Shown: one piece after another, positions 1 through 34,862 of the stretch
Numbering within the stretch: position 1 is the first letter of the stretch
How the letters are laid out: each line of letters opens with the position of its first letter
Source of the DNA: Bacteroidota bacterium
Lineage (GTDB): Bacteria > Bacteroidota > Bacteroidia > Bacteroidales > Tenuifilaceae
Direction: 5' to 3'
DNA: 34,862 nucleotides
NCBI GenBank assembly: GCA_029558675.1
Contig: JAKQEF010000101.1
Location: 1-34,862 of the forward strand
The notes under the pieces: model-generated
The model's input: the letters and a program-made list of their open reading frames with translations, nothing else
What the model was told of the DNA's origin: nothing
Databases searched by the model: none
Translations under genes and position numbers: made by a program

Positions 1-1
1 G

Positions 2-127
2 TTAGCATCTTTCAACCCCTATTCTCCTCAGCAGGTGAATGGGGTGGAAAAAATGATGAGACAAATTGGAGAATATATTCAAACAATCGACTTTAGCACG
101 GAAGAGGAGCATGACAAATCGAAGTAA
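2..127 (+). CDS. C-terminal fragment of an unidentified upstream protein
   Basis: An open frame runs from the window edge to a TAA at 125-127, giving about 41 residues that end in an acidic, charged tail (STEEEHDKSK). The fragment looks protein-like, with a helical stretch containing VEKMMRQIGEYIQ, and has no stop before 125. I do not recognise the family. Its end overlaps the start of the phosphatase gene by 17 bases if that gene begins at the ATG at 111. This is typical of translationally coupled genes, so the upstream gene may belong to the same operon as the Sia-like switch. The rest of the gene lies outside the window. Confidence 0.6.
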   Translation, partial: LASFNPYSPQQVNGVEKMMRQIGEYIQTIDFSTEEEHDKSK

Positions 128-2723
128 AAAATTTTCCAAGGCAATGATTAACAGGTTATCGCCCAAAGTGTACTACGCTGCTACCTTTGGTTTGCTTTTG
201 GTTTTATGCTCTTGGCTACTTGTTTTCGTTGCGCAGGGTATCCCTTTCTCTTTCAATGGCATTGCCAAAATCCATGCAAACAACCCCTCACTATGGATTA
301 TTGATTTACTCCCCGTTGTCTTTGCTTATACTCTTCATCTAATAGAAAAAAGGCATAACGAAAAAGTAAGCTTCCTGGAAGGAGAAATCGATCAGCGCGA
401 AAAGGATACCAGTAAAAATGCCCTGTTTGCCAAATCCATCGGCGAAGGCAACTACTACGCCCCATTCCAGATAGGAGACGAGGATGATATTCTGGGAAAA
501 TCGCTTCTGGCAATGCGCGACAACCTGCTGGAGAACAATAAAAAGGAAACAGAGCAGAATTGGATTGCCAACGGAAAAGATCAGGTTGCTCACATACTTC
601 GGATACACAACAACTTAGAAGAACTCTCATACGAGGTATTGGTAAAGTTGATTAAATATATCAACCTGATTCAGGGAGCCCTCTACCTGTACGACGAGGA
701 AAAAAAGGTATTGATCAATTTGGCCTCATACGCTTACAATCGCAAGAAGTACATCAAGCAAAAGTTTAAATTGGGCGAAGGGTTGATTGGACAGTGTGCC
801 TACGAAAAGGATATCATATACCGTACCGAAATCCCCGATGACTATATTTCCATCTCTTCCGGTATCCTAGGGGACAGGAAACCCCAGAGTTTACTTATAG
901 TTCCCCTTATCACCGATGAGAAACTTGAAGGGGTTATCGAATTCGCATCCCTCGATCAGCAAATATCCCCGTTAACCATCCGTTTTCTCCGCGAAATGGG
1001 CGAAATCATAGCACGCACCATATTCAATCTACGGGTTAACCAAAAAACCGAACGCCTGCTGCTCGAAGCCCAGCAAATGACCCAGGAGCTCAAGGAGAAC
1101 GAGGAAGAACTTCGGCAAAATGCCGAAGAGATGAGGGCTACACACGAAGAGTTGGAAAAATCAAATCTTAAGCTGGAGTCGAAAATCCAAGAGGTTGAGA
1201 ATGCCCAAAAGCGGTTACACTCCCTTTTGGAAAATGCCTCTGAGATAATCTCCATTTACAGCAGTAGCCTTAAGTTGACCTACATAAGCCCTTCGGTAAC
1301 CAAAATTTTGGGTTACACCCCCAGAGAGATGGTGAATGGGAAAGACATCGATCGCTTAACTCGAAAAGGCGAGCAAGACCTGAGCGACATGTTTCAAAAA
1401 TTGCTGGATACCCCTAGAATGCCACTCACCATTCAGTACACCTTTATGAAAAAGGACGGAACGAAGCTTTTCCTTGAGGTAACCGGGCGCAACCTGCTGG
1501 ATGATGTGGCTATCAATGGCATAATTCTTAACTCGCAGGATATCACCGAACGCAAACGTGCCGAAAAGGAGGAGAGAATGCGCAGCAAGATGCAATCCCT
1601 CTCAGAAAACTCGCCCGATATGATTATGCGTTTAAATACTTCGGGACAATTCTTTTACGCAAATCCGATGGTTGATCAATACTTGGGCATCCCGGCCAAG
1701 GAGGTAATTAACCAAACCCTCAACTCCATTGAGATGAATGAGGTATTAACCAATTACCTGAAAGAATCCATAAAAACCATTAAAACTACCAAGGATAAAG
1801 TTGAGGGAGATTTGGCATTCAACTCCATGATGGGTGAGACCATAATGCACATCTCCGCCATTCCCGAATTCAACGAGAATGAGTTGGAAACCATACTTTT
1901 TGTTGGGCACGATATAACAGAAGCCAAGCGCATCGAGCTGGAGATTCAGGATAAAAACCGAAAAATCACGGAGAGCATCAACTACGCCCAGCGAATTCAA
2001 ACCTCCATTCTCCCCAACAACAAGATTATCCGTCAGTACCTTCCCAAATCATTCATTTACTACAAACCCCGAGATGTGGTGAGCGGTGACTTCCCCTGGT
2101 TCTTTGTGAAGGAAGACAATATTTACATTGCCGTTGTCGACTGCACCGGACACGGAGTTCCCGGTGCCCTTCTTTCTTTCATCGGGTATTTCATTCTTAA
2201 CAATGTGGTTGACCACGATGCCACATACAGTGCTTCCAAAATCCTCGATTTGCTCCATTTCGGTGTCCGTAAAACGCTAAAGCAGGATCGCCACGATGCC
2301 GATGCGCGCGATGGCATGGACATTGCTCTTTGCAAAATTAATTTGAAAAAGAAAACCCTGCATTACGCCGGCGCACACCGACCGCTTTACCTACTGAGGA
2401 ACAAGGCGTTGGAAGAATATAGGGGCGACAGGAAGGCAATTGGTGGCATACCCAATCTTAAGAAAGAAGAGAATGACTTTACCAACTACCTGATTGACCT
2501 GAAACCCGGTGACAAAATATTCTTTTTCTCCGATGGTTTGCCCGATCAGGTGGGAGGAGAAGATAAAAAGAAGTATGGTCCGGCACGTATTCGGGAGAAG
2601 ATTGTGGAGAACCAAAGCTTAACCATGCCTCAGTTTAACGAGCTGTTTGAAAATGATTTTAATAACTATAAGGGTGAAAATAAGCAAATTGATGATGTAC
2701 TTTTAATTGGAATTGAATTCTAA
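111..2723 (+). CDS. SiaA-like membrane PPM/SpoIIE-type serine/threonine phosphatase (HAMP-GAF-PAS-PAS-PPM)
   Basis: Predicted sensor phosphatase. Numbered from the ATG at 111 (870 residues), it has two membrane segments (about 21-43 and 62-78), a HAMP-like linker (83-150), a GAF domain (165-310), a coiled coil (315-375), two PAS domains (372-485 and 495-610) and a C-terminal PP2C/SpoIIE domain (625-870). The metal-binding motifs are visible: SGDF (Asp660), VVDCTGHGVPGAL (Asp677), DGMDIAL, FFSDG (Asp808) and DDVLL at the end. By family knowledge such enzymes dephosphorylate a small SiaC/anti-anti-sigma type protein, and the SiaB and SiaC homologues follow directly. The frame is also open from a TTG at 66. 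I prefer the ATG at 111, which overlaps the preceding stop, or possibly the ATG at 144. One oddity is GDFPWF, where relatives I recall have GDFYWF. The signal sensed by GAF/PAS is unknown. Confidence 0.9.
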   Translation: MTNRSKKFSKAMINRLSPKVYYAATFGLLLVLCSWLLVFVAQGIPFSFNGIAKIHANNPSLWIIDLLPVVFAYTLHLIEKRHNEKVSFLEGEIDQREKDTSKNALFAKSIGEGNYYAPFQIGDEDDILGKSLLAMRDNLLENNKKETEQNWIANGKDQVAHILRIHNNLEELSYEVLVKLIKYINLIQGALYLYDEEKKVLINLASYAYNRKKYIKQKFKLGEGLIGQCAYEKDIIYRTEIPDDYISISSGILGDRKPQSLLIVPLITDEKLEGVIEFASLDQQISPLTIRFLREMGEIIARTIFNLRVNQKTERLLLEAQQMTQELKENEEELRQNAEEMRATHEELEKSNLKLESKIQEVENAQKRLHSLLENASEIISIYSSSLKLTYISPSVTKILGYTPREMVNGKDIDRLTRKGEQDLSDMFQKLLDTPRMPLTIQYTFMKKDGTKLFLEVTGRNLLDDVAINGIILNSQDITERKRAEKEERMRSKMQSLSENSPDMIMRLNTSGQFFYANPMVDQYLGIPAKEVINQTLNSIEMNEVLTNYLKESIKTIKTTKDKVEGDLAFNSMMGETIMHISAIPEFNENELETILFVGHDITEAKRIELEIQDKNRKITESINYAQRIQTSILPNNKIIRQYLPKSFIYYKPRDVVSGDFPWFFVKEDNIYIAVVDCTGHGVPGALLSFIGYFILNNVVDHDATYSASKILDLLHFGVRKTLKQDRHDADARDGMDIALCKINLKKKTLHYAGAHRPLYLLRNKALEEYRGDRKAIGGIPNLKKEENDFTNYLIDLKPGDKIFFFSDGLPDQVGGEDKKKYGPARIREKIVENQSLTMPQFNELFENDFNNYKGENKQIDDVLLIGIEF

Positions 2724-2724
2724 G

Positions 2725-2755
2725 TTGATTAATATGGGTAAATTATTTAATTTTG
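2725..2755 (+). promoter_or_regulatory. Candidate internal Bacteroidota promoter before the SiaB-like gene
   Basis: TTG at 2725-2727, a 20-base spacer, then TAATTTTG at 2748-2755, a full match to the Bacteroidota -7 element TAnnTTTG. Transcription would start at about 2760-2762, almost on the ATG at 2762, so the message would be nearly leaderless. It could also be chance in an AT-rich gap inside an operon. Confidence 0.3.
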
Positions 2756-2761
2756 CAGGCT

Positions 2762-3337
2762 ATGGATAAAAAGAATGTCAAAGGGTTCCTCGAGTTTGTT
2801 TACGACTTCTACAAGTCGATGAAAGCTCATGAAATCACCCTTGTGTACGAGGGTGAAATAACCCATCAAATTACAAAGGCATTTACATCCCTCACCGAGT
2901 CCAACATGGCCAAGGAAGAGGAGTCGAACACCGTACAAAAAAAGGTGTTCCATGTAATGGTCGAATGCTTGCAGAACATAAGCAAGCATGCTGATAGCTT
3001 TGGGTCGGACGATTTCCTGTTTGCCGGAAGAGGTATCTTTATGGTTAGCAAAGCGGACGCCGAATACCATGTAACCACCGGCAATGTGATTGAAAATTCA
3101 AAGATTGATGAACTTACTAAAATTCTCGATCACATCAATACACTCGACAAGGAAGGTTTAAAAGAACTTTATAAAACCCAAATGCGCGAGGGGCGCCTTT
3201 CGGAAAAGGGAGGAGCCGGGTTGGGATTCATTGATATTGCAAGGAAAACCGGGCGAAAACTTAATTATCACTTCTTGCCAATTGATGATGAAACGCATTT
3301 TTTCATCCTAACATCAACCATATCCAGAAACGAGTAA
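2762..3337 (+). CDS. SiaB-family protein kinase (HATPase-like, DUF6272)
   Basis: This 191-residue protein has the GHKL/HATPase features of the SiaB family: an N-box-like helix VFHVMVECLQNISKHA (Glu68, Asn72, His76) and a glycine-rich lid GGAGLGFIDIARK (about 150-162). By homology it phosphorylates the small SiaC-type protein encoded 11 bases downstream, opposing the phosphatase encoded upstream. It lacks membrane segments and a sensor domain, so signal input probably enters through the phosphatase. The frame extends to a TTG at 2753, but that TTG overlaps a promoter-like element. The ATG at 2762 gives the normal N-terminus MDKKNVKGFLEF. It probably belongs to one operon with its neighbours. 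The kinase assignment rests on family membership and gene order. Confidence 0.85.
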   Translation: MDKKNVKGFLEFVYDFYKSMKAHEITLVYEGEITHQITKAFTSLTESNMAKEEESNTVQKKVFHVMVECLQNISKHADSFGSDDFLFAGRGIFMVSKADAEYHVTTGNVIENSKIDELTKILDHINTLDKEGLKELYKTQMREGRLSEKGGAGLGFIDIARKTGRKLNYHFLPIDDETHFFILTSTISRNE

Positions 3338-3348
3338 ATCAGTAAACT

Positions 3349-3732
3349 ATGGAAACCATTAAAATAATGGGGACAGATGATACCCCCACTGTCATTCTGG
3401 ATGCAGAAAACGATATATTCGAGATATCCGGGCGTTCCCTTCCTGAAGATGTTACCGCCTTTTACGACCCAATTCTCAATTGGCTCGATGAATATGCCGC
3501 TAATTCCAATCCCAAAACTATCTTCACATTTAAATTGGTGTATTTCAACACGGCTAGCTCAAAACTCCTTCTCGATATACTAATGAAATTTGAGGAGATG
3601 CGCGAGAATGGTTTGGATGTACTAATTAAGTGGTATTACCCCGAAGATGACGAGGACATGCAGGAAGCTGGCGAAGAATACGCCGATATCGTTGACGTTC
3701 CCTTTGAACAGGTAAGTTATACACATAGTTAA
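3349..3732 (+). CDS. SiaC-family regulatory phosphoprotein (DUF1987)
   Basis: This small acidic protein of 127 residues belongs to the DUF1987/SiaC family, whose fold resembles STAS anti-anti-sigma factors. The conserved motif YFNTASSK places a threonine at residue 68, the same number as the site in P. aeruginosa SiaC that SiaB phosphorylates and SiaA dephosphorylates. In that system unphosphorylated SiaC binds and activates the diguanylate cyclase SiaD. No cyclase is encoded in this window, and the next gene is a transporter. The target of this protein is therefore unknown. The C-terminal third is strongly acidic (EDDEDMQEAGEEYAD). It begins 11 bases after the kinase gene, consistent with co-translation. 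Confidence 0.88.
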   Translation: METIKIMGTDDTPTVILDAENDIFEISGRSLPEDVTAFYDPILNWLDEYAANSNPKTIFTFKLVYFNTASSKLLLDILMKFEEMRENGLDVLIKWYYPEDDEDMQEAGEEYADIVDVPFEQVSYTHS

Positions 3733-3767
3733 TACCCATTAAGAAGTAAATCTGAACGAAATAAGCT

Positions 3768-6700
3768 ATGAGTGAAGAGATTCTCAGGGCTTTAATGCAA
3801 CTTTTTGCAATTATTGCAAAACAGGACGAAGGGGTTGAATCCAACGAACGTGAGTATGTTGTTAACTTCCTCATGCAGCAAGTAAACGATGAAGCGGTTG
3901 AAGAGTATATTAAGCTCTTCGACCAGCATGCAGGGCTGAATGAAGAAAAAGAGGAAGGAGCGGATGAAGATAATGGACAGCCTAAAAAGGTTAAACTAAC
4001 ATCGGTTAGAGACTCCGTAAAAATACTTGGGATCTGTAAAAAGATTAATAAAACCCTGACCCAGAAACAAAAGGTTGTTGTTCTCGTTCGGCTTTTTGAA
4101 CTTGTCAATGCCGATAGAAAATTTACCGATCAGCGAATGGCCATTATCAACACGGTGGCCGAAGTATTTAAGCTAACCAAAGAAGAGTTTGTTGACATTG
4201 AGAATTTTGTTATCAACAACGAAATTAATGAGTTAGACTACTCCAGCATTCTAACAATTCACGATAAGCAGGAGCATGGTGAGCATTGTAAGCACATTCC
4301 CACCGAAGCGTTAAACGGCTACCTGTTCATCCTTCAAATCAAGAGCGAAGATCTTTACTTCTTGCGATACACTGGAAATGAAGATATTTTACTCAATGGT
4401 CTCCCCATAAATCATAAGCGAATATACCTTTTTGCCAGCGGAAGTTCTATTAAACTTCCTAAAGGCAAACCCATATACTATACCGATGTGGTGGCTCACT
4501 ATTTGGCCGACTCAACCACAGTAAGGGTTTCCTACTGTGCCGAAAATATAGGATTTACATTTAAAACAGGCGATGTCGGGCTGCGTGACATATCATTTCA
4601 AGAAGGGCAAGGAAAACTGATTGGCATCATGGGAGCCAGCGGAGCAGGAAAAACCACGCTGCTCAACGTGCTCGCCGGAATTGAAAAACCGACCACAGGA
4701 AGAGTACTAATCAACGGAATCGACCTCCATAAAGACAAGGGTAGTCTGGAAGGGGTAATTGGAGTTATCCCTCAGGATGATCTTCTCATTGAAGAGCTAA
4801 CCGTATTCCAAAACCTGTACTACAACGCCAAACTCTGCTTTAAAGACAAATCCGAGGAAGAGCTTACACAACTCGTAAACAAAACCCTTAACAATCTTGG
4901 CCTTTACGAACGCAAGGATTTAAAGGTTGGGTCGCCGATGAACAAAATGATATCAGGAGGGCAGCGTAAACGCCTTAACATAGCCCTAGAGCTTATCCGC
5001 GAACCCTCTATTCTTTTTGTCGACGAACCAACATCAGGCCTCTCTTCGCGCGACTCTGAAAACGTAATGGACCTGCTGCGTGAACTAACCCTCAAAGGGA
5101 AGCTCATTTTCGTTGTTATCCATCAACCATCATCCGACATTTATAAGATGTTTGACAATATGATGATTTTGGATACGGGTGGGTATTTGATTTACTACGG
5201 CAATCCTGTTGAAGCGGTTATGTACTTCAAACGGATTGATATGCAAATCAATAGCGATCAAGGGGAGTGCCCAACTTGCGGAAACGTCAATCCAGAGCTT
5301 ATCTTCAATATCATTGAGGCAAGAGTGGTGGACGAATTCGGGCGATATACCCCAACTCGAAAAGTTTCGCCTGCCAAGTGGGAAGGTCACTACAGAGAAA
5401 ACATCAAGCTGAGCGAAGTGCCCCACGAAAGTGTACCACCCCCCAAATCGCTCAATATCCCTTCGAGGATAAGACAGTTCCTCATCTATACCACCCGCGA
5501 TTTTCTCTCGAAAATTAGCAATACCCAGTATATCGTACTAAATCTTCTTGAAACGCCAATTCTGGGTTTTGTACTTGCCTACGTGATTAGGTATATTGCC
5601 GACCCCAACTCCAATGTTTACATTTTCAGAGAAAACGAGAATATACCTATATATATATTCATGGCGCTTATCGTGGCACTATTCATTGGTTTAACAGTAA
5701 GTGCTGAAGAAATTTTCCGCGATCGCAAGATCCTCAAACGGGAGGCATTCCTCAACCTTAGCCGCACCTCGTACCTGTTGAGCAAGATTAGTATTCTGGT
5801 TGCCCTTTCGGCAATTCAGTGTATAACCTTCGTTCTCATAGCCAATAGCATATTGGAACTAAGGGATTTGAACTTCGTTTACTGGCTTGCCCTTTTTTCG
5901 ACAGCCGTTTTTGCCAACCTGCTGGGGCTGAACATCTCTGCAACATTCAACTCTGCTGTTACCATCTACATCGTCATCCCACTCTTAATGATACCCATGA
6001 TGGTACTATCGGGTGCAATGTTCAGCTTCGAAAAGTTGAATAGGGCGGTGGGGAGTTTCGGCAGAGTTCCGTTAATAGCTGAATTTATGGCCACCAAGTG
6101 GAGCTACGAAGCTTTAGTGGTACACCAATTTAAGGACAACGAATTCCACAAGCATTTCTACGAAATAGAGAAGGTAGAGCGTAATGCTGACTACAAAAAC
6201 GTTTACTTCATCCCCGAATTGGAAAAATACCTTAACGAAAGTATAGAAGCCCTTGGCAACAATGACGAGGATAGCAAGCATAAACTCACTGTCGATTTGC
6301 TGGTATTATACAACTCTTTGTACAACGAGACCAACTATATGGCACCCGGAATTCCCTATAGTTACCTCGACCAGTTAAATAATAATAACTATAGCTACGA
6401 AGTTGCATACGCCACTTTTGACTACTTAGATGACCTTAAAAAGCATTACAATAAATTATTCCAAGAGGCCAATCAGCGACGCGATCGCCTGATTTCGCAC
6501 TTGGTAAGCACAAATGCACGTTTATACGAGGCAAAACGTAAAGCATACCATAACGAGAGCATTTCTGATCTGGTAACCAAGAAGTTCGAAAAGAATTGCA
6601 TACTACAGTATAAGGGAGAACTTGTTCAACAGAACGACCCCATTTACCGCGATCCTATTCCCAGGCACAAGTTCGACTTCAGATCGCATTTCCTTGCTCC

Positions 6701-6860
6701 TCGCAAACATTTCCTTGGAAAATACTACGATACTTTTTGGTTCAATATTTGCTTTATATGGATTATGACGGCCATTCTTTACATAGCCCTATACTTTGAA
6801 GTTTTGAAAAAAATAATTGACTTTTTCAGTAAATTAAGCTTCCCAAAATTTAGAAAATAG
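3768..6860 (+). CDS. ABCG-type ABC transporter fusion with N-terminal TerB-like and FHA-like regions
   Basis: This is a 1030-residue half-transporter. Residues 1-155 form two helical halves resembling TerB (AIIAKQDEGVESNE, LVNADRKFTDQRM). Residues 180-250 look like a degenerate FHA fold (ILLNGLPINHKRIYLFASGS) without the usual GR and SxxH phosphothreonine-binding residues. The ATPase follows: Walker A GASGAGKTT (289-297), Q-loop Gln336, signature ISGGQRKRL (395-403), Walker B ILFVDEPTSGL (415-425), His452. A GECPTCG segment (499-505, Cys501/Cys504) leads to six membrane segments at about 589-610, 627-645, 670-695, 703-727, 729-752 and 990-1012. A loop of about 235 residues, rich in Tyr/Asn/Lys, lies between the last two. 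ABCG proteins usually export lipophilic or envelope substrates, and the substrate here is unknown. It starts 35 bases after the SiaC-like gene, which suggests the switch regulates it or shares its task. Confidence 0.85.
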   Translation: MSEEILRALMQLFAIIAKQDEGVESNEREYVVNFLMQQVNDEAVEEYIKLFDQHAGLNEEKEEGADEDNGQPKKVKLTSVRDSVKILGICKKINKTLTQKQKVVVLVRLFELVNADRKFTDQRMAIINTVAEVFKLTKEEFVDIENFVINNEINELDYSSILTIHDKQEHGEHCKHIPTEALNGYLFILQIKSEDLYFLRYTGNEDILLNGLPINHKRIYLFASGSSIKLPKGKPIYYTDVVAHYLADSTTVRVSYCAENIGFTFKTGDVGLRDISFQEGQGKLIGIMGASGAGKTTLLNVLAGIEKPTTGRVLINGIDLHKDKGSLEGVIGVIPQDDLLIEELTVFQNLYYNAKLCFKDKSEEELTQLVNKTLNNLGLYERKDLKVGSPMNKMISGGQRKRLNIALELIREPSILFVDEPTSGLSSRDSENVMDLLRELTLKGKLIFVVIHQPSSDIYKMFDNMMILDTGGYLIYYGNPVEAVMYFKRIDMQINSDQGECPTCGNVNPELIFNIIEARVVDEFGRYTPTRKVSPAKWEGHYRENIKLSEVPHESVPPPKSLNIPSRIRQFLIYTTRDFLSKISNTQYIVLNLLETPILGFVLAYVIRYIADPNSNVYIFRENENIPIYIFMALIVALFIGLTVSAEEIFRDRKILKREAFLNLSRTSYLLSKISILVALSAIQCITFVLIANSILELRDLNFVYWLALFSTAVFANLLGLNISATFNSAVTIYIVIPLLMIPMMVLSGAMFSFEKLNRAVGSFGRVPLIAEFMATKWSYEALVVHQFKDNEFHKHFYEIEKVERNADYKNVYFIPELEKYLNESIEALGNNDEDSKHKLTVDLLVLYNSLYNETNYMAPGIPYSYLDQLNNNNYSYEVAYATFDYLDDLKKHYNKLFQEANQRRDRLISHLVSTNARLYEAKRKAYHNESISDLVTKKFEKNCILQYKGELVQQNDPIYRDPIPRHKFDFRSHFLAPRKHFLGKYYDTFWFNICFIWIMTAILYIALYFEVLKKIIDFFSKLSFPKFRK

Positions 6861-6922
6861 TTTTTTTGTATATCTTTACTTTTTGTGTTTTGTTTGGAAA
6901 AAGGAAAATAAATCTATAGACT

Positions 6923-7834
6923 ATGTACAGAAATGTAATTTTGCTAATTGCCACTGTTTTGTTAGCAACATCGTGCCGCTTCTTCGATTCGAATCGGAAC
7001 CTTAGCAGAGAAGATTTTGATATACCCGAGGGATTACTCGATGAAAAACCTCTCGAAGTAGCATCGGAAGTTATTGATGATATGATCCAGAACGTATCCT
7101 CCCCTGTTGAAATGGCAGCTATAATAAAAGGTCTAAAAATCCCTTTCAACCGCGATTATATTGCCAATACCAAGGACATGAACAACCTCAATACCAGTTT
7201 TCAGAAAGCCGTAGGGCTGGGTATTTATGGTGCCGATTTGGGGTATATTAACATGTACGAAAGGACATCATTGGTAATTAATCACATAACAACCATTAAG
7301 TCCCTTGCCGATGGTATTCAAGTGGGCCAGTTTTTCGACTTCAACTCACTTAGCCGCATTGCCACAAACAGAGAGAATATCGACTCACTTCTGCTCATTT
7401 CGCAGCAAAGCTTTAATCGCATTGACAGCTACCTGAGGGAAACCAATAGGGCTCATTTAAGCGTTGTTATCATTGCCGGTGTTTGGATCGAAGGTCTTTA
7501 CATTGCCAGTAGGGTAGCCGAAGATGCAAAACACCCAAGGATTGACGAGACCATTGGTGAACAAAAGGTAATTATGAGCAGTTTGATGCTACTTCTCAAT
7601 AACTATAAGGGCGATCCCAATGTGTCTAAACTTATTTCTGATTTTGAGGAAATTCAAGCGCTCTATAAAGATGTCAGGATTACATACGAGTATGGTGATC
7701 CAATACCCGTTGAGAAGGATGGGGTTTTAACATTTAAACAGAACGATACTCAAACCATTATCATGTCGGATGAAACGCTAAACAACATCATAAAGAAAGT
7801 TCAAAGCGTAAGAAATAAACTTTTGATTGGATAA
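6923..7834 (+). CDS. Predicted lipoprotein of unknown function
   Basis: This 303-residue protein starts with a lipoprotein signal peptide: a short basic start, a hydrophobic stretch and a lipobox LATSC with the modified cysteine at residue 18. The mature part is mainly predicted helical and has no motif I recognise. It contains repeated polar helices (EVASEVIDDMIQNVSS, NNIIKKVQSVRNKLL) and no further membrane segment. It lies 62 bases after the ABCG-type gene on the same strand and precedes a second secreted protein. This suggests an envelope partner of the transporter, but that rests on position alone. An outer-membrane lipoprotein facing the periplasm is most likely. I cannot give it a family name. 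Confidence 0.75.
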   Translation: MYRNVILLIATVLLATSCRFFDSNRNLSREDFDIPEGLLDEKPLEVASEVIDDMIQNVSSPVEMAAIIKGLKIPFNRDYIANTKDMNNLNTSFQKAVGLGIYGADLGYINMYERTSLVINHITTIKSLADGIQVGQFFDFNSLSRIATNRENIDSLLLISQQSFNRIDSYLRETNRAHLSVVIIAGVWIEGLYIASRVAEDAKHPRIDETIGEQKVIMSSLMLLLNNYKGDPNVSKLISDFEEIQALYKDVRITYEYGDPIPVEKDGVLTFKQNDTQTIIMSDETLNNIIKKVQSVRNKLLIG

Positions 7835-7856
7835 TTTTTTTGAAATTCCTTTGATT

Positions 7857-8294
7857 ATGAAAAACATATTTCTTTTTTCCCTGTTCTCAATTATCCTGTC
7901 GGGATGGACTGTTACGACATATGCTCAAAGTGAGGACGATCTAATCGAAATTTGTGGAATGATTGCTCAGGATGCAACATTCCTAAAAGATTTTACCATC
8001 CGCCTCGATGCAGGTGATCCTCCACCAATTCAGCGATTCTCTGTAATACTCAAAAAAGGTATTAAGTACCGGTTCTCCGTATGTAACTCCAACGATTACG
8101 AAGGAAGGGTCATTTTGCAACTATTTGATAATAATCGTTTACTGGCTACCACATATGTTGTGGCCAGCGGAAAAGATTACCCCTCAATAGACTACGATTG
8201 TTCAAAAACCGGTGCGTATCACCTGTTTTTTAACTTCAAAGAGGGTAAGCCCGGTTTGGCGGTTGGGCTACTATCGCTGGTTGAAACCATGTAA
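7857..8294 (+). CDS. Small secreted protein of unknown function
   Basis: This 145-residue protein has a classical signal peptide (hydrophobic residues 4-18, likely cleavage after Ala23 in TYA-Q). The mature domain is beta-rich, with alternating patterns such as YRFSVCNSNDYEGRVILQLFDNN, reminiscent of small periplasmic or surface-exposed beta-sandwich domains. Its cysteines are few and not paired in an obvious motif. A frame extension to a TTG at 7827 would overlap the lipoprotein gene and spoil the signal peptide, so the ATG at 7857 is chosen. It begins 22 bases after the lipoprotein gene and is followed by a strong terminator, so it is probably the last gene of the Sia-like operon. Confidence 0.72.
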   Translation: MKNIFLFSLFSIILSGWTVTTYAQSEDDLIEICGMIAQDATFLKDFTIRLDAGDPPPIQRFSVILKKGIKYRFSVCNSNDYEGRVILQLFDNNRLLATTYVVASGKDYPSIDYDCSKTGAYHLFFNFKEGKPGLAVGLLSLVETM

Positions 8295-8311
8295 CTCTTG
8301 GATATAATACA

Positions 8312-8346
8312 AAAAAGAACCGGCACTTGTACCGGTTCTTTTTTTG
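8312..8346. terminator. Bidirectional intrinsic terminator
   Basis: A 9-bp perfect stem, AAGAACCGG (8315-8323) with CCGGTTCTT (8332-8340), has an 8-base loop, an A-run on the left and a T-run on the right. It can end the plus-strand operon upstream and also the minus-strand tRNA-Asn, whose 3' end lies directly next to it. Confidence 0.88.
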
Positions 8347-8420
8347 CTCCTCATCCAGGACTTGAACCTGGGACCCCCTGATTAACAGTCAGGTGCTCTA
8401 ACCAACTGAGCTAATGAGGA
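8347..8420 (-). tRNA. tRNA-Asn (anticodon GTT)
   Basis: On the minus strand the sequence folds as a standard tRNA. It has a 7-bp acceptor stem (TCCTCAT with ATGAGGA), a D-arm with AGCTCAGTTGGTTAGAGC, an anticodon stem CCTGA/TCAGG around loop CTGTTAA, and a T-arm with GGTTCAAGTCC. The anticodon GTT lies at 8384-8386 of the plus strand. The discriminator base is G, as expected for asparagine. CCA is not encoded. Confidence 0.96.
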
Positions 8421-8434
8421 ATTTTTTGCGAGTG

Positions 8435-8464
8435 CAAATATAAAACCATAATTAGTCATGTCAA
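8435..8464 (-). promoter_or_regulatory. Promoter of tRNA-Asn
   Basis: On the minus strand TTGACA starts at 8464, followed after the TTG by a 19-base spacer and TATATTTG (8442-8435). This is a full match to the Bacteroidota -33/-7 pattern. Transcription would start about 10 bases before the mature 5' end. Confidence 0.75.
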
Positions 8465-8531
8465 AATTTTTTACCCTGTTTTTGAAAATATAATCGTTCA
8501 TGTATTTTTCAGAATCTTGAATAGAATAGGG

Positions 8532-8539
8532 TATTTTTG
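8532..8539 (+). promoter_or_regulatory. -7 element upstream of the PfkB-family kinase gene
   Basis: TATTTTTG matches TAnnTTTG fully and lies 25 bases before the GTG start at 8565. The -33 region has only TTTTC at about 8506-8510, so the match is partial. Confidence 0.45.
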
Positions 8540-8564
8540 TGTAAATCAAATAACAGAATAAAAA

Positions 8565-9566
8565 GTGGCAAATATTTTAGGTATCGGCAATGCTTTGGTT
8601 GACATCGTGATAAACCTCGAATGTGACGAGGTGCTTAAAGAGCTTAACCTCCCCAAAGGGAGTATGCAATTGGTGGAAAATAGCACAATGAGTAAAGTGG
8701 CCTCAAGAACCCAAGCATTTAAGCAAACCATAGCGTGCGGAGGTAGCGCTGCCAACACAATTAACGGGTTGGCAAACCTTGGCGAAAAAACCTCATTCAT
8801 CGGCAAGGTAGGGAAAGATGACATGGGCGTTTTTTTTAGATCTGATTTGCAAAGCAATGGGATTACCCCGCTACTACTGAACGGGGATTCGTCAACCGGA
8901 AGAGCGCTTGCCCTTATTTCGCCCGATTCCGAAAGAACATTTGCCGTAAATCTGGGTGCAGCCATTGAATTGACAGCATCTGACCTTAATACCGACATGT
9001 TCAAAGGGTTTCGGCTACTCCATGTGGAAGGATACCTTGTTCAAAACCATCAGCTTATCGAGAAGGCACTTTTGCTTGCAAAGCAATCGGGATTAAAAAC
9101 ATCCCTCGATCTTGCCAGCTATAACGTGGTAGAAGAAAACAGAGACTTTCTGGAAAGCATTGTAAAAAACTACGTTGACATTCTCTTTGCCAATGAAGAG
9201 GAAGCTAAGTCGTTCACAGGATTGCCCCCTTATGAAGCCCTAAACGTGATTTCTGCCATGGTTAATGTGGCCATTGTAAAATTTGGCGCCAAGGGTTCGA
9301 TTATTCAAAAAGGGAGTGAAATACATGAAATTGGCATAACTAAATCCAACTGTATTGACACCACAGGAGCTGGCGACCTCTACGCATCAGGTTTCCTTCA
9401 CGGCATAATCAACGGAGTTCCATTGAATATATGTGGCGAGCTGGGTGCTGTTCTCTCAGGAAGGGTTATTGAACAAATTGGCCCAAAAATGTCTGAAAAC
9501 ACCTGGAAAGAGCTAAGGCAAAAGGTAAATATTGTTTTGGGGGGTAAGAAATACACACACAGTTGA
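8565..9566 (+). CDS. PfkB/ribokinase-family kinase, probably adenosine kinase
   Basis: This 333-residue cytosolic sugar or nucleoside kinase has both PfkB signatures. The first is the glycine-rich substrate side (GGSAANTINGLANLG, about 59-73) and KVGKDDMG. The second is the ATP and anion-hole motif DTTGAGD (265-271) with catalytic base Asp271. Family relatives in Bacteroidota are usually called adenosine kinase, which phosphorylates adenosine to AMP, but ribokinase-like or other nucleoside substrates cannot be excluded. It starts with GTG at 8565, just after AAAAAGTGGC. No in-frame ATG lies nearby. The gene stands alone, between a tRNA on one side and a convergent DNA glycosylase on the other. 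Confidence 0.85.
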   Translation: MANILGIGNALVDIVINLECDEVLKELNLPKGSMQLVENSTMSKVASRTQAFKQTIACGGSAANTINGLANLGEKTSFIGKVGKDDMGVFFRSDLQSNGITPLLLNGDSSTGRALALISPDSERTFAVNLGAAIELTASDLNTDMFKGFRLLHVEGYLVQNHQLIEKALLLAKQSGLKTSLDLASYNVVEENRDFLESIVKNYVDILFANEEEAKSFTGLPPYEALNVISAMVNVAIVKFGAKGSIIQKGSEIHEIGITKSNCIDTTGAGDLYASGFLHGIINGVPLNICGELGAVLSGRVIEQIGPKMSENTWKELRQKVNIVLGGKKYTHS

Positions 9567-9600
9567 GATGCAAAACCACCGGGCAATAGGAACAAAAAGC

Positions 9601-10122
9601 CTAATCCTTCTCAATCCAATATCGCCATGGCATTCGTGACCAGTAAGGTCCTGCATAGTCGATACCAATACGAGGGCCTATAAAAATCTTCCGTTTCTCA
9701 TCGCTATCCTCAATCCATATTCGGGTGGATTGGGTAATGTCTTCGCCATAGAACGATTTATTAATATTCAACTTTTTCGACACCCTGCCGGGTCCAGAAA
9801 CAGACTCAAGGCCCCTGAGTAATACAGCCTGTGGATCGTCCTGTTCGCCCGTAACAATATTAAACATCCAATACAGCCCATAAATTAGGTAAACATAGAT
9901 AGCCCCTCCCTGCGAATACATAACCCTTGTCCTTTCGGTTCTTCCCCTGCTGGCATGACACGCCAAATCCTCCTCCCCACGATACGCTTCAACCTCTGTA
10001 ATCATGAAACGATTTATGGCGTTGCCATTTTTTATTACTATATATTTCCCAAGCAAATCGGGTGCAACCTTCAGAACATCCCTGCAAAAAAATGATTGAG
10101 ACAATCTATTCGACACTGCCAT
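9601..10122 (-). CDS. DNA-3-methyladenine glycosylase (AAG/Mpg family)
   Basis: This 173-residue base-excision repair enzyme removes alkylated bases such as 3-methyladenine. Family motifs are present: TEVEAYRGEEDLACHASRG with the catalytic Glu, RTERTRVMY, the GGAIYVYLIYGLYWMFN strand carrying the intercalating Tyr region, AVLLRGLE, GPGRVSKKL, and the closing GPRIGIDYA and PWRYWI. The frame extends to a TTG at 10152, but the ATG at 10120-10122 is preceded by AAAAGAATTGCAC and is a better start. Even so, the start overlaps the end of the O-antigen ligase-like gene by 17 bases, so the two are likely co-transcribed. It is slightly short for the family (about 190-200 residues) at the N-terminus. 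Confidence 0.88.
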   Translation of the reverse strand: MAVSNRLSQSFFCRDVLKVAPDLLGKYIVIKNGNAINRFMITEVEAYRGEEDLACHASRGRTERTRVMYSQGGAIYVYLIYGLYWMFNIVTGEQDDPQAVLLRGLESVSGPGRVSKKLNINKSFYGEDITQSTRIWIEDSDEKRKIFIGPRIGIDYAGPYWSRMPWRYWIEKD

Positions 10123-11707
10123 TTTGTGCAATTCTTTTATGGGATTGCCCAAATACTATTAATCCGTAGAACAATGAAACCATGGATACCCCTATGTGTG
10201 TTTCCAGAGTATCCTCGTTAAGCATCGAAAGGGTTAGGATAATCATGAAGGATAATGCCAATAAATCTTTATATCTCCTCTCAATGATAAATGGGGCAAA
10301 CCATCCCGCCAAGAACAGCAGCAATCCGATGAAGCCCAGCGCAACCCACTGGGTTAGAAACTGATTATGTGATAAAAACCAGTAGCGGGGGTTAAGGTTG
10401 GGTTCATTAACTGCGTAGTACTTATGGAAAGATTTTGATAAGTCGCCGGTTCCAACGCCAAACCAGAAATTTTGCTTAATAAGCTGAATGGCTGCCTTTT
10501 GATATATCAATCGCTGTATAAACGGGCTCCCGCCAACCTTTCTAAATAGTTTATACTGATCGATTTCCCATAGGAGTTGATACAATCTTGGGTATAACCC
10601 AAATTTATGCTCCCGGAAAATAACACTCGTGGCACCCGATTCGATAAGATGAACATCAATTGGGTCGAGGTTGTCCATTCCTACGGAGTCCTTCGATAAG
10701 CCTTTTGATGTTAAGTACCTGATTAAAGTTAGCTTTAATGGTTGCCCCATTTTGTCCTCGCCCGAATAGGATAGGTTACTCCTGATATTCCATTGCTTTT
10801 CCAATTCTACTTCACAAATATTTACCCAAACGGGGTAACCGTTCTCATACTGAAGGTTATCAGGAGCGTGGGTGTATAAATTCCCATTCTGCGTGCGGAC
10901 AGGTAGCCCTTCGGGGGAAATCTCTTTTCTTATAAAAAAATTATCAATTTTAATGAAGAGATAACCCGTTATGGATATTGCCGCTATTAAAAAAACAGCT
11001 AAACTTATGTAGCGGAAAAGTGGTTTCTTAATTTTTACCATTAACACTACCAACAGGATTAATATGGTTGCAACAAAGACCACAATACCCGTTAAAGATT
11101 GGAGCAAAAACAGGTAGAAGGTCAGCCATAACGATACGCACAAAAAGATAATTCTTATATGGGGCTTTACGGTCACCGGTGGATTCAGAGTAAAGAAAAA
11201 AGAGAGGAACAGCGCCAGGTTTACCATTAAACCCAAACGTATATGCGAAATAAAAGGTGATATTTCCCTTACATTGCTACTGCCATCGATAAAATTTCCA
11301 ACGAACAGGTAAGTGCTATAAAAGGTTGATAGTACAAGGGCGATTAAAAAGAATATCATAATTCCGAAAAATTCCTTAACCCTTAGTGGTTCTGATGACG
11401 AAAGTATCAACGGGAGTAACAATAAGGGTAGTTTTTGCTGCAATTCGCTCACTCCGCTGTGTAGGTCGCTGGTATAAAGCAGACCTACTAAGTACATAAG
11501 GTAAAAGCTGGCTACAACATAAAGCGAAACTTTTCCTTTTATCCTATTGAGTTTACTTTTCCAATCTCCTTCAAGAATCCAATTTATTCCTAAAGCAATA
11601 AGGCTTACGCTGAGAGAAAAGCGTGAATATGGGAGGCTGCAAAAAGCCATTCCCAACAGTACAATAAAAATTTTTCGGTGGGTGGCGGGAGAAAAAATTG
11701 GAGTCAT
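10106..11707 (-). CDS. O-antigen ligase/polymerase-like (Wzy_C) membrane protein
   Basis: This 533-residue integral membrane protein has about ten or more hydrophobic segments. The signature near the C-terminus, LSHNQFLTQWVALGFIGLLLFLAGW, matches the Wzy_C/WaaL family. These proteins join or polymerise lipid-linked glycans at the periplasmic face. A long hydrophilic region (about residues 255-430) lies between membrane groups and is probably the periplasmic loop with the active site. It contains a GTGDLSKSFHKYY motif. The ATG at 11705-11707 begins just upstream of the first hydrophobic segment. Glycan genes (glycosyltransferase and UDP-GlcNAc epimerase) lie 5-7 kb away on the other strand, but no full cluster surrounds this gene, so its glycan is unknown. 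The exact role (ligase or polymerase) cannot be told from sequence alone. Confidence 0.8.
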   Translation of the reverse strand: MTPIFSPATHRKIFIVLLGMAFCSLPYSRFSLSVSLIALGINWILEGDWKSKLNRIKGKVSLYVVASFYLMYLVGLLYTSDLHSGVSELQQKLPLLLLPLILSSSEPLRVKEFFGIMIFFLIALVLSTFYSTYLFVGNFIDGSSNVREISPFISHIRLGLMVNLALFLSFFFTLNPPVTVKPHIRIIFLCVSLWLTFYLFLLQSLTGIVVFVATILILLVVLMVKIKKPLFRYISLAVFLIAAISITGYLFIKIDNFFIRKEISPEGLPVRTQNGNLYTHAPDNLQYENGYPVWVNICEVELEKQWNIRSNLSYSGEDKMGQPLKLTLIRYLTSKGLSKDSVGMDNLDPIDVHLIESGATSVIFREHKFGLYPRLYQLLWEIDQYKLFRKVGGSPFIQRLIYQKAAIQLIKQNFWFGVGTGDLSKSFHKYYAVNEPNLNPRYWFLSHNQFLTQWVALGFIGLLLFLAGWFAPFIIERRYKDLLALSFMIILTLSMLNEDTLETHIGVSMVSLFYGLIVFGQSHKRIAQNGSVE

Positions 11708-11807
11708 GCGTAATAATTAATGTTTCAAAGTTAAAAAAAACGGTATGACTAATGGCGCGCCTATCCCCTATTTGGCCAACTATTTTAAAAATTAATTTGG
11801 TGTTTTG

Positions 11808-11837
11808 TTGTAGTTTAAATTAATAGCTGTATTTTTG
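11808..11837 (+). promoter_or_regulatory. Promoter of rplM-rpsI
   Basis: TTG at 11808-11810 (within TTTTGTTG), a 19-base spacer, then TATTTTTG at 11830-11837, a full match to the Bacteroidota consensus. The predicted 5' leader is about 65 bases before the GTG start of rplM. The leader could carry ribosomal-protein control, but I see no strong hairpin in it. Confidence 0.72.
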
Positions 11838-11909
11838 CATCCCGTTTATTACATCAGTTTAGATAGCTAACAATAAGCAGGTATTAACTTAAATAATTGA
11901 ATTTTCAAC

Positions 11910-12365
11910 GTGGACACGCTAAGTTACAAAACCGTATCGGCCAACAATGCAACCGTGAACAAGGAGTGGTTGCTGGTTGATGCAAACAACGAAATTCTTG
12001 GGCGCCTGGCTAGCAAAGTTGCGAAACTATTGCGAGGAAAACATAAGCCCAATTTCACACCTCACGTCGATTGTGGCGACAATGTAATTATCATTAACGC
12101 TGAGAAAGTTCGCTTGACGGGACATAAGTTAACCGACAAGCAATATGTTCATTATTCGGGATATCCCGGAGGTCAACGTTCTGAAACTCCGAAGGACTGG
12201 TTAAGGCGTAAGCCCATTGCTGTAATAGAGCATGCCGTGAAGGGCATGTTGCCCAAAAACCGACTGGGAGCACAAATGTATAGGAATCTATACGTTTACG
12301 CTGGTCCCGAGCATAAACATGAAGCACAAAAACCAAAAGAAATCAACTTAAACTCAATTAAATAG
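11910..12365 (+). CDS. rplM: 50S ribosomal protein L13
   Basis: This 151-residue protein of the large ribosomal subunit binds early in assembly. Typical L13 motifs are present: [57 protein letters not shown] and [20 protein letters not shown]. The chosen start is GTG at 11910. The N-terminus [13 protein letters not shown] matches Bacteroidota L13 in style, and no upstream alternative exists before stops. rpsI follows after four bases, the near-universal L13-S9 pair. Expression likely comes from the promoter at 11808-11837. Confidence 0.97.
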
Positions 12366-12369
12366 TAGT

Positions 12370-12756
12370 ATGCAGGTATTCAATGCAACGGGTCGAAGGA
12401 AAAGCGCAGTAGCCCGGGTTTACCTTCAGGAAGGAAAAGGAAACATAACCATTAACGGGAAGGATATTAAGGATTACTTCCCTTCCGACCTCATGCAGTA
12501 TGTTGTAAGGCAACCGCTTGAGGCCCTTAATCTAACCGGAAATTATGATATCAAGGCCAACCTCGATGGCGGGGGAGTAAAAGGACAGGCCGAAGCTTTG
12601 CGTTTAGGAATAGCTCGCGCTCTTGTTGAGCTTAACTCCGATCATAAACCGATTCTCCGTTCCAATGGCTTTATGACACGGGATCCGCGAGAGGTTGAGC
12701 GCAAAAAGCCCGGAAGACCCAAGGCTAGAAAGAGATTCCAGTTCAGCAAACGTTAA
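12370..12756 (+). CDS. rpsI: 30S ribosomal protein S9
   Basis: This 128-residue small-subunit protein has a C-terminal tail that reaches the P-site tRNA. Motifs: ATGRRKSAVARVYL at the start, GKGNITINGKDIKDYF, GGGVKGQAEALRLGIARAL, and the basic end KKPGRPKARKRFQFSKR with the terminal Lys-Arg that contacts tRNA. Length is normal. It is four bases from rplM and presumably made from the same message. The gene is followed by a structured gap before rpsB. Confidence 0.97.
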   Translation: MQVFNATGRRKSAVARVYLQEGKGNITINGKDIKDYFPSDLMQYVVRQPLEALNLTGNYDIKANLDGGGVKGQAEALRLGIARALVELNSDHKPILRSNGFMTRDPREVERKKPGRPKARKRFQFSKR

Positions 12757-12771
12757 CCCATTCTATATGTA

Positions 12772-12873
12772 TTGGCAAACAGCCTCGGCTGTAAATTGCT
12801 CGGACTTTCAAGTTGCGAAACTACCCAGCAATTGCCATTATTTTTTTTTATTTAACTACTAATAACTTTTAAA
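12772..12873 (+). promoter_or_regulatory. Structured leader between rpsI and rpsB (possible attenuator)
   Basis: A local hairpin is visible: GCAAACAGC (12775-12783), loop CTCG, then GCTGT and AAATTGC (12788-12799). A longer-range pairing is TGGCAA (12773-12778) with TTGCCA (12832-12837), directly followed by TTATTTTTTTTT. This outer stem plus T-run resembles a terminator enclosing the hairpin. The two pairings share bases, so they could be alternatives. It may end rplM-rpsI transcripts or mediate feedback control of rpsB-tsf by S2. That role is inferred. Confidence 0.4.
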
Positions 12874-13782
12874 ATGCCAAGACCAGATTTTAAAGAATTG
12901 TTAGATGCAGGTGTACACTTTGGTCACCTGAAGCGCAAGTGGAACCCCAAAATGGCTCCGTACATTTTCATGGAGCGCAACGGTATCCACATCATTGATT
13001 TGCAAAAGACGGCCATTAAGATTGAAGAGGCTGCCAATGCCATGAAACAAATTGCCAAATCGGGGCGAAAAGTTCTCTTTGTTGCCACAAAGAAACAGGC
13101 CAAAGAAATTGTTGCCGAATTGGTTAGCCAAGTCAACATGCCATACGTTACCGAGCGCTGGCCGGGAGGTATGCTTACCAATTTCCCAACCATCAGAAAA
13201 GCGGTTAAAAAAATGTCCACCATTGACAAAATGGTTTCCGATGGAACTTTTGATACCCTTTCGAAAAGGGAGAAACTTCAAATCACCCGCCAAAGAGCGA
13301 AATTGGAAAAGAACTTGGGCTCCATAGCCGATCTCAATAGGCTGCCTGCTGCCCTTTTTGTAGTTGACGTGCAAAAAGAGCATATTGCCGTACACGAGGC
13401 AAAAAAATTGAGCATCCCCGTATTTGCCATGGTTGATACCTGTTGCGATCCGTCCAACATAGATTTTGTGATTCCAGCCAACGACGACGCAGTAAAATCC
13501 ATCGACCTTATTGTGGGCATAATGACTAAAGCCATTCAGGAAGGTATAGAGGAGAGAAAGCTTGAGAAGGATAAGGAACCCGTTGATAAGGACGAGGAAG
13601 GAGATAATGATGAGAAACCAATCCGTACCAGGGCAAGAAAATCGGCAAGGGCAAAAAAACCAGCCGAGGCTGCTTCCGAGGATCAGACTGAGGCTGCTGA
13701 TAAAACCTCAGCCAAAGCAAAACCCGTAAAGAAGAATGCGCCTAAAAAGGGTCCTGCTCCTGAGAAAGAGATAGAGGAATAG
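12874..13782 (+). CDS. rpsB: 30S ribosomal protein S2 with charged C-terminal extension
   Basis: This is a 302-residue S2. The core (1-230) has LLDAGVHFGHLKRKWNPKM, VLFVATKKQAKEIV, YVTERWPGGMLTNF, LPAALFVVDVQKEHIAVHEA and PVFAMVDTCCDPSNIDFVIPANDDA. The last 70 or so residues are a low-complexity Lys/Ala/Glu-rich tail with several KKPA-like stretches, longer than in E. coli S2 (about 240 residues). Tails of this sort occur in other Bacteroidota. S2 completes the small subunit and, in E. coli, represses its own operon. tsf follows after 32 bases, the conserved rpsB-tsf pair. Confidence 0.97.
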   Translation: MPRPDFKELLDAGVHFGHLKRKWNPKMAPYIFMERNGIHIIDLQKTAIKIEEAANAMKQIAKSGRKVLFVATKKQAKEIVAELVSQVNMPYVTERWPGGMLTNFPTIRKAVKKMSTIDKMVSDGTFDTLSKREKLQITRQRAKLEKNLGSIADLNRLPAALFVVDVQKEHIAVHEAKKLSIPVFAMVDTCCDPSNIDFVIPANDDAVKSIDLIVGIMTKAIQEGIEERKLEKDKEPVDKDEEGDNDEKPIRTRARKSARAKKPAEAASEDQTEAADKTSAKAKPVKKNAPKKGPAPEKEIEE

Positions 13783-13814
13783 CGAATAATTAACACACTA
13801 AATATTACACAAAC

Positions 13815-14645
13815 ATGTCTGAAGTAAAAACAGCCGATATCGTTAAGCTGAGGAAGTTGACAGGTGCAGGGATGATGGACTGCAAGAAGGCACTTGAAGA
13901 ATCCAATGGAGACCTTGAAAAGGCCATGGAGTTGATACGTGAACGTGGCAAGGCCATTGCCAACAAGCGTGCCGACCGCGAAGCCGGAGAGGGGGTGGTT
14001 TTGGCAAAAGCCAATGCAAATAGCACCAAAGGCGCTATTATAGTTCTCAACTGCGAAACTGATTTCGTGGCAAAAAATCAAGATTTTATAGGGCTTGCAG
14101 CTAAAATTTTAGATCAAGCCCTCACAAACGAACCATCGGATATCGAGTCCTTAAAATCATTGACCATTGATGGTCGTAAAGTGGAAGACCTCGTCATGGA
14201 TCAATCCGGCGTAACCGGCGAAAAATTCGAACTATCCTACTACGAAAAGATAGCTGCAGAGAAGGTTGTATTCTATATCCATCCCGGAAATAAATTGGCA
14301 AGCCTTGTTGGTTTTAACACAAGCAACCTGCCCGAGCAGGTGGGTAAAGATATCGCCATGCAGATTGCAGCTATGAACCCCGTTTCTATTGACGTAGATG
14401 ATGTACCTGAAAAAATTCGCAATCAGGAATTCGAAATTGGCCGCGAACAAGCTCGCCTGGAGGGTAAACCCGAAAATATGTTAGATAAAATTGCAGAAGG
14501 TAAGCTGAACAAGTTCTACAAAGAAAGTACCCTGATGAATCAGGAGTTTATTAAAGACAGTAAAATGAACATAAAGCAATACCTGCAAAGCGTTGATAAA
14601 AACATCAAAGTTGTTGCTTTCAAAAGGGTATCGCTAACCGTATAG
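13815..14645 (+). CDS. tsf: Translation elongation factor Ts
   Basis: This 276-residue nucleotide exchange factor recycles EF-Tu from GDP to GTP form. The N-terminal UBA-like part has KLRKLTGAGMMDCKKALEE, and the core has the signature CETDFVAKN, whose residues intrude into the EF-Tu nucleotide site. Later motifs are VVFYIHPGNKLASLVGFN, DIAMQIAAMNP and EGKLNKFYKESTLMNQEFI. Length is normal. The gene pairs with rpsB and is closed by a clear terminator at 14672-14714, so pyrH-frr downstream are probably a separate unit. Confidence 0.97.
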   Translation: MSEVKTADIVKLRKLTGAGMMDCKKALEESNGDLEKAMELIRERGKAIANKRADREAGEGVVLAKANANSTKGAIIVLNCETDFVAKNQDFIGLAAKILDQALTNEPSDIESLKSLTIDGRKVEDLVMDQSGVTGEKFELSYYEKIAAEKVVFYIHPGNKLASLVGFNTSNLPEQVGKDIAMQIAAMNPVSIDVDDVPEKIRNQEFEIGREQARLEGKPENMLDKIAEGKLNKFYKESTLMNQEFIKDSKMNIKQYLQSVDKNIKVVAFKRVSLTV

Positions 14646-14671
14646 ATAGAATTTTACCTTAATTAAAGTAT

Positions 14672-14714
14672 AAAAAAGAGGGTGTTTCAATTGAAGGGAA
14701 CACCCTCTTTTTTT
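14672..14714 (+). terminator. Intrinsic terminator after tsf
   Basis: A 15-bp stem, AAAAAAGAGGGTGTT (14672-14686) with AACACCCTCTTTTTT (14699-14713), has a 12-base loop and T-run. The A-run on the left means it could also work on the minus strand, though no minus-strand gene needs it here. Confidence 0.9.
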
Positions 14715-14792
14715 ATTCGGGTCGAAATAGCTAATATTGGCATAATTATGAACTGCTGAAATTTTATATTTTTACACCATAAAATTAAGCCC

Positions 14793-15503
14793 ATGGAAAA
14801 GTATAAACGTGTTCTCCTGAAACTCAGTGGCGAAGCCCTGATGGGGAAAGATGCCTATGGCATCAACACCGATGTTCTAAATAGCTACGCTGAGCAAATT
14901 AAAGATGTTGCAGCCTTGGGAATTGAGGTGGGTATTGTGATTGGAGGGGGTAATATTTTCAGGGGACTAAGCGGCTTAACCAAGGGGTACGAAAGGGTTA
15001 AGGGCGATCAGATGGGTATGTTAGCCACAGTTATCAATAGCCTGGCCCTGCAAAGTGCCATTGAGAATGCTGGTGGTAAAGCCAAGGTTTTAACCGCAAC
15101 AAAAATGGAACCCGTTGGTGAACTTTACTCTAAGTTTAAAGCCATTGATGCCCTTAAGAGTGGCCATGTTACAATCATTGCGGGAGGTACCGGCAATCCA
15201 TTCTTTACCACCGATACGGCCTCGGCTTTGAGGGCCATTGAAATAGAGGCTGATGCTTTGTTGAAAGGAACACGAGTTGATGGTATTTACACCGCCGACC
15301 CGGAGAAAGACCCAAAGGCCCAAAAATATGACACTCTAACTTATGACGAGGCATACAGCAAAAAGTTGAAAATAATGGATCTTACTGCATTTACCATGTG
15401 CAGCGAAAACGGGCTACCCATTATTGTTTTTGACATGAATACCCCCGGCAACCTAAAACGTATTGTAATGGGTGAGAAAATTGGTACTTTGGTTAAAAAA
15501 TAG
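14793..15503 (+). CDS. pyrH: UMP kinase
   Basis: This 236-residue kinase turns UMP into UDP in pyrimidine nucleotide synthesis and forms hexamers in bacteria. Amino-acid-kinase motifs: LLKLSGEALMG at the N-terminus, VIGGGNIFRG (phosphate-binding), GDQMGMLATVINSLALQ, the TGNPFFTTDTASALRAIE loop characteristic of bacterial PyrH, and VDGIYTADPEKDPKA. The start ATG at 14793 matches the family. A possible -7 element TATTTTTA lies at 14767-14774, but it has no well-spaced -33 partner. frr follows after 31 bases, the common pyrH-frr arrangement. Confidence 0.96.
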   Translation: MEKYKRVLLKLSGEALMGKDAYGINTDVLNSYAEQIKDVAALGIEVGIVIGGGNIFRGLSGLTKGYERVKGDQMGMLATVINSLALQSAIENAGGKAKVLTATKMEPVGELYSKFKAIDALKSGHVTIIAGGTGNPFFTTDTASALRAIEIEADALLKGTRVDGIYTADPEKDPKAQKYDTLTYDEAYSKKLKIMDLTAFTMCSENGLPIIVFDMNTPGNLKRIVMGEKIGTLVKK

Positions 15504-15534
15504 ATAATTTTATACGAAAAAATGTTTTCACGCC

Positions 15535-16098
15535 ATGAAAGAAGAAGCTGATTTTATTGTTGAAACCACCACCGAGCGCATGAACAAAGCCATTGAGCAT
15601 TTGGAAAATGAGTTGCGCGGAATCAGGGCCGGAAAAGCAAGTCCGTCTATGTTGATGAGTGTAATGGTTGATTACTATGGGACCCTCACTCCACTTCAAC
15701 AAGTCTCTAGCATTGGTGCTCCGGATGCCAGAACAATAACCATACAGCCCTGGGAAAAAACCATGATTCCCACCATTGAAAAGGCAATCATGGCTGCCAA
15801 CTTGGGATTCAATCCACAAAACAACGGGGAAATCATCAGGGTTGTCGTTCCGGCACTCACCGAAGAACGTCGCAAGCAGTTGGTGAAGCAGGTTAAGAAC
15901 GAAGGGGAAAACGCCAGAGTGAGCCTTAGGAATGCCCGTCGCGATGGCAATGAAGAGATTAAAAAACTTCAAAAAGGGGGGCTTGCTGAAGACTTAGCCA
16001 AGGACCATGAGGCTGAAATACAAAAGTTGACCGACAGTTTTAGCAAAAAAGTGGATGAACTTCTTGCTCGAAAAGAGCATGATATTCTTACAGTATAG
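15535..16098 (+). CDS. frr: Ribosome recycling factor
   Basis: This 187-residue factor splits post-termination ribosomes together with EF-G. Motifs: helix I with ERMNKAIEHLENELRGIRAGKASPSML, the domain II region VDYYGTLTPLQQVSSIGAPDARTI, and helix region RVVVPALTEERRKQLVKQVKNEGENARVSLRNARRD, followed by the last helix KLTDSFSKKVDELLARKEHDILTV. Length and start are normal. It is transcribed with pyrH. No terminator is visible before the glycosyltransferase gene 90 bases downstream. Confidence 0.97.
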   Translation: MKEEADFIVETTTERMNKAIEHLENELRGIRAGKASPSMLMSVMVDYYGTLTPLQQVSSIGAPDARTITIQPWEKTMIPTIEKAIMAANLGFNPQNNGEIIRVVVPALTEERRKQLVKQVKNEGENARVSLRNARRDGNEEIKKLQKGGLAEDLAKDHEAEIQKLTDSFSKKVDELLARKEHDILTV

Positions 16099-16188
16099 CC
16101 CTGAAGTTACATTTTAATGCCTATTCTAACTAATAAGGGCTGTTTTTCAGGTATTAACTAAGCCTATAAAAAGGGGTTTGAACGGTAA

Positions 16189-17502
16189 GTGCAAAAGGTA
16201 CTGATTGTTACATATTACTGGCCACCATCCGGTGGAAGTGGGGTACAGCGTTGGCTGAAATTTATCAAATACCTAAGAAAATTTGACATAGAGCCGGTAG
16301 TTTATACGCCAAAAAACCCTGATATATCCCTTTTCGATACTTCGCTCCAAAAAGATATCCCAAATAATTTAACGGTATTACAACGGCGGATATTCGAGCC
16401 GTATGCCCTATTTAGACTTTTCGCAAGGCGGAAAACCAACTTCGGCGTTGGTTTTACCTCCTTCGAGGGCCATCCTCCCAACCGATTTACAAGGCTGTCC
16501 ATTTGGATAAGAGGAAATTGCTTTATTCCCGATCCCAGAGTCCTTTGGGTAAAGCCCTCCATTCGATTTCTGAAAGAGTATATCTGCAAAAATGGTATCG
16601 TAGCCATTGTGACTACAGGCCCCCCACATAGCATGCACCTCATTGGCATGGCATTGAAGAAAAAACTAAACATTGCATGGGTGGCTGATTTTAGAGATCC
16701 GTGGACAAATATTGATTTCATAGACAATCTTAAACTGAACAGTCGCTCCCTGGCCAAACATCTGCATTTAGAAAAACAGGTGGTAGAATCTGCTGATTGC
16801 GTGGTGGTAGTGTCGCCTCAAATGAAAAAAGACTTTGAGGGTTATAAGCCTAAACAAGTTGAGGTGATTACCAACGGATTTGATGCAGACGACTTCCCCA
16901 AGAACGTTCAGAAGCTCGATGAGCAATTTACCATAACGCATGTAGGTACCATACCCCCTAATAGGAATTGCCCTGTCCTTTGGAATGTTTTAAGCGAAAT
17001 GGCTAAAGCCGATGAAGAATTCTCTGCAAAACTATCAATTCAACTGGTGGGCAATGTCGATTCCTCAGTTATTAATAGCATTAAGTCCGAAGGGCTCATA
17101 AACCATTGTAAGTTTCTGGGTTACGTTACCCACGAAGAGGGGATAAGATTAATGCAACGCTCGCAAGTCCTTTTGCTTTTAGTAAACAACAGCCCCAATG
17201 CTTCGGGCATACTAACCGGCAAAGTATTTGAATATCTGGCCGCCAAACGGCCAATACTGGCCATTGCTCCGTCCGGCGGCGATTTGGACAATTTGTTAAC
17301 TGCCACAGGCTCGGGAATGGTGGCATCGTTTGCAAACAGTCAAGCCATTAAAGACAGCGTTCAATTGCTGTGGTATCAGTACAAACTGTCGCTTACCGAT
17401 CAAACAACAGGCAATATTGATGAATACTCCAGAGAGCATTTAACTAAACGATTGGCACAACTCATATCCAACCTTACCAAACACTCCGAAGGGCAAGGCT
17501 AA
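16189..17502 (+). CDS. Family 4 glycosyltransferase
   Basis: This 437-residue GT-B fold enzyme probably transfers a sugar from a nucleotide donor to a glycan or lipid-linked acceptor at the inner face of the membrane. The N-terminal domain starts VLIVTYYWPPSGGSGVQRWLKF, typical of this Bacteroidota group. The C-terminal donor-binding domain contains ITHVGTIPPNRNC, LVGNVDSSV and the E-rich KVFEYLAAKRPILAIAPSGG motif of GT4 enzymes. It has no membrane segment. The start is GTG at 16189, since no better start precedes VLIVTYYW. A UDP-GlcNAc 2-epimerase gene follows 55 bases later, which points to surface polysaccharide synthesis. Donor and acceptor cannot be told from sequence. Confidence 0.88.
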   Translation: MQKVLIVTYYWPPSGGSGVQRWLKFIKYLRKFDIEPVVYTPKNPDISLFDTSLQKDIPNNLTVLQRRIFEPYALFRLFARRKTNFGVGFTSFEGHPPNRFTRLSIWIRGNCFIPDPRVLWVKPSIRFLKEYICKNGIVAIVTTGPPHSMHLIGMALKKKLNIAWVADFRDPWTNIDFIDNLKLNSRSLAKHLHLEKQVVESADCVVVVSPQMKKDFEGYKPKQVEVITNGFDADDFPKNVQKLDEQFTITHVGTIPPNRNCPVLWNVLSEMAKADEEFSAKLSIQLVGNVDSSVINSIKSEGLINHCKFLGYVTHEEGIRLMQRSQVLLLLVNNSPNASGILTGKVFEYLAAKRPILAIAPSGGDLDNLLTATGSGMVASFANSQAIKDSVQLLWYQYKLSLTDQTTGNIDEYSREHLTKRLAQLISNLTKHSEGQG

Positions 17503-17527
17503 GCCTTTCAAGTATCAGTATTATCAT

Positions 17528-17535
17528 TACTTTTG
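17528..17535 (+). promoter_or_regulatory. -7-like element upstream of the UDP-GlcNAc 2-epimerase gene
   Basis: TACTTTTG matches TAnnTTTG fully, 22 bases before the ATG at 17558. No TTG lies at the proper distance upstream, so read-through from the glycosyltransferase gene may matter more. Confidence 0.35.
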
Positions 17536-17557
17536 TGGTTAATAATATGTGTTTTCA

Positions 17558-18628
17558 ATGAAAATTTTAACCATCATTGGCGCCCGACCCCAGTTTATCA
17601 AAGCTGCCGCTGTTAGCAGGCAACTTAAAACAAACAATATCCCGGAGATCATTGTGCATACAGGTCAACACTTCGACGATAACATGTCAAAAGTATTCTT
17701 CGATGAGATGGATATACCCCTGCCCAATTATAATCTTAACGTACATAGTTTAAGTCATGGCGCGATGACCGGACGAATGCTGGAGGGTATTGAACAAATT
17801 ATCATCTCAGAAAAACCAACCCTTGTCATGGTATATGGAGATACTAACTCTACACTGGCAGGGGCTTTGGCAGCAGTTAAAATGCACGTACCCGTGGCGC
17901 ACGTCGAAGCAGGACTGCGTTCATTCAATCTGGAAATGCCCGAAGAGGTGAACCGTATCCTTACCGACAGGGTATCTTCACATCTTTTTTGCCCTACGCA
18001 AGCTTCCGTGCAAAATCTTTTGGCCGAAGGGTTCGGCAATTTCAACTGCCGTATCGAAATTACCGGCGATGTTATGCAGGATGTAGCCCTTTACTACGGA
18101 GCAAAATCGGCTGAACGTTCTAAAATCTTGTCGGATCTGAAAATAAATTCTCCCTTTGCGTTAACCACATTCCATCGACAAGAAAATACCGACGACCCCG
18201 CAAAGTTGAAAGGAATAGTGGAAGCCCTCAACGAAATTCATCGCAAAATGGAGGTTGTTGTTCCCATTCACCCCAGAACAGAGGGGCTGATTAAGTCGAT
18301 GGGAATAATTACCGATTTTCGGAAAATACCCCCTGTAGGCTACTTCGATATGATGGAATTGTTGAAAGGCTGCTCGTTAGTGCTCACCGATAGCGGAGGA
18401 TTACAGAAGGAGGCCTTTTTCTTCGGCAAATGCTGTGTAACCATGCGTCAAGAGACCGAATGGGTTGAACTGGTTGAACATGGATTTAACCTACTTGCCT
18501 ATCCCGAGAAAGAAACTATTCTTAAAGCATGGGAGCAAATGATCAATCTAAAACCTAACTTCAACATCGACCTTTATGGAAACGGCAAGGCATCGGAGAG
18601 AATAGCAAAATACATAAAATCGCTGTAA
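17558..18628 (+). CDS. wecB: UDP-N-acetylglucosamine 2-epimerase (non-hydrolysing)
   Basis: This 356-residue cytosolic enzyme interconverts UDP-GlcNAc and UDP-ManNAc for surface glycans. Motifs: MKILTIIGARPQFIKAA at the N-terminus, HTGQHFDDNMSKVFFDEM, YGDTNSTLAGALAA, HVEAGLRSFNLEMPEEVNR, TFHRQENTDD, and the UDP-binding end LTDSGGLQKEAFFFGKCCVTMRQETEW. The frame extends to a GTG at 17549, but the ATG at 17558 gives the canonical N-terminus. It pairs with the glycosyltransferase upstream. The catalytic residues expected of the non-hydrolysing family (Asp, Glu, His in the motifs above) are all present. Confidence 0.94.
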   Translation: MKILTIIGARPQFIKAAAVSRQLKTNNIPEIIVHTGQHFDDNMSKVFFDEMDIPLPNYNLNVHSLSHGAMTGRMLEGIEQIIISEKPTLVMVYGDTNSTLAGALAAVKMHVPVAHVEAGLRSFNLEMPEEVNRILTDRVSSHLFCPTQASVQNLLAEGFGNFNCRIEITGDVMQDVALYYGAKSAERSKILSDLKINSPFALTTFHRQENTDDPAKLKGIVEALNEIHRKMEVVVPIHPRTEGLIKSMGIITDFRKIPPVGYFDMMELLKGCSLVLTDSGGLQKEAFFFGKCCVTMRQETEWVELVEHGFNLLAYPEKETILKAWEQMINLKPNFNIDLYGNGKASERIAKYIKSL

Positions 18629-19079
18629 CCATTATTTAAGCAAAAAAAAACGGGATTCGATTATTTTATTGTACCGTAACCAGCCATTCAATTGAACTTA
18701 TCCATTGGTTTTTAAAGTATTATTTTATTGATTATTTTTGGGTTTATGCCAATCCTCTAAATCATTTCGTAAGCATTTTCAATGGCACGAATGGATGGAA
18801 CAATCTCAAAATATTTACAAACTCATCTGAAAAGAGGCCATAACTTCCATCTTGAAACTTTTAGAACAGGCATCCCAAAGCATAAACAAATAACTGTTAC
18901 ACAGCAAACTAAATACGAATCATTTGGGCAGGATTAAGTGAAATCCTGATGTACATCGGCCTGAAAACAGGATGCGAAATAATTTTTATTACCCAATAAA
19001 AAAATTGCGAATGGCTTGCTTTTTTATATTCCGATTACTATATTCGCACATTGTTAACACATAATTAACCACCGCAATT
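18629..19079. other. Non-coding stretch of 451 bases after wecB
   Basis: AT-rich, with no convincing gene. It holds a 51-codon open frame (18782-18937, ATG to TAA) without a good ribosome site or recognisable product. It also holds a nested inverted repeat at 18943-18973: ATCCTG and CAGGAT flank a region that begins with the palindrome GATGTACATC (18948-18957). A promoter for the next gene lies at 19016-19046. I see no tRNA, rRNA or transposase remnant. Confidence 0.6.
19016..19046 (+). promoter_or_regulatory. Candidate promoter of the unrecognised 245-residue protein gene
   Basis: TTG at 19016-19018, a 20-base spacer, then TATATTCG at 19039-19046, which fits TAnnTTTG except for one base. 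The same TATATTCG octamer occurs at 22753-22760, upstream of the fucose isomerase-like gene. The predicted leader before the ATG at 19080 is about 27 bases. Confidence 0.5.
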
Positions 19080-19817
19080 ATGCCTTACCGTCGTCTTCCA
19101 AATACCGATAACGCCCGCCTTAGGGCACTTAAGGTTGCAGCAAAAAAAGGGAAGGAACTCCCTCCCTTTAAGCTGGCCTTTTCGCAGAGCACCTACGCCA
19201 GGATTGGCCTTTTTATCAACAATTTTGAAAAGGCTATGGCCCACTACAAAGCGGCCTACAACAACCAGGTGGAAAGGAACAAGGAATACCAAGCTGTTTA
19301 TAAAAAAGCCAGATTGTACCTCTCGCATTTCATACAGGTTCTTAACATGGCCATAATCCGGGGAGAACTCCCCGACAAGGTGAGAGAAACCTATGGCATG
19401 GATATCGACGAACGGAAATTACCCGACATAACCCTCGATAAGGATTTGATGGAGTGGGGTAAAAAAATCATTGCCGGCGAAACCGAGCGTATTAGCAAAG
19501 GACATCCGCCAATAACCAATCCTACCATTGCCGTTGTTAAGGTGAGGTTCGAAAACTTTGTTGATATGTACAACCGCCAAAGGATACTTCGACAGAATAC
19601 GTTAAGGGCGCAAGGCGAGTTGGAAAATCTGCGCAAAACAGCCGATGACATAATACTGAATACATGGAACGAGGTGGAAGAGACCTTTAAAGACCTACCC
19701 GACGACGAACGCCGCGAACGCGCTAAAGAATACGGGCTTGTATATATATACCGAAAAAACGAAATTAAAGGGCTTCAACTGCTGGAAAGAGAATTGGCCG
19801 AATTTATACCTAAGTAA
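19080..19817 (+). CDS. Uncharacterised cytosolic helical protein
   Basis: This 245-residue, strongly basic and helix-rich protein has no signal peptide or membrane segment. The N-terminus MPYRRLPNTDNARLRALK is followed by long amphipathic helices, for example a segment around residues 65-115 and QGELENLRKTADDIILNTWNEVEETF near 180-205. The C-terminal region ends in ERELAEFIPK. I do not recognise a named domain, though similar hypothetical proteins seem familiar from Bacteroidota. It has its own promoter-like element and overlaps the end of the convergent membrane protease gene by 8 bases. A nucleic-acid or scaffold role would fit the charge, but that is a guess. Confidence 0.75.
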   Translation: MPYRRLPNTDNARLRALKVAAKKGKELPPFKLAFSQSTYARIGLFINNFEKAMAHYKAAYNNQVERNKEYQAVYKKARLYLSHFIQVLNMAIIRGELPDKVRETYGMDIDERKLPDITLDKDLMEWGKKIIAGETERISKGHPPITNPTIAVVKVRFENFVDMYNRQRILRQNTLRAQGELENLRKTADDIILNTWNEVEETFKDLPDDERRERAKEYGLVYIYRKNEIKGLQLLERELAEFIPK

Positions 19818-20697
19818 CTGCCTTCTTCCTGATCACCCAAAGTAATACCGCCGATATCACCAGGCTGATAACTCCCATTTGCCATAGTTCAGCCAACCCT
19901 CCTATGGTCTCTGTTTCGGCCGGAATTAAACCTCTGCCAATCATAAAATAGACCGCAACAGCAAGGCTGTTGTTTATAAAATGCATAAGAATCGGTATCC
20001 AGATGGAGCCGGTCCAAACGAACAGATAGCCAAATACCATACCTAACAGGAATCTCGGAATAAACCCCTGGAACTGCAAGTGAACGGCACTAAAGATCAG
20101 GGCAGTTAATACTACTCCCCAAAAATTGCTTCCAAACTGTTTGCAAAAGAATTTTTGAAGCACTCCTCTGAAAAAAAGCTCCTCTCCTAATGCCGGTAAA
20201 ACTCCAACCATAAGCAGGTTAAGTGCAAAAATTCCGTAGTTTTCGGTAATCATGAATGCCTTTGTTAAAGCTTCGGCAGCTTGCTCCATTTCAACCATCC
20301 ATTGCGGCATCGGAATTTCGGCGTTGATGGAAGCAACCAGGTTGATGGCAGGCATAGAGAAAAACATTAGGATAGCCGATAACCAAAAGAATTCTCTGTT
20401 TGCACTTTTGAATCCCAGCATGGCAAAAGGCCTTTTCGATAGTATAATCGCAAATACCAATGCAGGAAAAAGAAAAACGCCAATCGTTTGGAATATCTGT
20501 ATTATCCTAAGCACCATCAACCCCTGAAAGGAAGACGAGTCGCCACTAATCAGCGAAGTAAACTCCCAGTTACCGGTAATCAGAGCTGCAACCAGAACGC
20601 CTACAGCAAGGAACAGAACAAACCCAATGGCAACCAAAAAAAGTAGAAGTAAAATGGATGCGAAGGGGGATAATTTATATCTCGAAGAGTCAACCAT
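19810..20697 (-). CDS. CPBP-family intramembrane metalloprotease
   Basis: This 295-residue multi-pass membrane protein carries the CPBP (Abi/Rce1-like) motifs: EELFFRG with the Glu-Glu pair at 172-173 and Arg177, a His at 206 in SAVHLQFQG, and HFINNS with His239. These residues bind metal and form the active site in this family, whose members cleave prenylated proteins or peptides or serve in immunity and transport. The frame extends upstream to 20829, but the ATG at 20695-20697 gives a natural start (MVDSSRYKLS) before the first membrane segment and avoids overlap with dusB. A -7 element lies upstream. The substrate is unknown. Confidence 0.85.
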   Translation of the reverse strand: MVDSSRYKLSPFASILLLLFLVAIGFVLFLAVGVLVAALITGNWEFTSLISGDSSSFQGLMVLRIIQIFQTIGVFLFPALVFAIILSKRPFAMLGFKSANREFFWLSAILMFFSMPAINLVASINAEIPMPQWMVEMEQAAEALTKAFMITENYGIFALNLLMVGVLPALGEELFFRGVLQKFFCKQFGSNFWGVVLTALIFSAVHLQFQGFIPRFLLGMVFGYLFVWTGSIWIPILMHFINNSLAVAVYFMIGRGLIPAETETIGGLAELWQMGVISLVISAVLLWVIRKKAVT

Positions 20698-20714
20698 GTT
20701 AACATGTTTGATGG

Positions 20715-20722
20715 CAAAGATA
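20715..20722 (-). promoter_or_regulatory. -7 element upstream of the CPBP protease gene
   Basis: On the minus strand TATCTTTG matches TAnnTTTG fully, about 17 bases before the start codon. No clear TTG sits at the usual -33 distance. Confidence 0.4.
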
Positions 20723-20754
20723 GGTAAGGATATTTTTATTTGCACATTACTGCC

Positions 20755-20762
20755 TATTTTTG
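20755..20762 (+). promoter_or_regulatory. -7 element of dusB
   Basis: TATTTTTG is a full match to the -7 consensus, 18 bases before the GTG start at 20781. It overlaps the TTG at 20760 that would otherwise serve as an earlier dusB start, which argues against that start. Confidence 0.45.
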
Positions 20763-20780
20763 CCAAAATTTTGGACTTCG

Positions 20781-21797
20781 GTGAAAATTGGAGACATAGA
20801 CTTAGGGAACAAACCCCTGCTGCTTGCACCCATGGAGGATGTAACCGACCCCTCGTTTCGATATATGTGCAAACAGTTTGGGTCGGACATGATGTACACC
20901 GAATTCGTCAACTCCGACGGGCTCATACGCAATGCTTCGAGCTGCCAGTTGAAACTCAACATTGCCGAACATGAAAGGCCCATGGGAATCCAGCTATACG
21001 GCCATGTGATAGAAAGCATGGTGGAGGCATGCAGGATGGTTACCGAAGCCCGTCCCGATGTTATAGACATCAACTTTGGATGCCCCGTGAAAAAGATTGC
21101 CAACCGCGGAGCGGGTTCGGGAATGATGAAGGATGTCCCCAAAATGGTGGAGATGACCCGTCGTATAGTGGATGCAACGCATATTCCCGTCACCGTAAAA
21201 ACACGGCTGGGGTGGGACGAAAACACGAAGAATATCGTGTCCGTTGCCGAACAACTGCAGGATGTAGGTATTAAAGCGTTGACCATACATGGCAGGACAA
21301 GGGCTCAGCTATACAAAGGAGAGGCCGACTGGACTCTGATTGGTGAGGTGAAAGCCAACCCGCGCATGCACATCCCCATCATTGGCAACGGGGATGTAAA
21401 CAGCCCCGAAAGGGCTGTAGAGATGTTTAACCGTTATGGTGTTGATGGCATAATGATAGGGCGCGCAACCTATGGAAGACCTTGGATTTTTAGGGAAATA
21501 AAGCACTTCATGCAAACCGGCGAGAGAATGAACCCCCTGACAGTAGAGGAAAAGTTAGAAATTGCCAAGGAGCACTTTGCAAAATCGCTGGAGGTTAAAC
21601 CGGACAAAAGGGGTATTCTGGAAATGCGAAGGCATTTCAGCTGCTATTTCAAGGGTTTGCCCAATTTCAAGGAGCTAAGGCTGCAGCTGGTAACCAGCAA
21701 TGAACCCGAGGAGATAATCCAATTGTTGGATTTAATCGCCCAACGGTATGCCGGTTTTGTGCAGGATGAAAGCCAAAGCAGTTCGCCTTGGGGTTAA
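20781..21797 (+). CDS. dusB: tRNA-dihydrouridine synthase, DusB type
   Basis: This 338-residue FMN enzyme reduces uridines in tRNA D-loops. Motifs: PLLLAPMEDVTDPSFR (FMN and substrate side), YTEFVNSDGL, DINFGCPVKKIANRGAGSGMM with the catalytic Cys at 101, TVKTRLGW, LTIHGRTRAQLYKGEADW, PIIGNGDV and DGIMIGRATYGRPWIF. I choose the GTG at 20781, giving VKIGDIDLG like other Bacteroidota DusB proteins. A TTG at 20760 would add seven residues but lies inside a perfect -7 promoter element. It shares a short divergent promoter region with the CPBP protease gene. The EamA gene follows after 22 bases. Confidence 0.93.
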   Translation: MKIGDIDLGNKPLLLAPMEDVTDPSFRYMCKQFGSDMMYTEFVNSDGLIRNASSCQLKLNIAEHERPMGIQLYGHVIESMVEACRMVTEARPDVIDINFGCPVKKIANRGAGSGMMKDVPKMVEMTRRIVDATHIPVTVKTRLGWDENTKNIVSVAEQLQDVGIKALTIHGRTRAQLYKGEADWTLIGEVKANPRMHIPIIGNGDVNSPERAVEMFNRYGVDGIMIGRATYGRPWIFREIKHFMQTGERMNPLTVEEKLEIAKEHFAKSLEVKPDKRGILEMRRHFSCYFKGLPNFKELRLQLVTSNEPEEIIQLLDLIAQRYAGFVQDESQSSSPWG

Positions 21798-21819
21798 TCT
21801 TAAAACTATTTAAAGAAAA

Positions 21820-22737
21820 TTGAACTCACACCCGGTATATAAATCCACCCATTTTTTGGCCATCATAGCATGCGTGCTGTGGGCTACTGCCTTTGTGGGG
21901 ATTAAGATTGGCCTAAAATACAACGCCCCATTCCAGTTTGCCGGCATCCGCTTCTTCATATCCGGTCTTATGATTTTACCATTCATCCCCGGTTTCAAAC
22001 CCACTATGAAAGTGGTTGGGAAAAACATTGGCAAACTAATCCTTTTGGGATTCGTTCAAACCTTTCTGCAATACGCACTTTTTTACAAAGGCTTGAGTTT
22101 TGTCCCCGGTGCGCTCGGTGCCATGGTGGTAGGTTCGGGGCCGCTTTTCATTGCCATTGTTGCCCATTTCCTTATGCCCGGCGATACCATCACCGGGAAG
22201 AAATTGCTTAGCATCACAGTGGGTCTAGTGGGTATTGCCATTATCAGCATTGGCAGAAAGGGGTTTGGCAGTGCGGCTGAAACGGCAGGCATCGGAATTG
22301 GAATTATCATTCTGATTGCCAACAATATCATGTCAGGATTTGGCAACATACTGGTGGCAGCCGACAAAAGACGAATACCTCCGCTGATACTCAGCTCATT
22401 CTCCATGATATTGGGCGGAGCCATGCTATTTGTTCTTGGGCTCATTACTGAGGGTTACCGCTCCGGTCCCTTTCCTTTGGAATACTACGCATCATTGGGA
22501 TGGCTCAGCTTCCTGTCGGCCGCAGCCATATCCATCTGGTACACGCTACTCAAACGCCCCGGCGTCAAAGTGTCGGAGCTGAATTTTTGGAAATTTATCA
22601 TTCCGGTGCTGGGTGCTATCCTTAGCTGGCTGATTCTTCCCAACGAGAGACCAACCCTGATTGCCATTGTGGGAATGGTTTTTGTGGCCATTGCCCTCGT
22701 CATGCTGAATAGAATTGGCAAGAGCAGGGGTATTTAG
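21820..22737 (+). CDS. EamA/DMT-family transporter
   Basis: This 305-residue inner-membrane protein has ten hydrophobic segments arranged as two EamA repeats (about 10-140 and 155-295). The first repeat starts HFLAIIACVLWATAFVGIKIGLKY, typical of drug/metabolite transporters. The second ends in PNERPTLIAIVGMVFVAIALVMLNRIG. These carriers export or import small metabolites such as amino acids, and the substrate is unknown. The start is TTG at 21820 after TAAAGAAAA; the first in-frame ATG would remove the first membrane segment, so the TTG is well supported. It lies 22 bases after dusB and is probably co-transcribed. Confidence 0.88.
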   Translation: MNSHPVYKSTHFLAIIACVLWATAFVGIKIGLKYNAPFQFAGIRFFISGLMILPFIPGFKPTMKVVGKNIGKLILLGFVQTFLQYALFYKGLSFVPGALGAMVVGSGPLFIAIVAHFLMPGDTITGKKLLSITVGLVGIAIISIGRKGFGSAAETAGIGIGIIILIANNIMSGFGNILVAADKRRIPPLILSSFSMILGGAMLFVLGLITEGYRSGPFPLEYYASLGWLSFLSAAAISIWYTLLKRPGVKVSELNFWKFIIPVLGAILSWLILPNERPTLIAIVGMVFVAIALVMLNRIGKSRGI

Positions 22738-22805
22738 ATTTTCCAAAATTTGTATATTCGCAACCTGCATCCGCTCTTGTTTAACCAATAAAAAAGGAAA
22801 GCATC

Positions 22806-23972
22806 ATGGAAAAGCTTAGAGCAAAGCTTGTGGCATACTCTTCAACCGATATGCAACTTTTCTCCAAGGCAAAGCAAAAGCTTACCAAGTTGCTCCACAA
22901 GGACAAAGTTGAATTTGTGGATAAGGACCCCGATATCCTCGTTTTTCTTACGGGTGGTTCGGAGGCTATTGCATTGCAATCGGTGAGGGAGTATGGATTT
23001 TACCTCCTCATCGCTTCGGCTGATGACAACTCATGGGCAGCAGCTACCGAAGTGAAAGCATGGATGAACCAGAACAACATCTCAAGCATTCTGCTTGATA
23101 AGGATAATCCCAAGTCGGCTGAAACGGTTGATGCTTTTCATTTGGCAAAGCACGCCGTGGTGCGTTTACGTGGGCAGAAATTCGGAATGGTGGGAAAGCC
23201 ATCGGAATGGCTGGTGAACTCTACCATTAACCCGTTTATCATTGAGACAAAGTTTGGAGTCGAACAGGTGGATATAGGTTGGGAAAGCATTGACATCAAT
23301 GGAGAAAAGAGTATTGCTCCCGATTTCATTTCAACCTTCAACCACGAAGATACCGCTGCCGTTATCCAATCGGGCAAAGTTTACGAAGCGTTATCCAAAC
23401 TGATAAAGAATTTGGGCCTAAATGCCATTACGGTGGAGTGCTTTTCCATGATTGAGTCGTGCAATGCCACCGCATGCCTTGCCCTGGCCAAGCTCTCGGC
23501 CGATGGAATTCCCGCAGGATGCGAGGGCGATATCACTGCCATAACGGGGATGATGCTATTGAAGGAACTAACGGGCATGGTTCCCTGGATGGCCAACGTT
23601 GCACATGTGAGCCGTGAGAAAGTACTGCTAACCCATTGCACAGTTCCCACAAATCTTTTAAAAGATTTTTCTCTTGACACCCATTTCGAAACGGGTAAGG
23701 GATTGGCCATCGATGGTGAACTTGATGCACAAGAGGTTACTCTTTTTAGGTTCAACAATACCCTCACCAGGGCATTTGTTGGCACAGGGAGGCTGGTTGC
23801 CGAGCCCAAGAGAAAGAGTATGTGCCGTACGCAAGTTGTGCTGGAAATTGGAGAGAAGGTGAGTGATTACTTTCTCAACAACCCCCTTGGGAATCACCAT
23901 TTGGTTATACCGGGAAATCATACCACAGCCCTTAGGATGGCCCTGAATGTTTTAAAAATCAATGTGGTATAA
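22806..23972 (+). CDS. L-fucose/L-arabinose isomerase-like protein
   Basis: This 388-residue protein is related to the C-terminal catalytic part of fucose and arabinose isomerases, which interconvert aldoses and ketoses with Mn2+. The stretch SMIESCNATACLALAKLSADGIPAGCEGDITAITGM has the characteristic CEGD acid pair, and a later PGNHTTALRMALNVLKI contains the conserved His. It is much shorter than FucI (about 590 residues), with a reduced N-terminal part starting MEKLRAKLVAYSSTD. Short isomerase-like proteins of this type are common in Bacteroidota and Thermotogota, and their substrates are mostly unknown. No sugar-use operon surrounds it. It ends 22 bases before the end of convergent glyS. 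Confidence 0.75.
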   Translation: MEKLRAKLVAYSSTDMQLFSKAKQKLTKLLHKDKVEFVDKDPDILVFLTGGSEAIALQSVREYGFYLLIASADDNSWAAATEVKAWMNQNNISSILLDKDNPKSAETVDAFHLAKHAVVRLRGQKFGMVGKPSEWLVNSTINPFIIETKFGVEQVDIGWESIDINGEKSIAPDFISTFNHEDTAAVIQSGKVYEALSKLIKNLGLNAITVECFSMIESCNATACLALAKLSADGIPAGCEGDITAITGMMLLKELTGMVPWMANVAHVSREKVLLTHCTVPTNLLKDFSLDTHFETGKGLAIDGELDAQEVTLFRFNNTLTRAFVGTGRLVAEPKRKSMCRTQVVLEIGEKVSDYFLNNPLGNHHLVIPGNHTTALRMALNVLKINVV

Positions 23973-23994
23973 ATAATTTTGCAGTTCTGCCAAT

Positions 23995-25548
23995 TTACCT
24001 AATGCTCATGAGCATCTTCCTAATGCTCACCTTGTCTCCCATTATTTCGCGTAAGCGCGTAGCCTGCACCCGTTCCTGCAACATGGTATCGCGGTAGCGT
24101 ATGGTAACCGTATCGTCCTCCGTGGTTTGGTGGTCGATGGTTATGCAGAATGGCGTACCAATGGCGTCGTGCCTGCGATATCGCTTGCCAATACTGTCTT
24201 TCTCCTCGTACTGGCAGGCAAAATCAACCTGCAGGTCGTTCATTATGGCGCGTGCCTTTTCGGGCAATCCATCCTTTTTAACCAGCGGGAAAACGGCCAA
24301 TTTAACCGGAGACAACGCCGGCGGTATGCGAAGTACAACGCGTTCATCCTCACCACCATCTTCCTTGGCAATTTTCTCCTCGGCGTATGCCGCCGAAAGA
24401 ACCATGAGGAATGTGCGGTCGAGCCCGATGGAAGTCTCCACCACGTAGGGAACGTAGCTCTCGTTGGTTTCGGGGTCGAAATACTGCAACTTTTTGCCCG
24501 AGTGTTTCTGATGGTTTAAGAGGTCGAAATCGGTGCGGGAGTGAATACCCTCCACCTCCTTGAAACCGAATGGAAAGTTGAACTCAATGTCGGCAGCGGC
24601 ATTGGCGTAGTGCGCCAGTTTCTCGTGCTTGTGGAAACGGTACTTGTCATCACCAAAACCCATGGCCCTGTGCCATTGCATACGCTTTTCCTTCCAGTAT
24701 TCGTACCACTTCATCTCCTCGCCGGGGCGGACAAAGAACTGCATCTCCATCTGTTCAAACTCACGCATACGGAATATAAACTGGCGGGCCACAATCTCGT
24801 TTCGGAAAGCTTTTCCCACCTGTGCAATCCCAAAGGGAATCTTAAGGCGGCTCGTCTTCTGAACGTTTAAGAAATTAACAAAAATACCCTGTGCCGTTTC
24901 AGGACGTAGGTATATGGTGTTGGCCTCGTCGGATACCGAACCCAGCTTGGTATCGAACATCAGGTTGAACTGGCGCACATCCGTCCAGCTACGCGAACCC
25001 GATATGGGACACACTATTTCGCAATCCTCAATTATTCTTTTTACCTCTGTCAAATCGTTGGCATCAAGCGCCTTAACCATTCTCGCATTCACCACATCAA
25101 TCTTTGCCTGTACCTCTTTTACCCTGGGATTGGTTTGGCGGAACATGGACTCATCGAACGAGTCGCCAAATCGTTTGGAGGCCTTTGCCACCTCTTTTTC
25201 AATTTTCTCCTCCTGCTTGGCAATCCACTCCTCAATCAGGATATCAGCGCGGTAGCGCTTCTTGCTATCCCTGTTATCAATGAGGGGGTCGTTGAATGCT
25301 CCCACGTGCCCCGATGCCACCCAGGTTTGGGGATGCATGAATATGGCGCTATCCAACCCCACAATATTCTCGTGTAGGCGGGTCATGGCATCCCACCAGT
25401 ACTGCCTGATGTTGTTTTTCAACTCAACGCCATTCTGTCCGTAATCGTACACAGCGCTTAGCCCGTCGTATATCTCGCTGCTCTGGTAAACAAAGCCATA
25501 TTCCTTGCTGTGGGCAATAAGCTTTTTGAAAAGTTCCTCCTGGGTCAT
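23995..25548 (-). CDS. glyS: Glycine--tRNA ligase (dimeric, eukaryote/archaea-like type)
   Basis: This 517-residue class II synthetase charges tRNA-Gly. Motifs: GFVYQSSEIYDGLSAVYDYG at the N-terminus, WVASGHVGAFNDPLIDN, the motif 2 region RPETAQGIFVNFLNVQ with GKAFRNEI, and motif 3 ETSIGLDRTFLMVL. The C-terminal anticodon-binding domain includes PVKLAVFPLVKKDGLPEKA, and RRHDAIGTPFCITIDHQT occurs near the end. This single-chain alpha2 type is the one found in Bacteroidota, in contrast to the alpha2beta2 GlyQ/GlyS of E. coli. The ATG at 25546-25548 is chosen. The gene stands alone between two convergent or separate units. Confidence 0.96.
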   Translation of the reverse strand: MTQEELFKKLIAHSKEYGFVYQSSEIYDGLSAVYDYGQNGVELKNNIRQYWWDAMTRLHENIVGLDSAIFMHPQTWVASGHVGAFNDPLIDNRDSKKRYRADILIEEWIAKQEEKIEKEVAKASKRFGDSFDESMFRQTNPRVKEVQAKIDVVNARMVKALDANDLTEVKRIIEDCEIVCPISGSRSWTDVRQFNLMFDTKLGSVSDEANTIYLRPETAQGIFVNFLNVQKTSRLKIPFGIAQVGKAFRNEIVARQFIFRMREFEQMEMQFFVRPGEEMKWYEYWKEKRMQWHRAMGFGDDKYRFHKHEKLAHYANAAADIEFNFPFGFKEVEGIHSRTDFDLLNHQKHSGKKLQYFDPETNESYVPYVVETSIGLDRTFLMVLSAAYAEEKIAKEDGGEDERVVLRIPPALSPVKLAVFPLVKKDGLPEKARAIMNDLQVDFACQYEEKDSIGKRYRRHDAIGTPFCITIDHQTTEDDTVTIRYRDTMLQERVQATRLREIMGDKVSIRKMLMSIR

Positions 25549-26006
25549 TGCATTATGTGTAAAGTATTTCTAATCCAAAAATTGATTGCAAAAATAGTGG
25601 AATATTTTTTAATAACCCCCTTAGCCCTATTCAATGATAATGGCCATTAAAACCATTGACAACACTGCAAAAATATTGGCATTACACAGATTTTCATTTT
25701 ATTGAAAATTACAACATAATGCGCTGTGTATTACAATGCAACACCGCGTTAAATATATAGAACCACTGATTTTGATTTATTATGTCTTTGGTGCGTAAAG
25801 CCATTTAAGTTCCGTTACTAATCATTTAAAAGGAAAATTCGGCTCGGCATTGCGAAAATTTGAGCCATAATTATTGTGTTCGTGAGCATTAAGAAAAGAG
25901 GAATATGAATAATCCAATGCATTAAAAAGAATTAAGGAACTTCTTCCGGGTAAGTATTTGAAAGTCTTTTGGTGTCGATGTAAAAAAAATCTAATACCTA
26001 TGGTTA
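25549..26006. other. Non-coding stretch of 458 bases between glyS and the large secreted protein gene
   Basis: AT-rich, with no convincing gene on either strand. It contains the glyS promoter region, a hairpin ATTTTCA (25690-25696) / TGAAAAT (25703-25709), and a flanking inverted pair TACACAG (25683-25689) / CTGTGTA (25724-25730). The right part (about 25880-26000) has one frame with a short protein-like run (ALKRIKELLPGKYLK) interrupted by stops, which could be a gene remnant. I see no tRNA or transposase. Confidence 0.6.
25599..25606 (-). promoter_or_regulatory. -7 element of glyS
   Basis: On the minus strand TATTTTTG matches the consensus fully, about 50 bases before the ATG at 25548. The nearest upstream TTG (25634-25632) is 25 bases away, longer than usual. 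Confidence 0.4.
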
Positions 26007-29000
26007 TTATCCTCCCAACCTCGTGGAAACCACGCAGGTTTTCCTGTATCGCTTCACATTTCCTTTCAGGTCAAAAGCTTCAATAAAGACAACGTAAGCA
26101 CCTATGGATGCTCTCCTACCCTCATCGTTGGTTCCATCCCATTTCAATGAGCCTGATGTGCCCAGGGTCATATTGGCGGCCAGCCGTTTCACCCTTCTTC
26201 CCCGCGAGTCGAAAACCATGATATTGGCCACATATCCCTCCTCGGGCAGGTTGTATGTAATCAGCAGGACATCATCAAAACCATCGCCATCGGGGGAGAA
26301 AACCTGAGGTGTGAGGATAAACTCGTCCTCGCCCTCAGCGGGTTCGCTATACTGCGAGTTCTTTGCCGTAGGGGTAGCAAATCCGGCAGCCTGCGCTGCC
26401 GATTGCCAGCTCGATGGATCGCCCGAGGGAAGATCGGGATGAATGCGCTCAAGCGATACCCCTTTAACGCTGGATAGCAGCTTAAAGTGCATCTTCTCGG
26501 TATAGCCAAATTCATCGAGGACAGTGCCAAATTCGTCAAGAACAACCACATAACCAAGGTCATTGGGATAGGATGGCGTTTTTTTAGTCCATACCATGGC
26601 CTGAGGGTTCTCAATGAAATAAAACTGTTCCACAAGCCCCGGGTTCACCGTCAGCACGGCATACTGATCGGGGAAAAGTAGTTTGGAACTATCCGAGGCA
26701 GGATAGTACTCATTGAGATTAAGGGTCGTTTTGTTTCGATTGGCAATCCAAAGTTTACTTATATCAAACACCTTCCGGGATTTATTGTATATCTCCACAA
26801 AATCAACTCCCCCCGCATAGGGGTTGAAAAGCACCTCGTTTACAATGATATCTCCCGGTGCAGGTTCCTGTGGAATTGCTATATCCATACATTGTGTCAC
26901 CAATCTGTTTCCGGCAAAATCAACAATGTCTTCATGAAAGCATATTTCATAAATCTCGCCCAATTGCATGGGCTGCCCAAGCGTAAGGCTCACCCTGTCA
27001 TACTTTGGACCATGCGATACTGCCCAAATGGGATTGCCTACTCCTGATGAAATGCTGTAATGGCTAACCATGGCAATGGACAGGCTATCCATGGCCTCTG
27101 AATATCCAATTTCTACCAGCGATGGATTCACAACTTTCAGTTCGACCACCCGTGGTGGTGTAATATCGGGATTGTCGGCCAAAACAGAGTTCCCCCTTCC
27201 GGGTGTTCCTCCAGACGGATCGTTGGAGGCAATCCAGTTGGGTTTACCTTCCGCCAGGTTATTGGGATCGATACGCTCCAGTGAGTATCCCCCCGCCTTT
27301 TTAATATCATCGCCATACCAGGTGTCGTTGTATTCAACCCACGACACTACCTGATTTCTCTCGTTGTACAAAGCCAGAAACATGCCACCAACCAGCAACG
27401 AGGGGAACGAGGTTACACCGAGGGTCGGCCCATACTCGCTCATGGCCTCCACCCCACTATTTCCGCAGAGGATAAGGTAGCCATTGCCCTCAATGGTAAC
27501 CTCCGGGATATTGACATATTTATTATTGCCCCTCAGCCTCCACACTTTCAGCAACATGGGCGAGCCACTCCTGTTGAAAAGTTCAATGAACTCTACATTT
27601 GGCAACCCCACAGGAGGTGATGGCTTCGCCATTAACTCATTTATTATCACGCTGCCAAACACTCCCTCTCCCATACCAAAGACCATACTGTCGCGTACTG
27701 TAAGGGTTCCATCCTCATTGTGAATACCTTTTACCACCAGCCTCATGTCATCCAATGGCATGGCATCCGTACGAATGGATACTGCCGAGTGGTCATGTTC
27801 CAGGGGATATGCACCAAGAACGGGTATAGAACTACCAGTAAGCGTTTTAATGGAATAATTGGTTGTATTGGAAGCATCATCCTGATCAACCGGGGTAGAA
27901 AAGGTCACATCCAACGAGGTTAAGTTCAGCATACGCACGCTTTGAATAACGGGAGGGAAGGTTACCGAATGGATTTTCAGGTTATCCAACCAGAATTCAC
28001 CTGCCCTGGACGCAGTAAACTTAAAGACCGTGCCACAGGTGGCGACCGTTGAGTGCCGTGTATCGCCTATTTGCCCGGCAAGACGGATGGGTGAATTTCC
28101 CTCCTCAGGTCGGAACCAAAGACTCCAAGTGCCACGGGGCGATCTGCTAACTCTGATTAGTACGGTTTCACTCTCATCCCAATCGAAGTTGGACTGGATT
28201 AAAAGTTTGGGTGATTCACCCCTGCTCACTCTCCACAACGACAGCAAATCGGTGGAACCCGATAGGTTCACGCCAACAGCATACCCGTTAAAATCCCCTA
28301 GTTTTATTGATGTGGTATCGGATGCCAGAACAAACCAAAATGCGTTTTCGGACGAGGGATCCCAGTTCCCGTTTCGTAAGGTGAATGACCACTCCATGGG
28401 GCTTGATCCCATATTTTCAATGTTCAGGGGAATGGGAAGGGTGCTTATACCTGCCACGCCTGACAGACCGTGTTTCAACGATCGATCGCCCTCAATGGGC
28501 GATACCGTTGAGACAATCCAGTCGTTGGAGAGGTTGAAGGAAAGTGGATCGGAATCAAAATCCTCATCGATGTATTTATGGGGGCTTATACCACACCAAA
28601 TGGGCTGAGAAACCGACTGCGGAGCCATTCCCTCAAACATCGCCCTGGTTTTGAACTGATAAATCCCTGTTAAAGATAGTTTTAAATCGTTCCACTGAGC
28701 TATGCCCTCGTTAAAATCCATTTCGTAGAAATTGGTTTGGAAGGAGCCCGGTCCATAATCAAGGCTTATGGCAGCCACACCATCAACCTGATTGTCAATA
28801 TTTCCATACCTATCAGTTGCGCCCACCCAAAGTTCCAGAGGGATATCTGGTGATGCCATGAAAGGCTGCTTAACAAAGAGCAGTTCCGTTGCTTTTACCT
28901 CGATACTTGCCACAGGGCCAACCAATCCCGCCTGGAAGGCGGTAATAAACCCTGACCCCAATGGCGAGGCCTGCCAACCATGTCCTGTCGGGGGAACATA

Positions 29001-31715
29001 AAGGCAAATGGTTGAGCCATTCGTCAAACCACCCTTTTTTAGGAAAACCGATAGTGAAAAATTAAGGGTATCGCCATCGGCGATTTCCAAACTACCCGTT
29101 TCAAAATCAAGCTGTATGGTTGTTGACGAAATGGTCACCTCCGATACGTCAATCATTTCTCCGTTTGTCGTGAGGACCACCCCCTCTACAACCTTGCTCA
29201 AAGGCATATCGGTGGGCAAGCCATAAGATTGGAAGACCAGCCGCGTAACATAGGTTGGAAGGCCATCGGTATCGCCACCATCGGCAATGCTAAACCGAAA
29301 AATTTCAACAGCACTCAACGTATCAACAGCAAGACTGCTTATGGTTAAATCCTCAGGAGATGCCTCGGGCAATACCAGTGTGGAGGTGAAATCGGCACAG
29401 TAGATCAACGGCGAAATGACATCGTCATATTTGCTGGACGAGGCCAACAGGGTAAACGGATTGGGTTGATAGAACACCAGTTTTGTCCATGTGGCCTTAC
29501 CCTGCGATAGATTCTGATTGGGTGAAGGGATGTTGAGAAAACCTGTGCCGCTGTTCTTCGACAGGGTAACCGTTCCGGTTGCATTAATGTCAAGATTGCC
29601 ATTCTCGTCCACAGCAGAAACCTGCACCGAGAACTCCTCGCCAAGTCCTACGTGCTGAGGCACCGATGAAAATTTAAGCCTTGTGGCCTGAACATCAATG
29701 GTAAATGTATTAGAAACAACTGGTTGTGGGAAATCCGATGAAAACGTTGAGCCGCTTTCATAAGATACAAATCCATGTTCACCGGTATCAACCATAAACT
29801 GCAGGTTGCTCCCGTCGATCAACCCACTGGTTTTAAAATAGATACTTAGGGAGACCTCTGCGCTCTCACCTTCTTCCACCACCAGATGGCCCTCGGGAAT
29901 GGGTATGCTTATGGATGCTGCCAGAATGTGAGGGGTACCAATTGATACAATTCTACCATTGGCCCTAACCACCACACCGGCAATACTTGCACTATATGAA
30001 GCCATGCTTGCTCCCGACGGTCGTTTAATAAAAATCTGACTCACGTCGGTGGGCAGCTCATCGTTGTTGCCATTGTCAACAACCATAAACCGAAAAACCT
30101 CAACCGCCTGACCCGGAGTAGTAATAGTTGACGACAAGGATATTCCATCAGGCTGTGCTACGGGAGCCACAACATGCGATGTGGTATCGTTAATGACGGT
30201 TATCTCCTCGCTGACAGCTTGCTCCAAACCATCCGTTGTGGCTTTCACTCGGAAAACATCCCTTCCGGTGTACGATATATCTTCCCACGTAGCAATGCCT
30301 CCAACAGCGTTGGTTGTCAATGCTCCCACTGGTATCAGTTCTCCCTCTCCCTGCTCCAGACTTAAGACTACTGAGGAAGACTCAAAACTTGTAGCAAGAT
30401 TACCCATTATGTCAGCGGCATGTGCAGTAATGGAGAACACCTCGTTTACCAATATTTGAACGTGAGGATTTGGAAAAATCAGGTGGGTGGGAATAACCTG
30501 AATGGTAAATATATTCGACACCACCTGAGCCGGGAATTCGGACAGATATTCCGAACCCGCAGCATGAGTTTCCCAACCATGATTCTGGTTATCAACCATC
30601 ATTTGGATGGTTGAGCCATCGGCAATGCCATCGGGATTGAGGTATATGGAAAGGGTAAACTCCCTGGATGAGTTATTATTAACCGTCATGGCATACTGGT
30701 CAACGTTCACCTCAATAGAATTGGGATAAATATATGTGGAGAGTATGGGTACTTCTGCTGTAGTGCTTCTTAACCTAATTCCACCAATGGTTTCCATCCA
30801 GTTGGCTGCATTGGGTAAATCAACCTTGCAGAAACGCAATTTTGTGGTGTAGGTTGGCAATGCCTGGGCATCGCCCAAATCTTCTATGCGAAAACGAAAA
30901 ATATCCGTGGCCAGATCGCTTTCAGTGAACAGCGAACTGATAATTCCTCCTTCAACCTGCTGTGTGGGGGCCACCACCTGTGCATTTGGTTCGTTTAAAT
31001 TGGCAGGGTTGTATGAGAATGAAATATCGTCCACAAATAGTCTGCATGCGTAGTTGGTGGTATAGCGGAAGTATATCCCAAAATACCCCCCGTAACCATG
31101 TTCAGTATCCACAACGCTACCCTGTGGCATAAGCGAAGCGAACGATCCCTCGGTTGATGCCCTCACTATAAAAGTACCGTCGAACTTCCGCTCAACCTCC
31201 ACTGCCCCAACCGATGATTGTGTTGTGCCAATATCTGTTTCCCAGTTGATTGCAGTGGATAATATGGAAGTAAAACTCCCATTGGTAACCCGGTATAACG
31301 TGAGCATATCGTTGGCACTGACCAAATTTACGCCTATGGCATAGCCATTGGGATTGCCGGCAGCAATCAACCCTTCGGCCCCCACATCCGATGTCAGAAA
31401 CACCGCCCAGTGGTTCATTGAAGAGGAGGCATATGTGTGTTTCAGCAAAAATCTCCAGGTGATACTACCCGTGTTTTCGTCCCATGCAGGCAGTAAAACG
31501 GAAATCCTGTCAATGCCATTCTCTGTGGGCGCGCAGTGATTGTGTTGCATGGAGAATGCCCCATTTATGGGGCTAATATCCAGGGCATCCCATCGGTTTT
31601 CAGGAAATTGCGTCCATCCTTCAAGGCTTCCATCCTCAAAATCGTAGGAAACCGTTTGTCCCATGATGACAATAGGGTACAAAAGTGAGAGTATGATAAA
31701 ACCCAGCTTTCTCAT
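26007..31715 (-). CDS. Large secreted multidomain protein with lamin-tail domains
   Basis: This 1902-residue protein has a signal peptide (hydrophobic residues 4-18, cleavage near Gly19-Gln20). Regions in order: a concanavalin/LamG-like domain (about 24-236), three tandem modules of about 265 residues (245-510, 514-780, 782-1040), a second LamG-like domain (1046-1252), an Ig-like SbsA-type strand region (1258-1345), a lamin-tail domain (1353-1510), a second SbsA-like region (1520-1615), a second lamin-tail domain (1620-1785) and a FlgD/gliding-motility-like C-terminal domain (1795-1902) with VFSPDGDGFDDVLLI. Such proteins are surface-exposed or secreted in Bacteroidota, often through the type IX system, and bind or shape extracellular material. 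No enzyme motif is seen. The last residues (RYRKTCVVSTRLGG) are not a clear type IX sorting signal, so the route is uncertain. It is a single gene on the minus strand, divergent from asd. Confidence 0.85.
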   Translation of the reverse strand: MRKLGFIILSLLYPIVIMGQTVSYDFEDGSLEGWTQFPENRWDALDISPINGAFSMQHNHCAPTENGIDRISVLLPAWDENTGSITWRFLLKHTYASSSMNHWAVFLTSDVGAEGLIAAGNPNGYAIGVNLVSANDMLTLYRVTNGSFTSILSTAINWETDIGTTQSSVGAVEVERKFDGTFIVRASTEGSFASLMPQGSVVDTEHGYGGYFGIYFRYTTNYACRLFVDDISFSYNPANLNEPNAQVVAPTQQVEGGIISSLFTESDLATDIFRFRIEDLGDAQALPTYTTKLRFCKVDLPNAANWMETIGGIRLRSTTAEVPILSTYIYPNSIEVNVDQYAMTVNNNSSREFTLSIYLNPDGIADGSTIQMMVDNQNHGWETHAAGSEYLSEFPAQVVSNIFTIQVIPTHLIFPNPHVQILVNEVFSITAHAADIMGNLATSFESSSVVLSLEQGEGELIPVGALTTNAVGGIATWEDISYTGRDVFRVKATTDGLEQAVSEEITVINDTTSHVVAPVAQPDGISLSSTITTPGQAVEVFRFMVVDNGNNDELPTDVSQIFIKRPSGASMASYSASIAGVVVRANGRIVSIGTPHILAASISIPIPEGHLVVEEGESAEVSLSIYFKTSGLIDGSNLQFMVDTGEHGFVSYESGSTFSSDFPQPVVSNTFTIDVQATRLKFSSVPQHVGLGEEFSVQVSAVDENGNLDINATGTVTLSKNSGTGFLNIPSPNQNLSQGKATWTKLVFYQPNPFTLLASSSKYDDVISPLIYCADFTSTLVLPEASPEDLTISSLAVDTLSAVEIFRFSIADGGDTDGLPTYVTRLVFQSYGLPTDMPLSKVVEGVVLTTNGEMIDVSEVTISSTTIQLDFETGSLEIADGDTLNFSLSVFLKKGGLTNGSTICLYVPPTGHGWQASPLGSGFITAFQAGLVGPVASIEVKATELLFVKQPFMASPDIPLELWVGATDRYGNIDNQVDGVAAISLDYGPGSFQTNFYEMDFNEGIAQWNDLKLSLTGIYQFKTRAMFEGMAPQSVSQPIWCGISPHKYIDEDFDSDPLSFNLSNDWIVSTVSPIEGDRSLKHGLSGVAGISTLPIPLNIENMGSSPMEWSFTLRNGNWDPSSENAFWFVLASDTTSIKLGDFNGYAVGVNLSGSTDLLSLWRVSRGESPKLLIQSNFDWDESETVLIRVSRSPRGTWSLWFRPEEGNSPIRLAGQIGDTRHSTVATCGTVFKFTASRAGEFWLDNLKIHSVTFPPVIQSVRMLNLTSLDVTFSTPVDQDDASNTTNYSIKTLTGSSIPVLGAYPLEHDHSAVSIRTDAMPLDDMRLVVKGIHNEDGTLTVRDSMVFGMGEGVFGSVIINELMAKPSPPVGLPNVEFIELFNRSGSPMLLKVWRLRGNNKYVNIPEVTIEGNGYLILCGNSGVEAMSEYGPTLGVTSFPSLLVGGMFLALYNERNQVVSWVEYNDTWYGDDIKKAGGYSLERIDPNNLAEGKPNWIASNDPSGGTPGRGNSVLADNPDITPPRVVELKVVNPSLVEIGYSEAMDSLSIAMVSHYSISSGVGNPIWAVSHGPKYDRVSLTLGQPMQLGEIYEICFHEDIVDFAGNRLVTQCMDIAIPQEPAPGDIIVNEVLFNPYAGGVDFVEIYNKSRKVFDISKLWIANRNKTTLNLNEYYPASDSSKLLFPDQYAVLTVNPGLVEQFYFIENPQAMVWTKKTPSYPNDLGYVVVLDEFGTVLDEFGYTEKMHFKLLSSVKGVSLERIHPDLPSGDPSSWQSAAQAAGFATPTAKNSQYSEPAEGEDEFILTPQVFSPDGDGFDDVLLITYNLPEEGYVANIMVFDSRGRRVKRLAANMTLGTSGSLKWDGTNDEGRRASIGAYVVFIEAFDLKGNVKRYRKTCVVSTRLGG
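28596..30983 (-). repeat. Three tandem protein modules within the large secreted protein
   Basis: Three successive segments share the pattern: VVAP- or LPEA-type start, then EIFRF or EVFRF, a DGG/DNGN acidic turn, LPTYVT or LPTDVS, a LSIYF or LSVFL strand with DGS or NGS, a HGW or HGF element followed by SGS/GSG-like and FPA/FPQ-like sites, and a half with LxF....G.L or DENGNLD. Similarity is clear at protein level and diverged at DNA level, which suggests old duplication. Confidence 0.75.
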
Positions 31716-31772
31716 GGTGATTGTTTTTGGTGAAAGTATTACTTTTACAAAGAAATAAAAAAAAGCGATACC

Positions 31773-32768
31773 ATGCGAATTGCCATTGTGGGAAGTACCG
31801 GTTTGGTAGGAACTGAGATGCTTAAAGTTGTTGACGAACGAATTCCCAATGTGTCCGAAATCATTCCCGTTGCTTCCGAAAAGTCAATAGGTAAAGTTAT
31901 CACTTTCCGCGGAAAAAATATTCCCGTTGTTGGGCTGAACAATGGGGTTCTAGCCAAACCCCATATCGCTCTTTTCTCGGCAGGGTCATCGGTTTCAAAG
32001 GAGTGGGCACCACGATTTGCCGAGACGGGGGCATATGTTATTGACAACTCTAGTTTTTGGAGGCAACACGATACCATTCTCCTTATAGTTCCTGAAGTGA
32101 ATGGCCATATACTCAAAGCCGATCATAAAATAATTGCCAACCCCAACTGCTCCACCATTCAGCTGGTTGTTGGTATTGCCCCTTTACATAAGAGGTATGG
32201 AATCCGTCGGTTAGTAATCTCTACCTACCAGTCGGTTTCCGGGACGGGGGTGAAAGCAGTAAACCAATTGTACGCCGAACGGGCGGGAGAAAAAGGCGAG
32301 ATGGCCTATCCACATCCCATCGATTTGAATTGCATTCCCCACGGTGGCACTTTCCTAGAGAGTGGATATACCACTGAAGAGCAGAAACTTATCGATGAAA
32401 CCAGGAAAATTTTTGACGATTCATCCATAATGATTTCGCCCACTGTGGTTCGCATTCCCGTTGTGGGCGGTCATTCCGAATCGGTGAATATTGAGTTTGA
32501 GAATGAATTCGATATGGATGAAGTATTCTCACTCCTGCGTGATGCCAAAGGGATAACCATTGAGGACGATCCATCCAACAATGTATACCCCATGCCCCTG
32601 TATTCCAAGGGGAAAGATGATGTATTCATTGGCCGTATTCGCCGAGACCCGTCACAGCCCAGGAGTTTAAACCTTTGGATTGTTTCGGATAATCTTCGGA
32701 AGGGTGCAGCCACCAATGCTGTTCAAATAGCAGAACTCCTAGTTGAAAGGGGTTGGGTGGGTAAATAA
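31773..32768 (+). CDS. asd: Aspartate-semialdehyde dehydrogenase
   Basis: This 331-residue enzyme reduces aspartyl phosphate to aspartate semialdehyde, the branch point to lysine/diaminopimelate, threonine and methionine. Motifs: the NADP-binding start MRIAIVGSTGLVGTEMLKVV, FSAGSSVSKEWAPRF, VIDNSSFWR, and IIANPNCSTIQLV with catalytic Cys126. Later come STYQSVSGTGVKAV, RIPVVGGHSESVNIEFE and a conserved C-terminal end VSDNLRKGAATNAVQIAELL. Length and start (ATG at 31773) are normal. A -7-like TACTTTTA lies at 31740-31747 with TTG at 31721-31723, 16 bases apart. The gene is divergent from the large secreted protein gene and convergent with hflX. Confidence 0.96.
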   Translation: MRIAIVGSTGLVGTEMLKVVDERIPNVSEIIPVASEKSIGKVITFRGKNIPVVGLNNGVLAKPHIALFSAGSSVSKEWAPRFAETGAYVIDNSSFWRQHDTILLIVPEVNGHILKADHKIIANPNCSTIQLVVGIAPLHKRYGIRRLVISTYQSVSGTGVKAVNQLYAERAGEKGEMAYPHPIDLNCIPHGGTFLESGYTTEEQKLIDETRKIFDDSSIMISPTVVRIPVVGGHSESVNIEFENEFDMDEVFSLLRDAKGITIEDDPSNNVYPMPLYSKGKDDVFIGRIRRDPSQPRSLNLWIVSDNLRKGAATNAVQIAELLVERGWVGK

Positions 32769-32782
32769 TGTGCGATGTCCGC

Positions 32783-32797
32783 TTGCCCCACGGGCAA
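32783..32797. terminator. Possible weak terminator between asd and hflX
   Basis: A 6-bp stem, TTGCCC (32783-32788) and GGGCAA (32792-32797), has a 3-base loop and sits in the 33-base gap between convergent genes. It has no T-run, so termination is doubtful. Confidence 0.25.
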
Positions 32798-32801
32798 ACA
32801 A

Positions 32802-33983
32802 TCAGTACAAGAAGTTATCCTTGGGGTACCTCTTCCGATGGATTTCTGCAGCCAGGCTATAAATACTTTTTCGCAGCTCATCAATATTCACCCTATGCTT
32901 GGCCGAAATAAAAACACAGGGGGAATTGCTCTTGGAAATCCATGTACGTTTTAACTCCTCAAGGCTGAAATTCTCCTTTGTTTTTGGAGTAATATCAAAC
33001 TCATTTTTTTCTACCCACTGGTAAGCATCGATTTTATTAAAAACCAAAAGTATGGGTTTGTTATCGGCCTGTATTTCGTGCAATGTTTGGCTAACCACAT
33101 TTAGCTGCTCTTCGAAAGTTGGGTGAGCAATATCCACCACATGGAGCAGTATATCTGCTTCACACACCTCGTCTAAAGTGGATTTAAAAGACTCCACCAG
33201 CTGGTGAGGCAACTTGCGGATAAAGCCAACCGTATCGGATAGCAAAAGGGGAAGATTGTCAATTACCACTTTACGCACCGTTGTATCAAGGGTGGCAAAT
33301 AGCTTATCCTCGGCAAAAACATCAGACTTGCTCAACAGGTTCATAATGGTTGATTTGCCAACGTTGGTATATCCAACCAGGGAAACCCTAACCAGACTCC
33401 CTCTGTTTTTTCGCTGAGTGGCCATTTGCCTGTCAATCTTTACAAGCTCTGATTTCAATTTGGCTATTCTGTCACGGATAATACGGCGGTCGGTTTCTAT
33501 CTCCGTTTCTCCCGGGCCCCTGAGGCCAATCCCTCCCCTTTGTCGTTCCAAGTGTGTCCACATTCTTGTTAGGCGTGGTAAAAGATACTGGTACTGTGCC
33601 AGTTCAACCTGAGTTTTGGCATAAGCCGTCTTTGCCCTTTGGGCAAATATGTCCAGAATAAGGTTGGTCCTATCCAAAACCCTAATCTCTAACTCCCTTT
33701 CCAGATTTCGCAACTGTGTCGATGAGAGTTCATCGTCAAAAACAACAATGGTTATACCATTGCTTTCGATAAAGTGCTTAATTTCTGCAACTTTCCCTTG
33801 TTCAATGAACGACCTTGCATTGGGAGAGTCCAGTCGCTGAACGAACCATTTCACCACGATAGCCCCTGCTGTTTCGGCAAGGAATTTCAATTCTTCAAGG
33901 TATTCATCAACCACTGCATCAGGTTGCCCATGCAATTGCACACCAACAAGTACAGCTTTATCTTTCACACTTCCTGTCTCCAT
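32802..33983 (-). CDS. hflX: GTPase HflX
   Basis: This 393-residue ribosome-associated GTPase splits stalled or heat-damaged ribosomes in other bacteria. The N-terminal HflX domain includes DSPNARSFIEQGKVAEIKHFIE, and the middle has a long helical linker with QRGGIGLRGPGETEIETDRR, the family signature. GTPase motifs: G1 GYTNVGKS (204-211), G3 DTVGF (250-254) and G4 NKID (316-319). A short C-terminal tail follows. The ATG at 33981-33983 is the natural start. It runs towards asd and away from the tonB-family gene, from which it is separated by a hairpin. Confidence 0.95.
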   Translation of the reverse strand: METGSVKDKAVLVGVQLHGQPDAVVDEYLEELKFLAETAGAIVVKWFVQRLDSPNARSFIEQGKVAEIKHFIESNGITIVVFDDELSSTQLRNLERELEIRVLDRTNLILDIFAQRAKTAYAKTQVELAQYQYLLPRLTRMWTHLERQRGGIGLRGPGETEIETDRRIIRDRIAKLKSELVKIDRQMATQRKNRGSLVRVSLVGYTNVGKSTIMNLLSKSDVFAEDKLFATLDTTVRKVVIDNLPLLLSDTVGFIRKLPHQLVESFKSTLDEVCEADILLHVVDIAHPTFEEQLNVVSQTLHEIQADNKPILLVFNKIDAYQWVEKNEFDITPKTKENFSLEELKRTWISKSNSPCVFISAKHRVNIDELRKSIYSLAAEIHRKRYPKDNFLY

Positions 33984-34026
33984 TGAGCCGGGCGTTGTTT
34001 ATCATAGGTTATCCATAGGCTACACG

Positions 34027-34053
34027 AAAAAAACCCTGATTTACATCAGGGTT
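34027..34053 (-). terminator. Intrinsic terminator of the tonB-family gene
   Basis: A 9-bp stem, AACCCTGAT (34032-34040) and ATCAGGGTT (34045-34053), has a TTAC loop. Read on the minus strand it is followed by a run of seven T, just past the TonB stop codon at 34079. Confidence 0.85.
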
Positions 34054-34078
34054 ATATAATGCCTTATATAAAAAAATG

Positions 34079-34768
34079 CTACTGCAGTACAAAAATGATT
34101 GGGAAGGTAAACTGTACTCTTACCGGCCTACCCCTTTGTTTTCCGGGGTTCCATTTAGGGCTTGATTCAACTACCCTTACAGCTTCCTTGTCAAGTGCGG
34201 GGTCCACTCCTCTCACAACCCTCACATTGGAAACCTTTCCATCGGCCTCGACAACAAAATTCACAAAAACCCTTCCCTGTATCCCGTTCTCGGCTGCTAT
34301 GTCAGGATATCTCAAGTTTTTGGCAATGTATTCCCGGAACAAATCGCTACTACCCCCACCGAATCCGGGCATATCCTCAACCACAATAAATATTTGCTCT
34401 TCCTCTACCTCCTCCTCTTCTTCTTGAAAGGTAACTATTCGCACTGCTACATTTTCATCGTACTCCGAATCGAAGAGGTCAAAAGAATCGTCAATATCAA
34501 CATTATCGTCAACAATGTTAATCACATCAATGGTTTGAATAATCTGTGGAGGAGGAGGTGGTGCTTTTATCTCCTCTTGTTCCGTTATGGGTATCATCTC
34601 CTCTTCAATCACTACATCCTGCGTTAGAGCTAATTCAGTTTTTATGCCTCCGGAACTTGTCCACTCAAACGCCATTAATACTAGCACAAGGGTAATGACA
34701 AGTCCAATCTCCGAAAAAATTAATTTTTTCTTTTCCAGATCAGCTTTCGGTGTTTTTTTGAGTTCCAT
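34079..34768 (-). CDS. TonB-family energy transducer
   Basis: This 229-residue protein of the inner membrane and periplasm probably passes proton-motive force to outer-membrane TonB-dependent transporters. It has one N-terminal membrane segment (about 20-36, IGLVITLVLVLMAFEW) after a basic cytoplasmic start (MELKKTPKADLEKKK). A short poly-proline patch (KAPPPPPQI) follows, then an acidic linker with EEEEEVEEEQ. The C-terminal TonB domain has the family features LRYPDIAAENGIQGRVFVNF, the DGKVSNVRVVRGVDPALDKEAVRVVESSPKWNPGKQRGRPVRV motif, and the end FTFPIIFVLQ. The linker is short and acidic, in contrast to the long Pro/Lys linker of E. coli TonB, but it resembles other Bacteroidota TonB proteins. 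ExbB/ExbD are not in the window. Terminator and promoter are visible. Confidence 0.9.
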   Translation of the reverse strand: MELKKTPKADLEKKKLIFSEIGLVITLVLVLMAFEWTSSGGIKTELALTQDVVIEEEMIPITEQEEIKAPPPPPQIIQTIDVINIVDDNVDIDDSFDLFDSEYDENVAVRIVTFQEEEEEVEEEQIFIVVEDMPGFGGGSSDLFREYIAKNLRYPDIAAENGIQGRVFVNFVVEADGKVSNVRVVRGVDPALDKEAVRVVESSPKWNPGKQRGRPVRVQFTFPIIFVLQ

Positions 34769-34790
34769 GGTTTGATTATTTTTGGGCTAT

Positions 34791-34822
34791 AAAGGTACAA
34801 ATTTCAATTTTTAAAATCCAAC
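34791..34822 (-). promoter_or_regulatory. Candidate promoter of the tonB-family gene
   Basis: On the minus strand TTG starts at 34822, a 21-base spacer follows, then TACCTTTA (34798-34791), which fits TAnnTTTG except for the last base. The predicted leader is about 20 bases. Confidence 0.5.
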
Positions 34823-34862
34823 AAACCGATTGAAAAACTATAGGTTTCTTGAAAATTCAAGG

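Follow-up and report, generated by a model that had tools for sequence, protein, structure and literature searches.

A SiaABC-type partner switch encoded on a Bacteroidota contig is likely to have an ABCG exporter as its effector, rather than a diguanylate cyclase. The window analysed is the entire contig of 34,862 bases, from an assembly of 2.06 Mb with a completeness of 63.6%. In P. aeruginosa, unphosphorylated SiaC binds the cyclase SiaD and phosphorylation prevents binding (PMC8457831). The PP2C, SiaB and SiaC proteins and the ABCG fold are already known kinds. What is new with respect to the open-access literature searched is the pairing of SiaABC with the transporter, the conservation of this pairing in a convergent layout, a motif in the TerB domain of the transporter and a set of upstream Che genes. 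We found no paper in that literature that links DUF1987 or DUF6272 to an ABC transporter or describes such a layout, in agreement with an earlier sequence-only reading of this DNA, which knew of no described system of this kind.

Architecture of the locus

Positions 111-8294 hold six plus-strand genes, for the phosphatase, SiaB, SiaC, the transporter, a lipoprotein and a secreted protein (Table 1). The intergenic gaps are, in order, 38 (29 if SiaB starts at TTG), 11, 35, 62 and 22 bases, and the run is closed by a terminator hairpin, after which a tRNA-Asn lies on the opposite strand (8346-8420). The sequence-only reading had taken this run for a single operon beginning at 111. The common strand, the gaps of 11-62 bases and the terminator uphold the operon; its start at 111 does not stand, as an open reading frame at 2-127 overlaps the start of SiaA.

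Table 1. Features of the locus, with positions in the window
Feature	Position	Strand	Basis or remark
Upstream ORF, C-terminal fragment	2..127	+	probably GAF-domain membrane protein; overlaps SiaA start
SiaA-like sensor phosphatase	111..2723	+	SpoIIE/PP2C + GAF + two PAS
SiaB-family protein kinase (DUF6272)	2762..3337 (ATG; TTG 2753 alternative)	+	NF038262
SiaC phosphoprotein	3349..3732	+	PF09345; Thr68 codon 3550-3552
TerB + FHA-like + ABCG-type half-transporter, 1030 aa	3768..6860	+	Pfam, model
Candidate SiaC docking motif, transporter residues 76-87	3993..4028	+	motif loss with SiaB/SiaC loss
Helical lipoprotein (Cys18)	6923..7834	+	conserved transporter partner
Small secreted protein, signal peptide	7857..8294	+	conserved near transporter
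Terminator hairpin, near-palindromic	8311..8344		15 pairs + T-run; probably bidirectional

The three switch proteins retain the residues on which their predicted activities depend. The SiaA-like protein is a membrane sensor with a PP2C domain: an N-terminal hydrophobic segment is followed by a GAF domain, two PAS domains and a C-terminal SpoIIE/PP2C domain (above the Pfam cut-off, 4.5e-18), and the SGD, DCTGHG, DGMD, SDG and QxDD motifs of PP2C, as well as its acidic metal-site residues, are conserved in the homologue alignment. Its sensor portion is unlike that of P. aeruginosa SiaA, and the SiaA profile NF038263 covers the C-terminal domain alone. The kinase belongs to the SiaB family NF038262 (179.6 bits, cut-off 85); its catalytic Glu and N-box are present, with E71, N75 and H79 (numbered from TTG 2753) invariant in 37/37 rows. 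SiaC matches PF09345 with 141 bits (cut-off 24.5, 1.8e-41) and aligns with the P. aeruginosa SiaC structures 6kko/6k4f (E=5.8e-15) such that the N-T-S phosphosite is in register and Thr68 falls on Thr68; this Thr is kept in 93/93 transporter-linked SiaC proteins. All three Pseudomonas equivalog cut-offs were missed (NF038263, NF038264 and NF038265, at 184/700, 89/225 and 83/150 bits, respectively). By analogy with the Pseudomonas proteins, we predict that SiaB phosphorylates SiaC and that SiaA dephosphorylates it.

The genome carries 11 SiaC genes, the switch copy and ten others that the sequence-only reading did not include. The phosphosite of these ten is Ser in six and Thr in four, and one of the genes directly adjoins a TPR histidine kinase, so that SiaC may have other targets in this genome. 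In a SiaC tree, which has too few columns for deep forks, the co-directional linked SiaC proteins group together and the majority of the ten other copies form long branches.

In the transporter, Pfam detects TerB (34.4 bits vs 24.4), ABC_tran and ABC2_membrane domains above cut-off. An AlphaFold2 model (pLDDT 84.6) shows an all-helical TerB region and then a small beta region, both N-terminal to an ABCG fold with the NBD before the TMD; in this model, residues 253-1018 match ABCG2, ABCG5 and AtABCG25 with Z ~31, and ABCG8 is also matched. The Walker A/B, signature and H-loop residues are invariant in 88 rows, and a domain of ~185 residues is inserted near 796-980, ahead of the last TM helix. 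The beta region, residues 152-255, may be a degenerate FHA domain: Pfam gives no FHA there, of its four weak PDB sequence matches, two fall on FHA domains (E=0.066 and 0.92), and N210-G211 is nearly invariant in the homologue alignment. For the lipoprotein and the secreted protein, no family was found in Pfam or NCBIfam, and searches of their profiles against the PDB gave nothing usable. The lipoprotein was also modelled (pLDDT 84.8); its best PDB matches, a designed protein (Z 7.5) and the imelysin-like 3pf0 (Z 6.2), both lie within the helical-bundle background and were not accepted as the identity of its fold.

Linkage, co-occurrence and the cyclase

Since the same gene order is found across many families, the locus is more than a chance arrangement. 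We compared 89 transporter loci of Bacteroidia genomes; these were picked by similarity rank and related genomes among them are not independent, so that any linkage rate is a biased estimate. Within 3 kb of the transporter, the lipoprotein was found at 79/89 loci, the secreted protein at 76/89 and SiaC at 30/89, where chance would place SiaC at ~1-2; the 30 SiaC-linked loci come from 28 genomes and 20 families. Among 80 named Bacteroidota loci, those most similar in sequence, 52 have the full order PP2C-SiaB-SiaC-transporter-lipoprotein-secreted protein; these 52 include loci of two isolates, Alkaliflexus imshenetskii (L178) and Persicobacter sp. (L210). The order is hence widespread and not confined to the genome in which it was first noticed. 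Two main layouts account for most of the 30 linked loci: 11 are co-directional, as here, and 17 are convergent, an arrangement absent from the sequence-only reading in which lipoprotein-secreted-transporter faces SiaC-SiaB-...-PP2C. The convergent layout keeps SiaC beside the transporter, which indicates that the pair is held together through inversion. At convergent loci, a lipoprotein-like protein of ~270 aa often lies between PP2C and SiaB.

The two genes also occur in the same genomes. SiaC is present in 213/395 Bacteroidia genomes and the transporter (E<=1e-60) in 199/395; 190 have both, nine the transporter alone, 23 SiaC alone and 173 neither (Fisher P=6e-73, without correction for phylogeny). 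Many of the 23 SiaC-alone genomes are incomplete assemblies. The match in presence and absence extends to genomes that do not have the two genes linked. Catalase did not follow this pattern (8/40 'both' vs 10/40 'neither' genomes, P=0.79), nor did COX1 (40/40 vs 35/40), which at 75/80 is too common for a strong control; the match is thus not simply an effect of aerobic lifestyle.

These observations bear on an explanation that we consider unlikely, namely that co-transcription is all that connects the two parts: SiaABC would control another cytoplasmic target (a kinase, a sigma/anti-sigma pathway or a different partner of the SiaC family) and the transporter would be a co-regulated neighbour. 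Genes of one process often share conserved operons without contact between their products, and the 11 SiaC genes, with the one beside the histidine kinase, indicate that SiaC is used elsewhere. However, a linkage that survives inversion is not what co-transcription predicts, as the convergent layout cannot be co-transcribed, and the matched presence extends to unlinked genes; the TerB motif described below speaks against it as well.

Control of a diguanylate cyclase as in P. aeruginosa, with SiaD encoded elsewhere or overlooked, is a very improbable explanation and one already contradicted. The homology of SiaC to its P. aeruginosa counterpart, with an identical phosphosite, would fit it, and an assembly that is just 64% complete could conceal a gene. 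Nevertheless, GGDEF was found in neither the window nor the rest of this genome, as the sequence-only reading had noted for the window, nor in any of 46 other genomes with SiaC and the transporter, 39 of which are near-complete; the same search detected GGDEF in 8/14 reference genomes that served as positive controls. The Pseudomonas output is therefore unavailable in these genomes. With the switch tied to the ABCG transporter in GGDEF-free genomes, direct control of transport is the most likely output.

A TerB motif lost together with SiaB and SiaC

The nine transporter-only genomes, which belong to at least four families, provide a natural experiment. All nine also lack SiaB, while each of the family-mates tested (from families f30 and f67, and one from f12) carries a single SiaB. 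Because the transporter and lipoprotein persist in these nine genomes, the switch appears to be a regulator and not an essential part of the machinery.

We set the transporters of the nine SiaC-lacking genomes against 103 from the SiaC-positive set. Of the conserved positions, the SiaC-lacking genomes keep 0.89 of those in the NBD and 0.87 of those in the TMD, but 0.55 of those in the second TerB half. Discrimination is strongest at K76, S79, S83, V84 and L87, which form a single motif that opens a TerB helix, and at T129 of the same domain. The motif reads K-x-T-S-x-x-S-V-K, and K76, S79 and S83 are wholly gone from the SiaC-lacking genomes; S83, for instance, is present in 98/103 transporters of the SiaC-positive set vs 0/9 (P=4e-10). 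Genomes of the same families that carry SiaB and SiaC retain the motif. Families f12, f30 and f67 hold both states and, with f3, give at least four separate cases of loss. Of the five exceptions among the 103, two are the second copies in their genomes (L102 and L114), where the first copy (L062 and L063) remains linked to SiaC, and a further one (L258, genome G121) comes from a genome where SiaB is present only as a divergent form. Overall divergence is somewhat higher among the nine SiaC-lacking transporters, so that loss of the motif may partly reflect general relaxation.

Loss of this motif along with SiaB and SiaC points to a contact between SiaC and the transporter, and makes the K-x-T-S-x-x-S-V-K region a candidate docking helix for SiaC. 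The disappearance of a specific motif along with the switch proteins is also the third observation against co-transcription alone. In P. aeruginosa, SiaC Thr68 contacts residues S82/Q86 of the SiaD stalk (PMC8457831); the likeness of Ser79/Ser83 (i, i+4) to this pair is too loose to count as evidence.

Upstream chemosensory genes and a model for the switch

At 42/58 named loci, SiaA is immediately preceded by genes for CheR, CheB and a membrane protein with a GAF domain, a feature absent from the sequence-only reading. The ORF at 2-127 resembles the C-terminus of the GAF protein at locus L144 (blastp 42% over 26 aa, E=0.002); this match is weak alone, synteny agrees with it, and the ORF is probably the tail of the GAF gene that precedes SiaA in relatives. 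As the contig ends within this probable tail, CheR and CheB would be expected past its edge. In a genome of the same order (G251, locus L221), the run ahead of the SiaABC-transporter genes includes CheA, CheW, CheR, a histidine kinase, CheD, CheB-REC and a GAF/PAS protein. These neighbours raise the question of whether the switch targets a chemosensory part (CheR, CheB or GAF), the transporter being a sensory input or an unrelated passenger. Their position directly upstream of SiaA and the run with CheA, CheW, CheD and CheB-REC would suit that arrangement; the convergent loci inspected, on the other hand, keep SiaABC and the transporter with no CheR or CheB nearby, and CheB was not found in the present genome (an incomplete assembly, at 64%). 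We regard a chemosensory target as improbable.

Control of the exporter remains the reading that we favour. In this model, SiaB would place phosphate onto Thr68 of SiaC and, when a signal is present, the membrane GAF/PAS sensor SiaA would remove it through its PP2C domain. One phospho-state of SiaC, the unphosphorylated one by analogy with P. aeruginosa, would dock on TerB at the N-terminus of the transporter, where the helix opening with K-x-T-S-x-x-S-V-K is the likeliest site, and docking would alter either the ATPase activity of the ABCG dimer or its assembly. The transporter would carry an envelope molecule, lipid-like or of another kind, jointly with its lipoprotein and secreted protein, which would act beyond the inner membrane; it is the modelled ABCG fold that suggests a lipid-like substrate. 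In many relatives, the upstream CheR, CheB and GAF proteins would probably adjust the sensor through methylation, although such tuning of SiaA by CheR/CheB is conjectural. The sequences show the parts with their catalytic and phospho-acceptor residues intact, their linkage and co-occurrence, the lack of GGDEF and the loss of the motif along with SiaB and SiaC; that SiaC binds the transporter, where it does so, with which sign, what is carried and what CheR/CheB contribute are inferences. The suggestion of the sequence-only reading that the output may be transport or envelope function through the ABCG-type protein has become, with the order widespread, GGDEF absent and the TerB motif lost alongside SiaB and SiaC, the best-supported reading. 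Only tentatively would we extend it to a machine widespread in Bacteroidota, in which CheR/CheB (and in one genome CheA/CheW/CheD) tune the PP2C sensor and SiaB/SiaC, docking on the TerB helix, gates the ABCG exporter.

Several known systems share parts of this arrangement. SiaABCD of P. aeruginosa (PMC7647112, PMC8457831) likewise has the PP2C SiaA, the kinase SiaB and SiaC in one operon, with the Thr68 site (N-T-S) and the catalytic Glu/Asn of SiaB; here, in contrast, there is no SiaD/GGDEF, the effector would be a TerB-ABCG transporter with its lipoprotein and secreted protein, the SiaA sensor is GAF/PAS, and SiaA, SiaB and SiaC fall below the equivalog cut-offs. In Rv1747-PknF of Mycobacterium tuberculosis (PMC3908365, PMC5549992), a same-operon Ser/Thr kinase controls an ABC exporter with regulatory FHA domains, a precedent for exporter control by phosphorylation; that kinase is Hanks-type, whereas a soluble SiaC phospho-partner would serve here, and the present FHA-like region appears degenerate, with sequence matches that fall short of significance. 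Eukaryotic ABCG half-transporters (ABCG2, ABCG5/G8, AtABCG25) have the NBD-then-TMD order and the fold modelled here, but not the extra N-terminal TerB and FHA-like domains, the large insert before the last TM helix or the partner lipoprotein and secreted protein. As far as HsbRAD and BgrSTUWV are treated in PMC8457831, a phosphorylated STAS-type partner shuttles between kinase and effector there too, but the effectors are diguanylate cyclases and the partners STAS proteins, not SiaC. DUF1987 proteins have been proposed as general modulators of adjacent proteins (PMC8457831), a proposal that foresees a new partner, though not an ABCG transporter, and that our finding fits.

Roughly half of the Bacteroidia genomes sampled carry SiaC/DUF1987, and the sole described output that we found is the Pseudomonas cyclase SiaD. 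For genomes that lack c-di-GMP cyclases, the present analysis offers SiaC a concrete candidate partner, together with a possible docking motif; it also suggests transporters as targets of partner switches. An ABCG family so far uncharacterised would thereby gain a regulator and two partner proteins, in a module that is widespread in many environmental Bacteroidota.

Transporters at loci lacking SiaC

At two loci of family f3 (L275 and L276), a receiver-SpoIIE phosphatase gene lies near a transporter that is without SiaB and SiaC, and this phosphatase perhaps reflects a different control of the transporter. The lipoprotein is still present beside the transporter in the SiaC-lacking loci L277-L282, and no secreted-protein gene adjoining the transporter was detected in them; such a gene was likewise undetected in some SiaC-positive loci of families f67 and f30. 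A second TerB-ABCG transporter in the window's own genome (G000, contig C97, locus L048), accompanied by a secreted protein and a lipoprotein of its own, retains the TerB motif, a candidate SiaC docking helix; no SiaC was found near it at the locus.

SiaC and SiaB copies in the window's genome

This 2.06-Mb partial genome contains 11 SiaC genes and about 10 DUF6272/SiaB matches (loci L001-L010 and L041-L047), and several of the SiaC genes stand alone or as tandem copies. No SiaC was found at the locus of the paired double-SiaB proteins (Table).

Gene neighbourhoods of the switch components

Features at individual loci
Feature	Genome (contig)	Position
Protein of two SiaB/DUF6272 domains	G000 (C34)	L051:3485-4585
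Second such protein, adjoining the first	G000 (C34)	L051:4870-5967
Single run of CheA, CheW, CheR, CheD, CheB-REC and GAF/PAS proteins with SiaABC and transporter	G251	L221:4229-15847
SiaC overlapping start of TPR histidine kinase gene	G000 (C160)	L044:4774-6911

In G251, a genome of the same order, the Che and GAF/PAS genes of the run are of chemosensory type. The TPR histidine kinase is possibly another output of SiaC.
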